A stretch of DNA of 64,000 bases, taken from NCBI GenBank assembly GCA_943789465.1, contig CALSUF010000003.1:186001-250000 (forward strand), written 5' to 3'. The notes under the pieces were generated by a model. It worked only from the letters and a program-made list of their open reading frames with translations. It was not told the origin of the DNA and did not search any database. A program made the translations under genes and the position numbers. Origin of the DNA: an uncultured Flavobacteriaceae bacterium (GTDB lineage Bacteria; Bacteroidota; Bacteroidia; Flavobacteriales; Flavobacteriaceae). Below are positions 1-64,000 of this stretch, one piece after another; position 1 is the first letter of the stretch; each line of letters begins with the position of its first letter.

Positions 1-675
1 TTATTGGTAGATACTGCTTTAGAAGATTTTTGTGTGGTGACTACTAATCACCAAATCAAAGGGAAAGGGCAAATGGGTGCTGAGTGGGTTTCTGAGAAAG
101 ATAAAAACCTTACATTTAGCGTTTTAAAGAAAAATCCATCCGTTGTATTGCCCCAACAATTCCTTTTAAGTATCCTCGTTTCCTTGTCTATTATCAAAAC
201 GCTTGAGGATTATAATATCCCAAAATTAGCGATTAAATGGCCTAACGACATTTTGTCAGACCATTATAAAATTTCAGGTATTTTAATTGAAAATTTAATT
301 AAATCTAATAAAATCGATTTTTCTGTGATTGGGATTGGACTAAATGTTAATCAAGAATTTTTCAAAGGATTACCTAAGGTGAGCTCCTTAAAATCTATTT
401 TAGGAATGTCAATTGACAAGGATGAATTACTTCATAAACTCATAAATAATCTTAAAATTTATTTTGAGTTGTATGCCGAAAAAGGAAAAGGTGTTTTAAA
501 TGCAGAATACGAATCCTACCTGTTTCGAAAAGACAAGCCTTCTACATTTGAATTGCCTAGTCATAATCTATTTACAGGGATCATTAGGGGTGTAACAGAC
601 GCAGGTAAATTGCGCGTTCAAATGGAAAACACAACACAAGAGTTTAACTTGAAAGAGTTGAAATTGTTGTATTAA
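1..675 (+). CDS. birA: Biotin--[acetyl-CoA-carboxylase] ligase, 5' end missing
   Basis: This enzyme attaches biotin to the carrier lysine of biotin-dependent carboxylases through biotinyl-AMP in the cytosol. The frame is open from base 1, so the N-terminus lies outside the window; the TTG at position 4 is not a credible start. Visible BirA/LPL-type marks are GKGQMGAEW, which corresponds to the biotinyl-AMP loop (GRGRxGRxW in the family), and KWPNDIL, the conserved KWPND segment carrying the catalytic lysine. No N-terminal HTH repressor domain is in view, but one upstream cannot be excluded. The stop overlaps the convergent SRPBCC gene by 4 nt. The family assignment is firm from the two motifs. 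Confidence 0.93.
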   Translation, partial: LLVDTALEDFCVVTTNHQIKGKGQMGAEWVSEKDKNLTFSVLKKNPSVVLPQQFLLSILVSLSIIKTLEDYNIPKLAIKWPNDILSDHYKISGILIENLIKSNKIDFSVIGIGLNVNQEFFKGLPKVSSLKSILGMSIDKDELLHKLINNLKIYFELYAEKGKGVLNAEYESYLFRKDKPSTFELPSHNLFTGIIRGVTDAGKLRVQMENTTQEFNLKELKLLY

Positions 676-1067
676 ATTTTCTTAGGAATATTAAGTGCCA
701 AGGTTTCAATAAATTTTGAGATGGGGGCTTTAATCATCATGGCCATCATGGCATTAAAATCTCCCTCAAACGTTAACTGAACATCACTTTGAGTTACAGA
801 AAGGGATTCAATTTTAGCTGTTAAAGAAAAGTCTAATTTTCCGCCAGCAGCACCTAATATAATAGTATGTGGAGATACCATTGATTTTTTCTTTAAAACT
901 ATTTCGGGCATTCCACTCAAGGCAAATACAAATGTGTCGGAGTCGATAAGTTTAAACTTATTGATATTTTCGGGCATTAATTGTTCAAAATTTTCAACAT
1001 TCGTTAAAAAATTAAATACCTCTTGAGCTGATTTTTCAAGACTCACTTTTGTTGATTCTAGTTTCAT
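672..1067 (-). CDS. SRPBCC family protein
   Basis: A 131-residue protein with the layout of small START-like (SRPBCC) fold proteins. It has an N-terminal beta strand (LESTKVSLEKSAQEVF), a helix (FNFLTNVENFEQLMP), central strands, and a C-terminal helix (FIETLALNIP) that would close a hydrophobic pocket. No catalytic motif is seen; members bind lipids or other hydrophobic ligands, and the ligand here is unknown. It lies 8 nt downstream of pyrE on the same strand and is probably co-transcribed with it. It ends 4 nt inside the end of birA. I recall the NUDIX/pyrE/SRPBCC/birA neighbourhood as recurrent in Flavobacteriaceae, which supports this being a real gene. Confidence 0.8.
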   Translation of the reverse strand: MKLESTKVSLEKSAQEVFNFLTNVENFEQLMPENINKFKLIDSDTFVFALSGMPEIVLKKKSMVSPHTIILGAAGGKLDFSLTAKIESLSVTQSDVQLTFEGDFNAMMAMMIKAPISKFIETLALNIPKKI

Positions 1068-1075
1068 ATCTAAAT

Positions 1076-1720
1076 TTATTTACCTGTCCACTCAGACGGA
1101 TTTGAATTCCATTTTGATAAAATATCCACTTCATTTTGGTTGATAAAGTTAGTGTCTAAAGCTTGTTCTAGCAAACTTTCGTAATTACTAAGTGTAAAAA
1201 GATTGACATTGTTGGTTTCAAAATTTTCTTTCGAAACATCAAACCCATAGGTGAAAATCGCAACCATTCCTTTTACATTAACTTCAGCTGCTTTTAAAGC
1301 ATCTACTGCGACCAGACTGCTCTTTCCTGTACTGATTAGATCTTCGACGACAACAACATTTTGTCCTTTTTCAATAAACCCTTCAATTTGATTTTGCCGA
1401 CCATGCTTTTTTGCTTCTGGACGCACATACACAAAAGGAAGTCCAAGATATTCTGCAACCAAAGCTCCAATACCAATGGCGCCAGTGGCTACACCTGCAA
1501 TGACATCTGGTTTTCCGAACTCTATTTCTATGTTTTTAGCAATTTCTTCTTTGATATAGTTTCTAACAATTGGAAACGATAATACCAAACGGTTGTCGCA
1601 ATAGATTGGAGACTTCCATCCTGAAGCCCAAGTAAAGGGGTTTTTTTGGTTTAATTTTATGGCATTTATTTGAAGTAAAACTTCTGCAGTTTTTTTGGCA
1701 ATACTTTTGTTAAAAATCAT
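1076..1720 (-). CDS. pyrE: Orotate phosphoribosyltransferase
   Basis: Transfers the phosphoribosyl group of PRPP to orotate to give OMP, the fifth step of UMP synthesis, in the cytosol. The 214-residue length is normal for the family. The PRPP-binding motif is clear (VVVVEDLISTGKSS, near residues 120-133), as are the N-terminal NPFTWASGWKSPIYCDNR segment and the flexible-loop region KKHGRQNQIEG. The ATG at 1720 lies only 4 nt after a TAATTTTG promoter box, so the mRNA may be leaderless. It heads a minus-strand pair with the SRPBCC gene and is divergent from the NUDIX gene, with 59 nt between them. Confidence 0.97.
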   Translation of the reverse strand: MIFNKSIAKKTAEVLLQINAIKLNQKNPFTWASGWKSPIYCDNRLVLSFPIVRNYIKEEIAKNIEIEFGKPDVIAGVATGAIGIGALVAEYLGLPFVYVRPEAKKHGRQNQIEGFIEKGQNVVVVEDLISTGKSSLVAVDALKAAEVNVKGMVAIFTYGFDVSKENFETNNVNLFTLSNYESLLEQALDTNFINQNEVDILSKWNSNPSEWTGK

Positions 1721-1724
1721 GTGT

Positions 1725-1732
1725 CAAAATTA
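1725..1732 (-). promoter_or_regulatory. Candidate pyrE promoter (-7 box)
   Basis: TAATTTTG on the minus strand fits the Bacteroidota -7 box TAnnTTTG. Only 4 nt separate it from the pyrE ATG, so transcription would start at or next to the start codon. No TTG sits 17-23 nt upstream, so this rests on the -7 box alone. Confidence 0.45.
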
Positions 1733-1779
1733 CTAAAAATAACTACTTTTACTTTCTATTAACTTGTTTTTAATTAACA

Positions 1780-2361
1780 ATGTATAAAATATTTGTTGGT
1801 AATAAACCAATAGTTCTCACAACTGAGCTAGAGCCTGAAACAAATTTCAAGAATTTTTCGATTGATTCAGTAGATATCAACAAAGTACTTGCGAAACTCA
1901 AAAAAGATAAATACGGCTCTGTTCGTCTTGTTGGAACCGACAAAGATGTACTTCTCAAAAAATTTCTGTCCTTATTGCCCAATGTAATTGCTGGAGGTGG
2001 GAAGGTTTATAATCAGAAAAATGAAATATTATTTATTTTTAGAAATGGTAAATGGGATTTACCAAAAGGCAAAGCAGAGGCAAAAGAAACGATAAATTTC
2101 ACCGCACTACGGGAGGTAGAAGAAGAAACAGGCGTTACGGGGTTAAAAATTACCAAGCCCTTAGAAATCACGTATCATATATTCAAAAGAAATGATCGTA
2201 ACTATATCAAAGTGACCTATTGGTTCGAAATGTATTCAGAATACGACGGAAAACTAATTCCACAAGAAAAAGAAGGCATTACTAAAGTCAAATGGATTCC
2301 CGAAACCAAACTTCAAAAGGTATTTAATAACTCTTACGCGAACATCAAATTGCTCATTTAA
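1780..2361 (+). CDS. NUDIX hydrolase
   Basis: A pyrophosphohydrolase of the Nudix superfamily, 193 residues. The Nudix box is complete at residues 97-119: G, five residues, E, seven residues, then REVEEETGV, with the metal-binding glutamates present. About 65 residues precede the domain; this extension (VRLVGTDKDVLLKKF and around) has no motif I recognise and may be a substrate or regulatory module. The substrate (a nucleoside diphosphate derivative, ADP-ribose or diadenosine polyphosphate) cannot be told from sequence. It is divergent from pyrE across 59 nt. No clear TAnnTTTG box precedes it. Confidence 0.92.
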   Translation: MYKIFVGNKPIVLTTELEPETNFKNFSIDSVDINKVLAKLKKDKYGSVRLVGTDKDVLLKKFLSLLPNVIAGGGKVYNQKNEILFIFRNGKWDLPKGKAEAKETINFTALREVEEETGVTGLKITKPLEITYHIFKRNDRNYIKVTYWFEMYSEYDGKLIPQEKEGITKVKWIPETKLQKVFNNSYANIKLLI

Positions 2362-2414
2362 AGTGATTTAGAGGTATATTGTTATAAAAATCTTCAATTA
2401 AACGTGCTTTACAG

Positions 2415-2444
2415 TTGTTATCATTTTCAATAAGTTTATTTTTG
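2415..2444 (+). promoter_or_regulatory. Promoter of the first SulP gene
   Basis: TTG (2415-2417), a 19-nt spacer, then TATTTTTG (2437-2444): a full match to the Bacteroidota pattern TTG-N17-23-TAnnTTTG. The start codon follows 19 nt downstream. Confidence 0.7.
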
Positions 2445-2463
2445 CCAGCAAAATTGACAAAAA

Positions 2464-4086
2464 ATGATGGAGTTTATAAGAAAGCGTTCAAGTAATGTTA
2501 AAAATGATGTTTTAAGTGGTTTGACCGTAGCGTTGGCCTTAGTTCCAGAAGCAGTAGCATTTGCTTTTGTGGCAGGAGTTGATCCTTTAGTTGGTTTGTA
2601 TGCAGCGTTTATGATTGGTCTTATTACCTCAATTTTTGGAGGGCGTCCAGGAATGATTAGCGGAGCTACGGGGGCTTTAGCAGTAGTTATGGTTACTCTT
2701 GTGGCGCGTGGAAATGCAATGGGAGCTGAAGGTGATGAATTAGGACTTTACTATCTCTTTATGACTGTTATTTTAATGGGAGTTATTCAGGTTTTAGCAG
2801 GTGTTTTTAAACTCGGAAAATTTGTCCGTTTGATTCCGCATCCAGTAATGATGGGCTTTGTGAATGGATTGGCAATTGTTATTTTTCTTTCTCAATTAAG
2901 TATGTTTATGACGTCTGAAAATGGCGAGATGGTATGGATGCAAGGGACCTCATTATGGACTATGATTGGATTGGTTGGCTTAACAATCGCTATTATGTTT
3001 GGATTGCCACAGATCACTAAAAAATTACCAGAAGCATTGGTGGCTATTTTGGTGGTTTCTGCAATTGTTATTTTTGGAGATTTAGATGTAGCAACTGTTG
3101 GAAGCTTCATTAGAGATGGTGGTGGTGAAGGCTTAAAAGGTGGGTTACCACTTCCACAGTGGGCTATTTTTGAAAAAATCCCCCTTAATTTTGAAACCTT
3201 AAAATTTATTGGACCGTATGCATTGATTCTTGCAGCGATTGGATTGATTGAATCCCTAATGACATTGAACCTAATCGATGAGCTTACTGAAACACGTGGA
3301 AACTCCAATAAAGAATGTATCGCTCAAGGAGGTGCAAATATCGTTACTGGATTGTTTGGAGGTATGGGTGGATGTGCAATGATTGGACAATCTATTATTA
3401 ATATCAAAGGAGGTGGAAGAGGCCGTCTTTCTGGGATTGTAGCTGCACTCGCACTTTTAGCATTTATATTATTTGCATCAGGGCTAATAGAACAAGTTCC
3501 TATCGCTGCATTGGTAGGGGTTATGTTTATGGTGGTGATTGGTACTTTTGCATGGTCAAGTTTTAGAATTATTAATAAAATTCCAAAAACAGATGTATTT
3601 GTATTGATATTAGTTTCATCGATGACGGTATTTTTTGATTTAGCAATCGCTGTAATTTCTGGAGTGATTGTCAGTGCGCTTGTATTTTCATGGGAAAATG
3701 CGAAACGTATTCGTGCTCGAAAACGGATCAAGGAAGATGGTACTAAAGTGTATGAAATATGGGGACCTTTGTTTTTTGGAAGCATCAAAACGTTTAATGA
3801 TAAATTTGATGTCAAAAATGACCCTCAATCTGTTGAAATTGATTTTGTTGAATCGCGAGTGAGTGATCATTCTGCTATTGAAGCCATATCAAACCTTGTC
3901 AATAAATATAAAGAAGATGGTAAAACAATTCACCTTAAACACTTGAGCGAAGATTGTAAGATTTTGTTATATAAATCCAGTCCACTTTTTAAAGATGTTA
4001 TAATTGAGGCTATTGATGACCCTAGGTACCATTTAGCTGAAAATCCTGAAGCTTTTACAGAGGGACTTTCAGAATATAAACTCTAG
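2464..4086 (+). CDS. SulP family inorganic anion permease with STAS domain
   Basis: An inner-membrane secondary transporter of 540 residues from the SLC26/SulP family, which moves sulfate, bicarbonate or related anions. The first transmembrane helices carry GLTVALALVPEAVAFAF, the family's N-terminal signature. Many hydrophobic segments follow to about residue 420. The C-terminal 120 residues (IWGPLFFGSIKTF, then VEIDFVESRVSDHSAIEAI) form a cytosolic STAS domain. ATG at 2464 and 2467 are both possible starts. A well-spaced promoter precedes it, and the stop overlaps coaD by 4 nt (convergent). No carbonic anhydrase is next to this copy, unlike the one at 10.9 kb, so the substrate is open; Na+-dependent bicarbonate or sulfate are the obvious options. 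Confidence 0.92.
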   Translation: MMEFIRKRSSNVKNDVLSGLTVALALVPEAVAFAFVAGVDPLVGLYAAFMIGLITSIFGGRPGMISGATGALAVVMVTLVARGNAMGAEGDELGLYYLFMTVILMGVIQVLAGVFKLGKFVRLIPHPVMMGFVNGLAIVIFLSQLSMFMTSENGEMVWMQGTSLWTMIGLVGLTIAIMFGLPQITKKLPEALVAILVVSAIVIFGDLDVATVGSFIRDGGGEGLKGGLPLPQWAIFEKIPLNFETLKFIGPYALILAAIGLIESLMTLNLIDELTETRGNSNKECIAQGGANIVTGLFGGMGGCAMIGQSIINIKGGGRGRLSGIVAALALLAFILFASGLIEQVPIAALVGVMFMVVIGTFAWSSFRIINKIPKTDVFVLILVSSMTVFFDLAIAVISGVIVSALVFSWENAKRIRARKRIKEDGTKVYEIWGPLFFGSIKTFNDKFDVKNDPQSVEIDFVESRVSDHSAIEAISNLVNKYKEDGKTIHLKHLSEDCKILLYKSSPLFKDVIIEAIDDPRYHLAENPEAFTEGLSEYKL

Positions 4087-4544
4087 CGTTTTTTAATACG
4101 TACAGAATTGGGAACAAGCTTTTTGTAATCTCCATCAAAGCGAATAATTTCTCTTACAATAGAGGAGGAAATAAACGAAGTTTGGGCAGAGGTGAGTAGA
4201 AAAACAGTTTCTAAAGTTGATAAATGCCTGTTGGTTTGAGCGATTGCTTTTTCAAATTCAAAATCCGCAGGATTCCGTAAGCCTCTTAAAATAAAATCAA
4301 CTCCAATTTCTTTGCAGAACTCAGTAGTCAAACCACTATAGGACATTACTTTTACTTTTGGATTGTCTTTGAAAGTGTTTTCAATAAACTGTTTGCGTTC
4401 TTCTAATGAAAACATATAGTCTTTAGAAGAGTTTTCGCCAATGGCAATAATAACTTCGTCAAATAAGGTAACACCTCTATTAACAATGTCAAAATGCCCT
4501 AATGTGATAGGGTCAAAGGATCCTGGAAAAATTGCTTTCTTCAT
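4083..4544 (-). CDS. coaD: Phosphopantetheine adenylyltransferase
   Basis: Transfers AMP from ATP to 4'-phosphopantetheine to make dephospho-CoA, the penultimate step of CoA synthesis. The 153-residue length is typical. The nucleotidyltransferase signature FPGSFDPITLGHFDIV with its T/HxGH-like GH pair lies at the N-terminus, and the C-terminal ISSSIVREI motif (SSxxVRE in the family) is present. It lies 9 nt downstream of ddl on the same strand, so the two probably share a transcript. Confidence 0.97.
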   Translation of the reverse strand: MKKAIFPGSFDPITLGHFDIVNRGVTLFDEVIIAIGENSSKDYMFSLEERKQFIENTFKDNPKVKVMSYSGLTTEFCKEIGVDFILRGLRNPADFEFEKAIAQTNRHLSTLETVFLLTSAQTSFISSSIVREIIRFDGDYKKLVPNSVRIKKR

Positions 4545-4553
4545 GTTGTAAAG

Positions 4554-5537
4554 TTAAGGATTTTTCTGAAGTGCTTGTCGAATTGCGTTGTCAAACAAAT
4601 CGGGCAATGAAATTCCTGCCTGAGATGCTTGCTGGGGTAAGATGCTTTCTTTGGTTAAACCAGGAATTGTATTGATTTCTAAGAAATGCGGTTTGTTGTC
4701 TTTAAAAATAAATTCGCTTCTAGAAAACCCATCTAATTTTAAAACCTCATAAATCTTTTTAGCAACCTTTCGAACATCTGTTTCTTGGGCAGTGCTCAAA
4801 CGAGCAGGGGTAATTTCTTTTGATTTACCTAAGTATTTTGCTTCGTAATCAAAAAAGTCATTTTCTGTTACAATCTCGGTAATTGGGAGTACAGTAACCT
4901 CCCCTTTATATCGAATAACACCAACCGATACTTCTGTGCCGTCTAAAAACGATTCAATAATGAGTTCATCATCTTCTTTAAATGCGGTTTCTATGGCATT
5001 TGGTAAGTCGGCTTTTGAATAGACTTTGGTAACTCCAAAACTACTACCGGCTTTATTGGCTTTTACAAAGCAAGGAAATCCAACAGCCTTTTCGATGGCT
5101 GTAGAGTCAATTGCATCGCCAACATTTAAAAAATAGGAATTTGCTGCGAGAATACCATAAGGTTTTAACGCACTTAAACAATCACGTTTATTAAATGTTA
5201 GGGCCGCTTGGTACATACTACAACTGGTATGCGGAATAGATAATAATTCAAAATAGGCTTGCATAAGTCCGTCTTCGCCTGGACTGCCGTGAATGGCATT
5301 AAATACGCAGTCAAAATTTATTTTTGAACCAGCAACATTAATAGAAAAATCAGCTTTATCTACAGGGCGTTCTGTTAAATCTTCTGCAACATATACCCAT
5401 TTATCTTTAAAAATATGGATGCAATACGCATTGTAGCTTATTTTTGGTAAACTGTCGTAAACGACACCTCCGCTTTTTAAAGAGATTAAATATTCGCTAG
5501 AATATCCGCCCATAATGATGGCAATATTTTTTTTCAT
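4554..5537 (-). CDS. ddl: D-alanine--D-alanine ligase
   Basis: Joins two D-alanines with ATP to make the dipeptide that ends the peptidoglycan stem. The protein has 327 residues with ATP-grasp architecture: a lid region (FVKANKAGSSFGVTKV), a metal-binding segment (RSEFIFKDNKPHFLEINTIPGLT), and the C-terminal helix after it. The N-terminal motif reads GGYSSEYLISLKSG. The enterobacterial enzymes have GGxSxExEVSLxSG here, so the second glutamate of that motif (Glu15 in E. coli DdlB) is a leucine in this protein. It is the first gene of a minus-strand pair with coaD and is divergent from the PASTA gene. Confidence 0.95.
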   Translation of the reverse strand: MKKNIAIIMGGYSSEYLISLKSGGVVYDSLPKISYNAYCIHIFKDKWVYVAEDLTERPVDKADFSINVAGSKINFDCVFNAIHGSPGEDGLMQAYFELLSIPHTSCSMYQAALTFNKRDCLSALKPYGILAANSYFLNVGDAIDSTAIEKAVGFPCFVKANKAGSSFGVTKVYSKADLPNAIETAFKEDDELIIESFLDGTEVSVGVIRYKGEVTVLPITEIVTENDFFDYEAKYLGKSKEITPARLSTAQETDVRKVAKKIYEVLKLDGFSRSEFIFKDNKPHFLEINTIPGLTKESILPQQASQAGISLPDLFDNAIRQALQKNP

Positions 5538-5594
5538 TTGTACGTTTATAAAGTAAAAATATTACTTTTATCTCAAATCAAAATCATTTTAAAC

Positions 5595-5621
5595 CAAATA
5601 TATTTACTTCAAACTAAACAA
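5595..5621 (-). promoter_or_regulatory. Candidate ddl-coaD promoter
   Basis: On the minus strand TTG (5621-5619), 16 nt, then TATATTTG (5602-5595). The -7 box is perfect and the spacer is one base short of the usual range. It would give a leader of roughly 50 nt before the ddl ATG. Confidence 0.5.
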
Positions 5622-5652
5622 GCTAAAGATTTTAAGGACACAAATATTTGCT

Positions 5653-5660
5653 TAGCTTTG
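5653..5660 (+). promoter_or_regulatory. Candidate promoter of the PASTA-rluD-yaaA operon (-7 box)
   Basis: TAGCTTTG fits TAnnTTTG and ends 20 nt before the ATG at 5681. No TTG at the right distance was found. It lies downstream of an in-frame TTG at 5648, which argues against that codon as the start of the PASTA gene. Confidence 0.45.
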
Positions 5661-5680
5661 TTACATCATTAAAACAAACC

Positions 5681-6238
5681 ATGAATTTCATTAAATTCTT
5701 TTTTAGTAAATCATTTATAAAGCAATTAATTTTTGCATTTATAGTGTTATTAGTTTTTGGCTTTTTAGCACTCAAATGGCTCAAATTGTATACCAATCAT
5801 GGCTCTTTTGTGACGGTGCCAGCACTTACAGGTAAAACTTTTGAATCAGCTCAGTTTCTTATCAAAGATCTCGATCTTAGAAGTGAAGTGCAAGATTCTT
5901 CAAACTACAACCCTAACTACCCTAAGGGGGCTGTGATCGAACAAGATCCTTTGGCAGGTAGCAAAGTCAAAGAAGATCGAAAAATATATTTAATTCTTAA
6001 CCCTTCAGCCTACAGGACACTTCCAGTACCAGATGTCATTCGTCGGACGATCAGACAAGCAAAACCCACACTTGAAACCCTAGGGTTTCAAATTGGATCA
6101 ATGATCTATGAAGATGATTTAGGGAAAGATGAAGTTTTAGAAATACGCCATAACGGTCAAATTATTGAAGCAGGTACGATGCTTCCAAAAACCTCGAAAA
6201 TCGACCTTGTTTTAGGAAACGGTGTTCGAAAGCAATAA
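5681..6238 (+). CDS. Membrane-anchored PASTA domain protein
   Basis: A 185-residue protein with a short cytoplasmic N-terminus, one transmembrane helix (near residues 12-32: FAFIVLLVFGFLALKWL) and two periplasmic PASTA domains. The first begins FVTVPALTGKTFESAQFLI and the second LPVPDVIRRTIRQAKPTLE. PASTA domains bind peptidoglycan stem peptides or beta-lactams. There is no kinase or transpeptidase domain, so it is not a PknB or PBP; a structural or sensor role at the cell wall is inferred. I chose ATG 5681 over the upstream TTG because a promoter box lies between them. It is 6 nt upstream of rluD and faces ddl, which suits a wall-related job. Confidence 0.85.
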   Translation: MNFIKFFFSKSFIKQLIFAFIVLLVFGFLALKWLKLYTNHGSFVTVPALTGKTFESAQFLIKDLDLRSEVQDSSNYNPNYPKGAVIEQDPLAGSKVKEDRKIYLILNPSAYRTLPVPDVIRRTIRQAKPTLETLGFQIGSMIYEDDLGKDEVLEIRHNGQIIEAGTMLPKTSKIDLVLGNGVRKQ

Positions 6239-6244
6239 GTAACC

Positions 6245-7291
6245 ATGGAAGAATCCAATGAATTTTTAGAGAATGAAAGTGAATTACATGAGCATTATTC
6301 GTTTACAGTCGAAAAAGGACAACAGCCTTTACGGATTGATAAATACTTGATGAATTTTGTCGAAAATGCCACTCGAAATAAAATACAAGCCGCTGCTAAA
6401 GAGGGTAGCATACGAGTCAATGAGTTGGTTGTCAAATCAAATTATAAGGTGAAGCCTTTGGATCAAATCCGTGTTTTATTTGAACATCCCCCTCATGAAA
6501 ATTTATTAGTACCCGAAGAGATTCCTATTGATGTTGTCTATGAAGATGATGACCTATTGGTGGTCAACAAAGCACCAGGGATGGTTGTTCATCCAGGACA
6601 TGGAAATTATTCTGGAACTCTAATTAATGCCTTGCTATTTCATTTTGATAATTTACCTAATAACAGTAGTAACCGACCAGGCTTAGTCCACCGGATTGAT
6701 AAAGATACAAGTGGATTGTTGGTTGTTGCTAAAACTGAAAAAGCGATGGCGCATCTATCGGCACAATTCAAAGCCAAAACAAGTGAGCGCGAATATGTTG
6801 CCTTAGTTTGGGGAAATGTTGAATTAGAAGAAGGCACAATTGAAGGTAATATAGGGCGTCACCCTAAAAATAGGTTACAAAATACGGTCTATTTTGGAGA
6901 TGAAGCAGACAAAGGAAAACCGGCGATTACCCATTACAAAGTTCTTCAACGTTTGGGCTATGTGACGTTGTTAGCCTGTAGATTAGAAACGGGACGTACG
7001 CACCAAATACGGGTACACATGAAACACATTGGACACACGCTTTTTAATGATGAACGGTATGGTGGCGAGCGCATCCTGAAAGGAACAACTTTTACTAAGT
7101 ACAAGCAGTTTGTAGATAATTGTTTTAAAACCCTTCCGCGTCAAGCTTTGCATGCCAAAACCTTAGGGTTTGTACATCCTACTACTGGGAAAACGATGTC
7201 TTTTACAACTGAAATTCCTCAGGACATGCAAAATTGTATCGAAAAATGGCAAACCTATTCGAATCATATTTCAGAAAATAAAGACTCATGA
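6245..7291 (+). CDS. rluD: RluD-type 23S rRNA pseudouridine synthase
   Basis: Isomerises uridines to pseudouridine in 23S rRNA; RluD of E. coli acts on positions 1911, 1915 and 1917. The 348-residue protein has an N-terminal S4 RNA-binding domain (LRIDKYLMNFVENATRNKIQ, from about residue 28) and a catalytic domain with LVHRIDKDTSGLLVVAK, whose aspartate is the nucleophile. RTHQIRVHMKHIGH follows, also conserved in the RluA/RluD family. It lies 6 nt after the PASTA gene and overlaps yaaA by 4 nt (ATGA), so the three genes form an operon. The RluD rather than RluC assignment is from overall resemblance. Confidence 0.93.
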   Translation: MEESNEFLENESELHEHYSFTVEKGQQPLRIDKYLMNFVENATRNKIQAAAKEGSIRVNELVVKSNYKVKPLDQIRVLFEHPPHENLLVPEEIPIDVVYEDDDLLVVNKAPGMVVHPGHGNYSGTLINALLFHFDNLPNNSSNRPGLVHRIDKDTSGLLVVAKTEKAMAHLSAQFKAKTSEREYVALVWGNVELEEGTIEGNIGRHPKNRLQNTVYFGDEADKGKPAITHYKVLQRLGYVTLLACRLETGRTHQIRVHMKHIGHTLFNDERYGGERILKGTTFTKYKQFVDNCFKTLPRQALHAKTLGFVHPTTGKTMSFTTEIPQDMQNCIEKWQTYSNHISENKDS

Positions 7292-8046
7292 AACTAGTTA
7301 TCTCACCTGCAAAATCATTAAATTACGAGAGTGATTTACCTACCAAATTAAGCACCAATAGTCATTTTTTGAATGAAGCTAAACAATTGAATACAATTCT
7401 TAAAAAGAAATCGGCCAAAGCACTTTCGGAATTGATGCATATTTCATCTAATTTAGGACAGCTCAATTATGAACGTAATCAACAGTGGACGGTGCCTTTT
7501 ACTACTGAAAATGCGCGGCCAGCTATCTATGCGTTTAATGGCGATGTGTATCGTGGGTTAGATGCCTATACCATTGAAGCATCAAAAATAGAAGCTTTAC
7601 AGCAATCTGTACGAATTATATCGGGTTTATATGGTATTTTGAAACCATTAGACTTGATACAACCTTATCGTCTGGAAATGGGTACAAAAATTCCCGTAGG
7701 TAAATCTAAAAACCTCTATGACTTTTGGCGGAAAAAAGTATCAACTGCTTTGAATGATGAATTAGAAGAAGGGGAGTTGTTTGTGAACTTAGCAAGTCAA
7801 GAGTATTTTAAGGCCATTGATGTCAAAATTCTTAAAGTACCCGTTGTTCATGTCGATTTTAAAGAATTTAAAAATGGACAGTATAAAACCATTGCTATTT
7901 TTGCGAAACTTGCCCGAGGTTATATGACACGACACATCATTGAAAATTCAGTGGAGACGATTGATGGCTTGAAAACCTTTGCAACGGATGGCTATGCGTA
8001 TGATGCGAATTTATCAACGGATACTAAATTGGTGTTTACCCGTTAA
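7288..8046 (+). CDS. yaaA: Peroxide stress protein YaaA
   Basis: A DUF328/YaaA family protein of 252 residues, the normal length. The diagnostic N-terminus MKLVISPAKSLNYE and the later segments FNGDVYRGLDA and SGLYGILKPLDLIQPYRLEMGT are all present. In E. coli YaaA limits free iron and DNA damage during peroxide stress; it binds DNA and has a helix-hairpin-helix-like part. The start overlaps the rluD stop by 4 nt. It is the last gene of its operon; a new promoter box follows before the helicase gene. Confidence 0.95.
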   Translation: MKLVISPAKSLNYESDLPTKLSTNSHFLNEAKQLNTILKKKSAKALSELMHISSNLGQLNYERNQQWTVPFTTENARPAIYAFNGDVYRGLDAYTIEASKIEALQQSVRIISGLYGILKPLDLIQPYRLEMGTKIPVGKSKNLYDFWRKKVSTALNDELEEGELFVNLASQEYFKAIDVKILKVPVVHVDFKEFKNGQYKTIAIFAKLARGYMTRHIIENSVETIDGLKTFATDGYAYDANLSTDTKLVFTR

Positions 8047-8064
8047 TTTATTTAAAATAAGACG

Positions 8065-8072
8065 TACCTTTG
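8065..8072 (+). promoter_or_regulatory. Candidate helicase promoter (-7 box)
   Basis: TACCTTTG matches TAnnTTTG and would leave a leader of about 50 nt before ATG 8130. A long 5' leader is common for cold-induced DEAD-box helicase genes, but no specific structure was identified. No TTG lies at the expected distance. Confidence 0.45.
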
Positions 8073-8129
8073 TGGCATCGTTCAGAATGACCTATCGTAT
8101 TGTATACTGTCATTTTCAAAACATAATAT

Positions 8130-9388
8130 ATGACATTTCAATCATTAGGACTTATTGAAGCCCTACTTAAAGCAGTCCGTTTACAGGGCTATGAAACCCC
8201 ATCTCCAATACAACAAAAAGCAATTCCTCCAATTCTTGAAGGTCTTGATGTATTGGCATCAGCTCAAACAGGAACAGGGAAAACAGCAGGATTTACCCTG
8301 CCAATGTTGCAAATTTTATCCAAAAACCCAGTACCACATCGTCGTCCCGTACGTGCGTTAGTGTTGACACCAACCAGAGAATTGGCGGATCAGGTTTATA
8401 CCAATGTAAAACATTACAGTAAGTTTTTGGACTTGCGTGCTGCTGTTATTTTTGGTGGGGTGAATCAAAATCCACAAATCAAACAGCTTCGTAATGGAGT
8501 TGATGTTCTCGTAGCGACACCTGGGCGATTGATTGATTTGGAAAATCAAGGCCATTTATCATTGTCCAAAGTCGAGATCTTTGTACTTGATGAAGCTGAC
8601 CGTATGTTAGATATGGGGTTCAAACGTGATATCGATAAAATCCGATCATTGATTCCATCGAGACGTCAAAACTTAATGTTTTCGGCCACCTTTTCAAGAG
8701 AAATAAAAAGCTTGGCACAAACCATTTTACAACGTCCAACACTTGTAGAAGCAACACCAGAAAATACAACTGTTGAAGCGATTGCTCAACAGATATATAG
8801 AGTGGCTAAAGAGAAAAAAACAAACCTTCTTATCAAATTGATTCAAGATGGGCAGTGGCAACAAGTATTGGTGTTTACACGGACTAAACACGGCGCTAAT
8901 AACCTTTGTAAAAAACTAGAAAGTGCCCGCATTTCTGCAATGGCCATTCATGGAAATAAAAGTCAAGGTGCAAGAACAAAAGCCTTGGCGGTTTTAAAAA
9001 TCATGATATTCGTGTGTTAGTTGCAACGGATATTGCTGCACGTGGTTTGGATATTCCATTACTGCCACATGTGGTCAATTACGAGCTTCCAAACATTCCT
9101 GAAGATTATGTGCACCGTATTGGTCGTACAGGTCGAGCAGGGGCAAATGGTGTCGCCTTGTCGTTAGTCTGTGCCGAAGAAACGTCTTACTTAGCTTCGA
9201 TAGAAAAACTAACAAAGCAACGTTTTAAGAAAGAAATTGTTGAAGGTTTTGAACCTGATCCAAATGCGTCTACCGTACCGCCTAAACAAGGTGGTGGACG
9301 TCAAAGACGCGGAGGAGGTCGACCAAGCAACAACCGACAAGGGTCTGCTGGTGGCGGTAACCGTTCTAACCACAACCGTCGACGCTAA
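8130..9388 (+). pseudogene. RhlE-type DEAD-box RNA helicase, frameshifted
   Basis: An ATP-dependent RNA helicase read in two frames, 8130-8990 and 8993-9388. All helicase motifs are present: the Q motif (GYETPSPIQQKAIPPI), Walker A (AQTGTGKT), PTRELA, DEAD (LDEADRMLD), SAT (FSATFS), then in the second frame [12 protein letters not shown] and [10 protein letters not shown]. The tail is Arg/Gly-rich (about 45 residues), as in RNA-binding RhlE proteins. The frames join if one base is restored at 8990-8993 (GCG-GTT read as GCG-GAT), giving [17 protein letters not shown]. Nothing else is damaged, so this is a very recent mutation or a sequencing error. The likely role is ribosome assembly or RNA decay, especially in the cold. 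Confidence 0.88.
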
Positions 9389-9392
9389 TTTT

Positions 9393-9614
9393 ATGGAATC
9401 TCAACCTAACAATCCTTTACATGGCGTAAAACTGGAGCAAATTCTGATTGCTCTTGAAGCTCATTATGGCTGGGAAGCGATGGGCGAAAAAATAAATATC
9501 CGTTGTTTTACAGATGGACCTACTTTAAAGTCCAGCCTTAAATTTTTGAGACGTACACCCTGGGCACGTACCAAAGTGGAGAACCTTTATTTGAAGTTTT
9601 TAAAGACGCAGTAG
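9393..9614 (+). CDS. VF530 family (DUF2132) DNA-binding protein
   Basis: A 73-residue protein starting at the ATG 4 nt after the helicase stop; a longer in-frame read upstream is only overlap with the helicase tail. [20 protein letters not shown], then INIRCF and the conserved [14 protein letters not shown] are hallmarks of the VF530/DUF2132 family, named after a Vibrio fischeri protein and annotated as double-strand DNA binding. It is probably translated from the helicase mRNA. Its cellular role is unknown. Confidence 0.88.
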
Positions 9615-9686
9615 GGCGGAGGTGATTTTATATTTTTTCTAATTACAATTGCTGTTTTTATAAAATTCAACTCTGGCTTTTGTCCT

Positions 9687-9744
9687 TAAATTTGTGAAAT
9701 AAATGTTAAACTAATTAACATTAATAGTAATACTATTATATTTG
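9687..9744 (+). promoter_or_regulatory. Two candidate promoter boxes of the TetR-like gene
   Basis: TAAATTTG (9687-9694) and TATATTTG (9737-9744) both fit TAnnTTTG. The second ends 12 nt before the ATG at 9757. Neither has a TTG at the right distance. An AT-rich stretch between them (TTAACATTAATAGTAATACT) could be an operator, but no convincing palindrome was found. Confidence 0.4.
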
Positions 9745-9756
9745 TAATGTATTACC

Positions 9757-10414
9757 ATGGAAAAACTTCAATTACATATCACTATCAGTCCGGATCTTTA
9801 CACAAAGAATCCAGAATCCTCTGTTTTAGGACAAAAAATTGTCTCTAAAAGTATTGAGATGATTGATGCATTAGGTTTTGAAGATTTTACGTTCAAAAAA
9901 TTGGGTCAAGAGATTGGATCTAACGAAAGTTCGGTTTATCGCTATTTTGACAGCAAGCACGCAATGTTGGTGTATTTGATCAACTGGTATTGGAGTTGGA
10001 TTGAGTATAAATTGGTATTTTCCACTTTGAATGTGCCATCAGCCCATGACCGCCTCACTCAAGCAATTTTGATATTAACCGCTGAGGTTACAGAGGATAA
10101 TGCCTTTTCGTACATCAATGAAGTCCTGTTGAACAAAATTATTATTTCAGAGTCTTCTAAAGCCTACCATACAAAAGCTATTGATAGCGAAAATAAAAAA
10201 GGCTATTATAAAACGTATAAACGTGTAGTGCAGCGTGTGAGCGACCTTGTAACATGAAATCAATCCGAGTTACGAATTTCCACACATGTTAATTTCAACA
10301 GTGATTGAAGGTGCTCATCATCAGCGGTATTTTTCAAAACACTTACCATCGCTGACCGATTTTGAAGAAGGAAAAAATAATATTGTTACGGTTTTATACC
10401 GATTTAGTTTTTAA
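9757..10414 (+). pseudogene. TetR-like transcriptional regulator, frameshifted near its end
   Basis: A regulator of about 218 residues in its restored form. An N-terminal helix-turn-helix of TetR type is visible (SIEMIDALGFEDFTFKKLGQ, then SNESSVYRYFDSKHAML). The remaining helices would bind a ligand that cannot be guessed. The first frame stops at 10257; removing one A at 10251-10252 (GTA-A-CAT) gives DLVHEINPSYEFPHMLISTV and a stop at 10412-10414. Only the last 52 codons are lost in the frameshifted form, so the DNA-binding domain would still be made. It may regulate the bicarbonate operon downstream; this is inferred from position only. Confidence 0.75.
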
Positions 10415-10457
10415 TACCCTTTCAAACCAATGAAACAAGTGTCATACATCATAGCCT

Positions 10458-10763
10458 ATGGGTATTAGAGTGCTAATTTTTGCATTGGTATTTAGCTCTA
10501 TTATTCTTCAGCCTGTTATAAAGTCGATGGTGGTTTCTGAGCCCCAAGCATTTTCTTGGCTCGATATGGAAACTGAAAGTGATTCTAGTGAAAAAGAAAA
10601 TCAAGAGTTAGAAGACTCGAAAGATAAAAAAGTAGAGATTCGATTTACAAAAGAAGAATCTCCTGTAAACATCTACCTCAAAAGAGGATCTATATTTGGA
10701 GTGCATTTTTTAAAAATGGACATTACCATTGATACTCACGATCCCCCTCCAGAACTGGCCTAG
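10458..10763 (+). CDS. Hypothetical protein with N-terminal hydrophobic segment
   Basis: I do not recognise this 101-residue protein. It starts with a hydrophobic stretch (VLIFALVFSSIILQPVI) that is either a signal peptide or a membrane anchor. A strongly acidic and serine-rich middle follows (ETESDSSEKENQELEDSKDKK), then a more conserved-looking C-terminus (SIFGVHFLKMDITIDTHDPPPEL). It lies 43 nt after the restored end of the TetR-like gene and 125 nt before the SulP gene, on the same strand. A second ATG at 10432 opens a 12-codon reading frame that ends just inside this gene; I consider it chance. Confidence 0.6.
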   Translation: MGIRVLIFALVFSSIILQPVIKSMVVSEPQAFSWLDMETESDSSEKENQELEDSKDKKVEIRFTKEESPVNIYLKRGSIFGVHFLKMDITIDTHDPPPELA

Positions 10764-10888
10764 TCTTTTCACCATTTAGAGGCTCTGCTTGAAGTGGACA
10801 CCTTTTTAAATCATCTCAATTACATTAAAATTAAATTCAAGTAATACATCTCTCTTTGTATTGCTTAAATATCATATACCATATTATA

Positions 10889-12485
10889 ATGAACAGTTCA
10901 AACCCATTCAAAAATTTAAAATCAGACCTACCCTCAAGTATTGTTGTATTCTTCGTAGCATTACCGCTATGTTTAGGAATAGCCCTAGCCAGTGGGGCTC
11001 CACTTTTTTCAGGACTTATAGCAGGAATCGTCGGTGGTGTTGTTGTAGGGGCTATTAGTAAATCATCCGTAGGCGTTAGTGGTCCTGCAGCAGGTTTGGC
11101 AGCTATTGTCTTAACCGCCATAGGAACCCTAGGTAGTTTCGAAAACTTTTTATTAGCCGTTGTATTAGGAGGTGTTATTCAGTTTTTGTTTGGGATCTTA
11201 AGAGCAGGGGTAATAGGTTATTATTTCCCATCTTCAGTTATTAAGGGGATGCTCACAGGAATCGGAATTATTATCGTCCTAAAACAAATTCCACATTTCT
11301 TTGGATATAATTCTAATCCAGAAGGGAATTTCGCCTTTTTTAAAGTGGATGGCGAAAACACATTTTCGGAAATATTAAATGCCATAAATTTCATTAGTCC
11401 TGGAGCTACAATTATAGCCCTTTTTGCGTTGGCTATATTGCTGCTTTGGAGTGAGGTTTTAAACGATAAAGGAAAATTCTTTAAACTGGTTCAAGGGCCA
11501 TTGGTCGCTGTTGCTGCGGGAATTATTTATTTTATAAGTACTAAAGGAAGTACGCAGTGGGGTATTTCACCAGATTTATTGGTGAGCGTTCCTGTTCCCG
11601 AAGATGCAACCTCTTTCTTTCGCACAGTTTAGTTTCCCAAATTTTGGAGCCATCGGCAACCCTGAAGTATGGATTGTTGCGTTTACCATTGCCTTGGTAG
11701 CAAGTTTAGAAACTTTATTATGCGTTGAAGCAACCGATAAAATAGATCCGTTAAAACGCGTTACTCCTACTAACAGAGAGTTGTTAGCTCAGGGTATTGG
11801 GAATGTGGTTTCTGGCTTTATAGGAGGGTTACCAGTGACACAAGTAATTGTACGTAGTTCGGCCAATATACAGTCGGGAGGGAAAACAAAAATGTCAGCC
11901 ATTATCCACGGATTTTTATTGTTGATATCGGTGATTTTAATTCCAAATTTGTTAAATAAAATTCCACTTTCTGTTTTGGCAGCAGTCTTGTTTATTGTTG
12001 GCTATAAATTAGCCAAGCCAGCATTGTTTGTAGAGATGTATCGATTGGGATGGAAACAGTTTACTCCCTTTGTTGTGACAGTATTAGGAATTATATTTAC
12101 AGACCTTTTAGTTGGAATCGCATTGGGTCTTGCCGTTGGAATTGTTGTTATTTTGATTAAAAATTTCCAGAATTCTCATTTCTTACACATCGAAGATAAG
12201 AGTAATGGCGTACATAAAATAAAAATGACCTTGGCAGAAGAAGTTACTTTTTTTAACAAAGGAGCTATTCTTAAAGAGTTAGATAATTTGCCACGTGATA
12301 GTTATTTAGAGTTAGATGTCACAAAAACGCGTTATCTTGACAATGATATCATTGAAATTTTAGAAGATTTTTCTGAAAAAGCACGTCAAAGACATATTGA
12401 TATCAAATTAATATCCGTTAGAGGTGTTGTTGAAAACCCAGAAAGTTTTATACAGTTTTTTCAATTACGCCCACAAACAGTTTAA
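10889..12485 (+). pseudogene. SulP family permease next to carbonic anhydrase, frameshifted
   Basis: A membrane permease of the SulP family, probably a bicarbonate transporter given the carbonic anhydrase gene 29 nt downstream. The first frame starts at MNSSNPFKNLKSDLPSSIVV and carries the signature helices (FFVALPLCLGIALASGAPLFSG). It breaks at about 11612-11621; the second frame carries PTNRELLAQGIGNVVSGFIGG, further helices and a short C-terminal STAS-like part (YLELDVTKTRYLDNDIIEIL). The break lies in a TTTCTTTC tandem, and deleting one 4-base copy restores one frame of about 530 residues (ATSFAQFSFPNFG). Either replication slippage or a read error. If real, transport by this copy is lost, although the downstream genes stay intact. 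Confidence 0.87.
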
Positions 12486-12514
12486 AAAAATATAAATAAA
12501 TTAAATAAAAAATT

Positions 12515-13144
12515 ATGAATGCACACACTAAAGAAAGTCAAGCAGTAATGACCCCACAAACATCTTTACAAGCTTTAAAAGAAGGCAACGAACGTTTTGT
12601 TAATGCAACGCAAGTTGTAAGAGATTTAAACGCACAAGTAGCGGCAACGAGTACAGGACAATATCCTTTTGCAACAGTCCTGCATTGTATAGATTCGCGC
12701 GTATCTGCTGAGCATGTTTTTGATCAAGGGATTGGTGATTTGTTCAGTATCCGTATTGCTGGAAATTTTGTTAATGAAGATATTTTAGGGAGTATGGAAT
12801 TCGCTTGTAAACTTGCAGGCACCAAAGTATTGGTAGTTCTTGGACACACCGCTTGTGGAGCCGTTAAAGGCGCTTGTGACCATGCACGTATGGGAAATTT
12901 AACGGCACTGATTAATAAAATTGAACCTGCAGTTGAAGCAGTAAACCTTCCTGAAGATGAAGCGTCGAGAACCTCGGCTAATATCAACTTTGTGAATACT
13001 GTTGCCGCTAAAAATGTCGAAATGACTTTAAGCGATATTCGTAACAAAAGCGCTATTCTCAAGGAAATGGAAGCTAATGGCGAATTGATAATAGTAGGTG
13101 GTATGTATGATATCTCTAATGGAAAAGTGACTTTTTATGCTTAA
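12515..13144 (+). CDS. Beta-class carbonic anhydrase
   Basis: Interconverts CO2 and bicarbonate using zinc. The 209-residue protein has the beta-class zinc ligands: the Cys and Asp of HCIDSRV, then the His and Cys of GHTACGAVKGA. There is no signal peptide, so it acts in the cytosol. It is 29 nt downstream of the SulP permease and overlaps the DUF2490 gene by 8 nt. SulP-carbonic anhydrase pairs are known in many marine bacteria and are read as bicarbonate import plus interconversion, to supply carboxylases or control pH. That role here is inferred from context. Confidence 0.95.
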   Translation: MNAHTKESQAVMTPQTSLQALKEGNERFVNATQVVRDLNAQVAATSTGQYPFATVLHCIDSRVSAEHVFDQGIGDLFSIRIAGNFVNEDILGSMEFACKLAGTKVLVVLGHTACGAVKGACDHARMGNLTALINKIEPAVEAVNLPEDEASRTSANINFVNTVAAKNVEMTLSDIRNKSAILKEMEANGELIIVGGMYDISNGKVTFYA

Positions 13145-13811
13145 AAAATCTAATCTCTTTGTGGCAGCATTAACCTGTGTGTTAATGCTGCCTTTTGTAA
13201 CAGTCGCCCAAAGTAGTGATTTTGGAAATTGGCTGATTTATATTGGTAGTAAGAAGGTGAACAGCAAGTGGAATATTCACAACGAGATTCAGTTTCGAAA
13301 TTATGACGCCATAGGCGATTTAGAGCAATTATTACTGCGTACAGGAGTTGGGTATAACCTATCCGAAAATAATCATAATGTATTGTTAGGGTATGGATAT
13401 ATCAATTCCGAAAACTATAGTGGTGATACAACAGAAAAAATCACGGTAAATGAACACCGAATTTTTCAGCAATTTACCTCAAAACAAAAAATAGGAACAG
13501 TATCATTAACCCATCGCTATCGATTTGAGCAGCGTTTTGTGGAATCAGATTTTAAGATGCGTTTGCGTTATTTTTTAGCTTTTAAAGTGCCCTTGCTGAA
13601 AACAGAAGAAATGCCTTCGAAACTGTACTTATCAGCGTATAATGAAGTATTTTTAAATACTGAAAGTGCTGTTTTTGATCGCAATCGTGTGTATGGCGGA
13701 TTTGGCTATCAAATTAATAAAAACGTTCGTGTGGAAGCAGGATATATGAGTCAGCTTTTTGAAACTTCTAGTCGTGATCAGTTTAATTTGATAACGTTTG
13801 TGAATTTTTAG
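13137..13811 (+). CDS. DUF2490 outer-membrane beta-barrel protein
   Basis: A 224-residue protein with a signal peptide (KKSNLFVAALTCVLMLPFVT, cleaved near VAQS). Alternating strands follow (WNIHNEIQFRNY, HRYRFEQRFVES, RLRYFLAFKVPL, YGGFGYQINKNVRVEAGYM) and it ends in an aromatic strand (LITFVNF), typical of outer-membrane barrels. The DFGNWLIYIGSKK start and barrel pattern fit DUF2490. It overlaps the carbonic anhydrase stop by 8 nt, so it is translated from the same mRNA. Its place in the operon suggests a pore or accessory part for anion uptake, which is an inference without direct support. Confidence 0.82.
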   Translation: MLKKSNLFVAALTCVLMLPFVTVAQSSDFGNWLIYIGSKKVNSKWNIHNEIQFRNYDAIGDLEQLLLRTGVGYNLSENNHNVLLGYGYINSENYSGDTTEKITVNEHRIFQQFTSKQKIGTVSLTHRYRFEQRFVESDFKMRLRYFLAFKVPLLKTEEMPSKLYLSAYNEVFLNTESAVFDRNRVYGGFGYQINKNVRVEAGYMSQLFETSSRDQFNLITFVNF

Positions 13812-13832
13812 AACGCTTATTTCAGCGTGTTC
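13811..13832. terminator. Possible shared terminator between convergent genes
   Basis: GAACGC (13811-13816) pairs with GCGtGTTC (13825-13832) with one bulged base, and T-rich sequence follows on the plus strand. It sits exactly between the DUF2490 stop and the kinase stop. The stem is short, so the call is tentative. Confidence 0.4.
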
Positions 13833-15430
13833 TTTTCCTTTCGTTTTCTCGTTCTTTCTAAGACAGCTGTTAACGCTTCTTCGCTAATAGGTTTTGAAAT
13901 ATAATCATCGAATCCCGCTGCTTTTATTTTTTCTATGTCCTCAGCGGATGAAAACGCCGTCTGTGCTATAATGGGTAATTTTGGACGCTCTTCCTTTATC
14001 AATTTCAGGGCTTCAAAACCGTTCATATTTGGCATTTTTAGATCCATTAATACAATATCGATTTCCGGTTGAGTGTTGCAAATACTAACAGCTTCTTCGC
14101 CGTTTTTTGCATGAATAATAATACAATCTAAATTGATTTTATCTTTTAATAATATTTCGAGATATAGATAATTAATTTCCTCGTCTTCTGCGACTAAAAT
14201 TTTGCAATGATGCTTGCTATTATCTTTTATAGTTTGCTCTGAAGTATCAGTTGCTAGTTTGTACTGTGTTGGGGTGTAGGGGATGGTCACAAAAAATGTT
14301 GCTCCTTCTCCCTTTTTAGATTTAAGTGTGATTTTTCCGCCTATTAATTTAGTGTTTTCTTTAGCAATTGATAGCCCTAGACCTAGTCCGCCAAATTGTT
14401 TTTTTATTTCTTTTTCTTCTTGTGTAAAGCGTTCAAAAATAGATTTTTGTCTACTTGTTTTTATTCCAACCCCTGTATCTTTAACATAAAGTTCTAAATG
14501 TTCATCTGTTTTTTTATACCCAAACTCTATGGCCCCTTCTGTTGTAAACTTCAAAGCATTTTCAAGTAAATTGCTGAGGATGTTATTTAATTTAGCGGCA
14601 TCGGTAAGTATGAAGCTTTCTTTGTCTGAAAGCTCCTTTCTTAAGTATAGTGGTGTGTTATTTTCTTTGGCTTTGAGGTCAAAAATTGTAAATAATTCTA
14701 AAAGTAAGTTATTGAGACAGACCTCTCTTTCTATAACTGTTACTTGGTTTGAGGTAATTTTTGATATTTCAATTAAATCATCAATTGTTCGTAGTAATTG
14801 GTGTCCACTATTTTGAATAATACTGATGTAATGTTTTCGCTTCACCTCTGCTAGATCAGGATCATTTAGGAATTTTGTGAACCCCAAAATCCCATTCATT
14901 GGCGTCCTAATTTCATGCGATAAATTACTTATAAAATCATTTTTGATTCTGTCATTTTTTTCAGCAGTTTCTTTATCTTTTAAAAACTGTAGCTCCTTTA
15001 ATTTACGTTCTGTAATATCTGCAAAAATAACTGCGATTAAATTTTTTTGTATTTCCCAAGCAAATATTTCATAGTATTTACCATTAGTTGATTTTTTGTT
15101 CTTGTAATTTATCGATGTTCCTTTCCTCGCTATTTCATTATATATTTCCAACCAATACCAATCAACAGGTTCAAATATCTCTTTGTAGCGTTTCCCAATA
15201 AGTTGTGATTTTGTTTTTCCAACTAATTCCGTGAACGATTTATTTACATATCGGTAATAATAGTCTTTTACATCCTCATTTCCTTTTGTTATCAGTTCAA
15301 TGATTTTAACATTTTTAGGGGCTGTGTCCAAAAACTGATGCATCTGTTGTTCATATTGGCTTAAGTTCTTAATCGTTTCTTTTTGAGCAATAATTTGCCG
15401 TTCTAATGCTTCATAAGTTGGTTTGTTCAT
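13817..15430 (-). CDS. Hybrid sensor histidine kinase (PAS-HisKA-HATPase-REC)
   Basis: A signal-transduction kinase of 537 residues. The domain order is an N-terminal coiled coil (to about residue 35), one PAS domain (about 30-145, ending FADITERK), HisKA with the phosphorylated His172 in SHEIRTPMNG, HATPase (about 280-395, with NLLENALKFT, DTGVGI and GGLGLGLSIAK) and a C-terminal receiver (about 410-530, with VAEDEE and the phosphoacceptor Asp in IVLMDLKMPNMNG). There is no transmembrane segment, so it senses something in the cytosol. No separate response regulator gene is nearby; the receiver may pass phosphate to a distant partner. It stands alone, convergent with the bicarbonate operon. 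Confidence 0.95.
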   Translation of the reverse strand: MNKPTYEALERQIIAQKETIKNLSQYEQQMHQFLDTAPKNVKIIELITKGNEDVKDYYYRYVNKSFTELVGKTKSQLIGKRYKEIFEPVDWYWLEIYNEIARKGTSINYKNKKSTNGKYYEIFAWEIQKNLIAVIFADITERKLKELQFLKDKETAEKNDRIKNDFISNLSHEIRTPMNGILGFTKFLNDPDLAEVKRKHYISIIQNSGHQLLRTIDDLIEISKITSNQVTVIEREVCLNNLLLELFTIFDLKAKENNTPLYLRKELSDKESFILTDAAKLNNILSNLLENALKFTTEGAIEFGYKKTDEHLELYVKDTGVGIKTSRQKSIFERFTQEEKEIKKQFGGLGLGLSIAKENTKLIGGKITLKSKKGEGATFFVTIPYTPTQYKLATDTSEQTIKDNSKHHCKILVAEDEEINYLYLEILLKDKINLDCIIIHAKNGEEAVSICNTQPEIDIVLMDLKMPNMNGFEALKLIKEERPKLPIIAQTAFSSAEDIEKIKAAGFDDYISKPISEEALTAVLERTRKRKEKNTLK

Positions 15431-15558
15431 ACACTACAGTTGAAGTTTATTGTAAAAAATTGAAACGAAATATAATATTAATTCAATCAATATTCAACTT
15501 ATTAGGACACAAATAGTAATGTAAATTATTTGTGTTCATATATTTAACCATGTATATG

Positions 15559-16068
15559 TTATAATTTTATCTCAAAAAAGCATACCTCTGCATTATGATA
15601 GTGTGAGGGTAATTGTGTGGTGTTTTGCAATTTATTAATGCCTAAAAAATTAAATCCACAGCCTTTATAATAGCTGATAAGCCCTTCGTTTCTACCACAC
15701 GTATCCATTCTTATAAACTGTTTGTGATGCTGAAGTGCATGATCTTTAGCCCATTCAACAATGGTTTTCACGAAATTGTTACCTCTATATTCTGGATTTG
15801 TAGCAATGCGATGAATGTATATTGACAGAGCATTTTCTTTCTCTTCCCATATTTGTGGATCACTATAAGTGATGGCCCATATACACGCTATTTTACCGTC
15901 AATTATTAATTTGAATTGTCTATTTTGAATAATTTCAATTGCAATATTATTTTGATTAAAAAGGGGCCATTGGTTTTTAGGAAATTTTATTTTCTGGAAG
16001 TTAGTTGCTAAATCATATAATCTGAATATTTCAGAAATATCATTTAAATTACTAGTGGTTATAACCAT
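15559..16068 (-). CDS. GNAT family N-acetyltransferase
   Basis: An acetyl-CoA-dependent transferase of 169 residues. The GNAT core is visible: IIDGKIACIWAITYSD (strands 2-3), IHRIATNPEYRGNNFVKTIVEWAKDHA (strand 4 and the acetyl-CoA pyrophosphate loop, here R-G-N-N-F rather than the usual R/QxxGxG/A), and YYKGCGFNFLGIN near the C-terminus (motif B). The substrate is unknown. It is monocistronic, with 128 nt to the kinase gene and about 140 nt to the remnant upstream. Confidence 0.85.
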   Translation of the reverse strand: MVITTSNLNDISEIFRLYDLATNFQKIKFPKNQWPLFNQNNIAIEIIQNRQFKLIIDGKIACIWAITYSDPQIWEEKENALSIYIHRIATNPEYRGNNFVKTIVEWAKDHALQHHKQFIRMDTCGRNEGLISYYKGCGFNFLGINKLQNTTQLPSHYHNAEVCFFEIKL

Positions 16069-16208
16069 GGTATGATCTATATAAATACTTTCCTAAACGC
16101 TTAAGAATTTTAGTTATAAATCTAACATAATTTATTTAAAACACAAGTACTAGTACTCGTTTAATAGCTGCTTTTAGCTTATATTGAAGTATTTGAGCAA
16201 GTTGTAAA

Positions 16209-16430
16209 TTATTTTTTTGCTTTTCTTGACATTGTCACCAAAGCATACTTTGATAATTTACTGTTATCGATAATTAGTTTAGTTGTTACGCCTCGACTGT
16301 ATACTTTTCTCCCTGATACACCTAATTTTATTCCTTTTACGATGAATGTTTTGCCATCATTAGCTTGAAAAACCAACTTGTCACTTTCTCTAGGGTTTCC
16401 AGAGCAGTGGAATTCATACGTTTTACCTGC
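16209..16430 (-). pseudogene. Possible remnant of a small gene
   Basis: On the minus strand a frame of 73 codons is open from 16430 to a stop at 16211-16209. Its composition looks coding (AGKTYEFHCSGNPRESDK, later KGIKLGVSGRKVYSRGVTT, ending MSRKAKK). It has no ATG near its beginning. Directly upstream in the same frame is a TAA, and before that the sequence again looks coding (SVKINNHSYYLYKV). This could be a gene broken by a nonsense mutation and truncated by the neighbouring ATPase gene, or a short gene with an unusual start. I do not recognise the protein. The rest of the stretch 16069-16473 shows nothing I can name. Confidence 0.3.
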
Positions 16431-16473
16431 TTAAACTTTGTATAAATAATAGCTATGGTTATTAATTTTTACA

Positions 16474-17934
16474 CTAATTATTTCTATTGAAATATTGATT
16501 AATTCCAGCAGAATCGAATTTAAAAGCAGAATTATTTTCCGATTTGTCCAGCTTATTGTGAATGGTTAAGCCCCACAAAATGAGTTCCATACAAAAAAAT
16601 TGATCCTCTTTACTTAATTTAGCTGCGTACTCTTCAACAATAGCCACTAAGGGTTTTATAGATTTTAGACTTGTAAAAAATTCGTTATCGGAATCCGTAT
16701 AGTTCAATTCAATAAAATTGTGATCAAACCACTCAATCAAATCGCTGTAAGGAGTTTTAACGCCTTCTTTTTCTAGTTTCGAAATGCGTGGAAATAGCTG
16801 ACTAAATTGTATCAGTACTGCATTTTCTATAAGAGTTTTAGCAACTTCATCAGCACCTTCTTGTTCGCCTTCATAAACCAATTCAATCTTTCCAGTAATA
16901 GATGGGATGATCGACATAAAATCCACCAATCTAACCGTTGTTTTTTCAGCAGCTGTTTCAATCAATCTTAATTTTGCTGCTGCCATAAGATTTTCCATGG
17001 CACTGATCGTTAGCCGTGCACTCACGCCACTTTTGGCATCTACATATTCACTTTTACGGGCCGTAAAGGCAACCTGCTCCAATAAGTCTTTTGCTAGGTC
17101 AGGAACAACAATAGAAGCTTGATCTTCTTTAGAAATTCTTGCTTCCTGTGCTGTAATTTCCCGGGCTAGTGCAATTGATTTTGGATAGTGCGTAAAAATC
17201 TGTGAACCAATTCTATCTTTTAAGGGCGTTACAATACTACCTCTATTGGTGTAATCTTCGGGATTAGCAGTAAACACAAATTGGATATCAAGAGGCATTC
17301 GCAGCTGAAACCCGCGTATTTGAATGTCACCTTCTTGTAGGATATTAAATAAAGACACTTGAATACGTGCTTGTAAATCAGGCAGTTCGTTTAAAACAAA
17401 TATAGACCGATTGGCTCGTGGTATCATCCCGTAATGTAAAACACGTTCATCGGAATAGGGTAGTTTTAAAGTCGCGGCTTTGATCGGGTCAATATCACCA
17501 ATCAAATCAGAAACATTCACATCGGGAGTTGCCAATTTTTCAAAGAATCGATCAGAGCGGTGTACCCATGAAATGGGGGTTTTATCGCCCATTTCGGCAA
17601 TCAAATCTCGTGCATATTTTGAGATCGGTTGAAACGGACTGTCATTAATTTCTGAACCTTTAACAATCGGCATGTACTCGTCAAGGAGGTCTACCATACT
17701 TCTTGCTATTTTGGTTTTTGCTTGCCCACGTAATCCTAATAAATTGATGTGATGCCCAGCAATAATTGCTTTTTTTAGTTGAGGAACAACCGTATCTTCA
17801 TACCCATAAAGCCCTTCAAAAACTGGCTTTTTTGCTTTGATACGCGCAATTAAATTTGCCTGAATCTCTTGGTTTATAGTTTGATCTTTATAACCCGATT
17901 TTTTCAACTCTTTAAACGTGATGTCTTTACTCAT
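16474..17934 (-). CDS. MoxR/Mg-chelatase I-like AAA+ ATPase
   Basis: A cytosolic AAA+ ATPase of 486 residues, of the type annotated as magnesium chelatase subunit I-like. The nucleotide-binding loop reads GLRGQAKT (residues 67-74), in which the last Gly of GxxxxGKT is Ala. The Walker B-like segment reads SIFVLNELPDL. FTANPEDYTNRGSIVTPLKDRIGSQ carries sensor 1 and the arginine-finger region. The C-terminal 200 residues are helical (RLTISAMENLMAAAKLRL). It overlaps the VWA gene by 4 nt. MoxR-type ATPases with VWA partners act as chaperones that insert cofactors or remodel proteins; chlorophyll synthesis is not implied, since no other subunit is present. The client is unknown. Confidence 0.9.
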   Translation of the reverse strand: MSKDITFKELKKSGYKDQTINQEIQANLIARIKAKKPVFEGLYGYEDTVVPQLKKAIIAGHHINLLGLRGQAKTKIARSMVDLLDEYMPIVKGSEINDSPFQPISKYARDLIAEMGDKTPISWVHRSDRFFEKLATPDVNVSDLIGDIDPIKAATLKLPYSDERVLHYGMIPRANRSIFVLNELPDLQARIQVSLFNILQEGDIQIRGFQLRMPLDIQFVFTANPEDYTNRGSIVTPLKDRIGSQIFTHYPKSIALAREITAQEARISKEDQASIVVPDLAKDLLEQVAFTARKSEYVDAKSGVSARLTISAMENLMAAAKLRLIETAAEKTTVRLVDFMSIIPSITGKIELVYEGEQEGADEVAKTLIENAVLIQFSQLFPRISKLEKEGVKTPYSDLIEWFDHNFIELNYTDSDNEFFTSLKSIKPLVAIVEEYAAKLSKEDQFFCMELILWGLTIHNKLDKSENNSAFKFDSAGINQYFNRNN

Positions 17935-19079
17935 ATTCTTTTAATTCTATTTTTTTCGTAATCTTCAAATATCATTTCTCCCAAACCAGATAACCCTGTT
18001 AAAAAGGCTTTCCCTTGATTTTGCGCTGTAAACAACTCCACAAACTGACGCAGATAAGGATCTTGGGCAATCATAAATGTGGTAATTGGAATTTTTAATT
18101 TCCGGGCTTGTGCTGCTTTGTTAAGGCATTTTGAAACAATCATATCGTCTAAGCCATTACTATTTTTATAAAACTCTCCAGAGGGTAACTGAATGCAGCT
18201 CGGCTTGCCATCCGTAATCATAAAAATTTGTTTGTTTGTATTCCGTTTTCGCCGTAAAATATCCATTGCCAGTTCCAATCCAGCAACCGTATTGGTGTGG
18301 TAAGGGCCTACTTTTAAATAGGGGAGGTCTTTCACTTTTATGGGCCAGGCTTCATTTCCAAACACAATAATATCAATGGAATCTTTTGGATACTTCCGAT
18401 GGATCAGTTCTACCAACGCCATCGCTACTTTTTTAGCAGGCGTAATGCGGTCCTCACCATACAGAATCATAGAGTGACTAATGTCTATCATCAACACAGT
18501 ACTCATTTGAGCTTTGTGTTTTGTTTCCTCAACAATTAGATCATTTTCTGTTAATCGAATGTCTGAGATTCCATTGTTAATTTGTGCATTTTTCAAACTC
18601 TCCGTCATGTTGACTCTCGATAAATCATCGCCAAATTGGAACGCTCTATTTTCACCATCACGTTCATCGCCAATACCAATTTTTTTTGTACTATGGTTGC
18701 CAAGACCACTCTTTTTTAATTTCCCAAAAATCTGGTTGAGGGCATAATCTCGCAACGCCGATTCAAGTTTGGCAGTCAGCTTGTTTTTTCCTTTACCAGT
18801 TCCGTTTCCAGATTTTACAGCATCCGGATCAATATCTTCTTTGATATAGCCCCGCTTTTTAAGGTCCTCTTCAAAGTCTTCTAATGAATAGTTATCATTA
18901 AAGATATTATACTCTTTGTCAAGCGTATTGAGCCATTCAAACGCCTCTTCAATATCGCCCGAGGTATGTGTCAAAAGTTCTTTGAACACTCCAAACACAC
19001 GATCAAAGTCCGATACGTCTTTGGCGATGTGTTTACTGAACGTAAACCCTTTTCCGTAATTGAAGTCTATGCCTGTCAT
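17931..19079 (-). CDS. VWA domain protein, partner of the MoxR-like ATPase
   Basis: A 382-residue protein with a helical N-terminal half and a C-terminal von Willebrand factor A domain (about residues 190-375). The MIDAS metal site is complete: DISHS (the DxSxS motif), a Thr in the HTNTVAG region and ITDGKP. No signal peptide or membrane helix is present, so it is cytosolic like its partner. The stop overlaps the ATPase start by 4 nt (ATGA), pointing to translational coupling and a 1:1 complex. A middle stretch rich in Gly and Lys (KSGNGTGKGKNKL) is likely a flexible linker. Confidence 0.9.
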   Translation of the reverse strand: MTGIDFNYGKGFTFSKHIAKDVSDFDRVFGVFKELLTHTSGDIEEAFEWLNTLDKEYNIFNDNYSLEDFEEDLKKRGYIKEDIDPDAVKSGNGTGKGKNKLTAKLESALRDYALNQIFGKLKKSGLGNHSTKKIGIGDERDGENRAFQFGDDLSRVNMTESLKNAQINNGISDIRLTENDLIVEETKHKAQMSTVLMIDISHSMILYGEDRITPAKKVAMALVELIHRKYPKDSIDIIVFGNEAWPIKVKDLPYLKVGPYHTNTVAGLELAMDILRRKRNTNKQIFMITDGKPSCIQLPSGEFYKNSNGLDDMIVSKCLNKAAQARKLKIPITTFMIAQDPYLRQFVELFTAQNQGKAFLTGLSGLGEMIFEDYEKNRIKRI

Positions 19080-19289
19080 CCTTACAAATATCGGAATATA
19101 GAATACTTAAATGCGTTAAGAAGGTATTAATCTTTTGGTTGTTCTGACAATAAACATTTAGGTTTTGTTAGGGTTTAAAGTGTGGTAAGACTTTTTGGTA
19201 TTGATGCATGGACTTGGTTTAAAACTCTAAACTTCGGTTAAGTTGCTTATGAAGATTTAGACTTGGGGTCAGAATCAATTATAAATATA

Positions 19290-19328
19290 AAAAAAAATCA
19301 CGCACCTTTAAAGATATACGTGATTTTA
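19290..19328 (-). terminator. Terminator of the higBA module, near-copy of the trp terminator
   Basis: Read on the minus strand: AAAATCACG, a middle that can pair further (ATCTTT with AAAGGT), CGTGATTTT, then a run of Ts. This is a strong intrinsic hairpin ending the antitoxin gene. It differs at only 2 of 39 positions from the hairpin at 20008-20046. Confidence 0.8.
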
Positions 19329-19359
19329 ACACTCTTACTATAAATTAATACTAATGTTA

Positions 19360-19662
19360 TTAGGCGACGTTTTCAGCTTCAAATTTCTGTATTTTTTCTA
19401 ACACATATTTTTTTTCGTCGCGTTCTTGCTCAATGTCAAAATCGTTTTGAATGCCCAACCAAAATTGAGCAGAGTTTCCAAAATATTTGCTCAAACGAAG
19501 TGCTGTATCCGCAGTAATTCGCCTTTTACCTTTTGTGATTTCTGATATTCGAGTTTGCGGAATTCCTAAGTCTTTTGAGAGTCGGTAGGCTGAAATATTT
19601 AAAGGCTCAAGAAACTCTGAGCGTAAAATTTCACCAGGATGAATATTTGCTAATTTTTCCAT
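19360..19662 (-). CDS. higA: HigA-type antitoxin (XRE HTH)
   Basis: A 100-residue antitoxin of the HigA/VapI family. HPGEILRSEFLEPLNISAYRLS and the helix-turn-helix GIPQTRISEITKGKRRITADTALRLSKYFG are characteristic, as is the following SAQFWLGIQNDFDIE. It neutralises HigB and usually represses the operon by binding near the promoter. It lies 11 nt downstream of the toxin gene, the toxin-first order of HigBA modules. The acidic C-terminus (IQKFEAENVA) is normal. Confidence 0.93.
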   Translation of the reverse strand: MEKLANIHPGEILRSEFLEPLNISAYRLSKDLGIPQTRISEITKGKRRITADTALRLSKYFGNSAQFWLGIQNDFDIEQERDEKKYVLEKIQKFEAENVA

Positions 19663-19673
19663 TGTACTGTTTT

Positions 19674-19955
19674 TTAATGATAATCAATAATTTCTACGTT
19701 GCTGGCATTTCCTATATTCCATTGGAAGATCACGCGCCATTGTTTATTAATTCGAATGCTATAAAATCCGTTTAAATTCCCTGTCAACTTTTCAAGTCGA
19801 TTCGATGGGGGAATGCGCAGGTCTATAATATCTGCCGAATTATGAAGCATTCTCAATTTTCGACGCCCCACATTTTGTATGTATAAAGGCATTTTTTTAA
19901 CTCGAATACCATTCCAAATGTGTTCGGTTTCTTTGGAGCCAAATGAAACAATCAT
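19674..19955 (-). CDS. higB: HigB-type toxin (RelE superfamily)
   Basis: A ribosome-dependent mRNA endonuclease of 93 residues by family knowledge. The start MIVSFGSKETEHIWNG matches other HigB proteins, as do LRMLHNSADIIDLRIPPSNR, GFYSIRINKQWRVIFQW and the C-terminal VEIIDYH. A longer read from an ATG at 19982 is unlikely: the promoter -7 box lies at 19980-19987, so transcription would begin inside those codons. The active-site Arg and aromatic residues of SIRINKQWR are intact, so the toxin should be functional. The module sits between the trp terminator and its own. Confidence 0.93.
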   Translation of the reverse strand: MIVSFGSKETEHIWNGIRVKKMPLYIQNVGRRKLRMLHNSADIIDLRIPPSNRLEKLTGNLNGFYSIRINKQWRVIFQWNIGNASNVEIIDYH

Positions 19956-19979
19956 AGTATTGTTTTCCGTTACTAACGT

Positions 19980-20009
19980 CAAAGGTAAGTATAAAAAGTA
20001 GAATCACAA
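19980..20009 (-). promoter_or_regulatory. higBA promoter
   Basis: On the minus strand TTG (20009-20007), a 19-nt spacer, then TACCTTTG (19987-19980): a full match to the Bacteroidota consensus. The TTG is the end of the T-run of the trp terminator, so the promoter begins where that terminator ends. It decides the higB start at 19955. Confidence 0.72.
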
Positions 20010-20046
20010 AAAAAATCACGCACCTCCAAAGATATACGTGATTTTA
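20008..20046 (-). terminator. Terminator of the trp operon
   Basis: Minus-strand hairpin AAAATCACG ... CGTGATTTT with inner pairing and a following run of 8 Ts, 16 nt after the trpA stop. It is nearly identical to the hairpin at 19290-19328. Confidence 0.82.
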
Positions 20047-20062
20047 ATAAGTGAAGTATCTT

Positions 20063-20830
20063 TTAACCGTTCAGTAAAGGTTCTGTAAACGCTCCCAAAT
20101 CATCCACCCCATGGGCAGTCACATAATTTATAAACGCACTACCAATAATTGCACCTTTTGCATATTGCGTGGCTTGACTAAAGGTCTCATGATCTGAAAT
20201 TCCAAACCCAATAACCTGTGGGTTGGTGAGTTTAAGGTCTGCAATACGCTTAAAATAATCCGTTTGAGTGTTTCCAAAACCACTCTGACTTCCTGTGGTG
20301 CTGGCACTGCTCACCATATAAATAAAGCCATCTGAGATACTATCCATATACCGAATGCGTGTTTCGCTGGTTTGAGGTGTAATCAAAAAGACATTGAGCA
20401 ATCCATACCGTTCAAAAATGGCTTTATATTCCTCGTGATAGACTTCTACCGGCAAGTCAGGAATGATCAATCCATCAATCCCTACCTCTTGGCATTTTTT
20501 ACAAAATGCTTCCACACCATATTGCAGCATTGGATTAAAATAGCCCATCAAAATCAAAGGAATAGACACTGATTTTCGAATGTCTTTTAGTTGATCAAAC
20601 AATACTGTTGAAGTCATGCCATTGTGTAAGGCCTGTGTAGAACTCGCTTGAATGGTGGGGCCATCCGCCAACGGATCGCTAAATGGCAACCCAATCTCAA
20701 TCATGTCAACACCATTTTTTTCTAAGTTTTCAATCGTTGTTACCGTGTCGTTTAAGTTGGGGTATCCCGCCGTAAAATAGATGGATAATAACTTCTTATC
20801 TTCTTGTAATTTTGCTTGTATTCGATTCAC
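20063..20830 (-). CDS. trpA: Tryptophan synthase alpha subunit
   Basis: Cleaves indole-3-glycerol phosphate to indole and glyceraldehyde 3-phosphate; indole is channelled to TrpB. The catalytic Glu lies in MIEIGLPFSDPLADGPTIQ and the phosphate-binding segments GFGISD and GAIIGSAF are present. I place the start at the GTG of VNRIQAKLQEDKKLL, 4 nt after the trpB stop, because the family begins there; the longer read from a TTG at 20854 would overlap trpB by 20 nt and adds nothing conserved. The resulting 255 residues are normal. It is the last gene of the operon, followed by a strong terminator. Confidence 0.95.
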   Translation of the reverse strand: MNRIQAKLQEDKKLLSIYFTAGYPNLNDTVTTIENLEKNGVDMIEIGLPFSDPLADGPTIQASSTQALHNGMTSTVLFDQLKDIRKSVSIPLILMGYFNPMLQYGVEAFCKKCQEVGIDGLIIPDLPVEVYHEEYKAIFERYGLLNVFLITPQTSETRIRYMDSISDGFIYMVSSASTTGSQSGFGNTQTDYFKRIADLKLTNPQVIGFGISDHETFSQATQYAKGAIIGSAFINYVTAHGVDDLGAFTEPLLNG

Positions 20831-20834
20831 AATC

Positions 20835-22016
20835 TTAGAGTTTAAAATAATCAATATAGGTATTCAAATCTTTGTCGCCACGCCCCGACAAACTAATCAC
20901 CACCACATCTTCAGGTTTGAATTTTTTATCTTCAAAAATAGCCAACGCATGAGAAGTTTCAATCGCCGGAATAATGCCTTCTAACTGCGATAATTCCAGT
21001 CCAGCTGTCATCGCCTCATCATCGGTCACCGAAATGAATTCTGCACGTTTGGTTTCATACAAATGCGCATGCATAGGACCAACGCCAGGATAATCTAAGC
21101 CTGCTGAAATAGAGTAAGGCTCTGTGATTTGTCCGTCCGTAGTTTGCATCAATAAGGTTTTACTCCCGTGAATCACCCCTTCTTTTCCAAGTACGGAAGT
21201 CGCGGCACTTTCGCCGGTATAAATCCCTTTCCCTGCTGCTTCCACTGCAATCAGTTTCACGTCGGGTTCATTCAAATAGTGGTAATAGGCACCAGCGGCA
21301 TTACTACCTCCACCCACACAAGCTACCACGTAGTCAGGGTTCTCGCGCCCTTCAACTTCTTTTAATTGCCATTTTGTTTCTTCGGAAACAACCGATTGAA
21401 AACGCGCCACCATATCAGGATAAGGGTGTGGTCCTACAGCACTTCCAATAATATAATGGGTATCCACAGGATTATTGATCCAATCGCGAATGGCTTCATT
21501 AGTAGCATCTTTTAGGGTACGACTTCCAGACAATGCTGGACGTACCTCTGCACCGAGCATTTTCATACGTGCTACATTAGGCGCTTGACGTGCGATGTCA
21601 ATTTCACCCATGTACACAATACATTCCAAACCTGCTAAAGCACAAACAGTTGCTGTAGCTACGCCATGCTGTCCAGCCCCAGTTTCAGCAATGATGCGCT
21701 TTTTTTTCAGTTTTTTCGCCATCAAAATTTGACCTATGGTGTTGTTGATTTTATGTGCCCCCGTATGGCATAAATCTTCACGTTTCAAGTATATTTTGGT
21801 ATTGTATTTTGCAGACAATCGTGTTGCGAAATACAATGGTGTTGGTCGGCCTACATAATCTTTCAAGAGTTGGTCGAACTCTTTTTTGAAATCAGGTTCT
21901 GCCATTACTTTCAAATACTTTTGACGTAATTCTTCGACATTAGGATATAACATTTCTGGAATAAATGCTCCTCCAAATTGGCCATAGTAGCCTTTTTCGT
22001 TTACGTGATAACTCAT
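20835..22016 (-). CDS. trpB: Tryptophan synthase beta subunit
   Basis: Condenses indole with L-serine to L-tryptophan using pyridoxal phosphate. The 393 residues are typical of TrpB1. The PLP lysine lies in [11 protein letters not shown], the phosphate loop in [11 protein letters not shown], and the catalytic Glu region in [11 protein letters not shown]. The C-terminal SLSGRGDKD motif is intact. It overlaps trpF by 4 nt (ATGA) and is followed at once by trpA, the usual order. Confidence 0.98.
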
Positions 22017-22627
22017 AATAAATGTTTAAATTTTTCTAAATTATTTTTATTTTTCTTAGCGGGTGCGTCTTCAAATTTACTATTCACATCCACCGCATGA
22101 CAGTAGGTTGCTGCCACACTTGTTTTAAATTCTTGTAATTGGTCTGCATTTTCTAATCCAATCCCGCCACTTAAAAAATAGGGTTTTGTTGAGGGGTAGT
22201 GTTCTAAAACAGACCAGTCAAAGCAGTACCCGTTTCCGCCAGCCAAAGGCCCTTTGGTATCAAATAGATAATAATCACAAACGGTTTCATATGGCGTTAG
22301 TATAGCAAAGTTAAACTCGTTTTTAATGGAGAATACTTTGATGACCTCTATATTGAGTGCTTGCAAAGATTTGCAAAATTCAGGCGTTTCTTTTCCGTGT
22401 AATTGAACCGCTTGCAAATTGTGGGTATTGATTTTTTCGACAATAGTATCATAAGAAGCATTCACAAAAACGCCTACTTTTTTTATGGTCAACGGAAGGG
22501 TAGGAGTCGATGCAGATACATGGCGTGACGAACCCCCAAAGAAGATAAAGCCCATATAGTCAGGTTGGATCGCAGCGATCAACTGAATATTATCATCATA
22601 GCGCATGCCACATACTTTTAGTTTCAT
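22013..22627 (-). CDS. trpF: Phosphoribosylanthranilate isomerase
   Basis: Amadori rearrangement of phosphoribosylanthranilate to CdRP. The 204-residue TIM barrel starts [14 protein letters not shown], with the catalytic Cys in KVCGM. The other catalytic residue, an Asp, is in [17 protein letters not shown], and the phosphate-binding end reads FLSGGIG and AVDVNSKFE. It overlaps trpC and trpB by 4 nt each, so all three are translationally coupled. The unusually lysine/asparagine-rich C-terminus ([16 protein letters not shown]) is as often seen in flavobacterial TrpF. Confidence 0.95.
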
Positions 22628-23412
22628 CCGTTCAATTGTTTTATAAATGCTGCAGCACTTGCTCCAGGATCATCTGTTTTCATAAAATTCTCACCAACTA
22701 AAAATCCTTTATAGTCAGACGGTTGTAAACTTTGAATATCTTCGACAGTACGAATCCCACTTTCTGAAATTTTCACAAAATCATCTGGAATAAGCGTACT
22801 GAGTTTTTTGCTCGTTTCTAGGCTGACTTCAAACGTTTTAAGGTTTCGGTTATTGACTCCAATCATATTGAGCGACGGCATCAGAGATTTGTGCAACTCC
22901 TCTTCATTATGAATTTCTAACAAGACTTCCATCCCTAAACTTTGAGCAAGGGTTGAGAAATTTTGAATTTCTTCACGGGTCAAAATGGCAGCAATGAGTA
23001 GAATGACGTCGGCGCCATATGCTTTTGCTTCCACAATTTGATAGGAATCAATAATGAATTCTTTTCGAAGTAAGGGCATGTTACAACTGGCTCTTGCCGT
23101 TAATAAGTCTTCTAAACTCCCACCAAAATATTTCATATCGGTTAATACCGACATTCCACAGGCACCTGCAGATTCGTAGCCTTGCGCCACATCCTGCACA
23201 TTCAAATTTTGATTGATACAGTCTTTTGATGGTGAACGGCGTTTGTGTTCTGTAATCAGTCCAGATGTGCTTTCTGTTAGTCGCGTACTCAAGGAGGGGC
23301 AGCGGCGGTCAAATAGCACAGATGTTTCCAGTTGATGTAATGGAATCAATTGTTTTCGAAGGGCAACTTCGAGGCGTTTGTCTGCTACAATACGATCTAA
23401 TATACTGCTCAT
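22624..23412 (-). CDS. trpC: Indole-3-glycerol phosphate synthase
   Basis: Closes the indole ring from CdRP with loss of CO2. The TIM barrel shows ITEHKRRSPSKDCIN (the catalytic Lys and Ser region), LLRKEFIIDSYQI, LLEIHNEEEL, IGVNNRNLKTFEV and KISESGIRT, all family signatures. I chose the ATG of MSSILDRIVADKRLEV, which overlaps the trpD stop by one base (TAATG), over an ATG nine codons upstream inside trpD. The resulting length is 262 residues. It is a separate gene here, not fused to trpF as in enterobacteria. Confidence 0.96.
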   Translation of the reverse strand: MSSILDRIVADKRLEVALRKQLIPLHQLETSVLFDRRCPSLSTRLTESTSGLITEHKRRSPSKDCINQNLNVQDVAQGYESAGACGMSVLTDMKYFGGSLEDLLTARASCNMPLLRKEFIIDSYQIVEAKAYGADVILLIAAILTREEIQNFSTLAQSLGMEVLLEIHNEEELHKSLMPSLNMIGVNNRNLKTFEVSLETSKKLSTLIPDDFVKISESGIRTVEDIQSLQPSDYKGFLVGENFMKTDDPGASAAAFIKQLNG

Positions 23413-24398
23413 TATAGGGCGATTAATTTGGTGAGACATTCATTTGCTTTTCCAGAATGGAGGGCTTCTTTGGCCAATTCATAACCTTCTACGTGAGCTA
23501 TTTTTTTAGCCGTCGCAATGGCGAGGCCAGCATTGGTACACACCACATTATTTTGTGCTTCTGTTCCATTTCCACTAATAATAGTTTTAAATATTTTTGA
23601 AGCGTCTGCCACTGAATTTCCCCCAAAAATAGCTTCTTGTGTGTTGTTTTGTAAACCTAAATCTTCCGAAGAAAATAGGACTTCCGAGTCATTAGATACG
23701 ATTTTAACGGAATTGGTTAATGAGATTTCATCATAGCCTCCAAGGTCATGAACAATACTATAATTTTTGTCTGTATCTTGATATAAATAACTATACAATC
23801 GTAATAATTCTAAGCTAAAGACCCCCACCATTTGATTTTTTGGAAAGGAAGGGTTTACCATAGGGCCTAACATATTAAAAAAGGTTTTGACTCCTAATTC
23901 GCGTCGGATAGGAGCTACGTTTTTCATGGCGGGATGAAACAATGGGGCGTGTAGTACGCAAATTCCAGTGGTAGCAATAGCACGTTCTAAAAAGTCTGTA
24001 TCGTTTGAAAATTTTACACCCAATGATTCTAAAACATTGGAAGATCCACAAGCAGAAGACACGCCATAATTGCCGTGTTTTGCGACCGGAACGCCTGCAG
24101 CGGCTGTAACAAAAGAGGAAAGTGTTGAGATATTAAACGTGTCTTTACCATCGCCACCTGTACCACATAAATCAATAGGGTTGTAGGCTGATAAATCCAC
24201 AGGAATACACAATTCTAATAATGCGTCTCTGAAACCTTTTAATTCTTCAAGAGTTACTGTTCGCATCATAAAAATAGTCAGAAATGCTGCAATTTGACTT
24301 TGATTATAATCGCCTTTGGAGATGTTAATCAAAATCTGCTTTGCTTCTTCAGAAGATATTGTTTCGTGGTTAATGAGTCTATTTAAAACGTGTTTCAT
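23412..24398 (-). CDS. trpD: Anthranilate phosphoribosyltransferase
   Basis: Transfers phosphoribose from PRPP to anthranilate. The 328-residue protein has an N-terminal helical part and the type III phosphoribosyltransferase motifs DLCGTGGDGKDTFNIST, KHGNYGVSSACGSSNVLE and NVAPIRRELGVKTFFNMLGPM. It is separate from trpG, 21 nt downstream of it. Length and motifs are normal. Confidence 0.97.
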   Translation of the reverse strand: MKHVLNRLINHETISSEEAKQILINISKGDYNQSQIAAFLTIFMMRTVTLEELKGFRDALLELCIPVDLSAYNPIDLCGTGGDGKDTFNISTLSSFVTAAAGVPVAKHGNYGVSSACGSSNVLESLGVKFSNDTDFLERAIATTGICVLHAPLFHPAMKNVAPIRRELGVKTFFNMLGPMVNPSFPKNQMVGVFSLELLRLYSYLYQDTDKNYSIVHDLGGYDEISLTNSVKIVSNDSEVLFSSEDLGLQNNTQEAIFGGNSVADASKIFKTIISGNGTEAQNNVVCTNAGLAIATAKKIAHVEGYELAKEALHSGKANECLTKLIAL

Positions 24399-24419
24399 TG
24401 TTGAAAATTAAGATTGTTT

Positions 24420-24986
24420 TTAGGAATTAATCCAGTTTTCTAAGAGTTGTTTTCCGTTGGGTGTGAGTACCGATTCTGGGTGAAACTGAACTCCTTTTAC
24501 ATCAAATATTTTATGTCTTAAAGACATAATTTGTCCATTTTCATCTATTGATGTAGCTTCTAAAACTTCTGGTAAATTTGCATCAACCACCCAAGAATGG
24601 TAGCGACCAACCTCAATAGTTTTGTCCATGCCATTAAATAGTGGTTCATCGTCAACACAAATAGTAATGTCGGTATGGACCCCGTGATAAACTTCCTCTA
24701 AATTTATAATTTTTCCACCAAATACTTCGCCTATTGCTTGTTGTCCCAAACAAACGCCAAGGATACTTTTAGTGGATGCATATCGCTGAATCACCGCTTT
24801 TAATAAGCCAGCTTCGTCAGGGATTCCTGGACCTGGAGAAAGTACGATTTTGTCGAAATGTTGGATGTCTTCAATTTCAAATTTATCATTCCGCAAGACT
24901 GTAACATCACAGTCCAAATCTTCTAGGTAATGGACTAAATTAAATGTAAAACTATCGTAGTTGTCAATGACTAATATCTTCTTCAT
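24420..24986 (-). CDS. trpG: Anthranilate synthase glutaminase component
   Basis: Supplies ammonia from glutamine to TrpE. It is a 188-residue class I glutamine amidotransferase with the catalytic Cys in GVCLGQQAIGE and the His-Glu pair in VQFHPESVLT. The N-terminus ILVIDNYDSFTFNLVHYLE is diagnostic. It lies 3 nt after trpE, consistent with a 1:1 complex. In some bacteria the same subunit serves PabB; no pabB is in this window. Confidence 0.97.
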   Translation of the reverse strand: MKKILVIDNYDSFTFNLVHYLEDLDCDVTVLRNDKFEIEDIQHFDKIVLSPGPGIPDEAGLLKAVIQRYASTKSILGVCLGQQAIGEVFGGKIINLEEVYHGVHTDITICVDDEPLFNGMDKTIEVGRYHSWVVDANLPEVLEATSIDENGQIMSLRHKIFDVKGVQFHPESVLTPNGKQLLENWINS

Positions 24987-24989
24987 GTT

Positions 24990-26390
24990 CTAAATGTTTT
25001 CGGCGAGTTTTATCGCTTTGGTTAAGGCGCCTAATTTATTATATACTTCTTGAAGTTCGTTTTCGGGACTTGATTTGGAAACAATTCCTGCACCAGCTTG
25101 CCAATGGAGTTGGTAGTTTTTACTCAAAAAGGTTCGAATCATGATGGCATGGTTGTAGTTTCCATCAAAATCCATAAATCCAATAGCACCACCATAAAAG
25201 GCACGGCTTGTTTTTTCGTAGGTTTCAATAAGTTCCATCGCTTTGTATTTGGGTGCGCCACTTAAGGTGCCCGCAGGAAAGGTATCGGCTACAATTTGCA
25301 TTGTTGGGGTGCCTTTTCTTACCTTACCCATCACTTTACTTACCAAATGAATAACGTGTGAAAAAAATTGAACTTCTCTGTATTTTTTGACATATACGTC
25401 TGTGCAATGACGACTTAAGTCGTTTCGAGCCAGGTCAACTAACATGACATGTTCACTATTTTCTTTTTTATCGGCGACTAATTTTTTTGCTAATTCGGCA
25501 TCTTTCAAATCATCGCCAGTACGAGCAAAGGTTCCAGCAATAGGGTGAATTTCTGCATTTTGATCTTGTACAACCAGCTGGGCTTCGGGTGAACTTCCAA
25601 AAATTTTAAATTTTCCGTAATCAAAATAAAAAAGATAAGGGGAGGGGTTGATACTTCTCAATGCTCGATATACGTTAAAATCATCTCCTTTAAAATCTTG
25701 TTGAAATTTTTTAGATAATACCAATTGGAATACATCGCCGCGAGCACAGTGTTTTTTAGCGAGTTCAACATTCGATTTGAATTCTTCGTCGCTCAAGTTG
25801 GAGCTAATGTCTCCTTTAGATTCAAAATTATAAGATGAAAAACTTTGTACTTTAATCAAATGATCAATGGCATCAATATTGCTTTCGGATTCGTAACAAT
25901 GTGCAAAAATATAGGCTTCATTTTTGAAGTGATTAATGGCGATGATATTTTGATAAACAGCATAATACATCTCTGGGATTTCAATGGAATCGTCCTTTTT
26001 TGAGATGGTGATATCTTCAAAGTATTTTACAGCATCATAAGCTGTAAACCCAAACATCCCATTATTTATAAACTTAAACGAGGTGTCTTTTTGGGTTTCA
26101 AATTGTTTTGTAAATGTATCAATTTCGGACGTCACTATATCTGAAGTTACAGTTGTGGTGTTGACGGTTTGATCAGGATATGTTTTAGTAATCAAATTGG
26201 CGTCTACTTTGATAGATGCTATAGGATTGCAGCAAATGTAAGAGAAGCTGTTGTCATTGCCGTGATAGTCGCTGCTTTCTAAGAGGATGCTATTCGGAAA
26301 CTTATCTCTGATTTTTAGATACACACTCACTGGCGATATAGTATCAGCGAGTATTTTTTTGTAATGTGTTTTTAATTCAAATTTTTTCAT
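24990..26390 (-). CDS. trpE: Anthranilate synthase component I
   Basis: Makes anthranilate from chorismate with ammonia from TrpG. The 466-residue chorismate-binding enzyme carries HPIAGTFARTG, ENSEHVMLVDLARNDL, FPAGTLSGAPKYKAMELI and YGGAIGFMDFDGN. The N-terminal LLESSDYHGNDNSFSYI includes the LLES motif that in TrpE proteins is part of the tryptophan feedback site, so allosteric inhibition is likely. The ATG follows directly after the T-run of the attenuator, with no ribosome-binding site between. It is the first structural gene of the operon. Confidence 0.97.
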   Translation of the reverse strand: MKKFELKTHYKKILADTISPVSVYLKIRDKFPNSILLESSDYHGNDNSFSYICCNPIASIKVDANLITKTYPDQTVNTTTVTSDIVTSEIDTFTKQFETQKDTSFKFINNGMFGFTAYDAVKYFEDITISKKDDSIEIPEMYYAVYQNIIAINHFKNEAYIFAHCYESESNIDAIDHLIKVQSFSSYNFESKGDISSNLSDEEFKSNVELAKKHCARGDVFQLVLSKKFQQDFKGDDFNVYRALRSINPSPYLFYFDYGKFKIFGSSPEAQLVVQDQNAEIHPIAGTFARTGDDLKDAELAKKLVADKKENSEHVMLVDLARNDLSRHCTDVYVKKYREVQFFSHVIHLVSKVMGKVRKGTPTMQIVADTFPAGTLSGAPKYKAMELIETYEKTSRAFYGGAIGFMDFDGNYNHAIMIRTFLSKNYQLHWQAGAGIVSKSSPENELQEVYNKLGALTKAIKLAENI

Positions 26391-26419
26391 AAAAAAAGGC
26401 TTGTCGTGATGACAAGCCT
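26391..26419 (-). terminator. trp attenuator terminator hairpin
   Basis: On the minus strand AGGCTTGTC (26419-26411), a 5-nt loop, GACAAGCCT (26405-26397), then Ts to 26391. The stem is a perfect 9 bp. The T-run touches the trpE ATG. With the Trp-rich leader peptide just upstream it forms a ribosome-mediated attenuator. Confidence 0.85.
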
Positions 26420-26450
26420 AGATATTTTAATTTAAACATACAGGGGTGTA

Positions 26451-26507
26451 TCACGAGTTTTTTTTTCGAGAGTACCACCACCAAGTATTATTTAAAGAAA
26501 GGTTCAT
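26451..26507 (-). CDS. trpL: trp operon leader peptide
   Basis: A short reading frame on the minus strand encodes MNLSLNNTWWWYSRKKNS, with three consecutive TGG codons at positions 9-11. The stop lies 31 nt before the terminator hairpin. Ribosome stalling at the Trp codons when charged tRNA-Trp is scarce would change folding of the leader and let polymerase read into trpE. The antiterminator partner is not obvious; a weak pairing of ACACCCC (just after the stop) with GGCTTGT of the hairpin is possible. The peptide is too short for ordinary gene calling. Three Trp in 18 residues right before trpE is very unlikely by chance. Confidence 0.85.
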   Translation of the reverse strand: MNLSLNNTWWWYSRKKNS

Positions 26508-26525
26508 AATTTAGTTATTAAAAAT

Positions 26526-26550
26526 CAAATGTAGCAACGATTTTTATGAT
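26526..26550 (-). promoter_or_regulatory. Candidate trp promoter (two -7 boxes)
   Basis: On the minus strand TAATTTTG (26550-26543) and TACATTTG (26533-26526) both fit TAnnTTTG. The second leaves about 13 nt before the leader-peptide ATG. A TTG at the right distance is missing for both, so which is used is open. Confidence 0.5.
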
Positions 26551-26573
26551 TGCAAAATTAATTTAATAGTTTT

Positions 26574-27140
26574 TTAAAATTTTAAAGAAACCTTTAAATC
26601 AAACTCATTATAGATGGCTTTATCCTTTAATCCATCAAAAAAACTAGCAGATCCGTATTTGATTCCAAATTTAGTACGGTCTATTTGGAAGGTCGTTGTT
26701 GCAGTATCATCTGAAACGGTTAAATCAAAAGTGATTTTATTTGTGATTCCTTTGATCGTAAGGTCTCCAACAACAGCGTAGTTTGCTTCGTTTTTGCTAA
26801 CCGAAGTAAAAACTAAAGTTGCTTTTTGATGTTTTTTGACTCCAAAAAAGTCATTTGCTTTTAAATGACCATCTAATTTATTTTTGTAATCCCCTTCAAG
26901 ATCGGTGGTGTTGATAGAGGTCATATCCATTACAAAATTTCCTCCAGTCAATTGATCTCCATTGAATTCAAGCGTACCTTCACGAAGTGTAATCGTTCCT
27001 TCATGTTGTCCTGTTACTTTGTATCCGACCCAGTTAATAATACTTTGTTCAGTATCTACTTGTTTTTTTTCTGTGGCAGTAAATGCTGTAAGTGCTAAAA
27101 CAAACAAAAGGGCAAATAATTTTGATATTGTATTTTTCAT
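26574..27140 (-). CDS. YceI family protein
   Basis: A secreted or periplasmic lipocalin-like protein of 188 residues. A signal peptide (ISKLFALLFVLALTAFTATE) precedes the YceI domain: STINWVGYKVTGQHEGTITL-like start, GGNFVMDMTSINTTDLEG, LKANDFFGVKKHQKATLVF and GDLTIKGITNKITFDLTV are family hallmarks. YceI proteins bind long-chain isoprenoids such as polyprenyl quinones. It ends 66 nt before the trp leader peptide but is not functionally related. Confidence 0.95.
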   Translation of the reverse strand: MKNTISKLFALLFVLALTAFTATEKKQVDTEQSIINWVGYKVTGQHEGTITLREGTLEFNGDQLTGGNFVMDMTSINTTDLEGDYKNKLDGHLKANDFFGVKKHQKATLVFTSVSKNEANYAVVGDLTIKGITNKITFDLTVSDDTATTTFQIDRTKFGIKYGSASFFDGLKDKAIYNEFDLKVSLKF

Positions 27141-27251
27141 GACATTAATTAAGTTAATTTAAATGCAAATTACACATTTTTTTAATGGCACAATACTTTT
27201 AGGGTTGGTAATTTTCTGTTAAAACTTCCGAGAACCTTAAGATGATTTTGC

Positions 27252-27259
27252 TAACTTTG
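27252..27259 (+). promoter_or_regulatory. Candidate promoter of the thioredoxin-rhodanese cluster
   Basis: TAACTTTG fits TAnnTTTG and ends 4 nt before the ATG at 27264, so a transcript would begin at or next to the start codon. No TTG lies 17-23 nt upstream. Confidence 0.45.
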
Positions 27260-27263
27260 TAAA

Positions 27264-27740
27264 ATGAAATATTTAGTTCTCTTGTTAATTTTTTTAAATC
27301 TGTCCTGTAAGTCCGATAAAAAAGCCCCAGTCATATTAGAGGTTCATGATTTTGCAGGGGTTGCTCCTTATTTAGAACTTGAAGGTTCAAAAACCTATGT
27401 AGTAAATTTTTGGGCAACATGGTGTGCACCCTGTGTAAAAGAATTGCCTCATTTTGAAACCCTTCAGGCCAACTATAAAGACTCTGTAGAAGTTATTTTA
27501 GTGAGTTTGGATTTCCCACATCAGTATGAAACAAAATTAAAACCATTTATTCAAAAGCATCATCTAAAATCCAAAGTAGTAGTTTTAGACGACCCTGATA
27601 TGAATTCGTGGATTCCAAAAGTAAATCCACAATGGGATGGTGCAATCCCTGTGACACTTATTTATAATAAATCAAAGCGTATGTTTTATAGTCGTACCTT
27701 TACCTACCAAGAATTAGAAACTGAACTTAAAACTTTTTAA
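27264..27740 (+). CDS. TlpA-like thioredoxin lipoprotein
   Basis: A periplasmic thiol-disulfide oxidoreductase of 158 residues. The N-terminus is a lipoprotein signal (LLIFLNLSC, lipobox with Cys at about residue 15). The thioredoxin active site is WATWCAPCVKELPHFE, of CxxC type, and the cis-proline region is AIPVTLIYN. It probably reduces or isomerises disulfides of exported proteins. It heads a same-strand cluster with a second thioredoxin-fold protein and two rhodaneses, hinting at sulfur or thiol handling in the envelope. Confidence 0.93.
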   Translation: MKYLVLLLIFLNLSCKSDKKAPVILEVHDFAGVAPYLELEGSKTYVVNFWATWCAPCVKELPHFETLQANYKDSVEVILVSLDFPHQYETKLKPFIQKHHLKSKVVVLDDPDMNSWIPKVNPQWDGAIPVTLIYNKSKRMFYSRTFTYQELETELKTF

Positions 27741-27762
27741 TAACCCACAAAACCAAATTGTT

Positions 27763-28365
27763 ATGAAAACTATTTTCTCTTTATTTCTATTATTTTCTAC
27801 TGTTGCTTTTTCGCCGATTATTCATGATAAAGGATATGATATTGGTGATGTTGCAACCGATTTTAAATTAGAAAATATTGACGGTAATTTTGTCTCTCTT
27901 TCTAATTTTAAGCAGGCCAAAGGATTTATCGTTGTTTTTACTTGTAACACATGTCCGTATGCAGTAGCCTACGAAGACCGTATTGAAGCCCTGAACAAAG
28001 AATATGCTCCAAAAGGGTATCCTGTCATTGCAATTATGCCTAATAACGTTCAATCAAAGCCCGGAGATTCCATGACAGCGATGCAAAAACGTGCGAAAGA
28101 AAAAGGGTTTACATTTCCGTATTTAATAGATGCCGATCAATCTATTTATCCTCAATATGGAGCAACTAAAACGCCACATGTTTACATTTTAGAATCTACT
28201 GACAAAGGCCCTGTTGTACAGTATATTGGTGCGATTGACGATAATTATAAAGATGCAGCATTAGTGAAAATCAAATATGTTCAAAATGCTGTTGATGCTC
28301 TTTTAGAGGGTGTTACTTTTGAGACGCATAAAACCAAAGCTATTGGCTGTTCCATCAAGATTTAA
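27763..28365 (+). CDS. Thioredoxin-fold (AhpC/TSA-like) exported protein
   Basis: A 200-residue protein with a signal peptide (KTIFSLFLLFSTVAFSP) and a peroxiredoxin/thioredoxin fold beginning GDVATDFKLENIDGNFVSL. The redox motif is CNTCPYA, a CxxC in the place of the usual peroxidatic site, and the cis-proline segment is ATKTPHVYILE. Proteins with this CNTCP motif are widespread in Bacteroidota and are annotated as thioredoxin family; the exact reaction is unknown. A C-terminal lone Cys (AIGCSIKI) is present. It lies 22 nt after the TlpA-like gene. Confidence 0.9.
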   Translation: MKTIFSLFLLFSTVAFSPIIHDKGYDIGDVATDFKLENIDGNFVSLSNFKQAKGFIVVFTCNTCPYAVAYEDRIEALNKEYAPKGYPVIAIMPNNVQSKPGDSMTAMQKRAKEKGFTFPYLIDADQSIYPQYGATKTPHVYILESTDKGPVVQYIGAIDDNYKDAALVKIKYVQNAVDALLEGVTFETHKTKAIGCSIKI

Positions 28366-28420
28366 GACTACCGCAACAAACAAAAATCAATACTTTAAAT
28401 TAATTTACTAAACATACACT

Positions 28421-28738
28421 ATGTCAGATTTACCACAAAATGAATGGGCTTCACAATTAGAGGGCAATTCAAAATCAATAATTTTAGATGTGCGTACAGA
28501 TGCAGAAGTAGAAGAGGGGATGATTCCAGACGCCATTCACTTGGATATTCATCAAGGTCAAGCCTTTATTTCGGCACTTGAAAAATTGGATAAAACAAAC
28601 CATTACTACGTTTACTGTAGATCGGGTGCGAGAAGTGGGCAAGCATGTTCTATCATGCAACAATTAGGTTTTACAGCTGTTTATAATCTTTTAGGTGGGT
28701 TCAATGAGTGGGATGGTGCAACCGAAATCCCTCAATAA
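28421..28738 (+). CDS. Rhodanese-like sulfurtransferase
   Basis: A cytosolic single-domain rhodanese of 105 residues. The active-site loop is CRSGARSGQ with the persulfide-carrying Cys, and LDVRTDAEVEEGMIPDAIHLDI is the CH2A-like start. No signal peptide is present. Single-domain rhodaneses carry sulfane sulfur for thiolation or detoxification. It is followed after one base by a second rhodanese that is exported, so the pair may relay sulfur on both sides of the membrane (inference). Confidence 0.92.
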   Translation: MSDLPQNEWASQLEGNSKSIILDVRTDAEVEEGMIPDAIHLDIHQGQAFISALEKLDKTNHYYVYCRSGARSGQACSIMQQLGFTAVYNLLGGFNEWDGATEIPQ

Positions 28739-28739
28739 T

Positions 28740-29132
28740 ATGCGTTATTTTAAATTTGGATGTGTAATCTTAGTTTTACTTACTTTTTTTAATTGTAAGA
28801 ATAATTCTTCTGAGGCTATAGAGCTAATTACGGCTGCCGAATTGAAGGAAATCTCTAAAATTGAAGGCATTCAGTTGGTCGATGTGCGCACTCCAAATGA
28901 ATATAATGAAGGGCACCTTCCAAATGCACTAAATATTGATTTTTTAGATAAAAATTTTGAAATAAATATCCAACAACTAGATAAAACTAGACCTGTCATT
29001 GTGTACTGTCAGCGTGGGAGTCGCAGTGCAAAATGTGCTTCACAGTTAATCGCCAATGGATTTGTGAAAATCTATGATTTAGACCACGGTTTTTCTAAAT
29101 GGAAATCAAGTGGCTTAGAGGTTGAGAAATAA
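28740..29132 (+). CDS. Rhodanese-like lipoprotein
   Basis: A 130-residue rhodanese domain behind a lipoprotein signal (FGCVILVLLTFFNC, Cys near residue 17). The catalytic loop is CQRGSRSAK and the domain starts IQLVDVRTPNEYNEGHLPNALNIDF. I start it at the ATG one base after the previous stop, not at an ATG 15 codons upstream, because only the later start puts the hydrophobic signal at the N-terminus. It acts in the periplasm or at the outer membrane. The minus-strand nucleotidyltransferase gene ends 5 nt downstream. Confidence 0.92.
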   Translation: MRYFKFGCVILVLLTFFNCKNNSSEAIELITAAELKEISKIEGIQLVDVRTPNEYNEGHLPNALNIDFLDKNFEINIQQLDKTRPVIVYCQRGSRSAKCASQLIANGFVKIYDLDHGFSKWKSSGLEVEK

Positions 29133-29137
29133 AATTT

Positions 29138-30022
29138 TTATCCCCACAAAGGAGTCGGGTAGGCGCCTTGTTTGGTAAGGTCTGCTAAAGTTCTCACCGC
29201 TTCTTTTTTGTCATCGTAATAAGTAACGCCAAACCATGTGCTTTGAGCTTCAATCACTTCGACTGTAATATGTCCATTTTCCATCATTTCTTGAGTCACA
29301 AAAGGCAAGTATATTTCGTTTTTTTCGTGGTTGTCAACGTTTTCTAAAAATTTTGTAAAATAGGTTTCGATGTACTTAAAAATCGACGCATTACAAATCC
29401 AGAAATTCATAGAAACCGATGTATTAGCATCAAGAACTACTCCTGAATCTTCATCGATAATTTGATTGTCTTTCTCTGTAATTTTAGTGCGTTCTATTAT
29501 AGAAGATAACTGGTGATTATTCACTTCACAGACACCTCTAGAGACGGATCCAAATTTTGAAAGTGTATTTTTAAGGTTGTAAGCAACCAAAGCAAACTTA
29601 TCGGGAGTATCATTATTTTTGATAAATTTTGCGGCACCCTCAAAAGCATTTTGCCCATAATAATCATCGGCATTTATAATGACAAAACTTCCTTTGATGA
29701 CATTTCGAGCAGTCCAAACGGCATGAGCAGTACCCCATGGTTTTTCGCGTTTCGTATTTAGAGAAATTGTATCAGGAATGTCCTCAATTTCTTGAACTAA
29801 AACATCTAATTTTACATTGCTAGGAAGGCGCTCTGAAAGATGAGTTTCTAGGAATGATTTGTTAGCAGCTTTTGTAATGACTACAATATGGTTAAAATTA
29901 TTTTTAAGGGCATCAAAAATACTGAATTCCATCAAAAATTCTTCTGCAGGACCTAAATCGTCAAATTGTTTTAGTTTTCCGTATCGGCTACCGCTTCCAG
30001 CGGCCATCAATAGTAAAGTCAT
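29138..30022 (-). CDS. Nucleotidyltransferase family protein
   Basis: A sugar-nucleotide or aminonucleotide transferase-like protein of 294 residues. The NTP-binding N-terminus reads LLLMAAGSGSRYGKLKQFDDLGP (the GxGxRxG...K pattern), and INADDYYG carries the metal-binding Asp. The acceptor domain does not match any particular sugar-1-phosphate uridylyltransferase that I recognise. I chose the ATG at 30022 because the promoter -7 box TATTTTTG overlaps the alternative TTG at 30046. It is monocistronic between convergent and divergent neighbours. Confidence 0.85.
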   Translation of the reverse strand: MTLLLMAAGSGSRYGKLKQFDDLGPAEEFLMEFSIFDALKNNFNHIVVITKAANKSFLETHLSERLPSNVKLDVLVQEIEDIPDTISLNTKREKPWGTAHAVWTARNVIKGSFVIINADDYYGQNAFEGAAKFIKNNDTPDKFALVAYNLKNTLSKFGSVSRGVCEVNNHQLSSIIERTKITEKDNQIIDEDSGVVLDANTSVSMNFWICNASIFKYIETYFTKFLENVDNHEKNEIYLPFVTQEMMENGHITVEVIEAQSTWFGVTYYDDKKEAVRTLADLTKQGAYPTPLWG

Positions 30023-30043
30023 TGTGATTTTTTTTGTTTGCTG

Positions 30044-30051
30044 CAAAAATA
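30044..30051 (-). promoter_or_regulatory. Candidate nucleotidyltransferase promoter (-7 box)
   Basis: TATTTTTG on the minus strand fits TAnnTTTG and lies 21 nt before ATG 30022. No well-placed TTG was found. Confidence 0.45.
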
Positions 30052-30099
30052 TAATTTTTAAACTATAACTAAAACTTAATTTAGCAATTCAATTTTAAT

Positions 30100-30132
30100 T
30101 TGGTTAAAAGCCAAATATTAATTGTAATTTTG
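30100..30132 (+). promoter_or_regulatory. Endonuclease gene promoter
   Basis: TTG (30100-30102), 22 nt, TAATTTTG (30125-30132), followed by a 34-nt leader to ATG 30167. The match to the Bacteroidota pattern is complete. Confidence 0.62.
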
Positions 30133-30166
30133 AATCAAATTTAATCAATATTTTAACTTTTATTTT

Positions 30167-31228
30167 ATGAATACAAAGCTATTAATTACGCTTTTGGTAC
30201 CACTGTTTCTACTACCGTTTTTAGTTGCTGCTCAAATCCCTGATTATTACTCCAGTGTTGGTTTTAATCAAAATGGAAATGCACTCAAACAAGATCTTTC
30301 TAACTTAATTATTGATACACACAACAATTTAATTCCTTATTCTTCTAGTTCAATAGATACCTGGGATGTTATTTATCAAAGTGATGCGGATGTTTCCATC
30401 TCAGGAAATGTGGTTTTAATTTATGGATATGATGATACTGATAATGTTACAAAAAATGATCGTACACGCGAGATTAGTTTACAACAAGTCGGGTCATCTT
30501 ACATAGGGCGTTGGAATAGAGAACACGTATTTGCGAAATCTCGAGCAAACCCCGATTTAGAAACGGATGACCCTGGTCCAGGAACAGATGTTCATAATTT
30601 GAGAGCAGCCGATGGTCAGATGAATCGTTACAGATGGAACTTTGTTTTTGGAAGTGGATCCGGTAATTCGATTCAAATTGATGATAATTTCTATCCTGGA
30701 GATGAATTTAAAGGAGATGTAGCCCGAATTATTATGTATATGTACTTACGCTACCCAACACAATGTGAGCCTGTCAATATAGGAGCTGGTGATACAACCT
30801 ACGCTACCGATATGCCTGATATATTTTTGGAATGGAATGAAGAAGATCCTGTTTCTGATTTTGAACGCAACCGAAACGATGTTATTTTTTCTTATCAAGG
30901 CAATCGAAATCCGTTTATTGACAACCCCTATTTAGCAACTCTTATATGGAATGGTCCAATTTCAGAAGATTTATGGGGATTACTTTCTACACCAGATTTA
31001 GATTTTAAATCTGTATTTATTCATCCAACTATCGCTCAAGACTATGTGTATGTAGAAGGTTTAGAACTGTTTGATGGCTCTGTTAAAATATACAATCAGT
31101 TAGGTCAAGAACTAGAATATGAATTAGAAGGAAATAAAATAAATGTTTCTAGCTTGTCCAAAGGAATGTATTTAATTCATATTCAAGATAGAAATCAAAC
31201 AAAATTATTTAAGTTTTTGGTGTATTGA
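30167..31228 (+). CDS. Secreted endonuclease I with T9SS sorting domain
   Basis: A secreted nuclease of 353 residues. A signal peptide (LLITLLVPLFLLPFLVAAQ) is followed by an endonuclease I domain (about residues 30-260) with RWNREHVFAKS and TDVHNLRAADGQMNRYR, the His/Asn metal-binding core of the family. The last 75 residues (VFIHPTIAQDYVYVEGLEL to KLFKFLVY) form a type A T9SS C-terminal sorting domain, so the enzyme is exported across the outer membrane. It probably degrades extracellular DNA for phosphate, nitrogen or carbon. Confidence 0.94.
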   Translation: MNTKLLITLLVPLFLLPFLVAAQIPDYYSSVGFNQNGNALKQDLSNLIIDTHNNLIPYSSSSIDTWDVIYQSDADVSISGNVVLIYGYDDTDNVTKNDRTREISLQQVGSSYIGRWNREHVFAKSRANPDLETDDPGPGTDVHNLRAADGQMNRYRWNFVFGSGSGNSIQIDDNFYPGDEFKGDVARIIMYMYLRYPTQCEPVNIGAGDTTYATDMPDIFLEWNEEDPVSDFERNRNDVIFSYQGNRNPFIDNPYLATLIWNGPISEDLWGLLSTPDLDFKSVFIHPTIAQDYVYVEGLELFDGSVKIYNQLGQELEYELEGNKINVSSLSKGMYLIHIQDRNQTKLFKFLVY

Positions 31229-31271
31229 TTGCCTTAGATTTTTGTTAGTTTTCATTTCAATTGACCTCTTA

Positions 31272-32696
31272 CTAATTTATGAGTTTTAAATAATCTTGTG
31301 GGTCAATATCTTTGGCGATGATCATTTTATTTTTATCTAATAAATAAAACACAGGGGTTTGTTCGATGTTGTATAGCGTTTGGTAATCTACATCTATTTG
31401 CGAATAATTTCCACTGACCTCTTTTGCAGGTGACACATGATTCCACGAGCTCAACTGATGAGTCTCAATGAATTTTTTCCATTCTGTGTTCACATCAGTG
31501 TTCATGTTTACAGCATAAATAGAAAGGTCTAAATTTTTCCATTCGTTTTTGTGTAAACGGTTAATTCTTGGAATCTCGGTCTGACAATGTCCGCAAGTGG
31601 GGTCCCAAAAAACAACGACAGTATAATTGGCGCTAGTGGTGTGTAAATAAAGTGGGTTACCATCCATAGAATTCATAAACAACTCCTTTGCTTTGGATCC
31701 TAGTTGATTATGCTCTAAATGTCGTGCCTTTGAGTTAAAAAGTTCCTTTTGAACCAAGGGAAGCCAATGATATGTTTTGTTTTTAAAATACCTAGTGTAT
31801 AAATTTAAAAATATACGATCGTGCCCCATTTGTTTCGGAGCTATGTATTGGTCTAAAAAATACATGCTCATGTATTTAAACATATCGTTTTCAGTAGAAT
31901 AGGCTTCATCTAAAATTTTGATAATCTCATCTGAAATTGCGTCCACAGTTTTGGCAACAAAAAATTCAAAGTATTTAGAAAGTTTGGGTTCTAAAAAAGG
32001 ACTTCTCAATAAACGACTGTCTTTGAAATCAATGCCTTTAAAATAATTGTTTTTTAAATAAGAAATAGAGTCCTTTTTAGTTGCTAATTTTTGATTTTTT
32101 GTAAGCGATGAAAAATCGTCTATTGGCTGCGTTAATTTAAATAAAAGAGCTAAAGTATTTGCGTGTGATAAAACATAGTTTCGTTTATAATTTTTAATTT
32201 CTTCTTCAACAGTTTTAATTTTTTCTTGAACGAAAAACTTTTCTTTTTGGGCATCGATAGTTGTAGTAGATTGTTGTAACAATTGGATTTGCGTTTGTTT
32301 TGATTTCAAAAAATAATTAAAGTCCCTAAAGTCTATATTTAGTGGAGAATTATAAATTTTTGTTTTTGAAGGGTCTTTGGAGTTGGGCTCTATTTTGAAC
32401 TGCTGAACATCATCCATTAGAAATTCAAATTCTATTTCTTTTGAATTATTTAGAAGCATGTAGATTCCGCTTACATAGTTATCGGTTTTCTTAAAAGTGA
32501 GTTTACCGGTACTATCTGCGGCCACAGTATCTAGAAGCGTTTGATACTTCCCGTAGTGGCTAGCGAGGTAAAAAGACTTGTTTTTGTAAGCATCTGATTG
32601 AAACTCCACAACACACCCGGAATCTTTAGTTGCTGTTGTACTGCAGTTAGTGAGACTACAAAAAATTAAAAATTTCCAAAAAAACGAAATATTCAT
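31272..32696 (-). CDS. TlpA-like thioredoxin lipoprotein with long N-terminal domain
   Basis: A 474-residue lipoprotein (KFLIFCSLTNC signal, Cys near residue 18). About 330 residues precede the thioredoxin domain. They begin with strands (VVEFQSDAYKNKSFYLASHYGK), as in the DUF4369-like domains common in Bacteroidota TlpA proteins, and continue with a long helical stretch (TTTIDAQKEKFFVQEKIKTV). The C-terminal thioredoxin domain has VVFWDPTCGHCQTEIPRI and the cis-Pro segment EQTPVFYLLDK. It likely reduces disulfides or apocytochromes in the periplasm; the partner is unknown. It is monocistronic. Confidence 0.9.
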   Translation of the reverse strand: MNISFFWKFLIFCSLTNCSTTATKDSGCVVEFQSDAYKNKSFYLASHYGKYQTLLDTVAADSTGKLTFKKTDNYVSGIYMLLNNSKEIEFEFLMDDVQQFKIEPNSKDPSKTKIYNSPLNIDFRDFNYFLKSKQTQIQLLQQSTTTIDAQKEKFFVQEKIKTVEEEIKNYKRNYVLSHANTLALLFKLTQPIDDFSSLTKNQKLATKKDSISYLKNNYFKGIDFKDSRLLRSPFLEPKLSKYFEFFVAKTVDAISDEIIKILDEAYSTENDMFKYMSMYFLDQYIAPKQMGHDRIFLNLYTRYFKNKTYHWLPLVQKELFNSKARHLEHNQLGSKAKELFMNSMDGNPLYLHTTSANYTVVVFWDPTCGHCQTEIPRINRLHKNEWKNLDLSIYAVNMNTDVNTEWKKFIETHQLSSWNHVSPAKEVSGNYSQIDVDYQTLYNIEQTPVFYLLDKNKMIIAKDIDPQDYLKLIN

Positions 32697-32714
32697 ATTG
32701 TCATTTATTTAAAA

Positions 32715-32740
32715 CAAAACTAAGAACTTTTAAGAATCAA
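32715..32740 (-). promoter_or_regulatory. Candidate TlpA-like gene promoter
   Basis: On the minus strand TTG (32740-32738), 15 nt, TAGTTTTG (32722-32715), then an 18-nt leader to the ATG at 32696. The spacer is slightly short. Confidence 0.5.
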
Positions 32741-32916
32741 AACGTAGTTTTAGCTAAATAATTGGTCTGAAGTTAATTTTATTATCGCCAAGAATCAACC
32801 TTCTCTAATAATGGATTTTCAAGAATTTAAATGATTTTTATATATTATAATTCAAGATTTAGTAATTAGTTTCCTTCATTATTTCAGAAAACCATCAAAG
32901 TTATTAACAATTTTTT

Positions 32917-32924
32917 TATATTTG
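32917..32924 (+). promoter_or_regulatory. Candidate promoter of the giant adhesin gene (-7 box)
   Basis: TATATTTG fits TAnnTTTG and leaves a leader of about 32 nt before ATG 32962. No TTG is found 17-23 nt upstream. The rest of the 265-nt gap to the minus-strand gene shows nothing I can name. Confidence 0.45.
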
Positions 32925-32961
32925 TTCATAAAATCAATTGACTAATCTTTACTCATTTAAG

Positions 32962-33270
32962 ATGAACAAAATAAATTTAATAGGACTTTTATTATTTACG
33001 ACTACTCTTAGTGTATTTGCAAATACTAACGAAACAGTCAAAAGCAATTTTCTTATAAACCAGTTTGAGACTTCAAATGTTTCAGCTATTCCTTCAATAG
33101 CAACACAACCACAGCCAACTCTTGATGTTTGTCTTGGAGATGCAATAGCATTGTCTGTAGTAGCATCACCTGGAACAGGAACTGTTAGTTACCAATGGCA
33201 AAAAGATGGTGTTGATATCGGTGCTGAAACAGCGGCTAATTTGAACATATCGGTCTACAACAGCAACTGA
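32962..33270 (+). CDS. Adhesin segment 1: signal peptide and first Ig-like domain
   Basis: The first open frame of the adhesin holds the signal peptide and the start of an Ig-like domain (LDVCLGDAIALSVVASPGTG, then VSYQWQKDGVDIGAETAANL). It ends at a TGA 17 nt after the frame change at 33253. If expressed alone it would be a secreted fragment of 102 residues without a sorting domain. Confidence 0.75.
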   Translation: MNKINLIGLLLFTTTLSVFANTNETVKSNFLINQFETSNVSAIPSIATQPQPTLDVCLGDAIALSVVASPGTGTVSYQWQKDGVDIGAETAANLNISVYNSN

Positions 33271-36200
33271 TGGTGGCGTATACCAATGTATAGTTACTGA
33301 TGATGATGGTTCTGTAACATCTTCTACATCAACAGTTACCGTCAATAGTCTACCAACGATAGGTATTACGGGAAACCTCATTATATGTGAAGGTCAAACA
33401 ACGACTTTAACTGCTAGTGGAGCTTTAAAATACGATTGGGGTAGTGGTTTTACAAATGTAGCGGCATTTGATGTAACGCCATCTGCAACTTCAAACTATG
33501 TTGTCATTGGAGAGGATTCAAACGGCTGTGTAGCCTCTAATTCTGTTCAAGTTCAAGTGAGTCCATTACCAGCAGCGTCAATAACGTCAAATGCATCTGT
33601 GTGTTCTGGGGCAGATGCTCAATTTATAATTACAGGAACTCCAAATGCAGTAGTAACCTATAAATTAAATTCAGGAGTTGATACAGATGCAACGTTGAAT
33701 AATTCAGGAACTTTTAGTGTCACGATCCCAACGGCTTTATCAGATCAAACACTTAGCTTAATTAAAGTTGCTAATTCAACTTGTGAAACAATTTTATCAG
33801 CCTCTGAGACTGTGTTAGTCAACCCTATTCCTGCAATGCCCGCAGTTTCTAGCCCAATAACGTATTGCCAAGATGACATTGCAATAGCTCTTTCCGCAAC
33901 AGGAACGGATTTAAAATGGTATTTAGCTTCAACGAGCGGAGCACCATTATCTGAAGCGCCCACTCCAGAAACTTCAAACCCTGGAGAATTTTTATATTAT
34001 GTGAGCCAAACAATAAACGGATGTGAAAGTCCAAGAGCTGAAGTTAAAGTTCAAGTTAATGTCATTCCTTTAATTTCAATTTCTGGAAGTGATACGATTT
34101 GTCTTGGAGAATCTACAACCCTTAATGCAGCAGGAGCTATTTCTTATGTTTGGAGCCCAGGCGGTGAGACGACTTCGACAATAACGGTTTCTCCAACTTC
34201 CAATACAATATATTCCGTTACTGGAACCGATGCAGATGGTTGTTCCAGTTCTGAAACCCTAACAGTTATTGTAAACGCTGTGCCAACAGCTAGTTTAAGT
34301 GTTTCAGGTCCAATTTGCTCAGGAGATGATGCCCTATTTTCGATCACAGGTTCGGCAAATGCAACAGTGGTTTATTCAATTGATTCTGGTGCTGATCAGT
34401 CCGTGGTACTAGATAGCAGCGGTTTGGCTAGCATTTCAGAAACTAATCAAGTCTCCGATGTTGAAATGCGTCTTGTTTCGGTCAATAACGCGGAGTGTAC
34501 GGTTGCACTGTCAGATTTGGAAACCATAACTGTGAATCCCAACGCTACTGCCCCTGCAGTAAACAGCCCTATCGAGTATTGCTTAAATGAAACGGCTACA
34601 GCGTTAACAGCAGCATTTAATACTGGAAATAGTTTAGTTTGGTATGATTTTGATGGGACACAGTTGCCCTCATCGCCTACTCCCCAAACTTCAAATGCAG
34701 AATCTCTCACTTATGAAGTGAGTCAAATTAATGCCTTCGGATGTGAGAGTCCACGTTCTCAAATTACAGTTATTGTAAAACCATTACCACAAGCACCTTC
34801 TGTAGTTGCGTCTGAAGTTAATTTGTGTTTAAATGAAGCTGCATCCCCTTTAGATACTTCAGGAATTTCGAATCCACGGTGGTATGATGCACCGACAGCA
34901 GGAAATTTTCTAGGAACTACACTGACCCCAGTCACAACTTCTCTTGCGACTACTGATTTTTACGTGAGTCAGACTATTGATGGTTGCGAAGGTCCACGTA
35001 CACAAGTTGATGTGATTGTAAATTCAGTACCAAGTGCTCCAGCAGTACCATCTACTTCCGTTTTTTATTGTAAAAATGATACAGCAACTCCTTTAACAGC
35101 GATTACTTCAACAAGTGGAACTTTAAATTGGTATTTAGTTGCTTCTGGTGGTATTGGATCCCTAACTCCTCCTAGTATAGATACTAATGCAGTCGGAACA
35201 AACACCTATTATGTGAGTGAAACAAATAATTTAGGGTGTGAGAGTTTACGAACAGCAATCACAGTAACTATTGATGATATTCCTTCGACACCAACTGTTG
35301 GGTTAGTCACAAATCCGAGCTGTTCATCCTCTACTGGAAGCGTAGAATTATCTAATTTGCCGGCAGGAAACTGGACAGTAACCAACATTACAAATGGCAC
35401 AACCTATTCTAATTCTGGATCAAATCCATATACAGTAAGTGGTTTAAATTCTGGAACATATACATTTTCAGTTTCTAATGGTACTTGTGAGTCCCTAGCA
35501 ACAAATTCGGTCACTATCAATCCAATTCCAGTTCAGTCTGCACCTGTTGTCGGAACACTTGTTCAGCCTTCGTGTACAACATCTACAGGCTCAGTAACTT
35601 TAACGGACTTACCTTCAACAGGAAATTGGACCTTAACTAGAGTCAGTGATAATGTTTCGATAACAGACTCAGGTACAATTCGAACAATTTCTGGACTTCC
35701 TTCTGGAACCCATAATTATACAGTAACAAATTCTCAAGGCTGTACTTCTGTCGCGTCTCTAAATATAGTTATAGATGCCCAACCAACACTTCCAAATGCA
35801 CCCATTGCGAATGCGCAATCATTTTTAGAATCGGATTCAGCTACGATTTCAAATTTACAAATATCGAGCTCTGGATCTCCAGTTTGGTACAATCAAGCAG
35901 TATCCGGAACTCAAATTGCGAGCACTTTTACTTTAGTTACCGGAGATTATTTTGCGGCACAAATTGATACTAGTGGTTGTGAAAGTGTAAATAGAACAAC
36001 CGTTTCGGTTACTATTTTTCCGACTTCGGTTGGTGGAAGTGTTTCTGGAACCACAACAGTTTGTAGTGGAACAAATTCTACTGTATTGACTTTGTCAGGT
36101 CATACAGGAAGCATTATCAGATGGGAATCCTCTCCTGTAGTAGATTTTTCATCGGGAGTTATAGCAATAAGCAATGTTAGTACTACCTATACAGTCACAA

Positions 36201-39200
36201 ATACCACATCAGATATTTATTATAGAGCCGTGTTGCAAAGTGGTTCAGCTCCTGAAGAGTTTTCAACGCCTGCATTTGTGCAAGTTTCTCAACCTAGTAA
36301 TGGAGGTGTTCTTACAGCAACCAATTCATCAATTTGTGAAAATAATGTTGGAGGAGTCATCAATTTAGCTTTTGAAGTTGGGACAATTATCCAATGGCAA
36401 GAATCAACTGATAATGGAGCAAGTTGGTCGACTATCTTTAATACAATCAATAGTTATTCGGTTCCTGTATTGACCCAAACTACTATATTCAGAGCAGAAG
36501 TTCAAAACGGTAGCTGCCCCCCTTCATTTTCTAATGAGGTGGAGATTGTTGTGAATCCTGCGCCTTCTATTACCGCCATCCCAAACCAACTTAAGTGTTT
36601 AGGAGATACCGATACTTATGGGGAAGCTTTTATAGCAAACCATTCTTATGCTTGGTATACAAATTTGGGCGGGAGTCCAACAGTTCCTTTTAGTACCCTT
36701 AACCAGGTTACTCTTAATTTCGATCAAGAAACGACACAAGTTTTTACTTACAGAATTACAAACGACACTACGAATTGTTTTATAGAAGAGACTTTTGAAA
36801 TCGTCACTGACCCCTTGCCAATTGCTCAAGTCATTTCGGATGCATCAATTTGTGAATTTGACTCTATTAACGTAGGAGCCGCTTCGGTTCTAGGACATAC
36901 GTATAATTGGAGTAGTATCCCTGTTGGATTTACATCAACGTCTTCAAACCCATTGGTAACACCAACAGTAACAACAACTTATATTTTAACTGAAACTACA
37001 CCAAACGGCTGTACTGAAACAAATCAGGTAGTTGTGACCATGCAGCCAGAACCTGTAATTTCCATTACTAATGGCCCTGCTTTTGATATTTGTGAAACAC
37101 CATCGACGTCCATTCAACTCCAATCAACTGTAACAAATTTTGATACCTCAACTATAGTCTGGTCTAACGATGTTGGCTCTGGAGATTTTAGCGATCCGAA
37201 TATTTTAAACCCAACTTATACGCCAAGTGCTGCTGATATTTCAACTGGGTTTGCAACGTTAAGACTCACAGTCACTGGATTAGGGCCCTGTACACAAACC
37301 TACTCAGATACAATTACCATTAATATAGACGCGATTCCTACTGCAAATGCAGGTTCAGATGTTATTACATGTGGTACAGACCCTGTAACTCTAGATGCTA
37401 CGGGGACTTTAAATGCAGCGTCTTTAGTATGGACATTACCCTCAGGAATTACAGGAACTTTAAACTTAGGAGATCCCTACAACCCTGTTTTTACACCAAG
37501 TATTGCCGATATAAGTTACGTTGGACCTATTACGCTTACTCTAGAAGCGTTTTCTGGAAATACATGTCCAAGTACAATAGATACAGTTGATATTCTTATT
37601 ACTCCACCTCCAATTGTTGATATTGCACCTATAGAGGCTAACATTTGTGACGGTTCTAATTACACATTTTCACCAGGTCAAGTAGCGGTAACGAATGGAG
37701 TGCCAGGTACATATGCTTGGACTCGATCCGGAGATGGAACGTTTACGTCTACAAATTCTTTAACGACTACATATATCCCTGGGGCATCTGATATTTTAAA
37801 TGGTACGGTTACCTTGACGCTTACGGCTTCAGGAAATAGCCCTTGTTCAGCTCCAGTTACAGATGATTTAATTTTAAATATTATAAAAGCACCGATCGTC
37901 GATGCAGGCCCTGACAGTTTAGCTTGTGAAGGTCCGATAAACATTGTTGGCGCTGCGATTCAAAATGCAGGTTCCATATTATGGACGGTTGATCCTGGAA
38001 CAGGAAACGGATTTTTTATTGATCCCACGGTTCAAAATCCAATTTATGTTCCTGCTGCGACCGATTTAAATTCTACTGTGACTCTTCTTGTAAATGTCAC
38101 GCCTATGAACGCCTGTGGTCCAGATGTTCAAGATTCTGTGCTCTACACAATTAATGCAGCACCAACTGCTGTGGCGGGTGGCGATGCGACCATTTGTGAA
38201 AGCAATAACACCTATCAATTACAATCAACGGTAGCAAATGAAAATTTAATTACTTGGACTTCAACAGGATCAGGTAGTTTTGATAATGTAAATACCGAAG
38301 ATCCTATTTATACACTCAGCCCAGGAGATAAAATTAATGGATCGGTCAGTTTTACGGTTACAGGAACTCAAGCAGGTTGTGCAGCTGCTTCCGATACAAT
38401 GGTTTTGACCATTCAAAAAAATCCGATCGCCAATGCGGGGACGACATTGCAAATTTGTGAAGGTGAGTCTGTTACAATTAGTGCAGCAACCGCACAGTTT
38501 TCAAATACAACCAATTGGACCCAAAGTGGTGGTTTAGGAACTTTTATAAATACCTCTACTTTAGCCCCTACCTATAATTCTGCTTTAGGCGAGTCCGGTA
38601 CTGTTAATTTGACTTTAACAGCAGATGCGATTGCTCCATGTACAGTGCCTTCTACATCCCAAACAGAAATCATAATTACTGCGAAACCACAAGTTGATGC
38701 CGGTACTGATGCTCAAATATGTGAAGGCGACTCTTATACGATTAACTCAGCGACCAATACAAATACTGCTGGATTAATATGGACTACCAATGGTAACGGT
38801 ACGTTTCAACCAGGTTCCGAATTAACATTAACACCAACCTATATCCCTGGTTCTTTTGATATAAATTTAGGGACAGTCACCCTTACGCTTACGGGACTAG
38901 AAAACTTTCCTTGTAATGCAGCTGCTGAAGATTCAATGGTTCTGACAATCAACAAGATACCGGAAATTACGTTTATTAATCCAAATGTAGATTTGTGTGT
39001 GGATACTCCCAATTTTCCAATTGCTAATATTGTTTTAGATCACTACGATACCTTGTTATGGGAAACCTCAGGAACCGGTAATTTTGGAGGTTTGGAAACG
39101 ACCGAAACACCAACGTATTTTCCAACCCCTGCCGATTATGAACTTGGTGTGGTGACACTGACATTAACCGCTTCAAGAACGCCTTTAAATTGTAATTCTT

Positions 39201-41557
39201 CAACACAAGACACAATTACACTTAATTTTATTGAAAAACCAACGGTAGATGCGGGGCCGCCAATTGTAAGTTTATGTGAAGGCGCACTTGCTCCGTCTTC
39301 TTATGTAACAGATCAAGCGACCGCTATAGATTATTCAACGCTTACTTGGTCTTCTAATGGTAGTGGAACTTGGTCAACAGCAAATCCAAACAATTTATTA
39401 GAAACGTATACGCCATCCCCAGCAGATTACGACACAGGCTTTGTTATTCTTACGCTAGAAGCCAACTCAAATGCGCCCTGTACAGATTTAGTAACGGATA
39501 CGATTCAACTTGATTTACAAAAACTTCCAGTCATCACCGTTCCGGCGACAACGTCCATTTGTATTGACCAAAATACCTTTGGTATTGGTGGAGTATCCAT
39601 TGCACCAGCTACGGCTTACGATCCAAATTCCATTGTTTGGGAAACAACAGGTACAGGAGTTTTTACCACTTCTGGTGATCCGTTGAACCCAATTTATAAC
39701 CCGTCTAATTCTGATTTGGCGACTGGTGGTGTTACCTTAACAATCACTGTCGATTCAGTTTTACCATGTGCAATTGAGGTGACCGAAAGTTTCGATCTTT
39801 TATTTCAGGTTCTTCCTGTTGCCGATGCGGGTGTTGACTTAACAGAGTGTGATTTGCCATTTCAAATCACTACGGCTACTTTTGATACAACAACAGTTAA
39901 TAATTTAGTTTGGTCCAATGGATCAGGAGATGGATCCTTTGATCTTGACAATATTATAAGTCCAATTTATACCCCTGGAACAGGAGATTTAGCTAACGGA
40001 TCGGTAACCTTAACTTTAACCGCCACAGCCTTAGATCCATGTACGGCCGATGAAGTCACTTCAATGGTTGTCTCTTTTGTAGATTCACCAACGGTTGTAG
40101 TGGTAACGCCACAAGCTCCAATTTGTGAGGATGAAACTAATGTTGCAGTCGTAGGTACTACGATTACCGATGCAGATTCCTTTATTTGGACGTCAACAAC
40201 AGGTACTGGAACAACTATTGCAAATCCTACGACTTTGAATCCGTTAGTGACCCCTAGTGCTACAGATATAATTAATGAATTTATTGATTTAACCCTAACA
40301 GTAACTCCAAACGCACCATGTGGTGCCGCTGTTGTGGAAGTGGTTCGAATCCCTGTTCAGGAAAAACCTGAATTATTTCCAGGCGTTTCTCAAAATATTT
40401 GTGAAGGTGCGATTATATCCACCGCAGACGCAACAGAAACCAATGTTACGAATCTTGTTTGGTCCAATAATGGAGGAGATGGTACTTTTACAGCATCTAT
40501 CAATAACATTACCACTGAATATACACCTGGTCCCAATGAAATTGCAAATGGCTTAGTTGAATTAGTAGTTACTGCAGACGCAATTGCACCATGTGTTGGA
40601 ACAATTTCGGAGTTAGTTACTCACACCATTACAAGGGATCCAGTTGTCACTCTAACAACAAACGAAGACACAATTTGTGAATCACAAGGAAGTTATACAA
40701 TCCCAACAGGAACGATTTCTATAGAAAATATAAGTTCTGTAGACACTTTTGCTTGGACATCTTCTGGTTCGGGTACATTATTAGGTGCTAATACCTTAAC
40801 TCCAACTTATGAACCTTCATCAGCGGATATTGGGACTAGTTTTGTGAATTTAATTTTTACGTTAAATCCTACAGCGCCATGTAGCACTCAAATTATTGAA
40901 ACATTTAAGTTAAATATTGATCCCTTAGCGACTATCGATTTTACGGATGATGGTTTTTTCTGTGAGGGAATCGACAAACCTTTAACAGCGACTTTTACCA
41001 ACCATGATCCTAGTTCAATCAATTGGACAATTATTAATGGAACAGGTACATTAACAGGTGGAAACACTGCCAGCCCAACCTATGAGCCTGGTGCTGATAG
41101 TGACACTGTTGTGATACAAATTAGTGTGGACGGAATCACACCTTGCGATGAACCTACCACGGAACAATTTACTATGAATGTGATTAAAACTCCTGTAGTG
41201 TCTATAACGACTCTTACGGATGTAGTTTGTAGTTCAGAATCGACTTATGATTTAACAGGTAACGCTGTTGAGGATCCGACAAATATATTAAGTTGGACGC
41301 GCGTAACTCCAACAGGAACGGGAACGTTTTCAAACCCAACTGATCTAAATCCTTCTTATACATTTAATGCAGCAGATGTTGCAAATGGCTTTGTGACCTT
41401 ACGTTTAACCGCAACAAGCGCAGCGCCTTGTTCTTCTTCTGATTTTGAAGAAATTACAATCACAATAGATCAAGCGCCAACAGCAACCATTAGTTCTCTT
41501 AGGAGCTGTTTGTGCCGGAGAATCCTATACCGCGACAGCTCTCAACCTGGATGGTAA
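33254..41557 (+). CDS. Adhesin segment 2: Ig-like and PKD-like repeats
   Basis: The second frame restores the broken Ig-like domain (STTATDGGVYQCIVTDDDGS) and encodes about 2,750 residues. The first part has Ig-like units alternating with units of the type NPIPAMPAVSSPITYCQDDIA ... WYLASTSG ... YYVSQTINGCESPR (about eight of these, each near 85 residues). From about 37050 the PKD-like units begin. The frame has no upstream start or signal peptide, so as it stands it would not be exported. It ends at 41557, 54 nt after the next frame change. Confidence 0.8.
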   Translation, partial: STTATDGGVYQCIVTDDDGSVTSSTSTVTVNSLPTIGITGNLIICEGQTTTLTASGALKYDWGSGFTNVAAFDVTPSATSNYVVIGEDSNGCVASNSVQVQVSPLPAASITSNASVCSGADAQFIITGTPNAVVTYKLNSGVDTDATLNNSGTFSVTIPTALSDQTLSLIKVANSTCETILSASETVLVNPIPAMPAVSSPITYCQDDIAIALSATGTDLKWYLASTSGAPLSEAPTPETSNPGEFLYYVSQTINGCESPRAEVKVQVNVIPLISISGSDTICLGESTTLNAAGAISYVWSPGGETTSTITVSPTSNTIYSVTGTDADGCSSSETLTVIVNAVPTASLSVSGPICSGDDALFSITGSANATVVYSIDSGADQSVVLDSSGLASISETNQVSDVEMRLVSVNNAECTVALSDLETITVNPNATAPAVNSPIEYCLNETATALTAAFNTGNSLVWYDFDGTQLPSSPTPQTSNAESLTYEVSQINAFGCESPRSQITVIVKPLPQAPSVVASEVNLCLNEAASPLDTSGISNPRWYDAPTAGNFLGTTLTPVTTSLATTDFYVSQTIDGCEGPRTQVDVIVNSVPSAPAVPSTSVFYCKNDTATPLTAITSTSGTLNWYLVASGGIGSLTPPSIDTNAVGTNTYYVSETNNLGCESLRTAITVTIDDIPSTPTVGLVTNPSCSSSTGSVELSNLPAGNWTVTNITNGTTYSNSGSNPYTVSGLNSGTYTFSVSNGTCESLATNSVTINPIPVQSAPVVGTLVQPSCTTSTGSVTLTDLPSTGNWTLTRVSDNVSITDSGTIRTISGLPSGTHNYTVTNSQGCTSVASLNIVIDAQPTLPNAPIANAQSFLESDSATISNLQISSSGSPVWYNQAVSGTQIASTFTLVTGDYFAAQIDTSGCESVNRTTVSVTIFPTSVGGSVSGTTTVCSGTNSTVLTLSGHTGSIIRWESSPVVDFSSGVIAISNVSTTYTVTNTTSDIYYRAVLQSGSAPEEFSTPAFVQVSQPSNGGVLTATNSSICENNVGGVINLAFEVGTIIQWQESTDNGASWSTIFNTINSYSVPVLTQTTIFRAEVQNGSCPPSFSNEVEIVVNPAPSITAIPNQLKCLGDTDTYGEAFIANHSYAWYTNLGGSPTVPFSTLNQVTLNFDQETTQVFTYRITNDTTNCFIEETFEIVTDPLPIAQVISDASICEFDSINVGAASVLGHTYNWSSIPVGFTSTSSNPLVTPTVTTTYILTETTPNGCTETNQVVVTMQPEPVISITNGPAFDICETPSTSIQLQSTVTNFDTSTIVWSNDVGSGDFSDPNILNPTYTPSAADISTGFATLRLTVTGLGPCTQTYSDTITINIDAIPTANAGSDVITCGTDPVTLDATGTLNAASLVWTLPSGITGTLNLGDPYNPVFTPSIADISYVGPITLTLEAFSGNTCPSTIDTVDILITPPPIVDIAPIEANICDGSNYTFSPGQVAVTNGVPGTYAWTRSGDGTFTSTNSLTTTYIPGASDILNGTVTLTLTASGNSPCSAPVTDDLILNIIKAPIVDAGPDSLACEGPINIVGAAIQNAGSILWTVDPGTGNGFFIDPTVQNPIYVPAATDLNSTVTLLVNVTPMNACGPDVQDSVLYTINAAPTAVAGGDATICESNNTYQLQSTVANENLITWTSTGSGSFDNVNTEDPIYTLSPGDKINGSVSFTVTGTQAGCAAASDTMVLTIQKNPIANAGTTLQICEGESVTISAATAQFSNTTNWTQSGGLGTFINTSTLAPTYNSALGESGTVNLTLTADAIAPCTVPSTSQTEIIITAKPQVDAGTDAQICEGDSYTINSATNTNTAGLIWTTNGNGTFQPGSELTLTPTYIPGSFDINLGTVTLTLTGLENFPCNAAAEDSMVLTINKIPEITFINPNVDLCVDTPNFPIANIVLDHYDTLLWETSGTGNFGGLETTETPTYFPTPADYELGVVTLTLTASRTPLNCNSSTQDTITLNFIEKPTVDAGPPIVSLCEGALAPSSYVTDQATAIDYSTLTWSSNGSGTWSTANPNNLLETYTPSPADYDTGFVILTLEANSNAPCTDLVTDTIQLDLQKLPVITVPATTSICIDQNTFGIGGVSIAPATAYDPNSIVWETTGTGVFTTSGDPLNPIYNPSNSDLATGGVTLTITVDSVLPCAIEVTESFDLLFQVLPVADAGVDLTECDLPFQITTATFDTTTVNNLVWSNGSGDGSFDLDNIISPIYTPGTGDLANGSVTLTLTATALDPCTADEVTSMVVSFVDSPTVVVVTPQAPICEDETNVAVVGTTITDADSFIWTSTTGTGTTIANPTTLNPLVTPSATDIINEFIDLTLTVTPNAPCGAAVVEVVRIPVQEKPELFPGVSQNICEGAIISTADATETNVTNLVWSNNGGDGTFTASINNITTEYTPGPNEIANGLVELVVTADAIAPCVGTISELVTHTITRDPVVTLTTNEDTICESQGSYTIPTGTISIENISSVDTFAWTSSGSGTLLGANTLTPTYEPSSADIGTSFVNLIFTLNPTAPCSTQIIETFKLNIDPLATIDFTDDGFFCEGIDKPLTATFTNHDPSSINWTIINGTGTLTGGNTASPTYEPGADSDTVVIQISVDGITPCDEPTTEQFTMNVIKTPVVSITTLTDVVCSSESTYDLTGNAVEDPTNILSWTRVTPTGTGTFSNPTDLNPSYTFNAADVANGFVTLRLTATSAAPCSSSDFEEITITIDQAPTATISSLRSCLCRRILYRDSSQPGW

Positions 41558-44500
41558 CACAGTCGAATGGACTGAAATTAATGGCAATCATGGAACGTTT
41601 GTTAATTCAAATTTAGATACTGCTACATTTAATCAATTTCCTGGAAATGATGAGAATTTTGAGATTCAATTAACCTCAACAACAACGGCAACTTGTGCGC
41701 CTTATATTCAGACGCTTACAGTTATTGTACAACCAAAACCAACGATTGATGTAGGCGATTCAGTTCAGGAACTATGTAGCTCAGAACCATTTGTGATCTC
41801 TGGAGTAACTGCTACGGATTATGCCTCTGTTTTATGGACAGTGGATGGCACTGGAAGTAGTGCAGGTTTTAGCAATCCAACCGATTTAAATCCTACATTT
41901 ACACCATCAGCTTCACAACTGCTAGCCGCTCAAGTTGTCTTAAAAGTCACAGCGCTTGCAGAAGCAGATTGTGGAAGCGTATTTGATGTGTCAGATACAA
42001 TAACATTAAATTTTAACCCAGAGCAAACCGTTAGTTTTACAGCGCCGACTTCTATTTGCGAAGGGGATACAATCTCATTAGTTGGATTAGCACCAGATTC
42101 TTCTAGTATTTTATGGTCGACAAGTTCTACTTCTTTGACATCTGGTTTTGCAGATCCTACCAATCTAAATACGATATATACGCCTTCTGCTTTAGATTTA
42201 AGCCTGGGTCGAGTTACTCTAATGATGACAGGTTTTTCAAATACAAATTGTCCAGACGCTACTTATTCTTTAGAAGTATTAATTGAGCGTAACCCAACTG
42301 CAGATGCGGGAGGTCCAATATCCATTTGTGAAGGAACAACTTCTTATCAAGTCAATGATGCGTTTGCATCCAATTATGACGTATCAGTTTCAACAAATAT
42401 CAATTGGTCTCTAACAGGTCCTGCAACCATACAAGCGGGTACTCAAAATGATATAGATCCAGTAATTGTTCCAACAGTGGGAGCTACAGGAGATATTATT
42501 TTGACATTAACAGTTAATGGATACGATTCTTGTAATACAACAATTACGGATACAAAAACGATTACCATAGTTCCAAGTCCAATCGTTGTTGTGCCTTCAA
42601 CTCGAACTATTTGCGAAGGTGAATCATTGACACTTACAAGCTCGGAAATTTCCGCTTCTAATTATGGTTCAGTATTATGGACTTCATCAAACGGATTAGG
42701 AACGTTTACTCCTAACAATGATTTAGCAACGATTTATACTCCAGCCCCTGGTCAAACAGGAATAGTGAATTTAATCTTAACTGCTTCTTCAACTTCTGGT
42801 TCTTGTTCAAGTGATTCAAGTCCTGTACAATTGGAAATTATTCCAAATCCAACTGTTGACGCTGGTGTTGATGCTACTATATGTGTAACTGAAACCTATA
42901 CTGTAGTTGGAGCGAGTGTTTTAAATGAATTTACATTTACATGGAGTGTTACTGGTCCAGCTCAGATTGTGTCTGGCGAAAGTACCTTAACCCCGGTTAT
43001 TGCTTCAGATGCTGGAGCAACCGGAACAGCTGTGGTGACCTTAACTGCTGTTGGAACTGGAGTTTGTCCAGTTTCGATAACGGATAATTTTATCCTAGAA
43101 ATAAATGCTTCGCCTGTTGTCAATGCTGGTAACGATGATATTCTTTGTGAAGGGGAATCTTCATATCAACTCCTTGGCTCAGTAGTAGATGCAGATGCTT
43201 CTACAACCTATTCTTGGATAACATCAAATGGTAGTGGGATTATTCAGTCTACAGCGGATCCATTACAACCAATATACATCCCTGGTCCAACTGATTTTAA
43301 CTCTGCTACAGGTTCCAAGGACATTCAGTTTGATCTTACATCAACTTCAACAAACGGTTGCGCTTCCTCAACTGATTCGATGATCTTAACGATTTACGCG
43401 AATCCAATTGTGAGTGCAGGCTCAGATATTTTTGATATTTGTGAAGATACAGATGTCATTTTGAGTTCGGCAACTGCAAGTAATTACAGCAGTATCACAT
43501 GGTCAACTTCTGGAAATGGTACATTTGATTACTCTAGTAGTACAATTAATCCAACTTACAGTCTTGGATCGGATGATGTCACTTCTGTGACCTTGACACT
43601 TTCAGCGATGCCTAATGTTGCTTGTTCGCAAGTTGCTGTTTTGGATGAAATGACGATTTTTATCAATCAAGATACAACGCTTTCAGCGACAACCAATACA
43701 ATTACAATGTGTGGTGCCACATTTACAATGCCTGACTTGATAGATGTCAGTAATGCTACATCTATTCTTTGGACAAATATTACAGGTGCTTCTGGAACTC
43801 CAGGAGTTCTAACAAACGTAAACTCAGAAACACCAAGCTTTACGCCTTCAGTAAATGAAATCGCTAATGGTTTTGTTTTACTTAGGGTAGAAACTGTGCC
43901 CGAAGCTGGATGTACAACAACATTAAGTGAAACGATTACGGTTAATCTACAACCGCTTTTAGAAGTAGAAGCAGGTACGTCTTTAGCATTCTGTGAGGGG
44001 GATGATGTTATTGTTTCAGGAAATGGAGCATCAGTCACAAACTTTCTCAACATATACATGGTCTCATAATGGAATAGGAAGTATTGATCCTTCTACGATC
44101 AATACAGTAAATCCAAAATATATCCCTGGAACTCAGTGAAACAGGTGATATTTTTCTTACTCTGACCGCTACAAGCATCGCTCCATGTACAGGGGATGTT
44201 TCCGACACAATGACTGTAACAATTCAGTCACAACCAACAGTCACCGTTGCCGCTGATTTTACGGTTTGTGAAAGCTCTAATATTAATATTGTAAACACAA
44301 CTGCTACGGACGCAAATACCATAATTTGGACGAGTTCACAAAACAGTGATGGGTCATCTTCGGGTGGTTATGTAAGTGGAATATTTACAAACGATGCAAT
44401 TCTCAACCCGAGTTATACACCTTCACAAGGTGATATCGATTTGGGATATGTGTATCTAACGATTAGAGTTTCGAACACTGCTTGTGGTACGTTTGTTACA

Positions 44501-45360
44501 GATGTTATACAAGTTACGATAGCTGACGGAGTTGGAGTCTTTGCAGGAGTTAATGCATCGATTTGCGAATCAGAAACCTATACATTGTTAGATGCAACTT
44601 CTAGTGCTACAGACGTCACATGGATAAGTTCTGAAAACAGCAATGGAACGTCTTCCGGAACCTATTTACCAGGGTCATTTTCAGATGCTACAGCTCTGAA
44701 CCCTGAGTATATCCCAAGTATTGATGATATAAATAGGGGGTATGTGTACTTAACTATCACAGGAACTGGAAATAGCAGTTGCCCAGTGAGTAGTAGCTCT
44801 ATGTTATTAAATATACTTAAGAGTCCTACGGTGTCTGCTAATGATATTAATACTTGTGTTAGCAATTCAACAGGTGTACCATTAAACGGAACAGGAACTA
44901 ATTTTGATACACTAGAATGGAGTGTTATAGAAGGTCCTGGACAGGTTATTAATGATGTATATTTTTCATACTTAGGAACTGATATTCCTTCCAATGTGGT
45001 AACAAGACTACGTCTTGTAGCAACTCCATTATCACCTTGTGCAGGAAATGCAATACAAGAAATTATCGTTATTACTCAAGCGCTTCCTTCAGTTGAAGCT
45101 GGTGATAACGGGGCCATTTGTTATATCCCAGGAACAGCAATTGCTCCTTTTACAATACTTGGTACAAACGTTTCTAATGCGAGTTCCACGAGTTGGACGA
45201 CATCAGGAAGTTTATCGGGTAATTTTAACCTAGGAAACCCTGTTGTTTACGAATCTTTTAGTAACAATTGTACTCCAGAAGTATTGACCTTAACAGCCAA
45301 TGGTGTAGGTGCATGTAGTTCAGAGTCAGTTTCAGATTCAGTAACATTAACTATAAATTG
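37050..45360 (+). repeat. Array of about 30 PKD-like units in the adhesin
   Basis: About 30 tandem units of on average 92 residues (277 nt). The common pattern is xPxVDAGxDxxICEG, a strand, a segment with WTSxGxGTF, xxPTYxPSxxDxxxGxVxLTLTA, xxPC, DxxxLTI. They are diverged at DNA level. Three of the four frameshifts lie in this array. Confidence 0.75.
41502..44069 (+). CDS. Adhesin segment 3: PKD-like repeats
   Basis: The third frame continues the array without loss of repeat phase: GAVCAGESYTATALNLDGNT follows directly on the previous unit. It holds about nine PKD-like units, each with the pattern ICEG, a strand, LWTSxGxGTF, xPTYTPS and VxLTLTA. The frame ends at 44069, 24 nt after the next change at 44043-44045. 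Between 44044 and 44134 a further 30 codons are readable only in yet another frame (STYTWSHNGIGSIDPSTINT). Confidence 0.78.
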   Translation, partial: GAVCAGESYTATALNLDGNTVEWTEINGNHGTFVNSNLDTATFNQFPGNDENFEIQLTSTTTATCAPYIQTLTVIVQPKPTIDVGDSVQELCSSEPFVISGVTATDYASVLWTVDGTGSSAGFSNPTDLNPTFTPSASQLLAAQVVLKVTALAEADCGSVFDVSDTITLNFNPEQTVSFTAPTSICEGDTISLVGLAPDSSSILWSTSSTSLTSGFADPTNLNTIYTPSALDLSLGRVTLMMTGFSNTNCPDATYSLEVLIERNPTADAGGPISICEGTTSYQVNDAFASNYDVSVSTNINWSLTGPATIQAGTQNDIDPVIVPTVGATGDIILTLTVNGYDSCNTTITDTKTITIVPSPIVVVPSTRTICEGESLTLTSSEISASNYGSVLWTSSNGLGTFTPNNDLATIYTPAPGQTGIVNLILTASSTSGSCSSDSSPVQLEIIPNPTVDAGVDATICVTETYTVVGASVLNEFTFTWSVTGPAQIVSGESTLTPVIASDAGATGTAVVTLTAVGTGVCPVSITDNFILEINASPVVNAGNDDILCEGESSYQLLGSVVDADASTTYSWITSNGSGIIQSTADPLQPIYIPGPTDFNSATGSKDIQFDLTSTSTNGCASSTDSMILTIYANPIVSAGSDIFDICEDTDVILSSATASNYSSITWSTSGNGTFDYSSSTINPTYSLGSDDVTSVTLTLSAMPNVACSQVAVLDEMTIFINQDTTLSATTNTITMCGATFTMPDLIDVSNATSILWTNITGASGTPGVLTNVNSETPSFTPSVNEIANGFVLLRVETVPEAGCTTTLSETITVNLQPLLEVEAGTSLAFCEGDDVIVSGNGASVTNFLNIYMVS

Positions 45361-48300
45361 TACAATTCCAAATTTAGGAGCTATTACAGGACTAGATACT
45401 GTTTGTCAAGGAAATTCAGGAGTTGTATATACCGTTCCAGTTAACTCAAATGTAATTACCTATGAGTGGCAAGTGCCAACAGGTGCTACAATTGTTTCTG
45501 GTCTAGGGACTAACTCAATTAGCGTTGATTATGGTGCTAATGCAATTTCAGGAAATGTTTCTGTAAATGGTATAAATGGTTGTGGTAGTGGACCGAATTC
45601 TACATTACCAATTACTATTGATGAATTACCAACTACGGGGATTGTGTCGGGAGAACAAACAGTGTGTGCAGGATCAACACATGATTATACAACCACAATA
45701 ATTCCAAACGCATTGTCCTATTTATGGACATTACCTGACGGCAGTACGATTTCTACAACTACCAATACAATTTCTATTGCGTTTGCTGCTTCAGCTACTT
45801 CAGGAAATTTATCTGTTCAAGGAAATAATTCTTGTGGATTAGGAGCTTCTTCTGCAGCTCTACCGATCACAGTTCAATCACAACCAACTTTGACGAGTAC
45901 ATTGACTCCACCTTCAATTTGTAGTGATGAAACTTTTGAATATGTACCAACTTCGGCATTAGCTAGTACAACCTACAGTTGGACTAGAGCTGTCATCTCT
46001 GGAATTTCAAATACTGCGGGATCTGGGACAGGAATAATTAGCGAAGTTCTAACAAATACAAGTTCTGTAACAATTCCAGTAAATTATATTATCACTTTAA
46101 CTTCAGAAGATGGTTGTAGTGATTCAGAAACTATTACAGTTGACGTTGATCCGAATCCTATTCTAACTTCGGTAACTCCAGTGGCAGCTATTTGCTCTGG
46201 TGATCAATTTAATCATACGTTAACCTCCAATGTCACGGGAAGTATCAATTGGACTAGAGCGAGTGTTACAGGAATTACGGAACCTGGGAGTAGTGGGGTC
46301 GATACGATAAGTGAAGTTATAACTAATGTTACAACTGCTCCAATCACAGTGGTATATTCAGTATTACTGCCTGCAAATTCAGCTGGATGTACTGGAGATC
46401 CAATTACATTTGATGTTGTTGTGAACCCAGAACCAAATGTTGATCAACCCGCATCACAGATTCTATGTGTAGGTGAAACATTAGATGTAAATTTTGTAAC
46501 AACCAATACAGGGGGAGTCTCAGGGTTTACATGGACTAACGATAATTCCTCTATAGGATTACCATTAACTGGTTCTGGAGATATTTCAGGTGTCACAGTA
46601 ATTAATACTTCACCAGTAAGTCAAGTAGCAACTATAGTCGTCACACCAACGTTTGATAACGAAGGGGTTTCTTGTACAGGTTCTCCAAAAACGTTTACAA
46701 TCACAATAAATCCAGCGGCTCAAGTCAATCCTATCTCGTCGGAAGTAGTGTGTAATGGAGATAGTTTTACTCCGATCGCATTTTCAACTTCAAATACTTC
46801 AGGTACTACTACTTACAGTTGGACCAACGATAATACGAGCATAGGCTTAGCTGCATCTGGTTCTACGGATATTGTAGCATTTACGGCTACTAATATTACC
46901 ACAATTCCTCAGGTTGCGACCATAGTCGTAACTCCAACCTATACCTTTAATGGTCGGGTTTGTTCTGGATCACCAGAAACATTCCAACTTACGGTTAATC
47001 CTTCAGCTCAAGTCAATCAACCAACATCTCAGATACTTTGTGAAGGTGAATTGGTGTCAAATATAGATTTCGATACCTTAAATACTGGTGGAACAACTAC
47101 TTATGATTGGACTAATGATAATGTAACTATAGGGTTGTCAGCTTCTAGCGGATCTGGAGATATTAGCTCGTTTACAGCGCTTAATTCTACGGGTATTCCA
47201 CAAGTGGCAAATATTATAGTGACACCAACATTTACAAATGGTTCGGTTACTTGTACTGGTGCTTCTAAGTCCTTTACGATCACGGTAAATCCATCGGCAC
47301 AAGTTGATCCAATAGCCTCACAAATTGTATGTGCAGGAGATTCAACTACTGACATCAACTTTTTTACCACAAATACAGTAGGTACAACTACGTATTCATG
47401 GACAAATAACAATACAACTATAGGTTCTCTTCCTGCTAACGGGATAGGGAATATAGCGTCTTTTACAGCTACCAATGTAAGTACTATTCCTCAAGTTGCA
47501 ACGATTACTGTAACTCCAGAGTTTACCTACAACGGTGTTAGTTGTTTTGGGGCACCAGAAACATTCCAAATTACAGTGAATCCTTCAGGAGAGGTCAATC
47601 AACCTTCAGACGAAGTTTTCTGTGAATCAGATGTTGCAGTTATCAATTTTACTTCTCCTAATACGGTAGGTACAACAACTTATAACTGGACTAATAGTAA
47701 TTCTGCAATTGGTTTACTAAGCAGTTCTGGTTCTGGATCTACCATATCATTCACCACAACAAATACTGGAACAACGCCTATAACCTCAACACTTATAGTA
47801 ACCTCAACATTTAGTTATAATGGTGTAGATTGTGATGGACCAAACAAAATATTCACAATTACGGTCAACCCTAATCCGAATATGATAACTCCAAATTCAC
47901 AAATTTTATGTGATGGAGATACTACAACAGTTGACTTTACGACATCCAATAGTGTGGGTACCACAACTTATGCATGGACCAATAATACGCCAAGTATTGG
48001 AATTCCTGCATCAGGAGTTGGATCGATTCCAGCATTCTCGGTTGTTAATACAGGAAATGCGCCAATAACTGCAAATCTAACGGTAACTCCAACATTTTCC
48101 AATGCAGGTGTAAGTTGTGTTGGCTCTACTGAAAATTTCACTATCACAGTGAATCCTTCAGCACAAGTAAATCAACCTGTTTCGGTAGTGGTTTGCGATG
48201 GTGATACTGTAGCTGCTACTAACTTTAGTTCCTCAAATACAGTGGGAACAACCACTTATACATGGACTAATGATAATTTGTCAACAGGTTCAAATATTAG

Positions 48301-51300
48301 TAGTGGTACAGGAGATGTTCCTACTTTTACTGCTACAAATATTGGAACAGCTCCTTTAGTGTCTACGTTCACGGTGACCCCATCTTTTGATAATGCAGGG
48401 GTAATTTGTAGTGGACCTTCAAAATCATATACGGTTACTGTCAATCCTGTGGCACAGGTGAATCCACCAGCTTCGCAGGTAGTATGTAACGGCGACTCTA
48501 CTAATGTGTCCTTTACAACCGCCAATACTGTTGGGTTAACAACATATAGTTGGACAAATTCTGATACGTCTATAGGTTTAGCTGCATCAGGAACCGGAAA
48601 TATTCCAACATTTATAACATCCAATTTGAATCCAAACCCAGTTATATCAACTATAACAGTAACTTCAATATTTATCAATGGTGGTGTTTCTTGCTCTGGA
48701 CCATCAGAAACGTTTACAATTACAGTCAACCCATCTGGTCAGGTGGATCAACCGGCTTCTCAAATTGTGTGTAATGGCGATTCTACAATACCTGTCAACT
48801 TTACAACTTCAAATACTACTGGAACAACTACATTTAGTTGGACCAATTCAAATCCAAGTATTGGATTAGCAGCTTCAGGAACAGGAACACTTCCTTCTTT
48901 TGTGGCATCTAATAGTTCAAACACTGTGGCTGTGGGAACTATTGTTGTAACTCCATTTTACGACTATGGAGGAGTAAGTTGTCAAGGCGTTTCAAAAACC
49001 TTCACAATTGAAGTCAATCCTGAACCCGAAATGATTCAACCTGATGCGCAAGTCATTTGTGATGGAGATACATTCTTTTATAATTTTGATTCTAATAATT
49101 TAGGCGGTACAACCACTTATGAATGGTCTAACAACAATTCATCAATTGGGTTGGTAACTGGACCATCAACAGGAAATATCCCATCTTTTACAGCGACTAA
49201 TTCAGGGTTAGTTCCTTCAGTTGCTACAATACAAGTAACTCCTGCCTATACAAACGGTGGAGTAAGCTGTGTGGGCTCAACATTAACGTTTACAATTATG
49301 GTCAACCCTTCAGCAAGTGTAGTTTTACCTCCAAACCAAACGGTTTGTAATTCGGATTCCACTACTTCTGTGAACTTCTCATCAGTAAATACTTCAGGTT
49401 CCACAACCTATGAATGGATTAACAATAATCCAAGTGTTGGATTGGATGCGACCGGAATTGGAAACATCCCTTCGTTTGTGGCAATTAATTCTGGAAATAT
49501 TCCAGTTGTTGCATCCATAGAGGTTACACCAATTTATAATAATGCTGGAGTAAGTTGTACAGGACCATCCCAAACGTTTACAATTACAGTCAATCCAACC
49601 GCAGAATTGATCACTCCGATTTCTCAGGTTCTTTGTAATAATGAAAATACAAACTTAGTAAGTTTTTCATCAACTAATTTAGGTGGAACAACAACCTACA
49701 GCTGGCTCAATAACAATACAACTATTGGATTAGCGGCAAATGGCTCTGGTGATATTGTATCTTTTCCAGCAGTCAATACAGGGTTTACCCCGATTGTAGC
49801 TACAATTACTGTTACTCCAACGTACACAAATGATTCGGTTTCATGTGAAGGATCTTCTGAAGTATTTACTATTACAGTAAATCCAAGTGCTCATGTAATT
49901 CAGCCCGCAGATCAAACCCTATGTGCTGGAAATTTATCAACAGAGATTAATTTTAATTCTTTAAACACACCTGGTGCCACCACGTATACTTGGACTAATG
50001 ATAATACGAGTACAGGTTTGGGTGCTAGCGGAACAGGAAGTATTTCATCGTTTACGACACTAAACACAGGTCCGTCTCCAAATGTTTCAACAATTACAGT
50101 CACTCCGGTTTACACAAATAATGGAGTTGTTTGTAATGGCACTTCAAAAAACTTTTTGATAACAGTAAATCCAACCTTAGATTTAGTTCAACCTGCAGAT
50201 CAATTAGTCTGTAATGGACAAGTTTTATCGCCTGTAGTTTTCAGTTCTAATAATACAGGTGTTTCTGTAAATTACTCATGGATTAATGATAATACCTCTA
50301 TTGGACTTGCTCCAAACGGATCGGGAGATCTTCCATCCTTCACAGCAGTTAATACGGGCTCAACACAACAAACTGCGACAATTTCTGTGACAGCTACTTA
50401 CACAAATGCTGGAGGCACTTGTAGTTCAACAGAAGTATTCACAATCATTGTGAACCCTAGTCCTGTTGCAACGATTACAGGATTAAATAGCTATTTGGTT
50501 TGTGAAAATGATGCAGAACCTTTCATTACTTTTGAAGGCTCAAATGGTTTAGCGCCATATACGTTTACATATCAAATAAACTCAGATCCAGTTCAGCAAG
50601 TTACTTCTAGTGGAACTTCAAATTCCGCTACAATTTCAATTTCAACTGCTAATTCAGGATCAAATGTAATAACTCTACTGAGTGTTTCTGATTCCTCAAC
50701 TCCAACAGCTTGTGAGTCAACAGATATTACATTGCCAAATGAGGCTTTTGTAGATGTTCAAGAGCAAGGGACGATTATTCCACAGGACTCTAGCACAGTG
50801 AGTCAAGTAATATGCGAAGATACTGGTCTTGTACCAATAGTATATACAATAGGTGGTTCAGCGACCAGTGCGTTCGTGACAGGATTACCATCAGGTATTG
50901 TTTCATCTTTTGATTCCACTACCAGTACATTAACCATTAGTGGTGTACCAACCAGTACGGGTGCCTTTAACTATGTAGTTAATACTGCTGGTTCAACTAA
51001 CGGATGTAATTCATCTTACGGAGGCTCTATTGTTGTGAATTCTAATGATGAAATCACAGAATTAACACCAACTACCATTGATCAAGAAGTTTGTTCTTGT
51101 GATACCATAGCACCTATTTCCTACAACTTAGGTGGTGGTGCTACTGGAGGAGATGTTCAATTCTCTCCGAATACACCAGCAGGAATTACTTGGTCAATTT
51201 CATCTAATATATTGACTATTTCTGGTGCTTCATGTGATATAGGTACTTTTGATTATACGGTTAATTCGTTTGGAATTTGTAGTTCGGATACTTTCGGAGG

Positions 51301-53794
51301 AACAATTGTAATCAAAGAAAACTCTACCATTACTTTAGTCTCAGGAAATCCTGATCCAATTGTTTGTGAGGGTAGTGCTTTTGCAACTCCAATCCAATAT
51401 GCAATTTCACCAACAACTTCAACTCTTGTAATGACTCCAACCATTCCAGGGGTTACTTTTGATCCAACAACAGGAATTATTTCTGGGGTACCAACGCTGA
51501 GTGGAGTTTATAACTACACAATCAGTTCTAGTGAAGGCTGTAGTAATATACTTTCTGGAGTTATCACAGTAAATCCAGATCAAGATATATCTTTTATTTC
51601 TACAAACCCTACTCAAACTGCTTGTCAGAATTCACCTATAGATCCATTTGTGTTCTTAGTGTCACCAGGAGTTAATGATGTTACTATTACACCTTCACTG
51701 CCAGTTGGAGTGAGTTATTCTGTGATCTCAGGAATTGTTACGATTTCAGGAACTCCTGTCAATGCGATGGGTGTTGCTCAAAATTATATTGTAACAACGG
51801 TTGGTTCTTGTGGAGTTGCAGAATCAGAGACCTTTACATTAGATGTACGACAGGAGGCTACGATCACAGTAACCAGTGATGTTTCAACGATTAATCAAGC
51901 CATTTGTCAAAGTGGAAGTATTGAGCCAATTACGTTTACAATTGGTGGAGGTGCAACAGGTATAGAACCACTTAATTTACCTGATAACCTTGTCTTGGAT
52001 TTTGATGCTGGGACTGGAGTATACACAGTGTCTGGAACACCTGTCACTTTTGGAACTTTCAACTTTAATGTAGTTACAACAGGATGTGTAGCGACGCAAT
52101 TATTTTCTATAACAAACATTAATACAAATGTTTCTATTGATTTAACATCTGCAGTTGGAACGGACGACCAGCAATTATGTCAATCCAATTTTAACACACC
52201 AATTACTCCTATAGTTTACTCCTTAACTGGTGTTGCAGGAGTTACTGTAACAGGATTACCAGTTGGTTTAAGTTCGAATTATAACAACGTTACTGGCGAG
52301 TTAGTAATTTCAGGAATCCCAATAGACTCTGGAGAATTTAATTACGCCATAACAACCTTGCCATGTGAGCGTGTAAAAACAGGAGTTATAAAAGTTTCAA
52401 CGCCAATTGCCTTTTTTGATGAACAAGTGACACAAGTTTCTTGTTATGGCGAAAATGATGGTGCAATTTCAATTGATATAAGAGGCGGTGCTAGTGCAGG
52501 AGGGTTGTATGCTATATCTTGGACTGGACCAAACGGGTATCAACAAAATCAAGCAACAATTACAGGTTTAGAGCCTGGAGTTTATACAATCTCAGGAACC
52601 GATTTACTTGGGTGTGCAATTCCAACAAGATCATATGTAATTGCAGACGTTGAGTCAGTGGAAATTTCATTACTTTCGACGTCTAATGTGACATGTAATG
52701 GAAATTTAGGCTGTGCTAATTTTGATTTTACAGGTGGAACAGGGATTTACACAAACTTTTCTTTAGAGTTTTTAGATCCATCGTCTGAAACGTTAGTTCC
52801 AATTACAGTTGCAAATAATAACTACTTTAATATTTGTGACCTGCAAGCTGGATTGTATTATTTAACGATTGAAGACAGTAATTCATGTACGTCAATTCCT
52901 TATTTGTTCACAATATTTGATTACAGTTCACTTAATATCGAATACCTTGAATTGGATGATTCATTATGTGCTGATAATCCAGGAAATATTAGAATTAAAG
53001 TAGCGAGTTTAGATCCAAGCCTAACGTTCTATTATAATGATGTTTTAGTCCCTCACATTTACTTAGGGGATTCTACATATGAATTGGCTATTAACAATCC
53101 TACAGCCTCTACTGGAGTACTTAAAGTAAAAAATGATCAAGACTGTTGGAACTCGATTAACATTAGTACGCCAATTGAGTCACCAGGGTTTGAATATACA
53201 TCACTCAATTTCGCAACCTATAATTCGGTTGATGTAAACGAAAGTATAGAATTTACCAATACAGTAGATCTAAATGATATACCAGCCGAATACGATTATA
53301 TTGTTTGGGATTTTGGAGATAATTCGCCTTTTAAAGTTTTCTTTAATCCAGAAGATTTAGATCCGAATTCTGAAGGAGATAGCTTTAAAACAGTTTTTCA
53401 TTCCTACACAATTGATGGTATTTATACCGTTACGCTCACCGTCTTTAATAGATTGGGTTGTTCTCGATCGGTATCTCAAATTATTAGTGTAGGTCGTGGT
53501 GCAAATATTATGACTCCTACAGCTTTCTCTCCAAATAATGATGGTATAAATGATGTATTTAGAGCCTCATTAATTGGCTTTACAGAAGTTTCCATGTTTG
53601 TGTATGATAACTGGGGGAATGTTGTTTATGAAATCACCTCTGATGTAGATATATTAGATCCTAATTGGGGTTGGAATGGTTTAGAAAAAGGAAATGATGA
53701 ACCGATAAATGGAAATTATAAATACTACGTAATAGCAACAACTATAGATGGAAATGTTGTTGAGAAAACGGGTCAATTGATGCTTATAAAATAA
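44135..53794 (+). CDS. Adhesin segment 4: repeats, SprB repeat and T9SS sorting domain
   Basis: The longest intact frame, about 3,219 residues. It holds the last PKD-like units, two PKD_6-like units (PNLGAITGLDTVCQGNSGVV onward), 14 units of about 96 residues, then Ig-like units of the type TISGVPTSTGAFNYVV. A SprB repeat follows (VSCYGENDGAISIDIRGG, about 52430-52650), then a PKD domain (YDYIVWDFGDNSPF ... HSYTIDGIYTVTLTVF). From about 53500 lies the type B sorting domain (MTPTAFSPNNDGINDVF ... DNWGNVVYE ... GNYKYYVIATTIDGN). That domain marks it for T9SS export and surface attachment. Confidence 0.85.
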   Translation, partial: SETGDIFLTLTATSIAPCTGDVSDTMTVTIQSQPTVTVAADFTVCESSNINIVNTTATDANTIIWTSSQNSDGSSSGGYVSGIFTNDAILNPSYTPSQGDIDLGYVYLTIRVSNTACGTFVTDVIQVTIADGVGVFAGVNASICESETYTLLDATSSATDVTWISSENSNGTSSGTYLPGSFSDATALNPEYIPSIDDINRGYVYLTITGTGNSSCPVSSSSMLLNILKSPTVSANDINTCVSNSTGVPLNGTGTNFDTLEWSVIEGPGQVINDVYFSYLGTDIPSNVVTRLRLVATPLSPCAGNAIQEIIVITQALPSVEAGDNGAICYIPGTAIAPFTILGTNVSNASSTSWTTSGSLSGNFNLGNPVVYESFSNNCTPEVLTLTANGVGACSSESVSDSVTLTINCTIPNLGAITGLDTVCQGNSGVVYTVPVNSNVITYEWQVPTGATIVSGLGTNSISVDYGANAISGNVSVNGINGCGSGPNSTLPITIDELPTTGIVSGEQTVCAGSTHDYTTTIIPNALSYLWTLPDGSTISTTTNTISIAFAASATSGNLSVQGNNSCGLGASSAALPITVQSQPTLTSTLTPPSICSDETFEYVPTSALASTTYSWTRAVISGISNTAGSGTGIISEVLTNTSSVTIPVNYIITLTSEDGCSDSETITVDVDPNPILTSVTPVAAICSGDQFNHTLTSNVTGSINWTRASVTGITEPGSSGVDTISEVITNVTTAPITVVYSVLLPANSAGCTGDPITFDVVVNPEPNVDQPASQILCVGETLDVNFVTTNTGGVSGFTWTNDNSSIGLPLTGSGDISGVTVINTSPVSQVATIVVTPTFDNEGVSCTGSPKTFTITINPAAQVNPISSEVVCNGDSFTPIAFSTSNTSGTTTYSWTNDNTSIGLAASGSTDIVAFTATNITTIPQVATIVVTPTYTFNGRVCSGSPETFQLTVNPSAQVNQPTSQILCEGELVSNIDFDTLNTGGTTTYDWTNDNVTIGLSASSGSGDISSFTALNSTGIPQVANIIVTPTFTNGSVTCTGASKSFTITVNPSAQVDPIASQIVCAGDSTTDINFFTTNTVGTTTYSWTNNNTTIGSLPANGIGNIASFTATNVSTIPQVATITVTPEFTYNGVSCFGAPETFQITVNPSGEVNQPSDEVFCESDVAVINFTSPNTVGTTTYNWTNSNSAIGLLSSSGSGSTISFTTTNTGTTPITSTLIVTSTFSYNGVDCDGPNKIFTITVNPNPNMITPNSQILCDGDTTTVDFTTSNSVGTTTYAWTNNTPSIGIPASGVGSIPAFSVVNTGNAPITANLTVTPTFSNAGVSCVGSTENFTITVNPSAQVNQPVSVVVCDGDTVAATNFSSSNTVGTTTYTWTNDNLSTGSNISSGTGDVPTFTATNIGTAPLVSTFTVTPSFDNAGVICSGPSKSYTVTVNPVAQVNPPASQVVCNGDSTNVSFTTANTVGLTTYSWTNSDTSIGLAASGTGNIPTFITSNLNPNPVISTITVTSIFINGGVSCSGPSETFTITVNPSGQVDQPASQIVCNGDSTIPVNFTTSNTTGTTTFSWTNSNPSIGLAASGTGTLPSFVASNSSNTVAVGTIVVTPFYDYGGVSCQGVSKTFTIEVNPEPEMIQPDAQVICDGDTFFYNFDSNNLGGTTTYEWSNNNSSIGLVTGPSTGNIPSFTATNSGLVPSVATIQVTPAYTNGGVSCVGSTLTFTIMVNPSASVVLPPNQTVCNSDSTTSVNFSSVNTSGSTTYEWINNNPSVGLDATGIGNIPSFVAINSGNIPVVASIEVTPIYNNAGVSCTGPSQTFTITVNPTAELITPISQVLCNNENTNLVSFSSTNLGGTTTYSWLNNNTTIGLAANGSGDIVSFPAVNTGFTPIVATITVTPTYTNDSVSCEGSSEVFTITVNPSAHVIQPADQTLCAGNLSTEINFNSLNTPGATTYTWTNDNTSTGLGASGTGSISSFTTLNTGPSPNVSTITVTPVYTNNGVVCNGTSKNFLITVNPTLDLVQPADQLVCNGQVLSPVVFSSNNTGVSVNYSWINDNTSIGLAPNGSGDLPSFTAVNTGSTQQTATISVTATYTNAGGTCSSTEVFTIIVNPSPVATITGLNSYLVCENDAEPFITFEGSNGLAPYTFTYQINSDPVQQVTSSGTSNSATISISTANSGSNVITLLSVSDSSTPTACESTDITLPNEAFVDVQEQGTIIPQDSSTVSQVICEDTGLVPIVYTIGGSATSAFVTGLPSGIVSSFDSTTSTLTISGVPTSTGAFNYVVNTAGSTNGCNSSYGGSIVVNSNDEITELTPTTIDQEVCSCDTIAPISYNLGGGATGGDVQFSPNTPAGITWSISSNILTISGASCDIGTFDYTVNSFGICSSDTFGGTIVIKENSTITLVSGNPDPIVCEGSAFATPIQYAISPTTSTLVMTPTIPGVTFDPTTGIISGVPTLSGVYNYTISSSEGCSNILSGVITVNPDQDISFISTNPTQTACQNSPIDPFVFLVSPGVNDVTITPSLPVGVSYSVISGIVTISGTPVNAMGVAQNYIVTTVGSCGVAESETFTLDVRQEATITVTSDVSTINQAICQSGSIEPITFTIGGGATGIEPLNLPDNLVLDFDAGTGVYTVSGTPVTFGTFNFNVVTTGCVATQLFSITNINTNVSIDLTSAVGTDDQQLCQSNFNTPITPIVYSLTGVAGVTVTGLPVGLSSNYNNVTGELVISGIPIDSGEFNYAITTLPCERVKTGVIKVSTPIAFFDEQVTQVSCYGENDGAISIDIRGGASAGGLYAISWTGPNGYQQNQATITGLEPGVYTISGTDLLGCAIPTRSYVIADVESVEISLLSTSNVTCNGNLGCANFDFTGGTGIYTNFSLEFLDPSSETLVPITVANNNYFNICDLQAGLYYLTIEDSNSCTSIPYLFTIFDYSSLNIEYLELDDSLCADNPGNIRIKVASLDPSLTFYYNDVLVPHIYLGDSTYELAINNPTASTGVLKVKNDQDCWNSINISTPIESPGFEYTSLNFATYNSVDVNESIEFTNTVDLNDIPAEYDYIVWDFGDNSPFKVFFNPEDLDPNSEGDSFKTVFHSYTIDGIYTVTLTVFNRLGCSRSVSQIISVGRGANIMTPTAFSPNNDGINDVFRASLIGFTEVSMFVYDNWGNVVYEITSDVDILDPNWGWNGLEKGNDEPINGNYKYYVIATTIDGNVVEKTGQLMLIK
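46430..50460 (+). repeat. Array of 14 units of about 96 residues in the adhesin
   Basis: Fourteen tandem units of about 288 nt. Each begins NPxAQVNxPxSQxxCNGD and continues with TTYxWTNxNxSIGL, SGxGxIPxFTATNxG, VATIxVTPxYxNxGVSC, GxxxxFTITV. The units are more alike than those of the PKD-like array, which suggests recent duplication or recombination between units. No frame break lies inside this array. Confidence 0.82.
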
Positions 53795-53802
53795 TACAAA
53801 TT

Positions 53803-54807
53803 ATGAAACTGAAATCTCTATATATATGTCTTGCAATCTTAGGTTACAACTTTGGATTTTCACAAGATAATATCATAAAAAACCAAAACAAAATCATGGG
53901 TGCTCAAAACCCAAGCTTTTATGCTTTTGGAGACTCTTCTAAAGCAGGGGTGTTAACTGGATTCGAAGGATTTACCGATGCTAGTAAAATCGAAACAAAA
54001 TTTGGCTTTGTGAATCATTTCTTTGAACAAAGTAATTTTTCATTGGCTTTGGATGTTAAGACCGTTGATGTAAATAGTCTTGGATACTCTGTTTCATCCG
54101 CTAACTTACATTATATCTACAGAACACAATTCAACTACAAATGGACGTTTAATCCGTCCGTGTCTATTGGGTATGGTAGCAGCTCTTTAAATTATGATAA
54201 TTTAATCTTTGAAGATCAAATAAATGTATTAACTGGAAGTATTGCCGGGGTTACTATTGACCCGGTAAACGTGGATGGTGAAATTAATTATTTTGATTTG
54301 GCTGCTGGATTTTCGCTTCACAATAATGAAAATTTATTTTTTGGGCTTAATGCAAAGCATATGAATACTCCTGACACTTCGTTCAACTCTACAGCGAAAA
54401 ATAAGAAAGAGTTGTTACTCTCTTTGCAAGCGGGCTATGAGTATGACTTAAATCCTTATGACCAGGGAATTTTACCAACATTTTCTTATTTGTTTTTATA
54501 TAATTCTATTACTATGCAAGGCGCAAAATCTAGAATAGATCTTTTTCAAGAATTGATACTAGGTAATATTTCTATCGGGCTGAACCAACATGTCAATAAC
54601 TATGAAGGGATTACAATATCTCAATTCGGAACATCTCTAAGCCTTTTTGTGCAACAAATAGAACTTGGGGTTAATTATTCAATAGACATGGGATCTACAG
54701 GTCCAGTAGGTACCGATTTTAATAGTTTTGAATTATACATTACATTTGATTTTAATCCTGACAACAAGAACAAAAGAGGAGATAATAGTCGCTTCTACGG
54801 GTTCTAA
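53803..54807 (+). CDS. PorP/SprF family outer-membrane protein of type IX secretion
   Basis: A 334-residue outer-membrane barrel with a signal peptide (LYICLAILGYNFGFSQ). YNxxxxNPSFYAFGDSS-like start and FGLNAKHMNTPD fit the PorP/SprF family (SprF is needed for SprB export in F. johnsoniae). It starts 8 nt after the adhesin stop and is surely co-transcribed. It would anchor or guide the adhesin at the outer membrane. The C-terminus ends FYGF after a basic stretch, which is slightly unusual for a barrel. Confidence 0.9.
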   Translation: MKLKSLYICLAILGYNFGFSQDNIIKNQNKIMGAQNPSFYAFGDSSKAGVLTGFEGFTDASKIETKFGFVNHFFEQSNFSLALDVKTVDVNSLGYSVSSANLHYIYRTQFNYKWTFNPSVSIGYGSSSLNYDNLIFEDQINVLTGSIAGVTIDPVNVDGEINYFDLAAGFSLHNNENLFFGLNAKHMNTPDTSFNSTAKNKKELLLSLQAGYEYDLNPYDQGILPTFSYLFLYNSITMQGAKSRIDLFQELILGNISIGLNQHVNNYEGITISQFGTSLSLFVQQIELGVNYSIDMGSTGPVGTDFNSFELYITFDFNPDNKNKRGDNSRFYGF

Positions 54808-54955
54808 TATATAGCAATCAAAATACATACGTTATTACTATAAACGAAAGTACAATTACAGTATAAATTTTTTAGAATTTAATTTCGTACCACAATTTTT
54901 ATGATTATTGTTGTACTTTGTTAGTTTACCGACAAAACATTTAAGTTATAAAGTG

Positions 54956-55660
54956 ATGCTATCTAGTCCGTTATTATCTATTGTAATTCCTGTGTTTAAT
55001 GAAGAAGACACTATTAAACCATTAATTGTTTCTATTCAAAAGGAACTATCAATATACAGTTATGAACTTATTTTTGTAGATGATTTTTCATCAGACACCA
55101 CCTCAGAAATTATAAAGTCAGAGGCAAATCTTCACATAAGCCTTATAGCATTTGAACATCATAAAGGCCAAAGTTCGGCTCTAGCTGCGGGGATTGAAAG
55201 TGCACGAGGACATTATATTGCAACAATGGATGGCGACCTTCAAAATGACCCATCAGATATTCCAAAAATGTTAGAGTTAATTCAAAAAGAAGGGTGGGAT
55301 ATGGTAATTGGTTTTCGTCAAAACAGACAAGATCCATTTCTTAAAACAATGCCCTCTAAAATTGCAAATTTTATTATCAGAAAAACCACGCAACTCCAAA
55401 TTAGAGATTCAGGTTGTGCATTAAAAGTAATGACATCCAAAACTGCTAAAGAAATTCCTCTTCATGGTGAACTGCATCGATTCATGGCACTCAATGCGCA
55501 TATCAACGGAGCTCGAATTATAGAAATCCCCATCATTCACCACCCAAGAATTTACGGAGTTTCTAAATATGGCTTAGAACGTACCTTTAAGGTTATGAGG
55601 GATTTAAGCCAAATTATTTTTGCTCACAAAACACTGCATTCCAAAAGAGTGAAGACTTAG
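54956..55660 (+). CDS. Family 2 glycosyltransferase (polyprenyl-phosphate type)
   Basis: A GT-A fold glycosyltransferase of 234 residues. It starts with PLLSIVIPVFNEEDTIKPL, has the DxD-type motif ATMDGDLQNDPSDI for the nucleotide-sugar metal, and resembles dolichyl/polyprenyl-phosphate mannosyl- or glucosyltransferases (DPM1-like). No transmembrane helices follow, so it would act at the cytoplasmic face. The ATG at 54956 is preferred over a TTG at 54908 because the family motif begins 7 residues after it. Substrate unknown; envelope or protein glycosylation is an inference. Confidence 0.88.
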   Translation: MLSSPLLSIVIPVFNEEDTIKPLIVSIQKELSIYSYELIFVDDFSSDTTSEIIKSEANLHISLIAFEHHKGQSSALAAGIESARGHYIATMDGDLQNDPSDIPKMLELIQKEGWDMVIGFRQNRQDPFLKTMPSKIANFIIRKTTQLQIRDSGCALKVMTSKTAKEIPLHGELHRFMALNAHINGARIIEIPIIHHPRIYGVSKYGLERTFKVMRDLSQIIFAHKTLHSKRVKT

Positions 55661-55719
55661 TTTCAATCCATCGCTTAGTTTAAAAAAATAATGGTAATTT
55701 TAGAGTCTGAATCAATTGG

Positions 55720-56586
55720 ATGTTACCAAAACTAAAAATAATTGAATGCCCACGAGATGCCATGCAAGGTATAAAGGCATTTATTCCAACACCTCAAAAA
55801 ATTCAGTACCTTCAATCGTTGTTGCGTGTTGGTTTTGATACCATCGATTTTGGAAGTTTTGTTTCTCCTAAAGCCATCCCTCAAATGGTAGACACTGCTG
55901 AAGTTTTAGCCCAGTTAGACCTTAATGCTACCTCTAGTAAATTATTAGCTATTGTAGCAAACCGTAGAGGCGCATTGGCAGCTGCGTCCCATAGGGAAAT
56001 TGATTTTTTAGGCTATCCGTTTTCAATATCTGAAAATTTTCAAATGCGAAATACGCATAAAACAATTACGCAATCTATTGATATACTGGAAGAGATTTTA
56101 GAAATTGCACAAACCAATAATAAACGCGTTGTTGTGTATATATCCATGGCTTTTGGAAACCCTTATGGTGACCCCTGGAATGTGGATGTCGTTGCTAAAT
56201 GGACAGAACGTTTACATAAAATGGGTGTCGAAATTTTGTCGTTGAGTGATACAATAGGAAGTTCTATTCCGGAGAGTATATCTTACTTGTTTTCAAATTT
56301 AATTCCTGCCTATCCCCACATTGAATTTGGTGCACATCTACATACCAACCCTTTACATTGGCATTCCAAAGTGGACGCTGCCTATAAAGCTGGATGTGTA
56401 AGGTTTGATGGTGCCATTCAAGGATTTGGTGGTTGCCCTATGGCCAAAGACGACCTAACGGGTAATATGCCTACAGAAAAATTACTATCCTATTTTACAG
56501 CTAAAAAGGCCTTTACTAATTTGAATGCTCTTAGCTTTGAAAGTGCCTACAACGAGGCTACAAAAATTTTCTCTATATACCATTAA
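55720..56586 (+). CDS. Hydroxymethylglutaryl-CoA lyase
   Basis: Cleaves HMG-CoA to acetyl-CoA and acetoacetate, the last step of leucine breakdown. The 288-residue TIM barrel shows ECPRDAMQGIKAFIPT, which carries the conserved catalytic Arg and Asp, HLHTNPLHW for the metal-binding His, and GFGGCPMAKDDLTGNM with the active-site Cys. It belongs to the HMGL-like family; a related citramalate or homocitrate synthase is excluded by the GGCP motif. It lies 59 nt after the glycosyltransferase and ends before a terminator. Confidence 0.93.
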   Translation: MLPKLKIIECPRDAMQGIKAFIPTPQKIQYLQSLLRVGFDTIDFGSFVSPKAIPQMVDTAEVLAQLDLNATSSKLLAIVANRRGALAAASHREIDFLGYPFSISENFQMRNTHKTITQSIDILEEILEIAQTNNKRVVVYISMAFGNPYGDPWNVDVVAKWTERLHKMGVEILSLSDTIGSSIPESISYLFSNLIPAYPHIEFGAHLHTNPLHWHSKVDAAYKAGCVRFDGAIQGFGGCPMAKDDLTGNMPTEKLLSYFTAKKAFTNLNALSFESAYNEATKIFSIYH

Positions 56587-56590
56587 AAAC

Positions 56591-56618
56591 AAAGGCCATT
56601 ACTTTCGTAATAGCCTTT
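56591..56618. terminator. Bidirectional terminator
   Basis: AAAGGCcATTAC (56591-56602) pairs with GTAATaGCCTTT (56607-56618) around a 4-nt loop, with A and T runs on both sides. It lies between the convergent HMG-CoA lyase and TonB-receptor genes and can serve both. Confidence 0.75.
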
Positions 56619-56638
56619 TAAAGTTATTCAATCTTTTT

Positions 56639-58855
56639 TTAGAATCTGAAGTCTAAACCTCCATAAATTCCAAAAGGATGTCCAGGACGTAATCCAGCAG
56701 GTACTTTAGCAACCGCATAAGTTTTATCTAAAACATTAATTACTTTAGCTGATAAGCTGAGTGTTTTTGAAACATGGTATTTACCTACAAAATCGATAAT
56801 AAAGTTGGATGTAATGCCATTAGCAGCGTTGACCGCATCTGCACTTGCCTCGGTTTTAAAGGCACCATTCAAACGGCCACTCAAGTTGAGTTCAAACTTT
56901 GCATGCTCTAACGATATGGAAGTATTAAATTGATGCTTGGCGATATAAGGTAACTCGTCACCACTTTGAACTTCACCCCACAAACCGTCATCACTTCCAA
57001 AACTGTTTAAAAATTCAGTATCGGTAAACGTATATCCGAAGGTAATAGGTAACGCATACGATGTATTCTTTTGGGGTAAGTCATAATTTAGCAATAATTC
57101 AATTCCTTTTACGCTAACCTCTCCAGCATTAAATTGCTCTAAAGACCCTGTTCCACCAGAGGCAGCTAAGTCACTTCCAAGTAAGTTGCTATAATCGTTA
57201 TAAAACCCAACAACTTCTCCTCGTATCCCTTTGATATTGAACCGTGACCCTAATTCGTAATTGATACTTTCTTCTGATTCTTGACCAACCGTGTTTCCAG
57301 GAGGAGAAAAGCCTTTGTGCACACCACCAAAAAGAGAAGTCGAATTATTAAATTTATAGTTGACCCCTATGCCAGGAATGAAAATAGAGACTTTATTCTC
57401 TCTAGTAGAAAGGTCTGCTCCAGTTCTGCTAGGGTCATCAGATCCAAAATTTTCTCTTTCCAATACAATATCTTCGTAACGAATTCCAGGGGTTATGGTC
57501 ATCTTATTAAATTTTAATTTATACAAAATAGAACCTGCAAAAGCGGCTGCTTTACTAATGCGGTTGGCGTCACTTCCTGGAGCCCCTTCAGAAGTTAAAT
57601 TCATTTGACCATCCGTAATGCTGTAGCCATCTTTCCATTGAAAACGATCTTCATCATCATAATGATAACGCAACCCAATTTCAACATCATGAAACACATT
57701 TGCATTGTCCCAATGGAAATCCAATTTAGTTTGAACTCCTTTAGAGAGATAACTTCTGTTGTTTGCTTTTAAGACGAAGGCGTTTGCATCAGAATCGGAA
57801 GTCCCATTAATAATATCCATATAGCTTGGGTAGTTTTGAGGAGCCTTTAATATTTTAGAAATCTTCACTTTCTCACCACCAAAAACCACATCATTTAGCT
57901 TATACCAATTTCGCGAGAAATCGTTATAATAAGCGTTGCTCGTAATTCTCAAAAATTTAGATACATCTATTTTATGAGTCACCATAAACTGAAGATGCTC
58001 ATTCGTCATTTTATCTTTTTGGGATGCTGCATATCGATCGAAAGGATTGGTTTTAAAATCTTCAGTCGTTAAACCAAGGTACGTTTCATTAGAAGTTTCA
58101 TCCGAATATTGAAATTTAAATTCAAGCGATTGTTTGAATTTTGCATCCAGTTTATTTTGAAGCTTAAATTTGGCTACAACATCGTTTTTATCAAAGCCTG
58201 TATTGTCGCCATTTGGTAAGTTTTTGAAACCATCAGAATTATTATTTAGATACTCTACCGAATATCCAATATTAGTTTTTGAATCTCCAATTTTTAAGTG
58301 TGTTTGCCCCGTGTTAAAGCTGCCATAACTCGTTTGTATACTTCCTTTAAAACGATCCGGTATTTGAGTACTTACTAAATTTATAGCACCACCTGTTGTA
58401 AAAGGTCCGTACTGTATTTGACTACTTCCTTTTAGAATTTCAACAGCTTGCATTCTGGCTACAGAAGGAAAATAATAGGCTGCAGGTGCACTGTAGGGAG
58501 CTGGTGCAATAAGAACGCCATCTTCCATAATAGATATTTTTGCACTACGTTCTGGAGACGTTCCACGTAGACTGATATTTGGGCGCAATCCATAGCCATC
58601 TTCTTCGTATATATTTACACCAGGTACCGCTCTTAAAACTCTATTGATATCTGAGTAAGAGAATTTTTCTAATTCTTCTGGTGAAAGGTAAAATGAAGAT
58701 CCTGTTCTGTTTTCAGCTTCATATTTACTGCCAAAAATCACTTGTGAGTTAATGAAAACAGGTTCCAGTTTTTGTATAGAATCTATTTGTTTTGTAGATT
58801 CTTGAGCATTTAACATGCCAATTCCTAATAGGGTAATTTTGAATAAATTTTTCAT
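56639..58855 (-). CDS. TonB-dependent receptor
   Basis: An outer-membrane receptor of 738 residues that imports a ligand with energy from TonB. A signal peptide (KNLFKITLLGIGMLNAQE) is followed by a plug domain (about residues 50-165: LRAVPGVNIYEEDGYGLRPNISLRGTSPERS, VEILKGSSQIQYGPFTTGGAINLVS). The beta-barrel follows to a terminal aromatic strand (YGGLDFRF). There is no N-terminal carboxypeptidase-like domain and no SusD gene nearby, so iron-siderophore or citrate-type uptake (FecA-like) is more likely than glycans. It is monocistronic with a full-match promoter. No Fur box could be confirmed. Confidence 0.93.
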   Translation of the reverse strand: MKNLFKITLLGIGMLNAQESTKQIDSIQKLEPVFINSQVIFGSKYEAENRTGSSFYLSPEELEKFSYSDINRVLRAVPGVNIYEEDGYGLRPNISLRGTSPERSAKISIMEDGVLIAPAPYSAPAAYYFPSVARMQAVEILKGSSQIQYGPFTTGGAINLVSTQIPDRFKGSIQTSYGSFNTGQTHLKIGDSKTNIGYSVEYLNNNSDGFKNLPNGDNTGFDKNDVVAKFKLQNKLDAKFKQSLEFKFQYSDETSNETYLGLTTEDFKTNPFDRYAASQKDKMTNEHLQFMVTHKIDVSKFLRITSNAYYNDFSRNWYKLNDVVFGGEKVKISKILKAPQNYPSYMDIINGTSDSDANAFVLKANNRSYLSKGVQTKLDFHWDNANVFHDVEIGLRYHYDDEDRFQWKDGYSITDGQMNLTSEGAPGSDANRISKAAAFAGSILYKLKFNKMTITPGIRYEDIVLERENFGSDDPSRTGADLSTRENKVSIFIPGIGVNYKFNNSTSLFGGVHKGFSPPGNTVGQESEESINYELGSRFNIKGIRGEVVGFYNDYSNLLGSDLAASGGTGSLEQFNAGEVSVKGIELLLNYDLPQKNTSYALPITFGYTFTDTEFLNSFGSDDGLWGEVQSGDELPYIAKHQFNTSISLEHAKFELNLSGRLNGAFKTEASADAVNAANGITSNFIIDFVGKYHVSKTLSLSAKVINVLDKTYAVAKVPAGLRPGHPFGIYGGLDFRF

Positions 58856-58895
58856 TTTATTTAGACTGATTAAAAATAACGTTTGATTTCAGGCG

Positions 58896-58925
58896 CAAAG
58901 TTACAAATGAATTTTAGTTCTACAA
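58896..58925 (-). promoter_or_regulatory. TonB-receptor promoter
   Basis: On the minus strand TTG (58925-58923), 19 nt, TAACTTTG (58903-58896), then a leader of about 35 nt to the ATG at 58855. A complete match to the Bacteroidota pattern. Confidence 0.7.
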
Positions 58926-59092
58926 AGCTTATTTAGAATAAATAAAAATAAAAATATTAAATTATTGATATTCAAGTTTTTATATGTCAAGAAAAAATTA
59001 ATAAATCAAAAGCAATGATATATTTGAACGGTTTCATGTCAAATCCTATGAGAATTCAGGGTTTTTGATAAATAATAGAGTATTATGCCCTA

Positions 59093-59118
59093 TTGAACTA
59101 AAAAAAATCTTAAATTTG
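59093..59118 (+). promoter_or_regulatory. Candidate guaB promoter
   Basis: TTG (59093-59095), 15 nt, TAAATTTG (59111-59118), 23 nt before the ATG at 59142. The spacer is slightly short, the -7 box perfect. Confidence 0.5.
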
Positions 59119-59141
59119 CATGCAATTATAAGCTATTTGCT

Positions 59142-60614
59142 ATGAATGCACATCTATCCAAAATTGTCGGCGAAGGTCTTACTTACGATGACGTCCTTTT
59201 AATACCAGCCTATTCAGAAATACTACCACGTGATGTGAGTATTAAGTCTAAATTTTCTAAAAATATTTCATTGAATGTTCCAATCAGTTCAGCTGCAATG
59301 GATACAGTGACAGAGAGTAAAATGGCCATTGCTATGGCTCGCGAAGGAGGGATTGGCGTGTTGCATAAAAACATGACTATCGAGCAACAAGCTATTAAAG
59401 TACGCAAAGTAAAACGTGCCGAAAGTGGTATGATTATCGATCCAGTTACCTTGCCATTAGATGCGACTGTTATGGATGCACAAATGAGTATGAAGGAGCA
59501 CCGTATAGGAGGAATTCCAATTATTGATAGAGAGGGTTATTTAAAAGGAATTGTTACCAATAGAGATTTAAGATTCGAAAAGCAAAGTGCCCGTCCTATC
59601 ACAGAAATCATGACCACTGAAGGTTTGGTAACCACTTCTGAAGGTACCTCTTTACAGCAAGCAGAGGTAATTTTACAAAAGAATAAAATTGAAAAATTAC
59701 CGGTTGTTGATGCCAATTTTAAATTGGTGGGTCTTATCACTTTTAGAGATATTACAAAACTAACACAAAAACCTATTTCTAATAAAGATAGCTTTGGTAG
59801 ATTGCGGGTTGCCGCAGCCATTGGCGTCACACACGATGCTGTGGATCGTGCTGCTGCTTTAGTGAAATCGGGAGTAGATGCTGTAATTATAGATACAGCT
59901 CATGGACATACCAAAGGAGTTGTTGGAGTTTTAAAATCCATCAAAGCAAAATTCCCTGACCTTGATGTAGTTGTTGGAAATATTGCGACTGCGGAAGCTG
60001 CAAAATATTTAGTGGATGCAGGTGCCGATGCGGTTAAAGTTGGAATAGGACCAGGATCAATATGTACAACACGGGTAGTAGCAGGAGTTGGATTTCCACA
60101 ATTTTCAGCCGTACTTGAGGTTGCCGCAGCACTTAAAGGAACAGGGGTTCCAGTCATTGCAGATGGAGGGATTCGATATACTGGAGATATTCCAAAAGCA
60201 ATTGCCGCTGGTGCCGACTGTGTAATGTTAGGATCACTTTTAGCAGGTACCAAAGAATCTCCTGGAGAAACCATCATTTATGAAGGTCGAAAATTTAAAT
60301 CTTACCGAGGAATGGGCTCCGTTGAAGCTATGAAAGAAGGAAGTAAAGACCGTTATTTTCAAGATGTTGAAGACGATATTAAAAAATTGGTTCCAGAGGG
60401 TATAGTAGGACGAGTTCCTTATAAAGGAGACCTTTATGAGAGTATACATCAATTTATTGGAGGTATCAGAGCAGGCATGGGGTATTGCGGTGCGAAAGAT
60501 ATTCAAACGCTTAAAGAAACAGGTCGCTTTGTGAAAATTACATCATCAGGAATCAGCGAAAGTCATCCGCATAATGTCATGATTACAAAAGAAGCTCCTA
60601 ACTATTCTAGGTAG
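59142..60614 (+). CDS. guaB: IMP dehydrogenase
   Basis: Oxidises IMP to XMP with NAD+, the committed step of GMP synthesis. The 490-residue length is standard. The start GLTYDDVLLIPAYSEILP is diagnostic, and two CBS domains fill about residues 95-205 (MDAQMSMKEHRIGGIPIID, then QAEVILQKNKIEKLPVVDA). The catalytic Cys is in GPGSICTTRVVAGVG, and the IMP-binding part reads ADGGIRYTGDIPKAIAAGADCVMLGS. The flap ends in the RGMGSVEAM region. It is monocistronic. Confidence 0.98.
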   Translation: MNAHLSKIVGEGLTYDDVLLIPAYSEILPRDVSIKSKFSKNISLNVPISSAAMDTVTESKMAIAMAREGGIGVLHKNMTIEQQAIKVRKVKRAESGMIIDPVTLPLDATVMDAQMSMKEHRIGGIPIIDREGYLKGIVTNRDLRFEKQSARPITEIMTTEGLVTTSEGTSLQQAEVILQKNKIEKLPVVDANFKLVGLITFRDITKLTQKPISNKDSFGRLRVAAAIGVTHDAVDRAAALVKSGVDAVIIDTAHGHTKGVVGVLKSIKAKFPDLDVVVGNIATAEAAKYLVDAGADAVKVGIGPGSICTTRVVAGVGFPQFSAVLEVAAALKGTGVPVIADGGIRYTGDIPKAIAAGADCVMLGSLLAGTKESPGETIIYEGRKFKSYRGMGSVEAMKEGSKDRYFQDVEDDIKKLVPEGIVGRVPYKGDLYESIHQFIGGIRAGMGYCGAKDIQTLKETGRFVKITSSGISESHPHNVMITKEAPNYSR

Positions 60615-60657
60615 TAACTTCAATTCCCATTTTTTTAATGTTAATAGGAGTGCACAC

Positions 60658-60687
60658 TTGTATTTCCCCCTATAATTAGTATTTTTG
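60658..60687 (+). promoter_or_regulatory. Promoter of the PpiC-lipoprotein-surA operon
   Basis: TTG (60658-60660), 19 nt, TATTTTTG (60680-60687), followed by about 21 nt to the ATG at 60709. A full match. It overlaps an upstream in-frame TTG (60685), which excludes that codon as start. Confidence 0.7.
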
Positions 60688-60708
60688 ATTTTCATAAAAT
60701 TTAATAAC

Positions 60709-62655
60709 ATGCAAAAAACGTTCCTACTTCTAAGCACAGCCTGCTTTTCATTTTTTATATCAAATGCTCAAATAACAGATGATGATACGTTACTTACAAT
60801 TGCGAACACCCCTGTTTCTGCAAATGAATTTGTTAGAGTTTACAATAAAAACCTGAACTTAGTTCAAGATGATTCTCAAAAAGAAATAGATTCTTATTTA
60901 GAACTCTTTATCAACTACAAATTAAAATTAACTGAGGCAAAAGCCTTGAGATATGATAAGGATCCTGTATATCTTAAAGAATTTCAGTCATATAAAAATC
61001 AATTAACTCAATCTTATTTAACAGATAAAAATGTGACGGATGATTTAATTCGAGAAGCTTATGATCGAACTACGAATGAAGTCAAAGCTCAACATATTTT
61101 AATATTGTTAGATGAGGTAGAAACAGACACCTTAGTAGCCTATTCAAAAGTTGAAGCCTACAGAGAACGTCTTGTAAATGAAGATTTTGAATCCCTAAAA
61201 AAAGAACTCCACAATGGTAAAAACGTTTTTGTAGAAGATTTAGGATATTTCTCTGCGTTTAAAATGGTTTATAATTTTGAATCGGCTGCCTATGCCACCG
61301 AAGTTGGTGCCGTTTCTCAACCCTTCAGAACTAGATTTGGATTTCATGTTGTAAAAATTTTAGAAAAACGAAAATCAAGAGGGCAAGTAAGTGTAGCGCA
61401 TATCATGATTGCAAACACACAAAAAGATAGTACACTCGTCGCTAAGGATCGCATCCAGGAATTACGCCGATTACTACTGCAAGGAGATGATTTTGGAGAG
61501 TTGGCAAAACAATTTTCTGATGATAAAAGTAGTTCAAATCGGGGTGGTGAACTTAGTCCTTTTAAGTCTGGTCAAATAAACTCTGAAATCTTTGAAACAA
61601 CTGCCTTTGAACTCAGTCCCTCCAATCCAATATCTAAACCAATTCAAACGCAGTTTGGATGGCACATTTTAAAATACATCAATAAAATACCTGTAAAATC
61701 TTTTGAAGAATTACAACCAGAATTGGAAAGTCAAGTTGGAAAAGATTCGAGATCTCAACTTGTAAAAGCAAAAATGTTAGAGCAATTATTAGTAGAATAT
61801 CAGATTGAAAATCCAAACTCTAATTTGATGAATGTCGAATTAAATCTCACTTATATTACATCTGAGAAAGCTTGGGGGTTTTCTAAGGATTTTGATAACA
61901 ACCTACCTTTTTTGACGATTAAAAACCAAACCTATACGTATCAAGACTTTTTGAACTTCATAAACGCAAACCAAAAATCTAATAAAAAAGAATGGACAAC
62001 AGCTGTAGTTGTAAAAAAGCAATATGCTTCCTTTTTAGAACAATCTGTTATCCAATATAAAAAAGATAACCTTGAGAGTGAAAATGAAGAATTTGCCCAT
62101 GTTCTTAATGAATACAGAGAAGGCTTGCTGTTGTTTGAATTGATGCAAGACAAAATTTGGGAAGGTGCTAAAAACGACTCTATAGGCTTGCAAGAATTTT
62201 ACAATGCGAACAAACAAAACTATGTTTGGCCTGAAAGAATTGAAGGTTCTGTAGCCAGATCTACAAATGCTAAGTACATCAAAAAAGTTCGAAAGTATTG
62301 GCAAAAAAACTCATCAAACGAAGAAATTGATGAAGCAATAAACAAAAACCAACAAAATGTTATATTTTCAAATGGTGAGTTAGAACTAGGCCAAGCGCCA
62401 TTACCTAAAAATTTTAATGTCAGAACTAAAACACCAATTTCCGAACTGATTAAAGAGAACAATAGCTTTTATGTTGTTAATGTTAAAGAATTCAAACCAA
62501 AATCCCAAAAAACTTTTGAGGAAGCCAAAGGTCAGCTTATCGCCGATTATCAAATTGCCTTAGAGTCCAAGTGGACTCAAGAGTTGCGTACTAAATTTAA
62601 GGTAGATGTCAATGAGTCTGTACTTGCGAAAGTCAATGCATTAATTCCTAATTAA
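60709..62655 (+). CDS. Periplasmic peptidyl-prolyl isomerase with two PpiC domains
   Basis: A 648-residue exported chaperone. A signal peptide (FLLLSTACFSFFISNAQ) is followed by an N-terminal SurA-like helical part (SYLELFINYKLKLTEAKAL). Two parvulin domains come next: VKAQHILILLDEVETDTL ... FGFHVVKIL (about residues 120-220) and VSVAHIMIANTQKDST ... FGWHILKYI (about 225-330). The C-terminal half is helical with a third, degenerate parvulin-like part. It assists folding of outer-membrane proteins. It heads an operon with a lipoprotein and surA, spaced 2 nt from the former. Confidence 0.92.
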   Translation: MQKTFLLLSTACFSFFISNAQITDDDTLLTIANTPVSANEFVRVYNKNLNLVQDDSQKEIDSYLELFINYKLKLTEAKALRYDKDPVYLKEFQSYKNQLTQSYLTDKNVTDDLIREAYDRTTNEVKAQHILILLDEVETDTLVAYSKVEAYRERLVNEDFESLKKELHNGKNVFVEDLGYFSAFKMVYNFESAAYATEVGAVSQPFRTRFGFHVVKILEKRKSRGQVSVAHIMIANTQKDSTLVAKDRIQELRRLLLQGDDFGELAKQFSDDKSSSNRGGELSPFKSGQINSEIFETTAFELSPSNPISKPIQTQFGWHILKYINKIPVKSFEELQPELESQVGKDSRSQLVKAKMLEQLLVEYQIENPNSNLMNVELNLTYITSEKAWGFSKDFDNNLPFLTIKNQTYTYQDFLNFINANQKSNKKEWTTAVVVKKQYASFLEQSVIQYKKDNLESENEEFAHVLNEYREGLLLFELMQDKIWEGAKNDSIGLQEFYNANKQNYVWPERIEGSVARSTNAKYIKKVRKYWQKNSSNEEIDEAINKNQQNVIFSNGELELGQAPLPKNFNVRTKTPISELIKENNSFYVVNVKEFKPKSQKTFEEAKGQLIADYQIALESKWTQELRTKFKVDVNESVLAKVNALIPN

Positions 62656-62657
62656 TT

Positions 62658-63512
62658 TTGAAACACTTCAATCAACTTTTAGCATGTTTATTTCTGATAT
62701 TAGCGTCTTGTAATTTAAGGCCTAATAATACTAATGTGAATCCGTTAGCACGCGTCAACGATGCGTTTTTGTTTGAAGGTGATATCGATTTTAATTTTGT
62801 AAAAGGACAACCAAAGTCAGATAGCATCATTTATGTTCAAAATATTATTAATAATTGGGCCACTACTCAACTCCTAATTGACGGAGCTAATTTAAATCTA
62901 ACAAAAGATACACAAACGGAGTTTGAACGACTGGTTCAGCAGTATAAGAGCGATCTTTATACTTCTGCCTATGTGGAAGCCCTAGTCAACAACAATTTAG
63001 ATACTGTAATATCAAAACAAGAATTAGATAGCGTATACTTAAGGAATAAACAACTTTTTGTTTTAAAAGAAGATCTTTTAAAAATGAGGTATCTGAATAT
63101 AAACACCAAGTTATCCAATTTAGAAGAAGTTAAAAAACGGTTCAAACGGTTCAATGAAGAAGATAAAAAACGCTTAGACTCTATATCAATTCAGTTTAAT
63201 TCTTTTTATCTAAAAGACTCTATTTGGATAAAATCTGAACAAGCAATTTCTAAAATCAAACCCTTACAGTTAGGATTTAATAAAGTACTGTTAAAAAAAC
63301 CAAATTTTATACAGCTCAAAGATTCTTTAGGGTTATATTTGATGCAAATTAATGAGGTTTTAGAGCGTGGTAGTCAAGCTCCCATTGAGTACGTACTACC
63401 AACGTTAAAACAAATTGTCGTTAATAATCGAAAGCTAAAACTCATCAAACAACTAAAAAGTGATATAGTTAATGATGCCATTAAAAATAAAAAATTTGAA
63501 ATTTATAATTAA
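62658..63512 (+). CDS. Lipoprotein between two peptidyl-prolyl isomerase genes
   Basis: A 284-residue lipoprotein (LLACLFLILASC, Cys near residue 18). The body is helical and acidic/basic (NNWATTQLLIDGANLNL, LVQQYKSDLYTSAYVEALV) and resembles the N-terminal chaperone part of SurA/PrsA proteins without a complete parvulin domain. It starts with TTG two bases after the previous stop; there is no ATG that would keep the signal peptide, so TTG is the real start. Overlap with surA by 38 nt at the 3' end shows tight coupling. Role inferred: partner chaperone for outer-membrane proteins. Confidence 0.82.
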   Translation: MKHFNQLLACLFLILASCNLRPNNTNVNPLARVNDAFLFEGDIDFNFVKGQPKSDSIIYVQNIINNWATTQLLIDGANLNLTKDTQTEFERLVQQYKSDLYTSAYVEALVNNNLDTVISKQELDSVYLRNKQLFVLKEDLLKMRYLNINTKLSNLEEVKKRFKRFNEEDKKRLDSISIQFNSFYLKDSIWIKSEQAISKIKPLQLGFNKVLLKKPNFIQLKDSLGLYLMQINEVLERGSQAPIEYVLPTLKQIVVNNRKLKLIKQLKSDIVNDAIKNKKFEIYN

Positions 63513-64000
63513 GTCATACGTATTAGGATTCCTTTTTTTGACAACTTTCTCTTCTTTTTCTCAAGAAATTATAGATGAAACTGTTGAAGTCCAGGCGCCA
63601 AAAGTAGCTACCATTGATTCTGTAACAGATGCTGTTCAACGTGTTAAGATTGACGGAGTTGCTGCAGTGATAGGAGATTTTGTCATATTAGATTCAGATA
63701 TAGACAAACAATTTATTCAATTAGAAGCTGGTGGAATTTCTACAGAAGACATCACGCGATGTCAGCTTTTTGGAAAACTTTTAGAAGACAAACTCTATAT
63801 TCACCATGCCATTCAAGACAGTATTGAAGTAAATGATGCAGAGGTTAAATCTTATGTTGACCAACAACTTGAAGGATTTGCAGAGCAGATTGGTTCTATG
63901 GAGAAATTGATTGCCTACTACAAGAAGTCATCTGAAAAAGAACTTAGAGATGAAATGTTTGAGTTGAACAAAAATGGCAAAATGGCATCCATGATGCAAC
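63475..64000 (+). CDS. surA: SurA-like periplasmic chaperone, 3' end missing
   Basis: The frame is open to the end of the window; 175 codons are visible. ATG 63475 opens MPLKIKNLKFIIKSYVLG and a signal peptide cleaved near SSFSQE. The mature start RVKIDGVAAVIGDFVILDSDI is the typical SurA N-terminus (VDxVxAVVGxxxIxxSDI), followed by the helical chaperone part (CQLFGKLLEDKLYIHHAIQD). The parvulin domains lie beyond the window. The start overlaps the lipoprotein gene by 38 nt. SurA escorts outer-membrane proteins through the periplasm to the BAM complex. Confidence 0.9.
   Translation, partial: MPLKIKNLKFIIKSYVLGFLFLTTFSSFSQEIIDETVEVQAPKVATIDSVTDAVQRVKIDGVAAVIGDFVILDSDIDKQFIQLEAGGISTEDITRCQLFGKLLEDKLYIHHAIQDSIEVNDAEVKSYVDQQLEGFAEQIGSMEKLIAYYKKSSEKELRDEMFELNKNGKMASMMQ

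Follow-up and report, generated by a model that had tools for sequence, protein, structure and literature searches.

The window, by which we mean the whole 64-kb stretch of DNA that was analyzed, comes from an organism whose nearest relatives are Formosa-type Flavobacteriaceae. It carries the tryptophan operon trpEGDCFBA on the reverse strand, with genes assigned by the Pfam families given in parentheses.

24990..26390, reverse strand: trpE, anthranilate synthase component I, first gene of the operon (PF04715 and PF00425)
24420..24986, reverse strand: trpG (PF00117)
23412..24398, reverse strand: trpD (PF00591)
22624..23439, reverse strand: trpC (PF00218)
22013..22627, reverse strand: trpF (PF00697)
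20835..22016, reverse strand: trpB (PF00291; identity from position together with Pfam family)
20063..20854, reverse strand: trpA (PF00290)

Directly 3' of trpA, positions 19360-19982 of the same strand encode a HigB-like toxin (PF05015) and an HTH antitoxin-like protein (PF01381), which are possibly cotranscribed with the trp operon. Elsewhere in the window, the forward strand holds a very long repetitive ORF at 33557-41557 (2666 aa, GTG start, possibly longer or frame-shifted), the product of which appears to be a cell-surface protein containing numerous Ig-like repeats.

The region upstream of trpE contains the features listed below, in the order in which they would be transcribed. Segments are numbered by their alternative pairings, 1:2, 2:3, and 3:4.

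26553..26555, reverse strand: TTG, the -33 element of a predicted promoter of the form TTG-N19-TACATTTG
26526..26533, reverse strand: -7 element TACATTTG of the Bacteroidota sigma-A type TAnnTTTG, from the consensus match and from relatives
26451..26507, reverse strand: leader peptide ORF of 18 aa, MNLSLNNTWWWYSRKKNS, plus TGA stop (ORF ATGAACCTTTCTTTAAATAATACTTGGTGGTGGTACTCTCGAAAAAAAAACTCGTGA), supported by the leaders of relatives
26475..26483, reverse strand: three consecutive Trp codons (TGG), the predicted regulatory stall codons, which also form the 5' half of segment 1
26466..26471, reverse strand: inner half of segment 1, UCUCGA (Ser-Arg codons), pairing with UCGUGA with one U-U mismatch in the MFE fold
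26447..26456, reverse strand: segment 2, UCGUGAU.ACA, comprising the last leader codon, the stop codon, and the next 4 nt
26445..26448, reverse strand: CACC, pairing with GGUGG of the Trp codons as the outer part of the 1:2 stem in the MFE fold
26391..26419, reverse strand: intrinsic terminator (3:4) with a 9-bp stem, a 5-nt loop, and a U-run reaching the trpE start codon, from folding and conservation
26419-26411, reverse strand: terminator 5' arm, AGGCTTGTC
26410-26406, reverse strand: terminator loop, ATCAC
26405-26397, reverse strand: terminator 3' arm, GACAAGCCT, followed by T's to 26391
26404..26414, reverse strand: segment 3, UGUCAUCACGA, comprising the inner terminator 5' arm, the loop, and the first two bases of the 3' arm

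The first-pass annotation of this DNA had described an 18-residue leader peptide with TGG-TGG-TGG, a perfect 9-bp hairpin, and a T-run before trpE, a description that proved exact to the base. The T-run adjoins the trpE ATG at 26390, and the leader is the sole short ORF with a WWW run in the window on either strand. An ORF running from ATG through WWW to a stop codon, 8-40 codons in length, did not arise once in 20,000 dinucleotide shuffles of the 200 nt 5' of trpE. Furthermore, the RNA comprising leader and terminator folds at -30.3 kcal/mol as compared to -15.8 ± 2.95 kcal/mol for shuffled sequences (z = -4.9).

Conservation of the leader, terminator, and promoter

Relatives were chosen by their TrpE protein in order to avoid selection by the leader feature itself. 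A search of 149 genomes from this bacterial family gave 134 TrpE matches, from which 130 trpE upstream regions were extracted; all counts include the window itself. Two of the records (L163 and L236) are titled Rhodobacteraceae, yet their TrpE is 86-94% identical to this flavobacterial TrpE, which suggests that these assemblies are mislabelled or contaminated. Upstream regions were scanned, up to a limit of 360 nt, for a short ATG-started ORF containing a run of two or more Trp codons.

Conservation in relatives had been set beforehand as the test that could overturn the first-pass reading, and the finding clearly survives it. An ATG leader with two adjacent Trp codons is present in 124 of the 130 regions, 110 of these 124 have three, and the hairpin with its T-run is found in 121/124. 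The WWW run and UCGUGA are retained in relatives at 87-94% TrpE identity where other bases have changed. The six regions in which a leader was not detected reflect either limits of the script or unusual cases. The leader ORFs of L052 and L063 apparently use TTG rather than ATG as the start codon, and L124 has the WWW run and the terminator with no ATG-started short ORF. In L084, the leader lies beyond the 360-nt limit, with the Rfam match ∼416 nt upstream of trpE; in L037, the terminator is distant, about 288-290 nt upstream of trpE; and the region extracted for L040 ends at the Trp run, just before WWW.

The terminator stem shows compensatory changes among relatives (CUUGUC/GACAAG, CCUGUC/GACAGG, and CUUAUC/GAUAAG), and in the divergent relatives L152, L153, and L161 (G042) the stems are wholly different. 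One alternative is that the leader controls translation of trpE, instead of or besides its transcription, with the 3:4 hairpin hiding the start codon until stalling opens it. In the window, 6 nt separate the hairpin from the trpE start codon and the U-run adjoins the ATG, and structure near a start codon could matter in a phylum described as not relying on Shine-Dalgarno sequences (PMC9723704). However, among relatives the hairpin lies at very different distances from the trpE start, up to 104 nt and to ∼290 nt in L037, while the T-run is kept, and we regard control of translation as very unlikely.

The relatives also bear on whether the peptide acts beyond the leader. The residues preceding the Trp run are partly conserved, with Thr in 85/110 and Asn in 71/110 and with some synonymous codon changes, and a role in trans has been reported for a trp leader peptide of Sinorhizobium (PMC7298713). 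A peptide or terminated leader RNA that also acts in trans, like peTrpL of Sinorhizobium meliloti, would leave attenuation only part of the role. Against this, the N-terminal part of the leader peptide varies among relatives, and the preference for AAT, ACT, and TTA codons may reflect A+T bias or constraints on the RNA. We therefore hold a trans-acting leader to be very unlikely.

The predicted promoter is likewise conserved. It agrees with the Bacteroidota sigma-A consensus TTG-N19-TAnnTTTG as described in two reports (PMC9723704, PMC7366714). In 122/124 relatives, the 150 nt preceding the leader ATG include a TAnnTTTG box, and the bipartite TTG-N18-20-TAnnTTTG was found upstream of the leader in 104/124, as compared to 0.5 in mononucleotide shuffles. 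The gap between the end of the -7 box and the leader ATG is 4-22 nt in nearly all relatives, with a median of 12 and a peak at 4-5. A gap as short as 4-5 nt occurs in 28 of the 122 relatives; in the window, the interval runs from 26526 to 26507 on the reverse strand. Based on this proximity, a very short 5' UTR is predicted.

Relation to the Bacteroid-trp family

At gathering thresholds, no curated Rfam family matches the window. In a search with a permissive E-value, RF01692 (Bacteroid-trp) was the sole significant match at the leader, spanning 26411-26527 of the reverse strand over the full-length model (positions 1-131) with 43.9 bits and an E-value of 4.6e-4. The gathering threshold of RF01692 is 49 bits, and a relative of the same genus, at 46.7 bits, misses it as well. 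RF01692 was detected in 130/149 genomes of the same family, 94 of them above the cut-off. Since orthologous regions score above the cut-off in these 94 of 149 family genomes, we assign the window to RF01692 by homology and synteny. Across the phylum, only 16/148 genomes had a match at E ≤ 0.01, and 15 of the 16 were from the same family; among 14 control genomes, a match was present in Bacteroides ihuae only. Two traits of RF01692 are found here, namely a run of Trp codons in a short ORF that precedes trp biosynthesis genes and an occurrence within Bacteroidota, RF01692 being present in the same family.

The first-pass annotation took the peptide to be probably unannotated; the element as such is not unrecognised, as it matches RF01692, and the literature already compares the RF01692 element with the E. 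coli trp leader. The Bacteroid-trp motif was published in 2010 by Weinberg et al. (PMC2864571). A 2019 paper places it before the trp operon of Flavobacterium psychrophilum and compares it with the E. coli attenuator (PMC6414381), and a 2021 transcriptome of F. psychrophilum speaks of strong clues of leader-peptide attenuation at amino acid operons (PMC9723704). In the open-access literature, we found no direct experimental or mutational proof of attenuation in Bacteroidota.

The Rfam results also address the idea that the Trp codons are incidental and that tryptophan is sensed independently of the leader peptide, as by the Trp riboswitches, T-boxes, TRAP-like proteins, or repressors that serve trp genes in other phyla. 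The lack of any curated Rfam match at gathering thresholds, with RF01692 the sole significant match at the leader, argues against it, as does the presence of in-frame Trp codons in nearly all 130 relatives at a fixed distance to segment 2. Sensing of this kind is, in our judgment, exceedingly improbable.

Competing folds in silico and a predicted 2:3 antiterminator

The sequence features and their conservation are accompanied by competing folds, in which segment 2 can partner either segment 1, as a protector, or segment 3, as an antiterminator. In the MFE folds of 117/121 relatives, at least three bases of segment 2 are paired upstream in the 1:2 stem, and a species-swap control gave 0/500 for this pairing. 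In the 2:3 antiterminator, UCGUGAU.ACA pairs with UGU.AUCACGA in segment 3, leaving a bulged C. The first-pass annotation missed this antiterminator, without which the structure would not be a switch.

Support for the 2:3 helix comes from a whole-helix test and a few divergent cases, and the relatedness of the sequences inflates tests of this kind. The mean whole-helix score was 16.78 as compared to a maximum of 16.32 in 200 species swaps and 11.2 in shuffles, and sliding the pairing by 1-3 positions lowered it from 78% to 20-51%. The helix covaries in places, with AUCACGA/UCGUGAU in the window and UUCACGA/UCGUGAA in most relatives, and with AUUGCGACA/UGUCGCAAU in L137 and CUGAAUCC/GGAUUCAG in L161. 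In the latter, segments 2 and 3 have changed in concert, which amounts to a natural compensatory experiment. A column-by-column swap test of the 2:3 core gave no covariation signal (0.783 versus 0.785 in swaps) because the core hardly varies.

The position of segment 2 follows the Trp codons. In 103/121 relatives, the distance from the last Trp codon to the start of segment 2 is 18-19 nt. Relative to the leader stop codon, segment 2 lies anywhere from ∼12 nt before to 10 nt after; thus the stop codon wanders by ∼20 nt, unlike the spacing between segment 2 and the Trp codons. Known ribosome footprints imply that stalling at the Trp run should bury segment 1 while segment 2 stays exposed, and a fixed spacing of 18-19 nt is what this would demand.

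For the window, masking the RNA as far as 6-12 nt beyond the final Trp codon made the antiterminator the best fold, at -17.8 kcal/mol. At equilibrium, this compares with -14.7 kcal/mol for the terminator, which wins when segment 2 is covered. Equilibrium folding was rejected as a general test of switching, as the complete terminator was more stable in 117/121 relatives even with segment 1 masked. In those relatives, the switch must therefore be kinetic and set during transcription. For this reason, folding was examined instead in nascent RNAs whose 3' arm was still unfinished. When the Trp codons were masked and the 3' arm was limited to its first 2-5 nt, the antiterminator was obtained in 121/121 relatives, whereas antiterminator-like pairing appeared in 26-48% of controls with shuffled spacers; median fold energies were about -12 and -7 kcal/mol, respectively. 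These in silico folds are consistent with a mutually exclusive antiterminator that stalling would free.

Proposed mechanism and comparison with known systems

The leader ORF has a run of cognate codons, and an intrinsic terminator lies between it and the first gene. With the compensatory changes in the terminator, the antiterminator, and the position before trpEGDCFBA, the in-frame Trp codons support the ribosome-mediated Trp attenuator that the first-pass annotation had proposed. Our reading, to which we give a probability of about 0.93, is that the element is a ribosome-mediated attenuator of trpEGDCFBA in a Formosa-like marine flavobacterium and a member of RF01692 by homology and position. 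It very probably works like the textbook attenuator of the E. coli trp operon.

The start site, termination, ribosome stalling, and tryptophan response that we infer would operate as follows. Transcription would begin just upstream of the 18-codon leader, from the predicted promoter. When charged tRNA-Trp is plentiful, the ribosome would pass the three Trp codons and reach the stop codon; since the latter is inside segment 2 (UCGUGA), segment 2 would be covered, the 3:4 hairpin would form, and RNA polymerase would halt at the U-run ahead of trpE. With uncharged tRNA-Trp, the ribosome would stall at the Trp codons and cover segment 1, segment 2 would pair with segment 3, and with the terminator blocked trpE would be transcribed. 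Without translation, the 1:2 stem would form and termination would again be permitted.

More tentatively, and at somewhat below even odds, the leader may constitute a complete 1:2:3:4 switch in which segment 2 is coding, holds the leader stop codon, and lies 18-19 nt from the last Trp codon, and in which the leader is translated from a very short 5' end devoid of a Shine-Dalgarno sequence. If true, attenuation in this phylum would operate with near-leaderless initiation and in a timing regime unlike that of E. coli. The principle is textbook and the link of the element to attenuation is already in print; the additions made here, the antiterminator, the stall-site geometry, and the promoter, are all computational. 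They provide the catalogued, experimentally thin Bacteroid-trp with an explicit antiterminator model and a geometry backed by 121 relatives. Attenuation in Flavobacteriaceae is thereby made directly testable, and genome annotators could add a leader gene and a regulatory feature that in this case escape the Rfam cut-off.

The leader shares with Bacteroid-trp its location before the trp operon, the Trp-run leader, the 1:2 stem, and the AGGCUUGUC 5' arm. It differs in its score below the cut-off, and the RF01692 model ends at the terminator 5' arm, so that the complete terminator and the 2:3 antiterminator lie outside the model. The trp leader of F. psychrophilum belongs to the same bacterial family and a different species, and the portions of its two reports that were seen describe no mutational test of that leader (PMC6414381, PMC9723704). 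Rfam Trp_leader, the enterobacterial family, gave no match up to an E-value of 5 in 26300-26700; with no sequence homology detectable by the covariance-model test, the two would be similar in their working and are not homologues by that test. The E. coli trpL leader and the leader described here have in common a short ORF with Trp codons, alternative 1:2, 2:3, and 3:4 stems, and a U-run terminator before trpE. In contrast to trpL, the window has three UGG codons instead of two, a stop codon inside segment 2, and a promoter of the Bacteroidota type.
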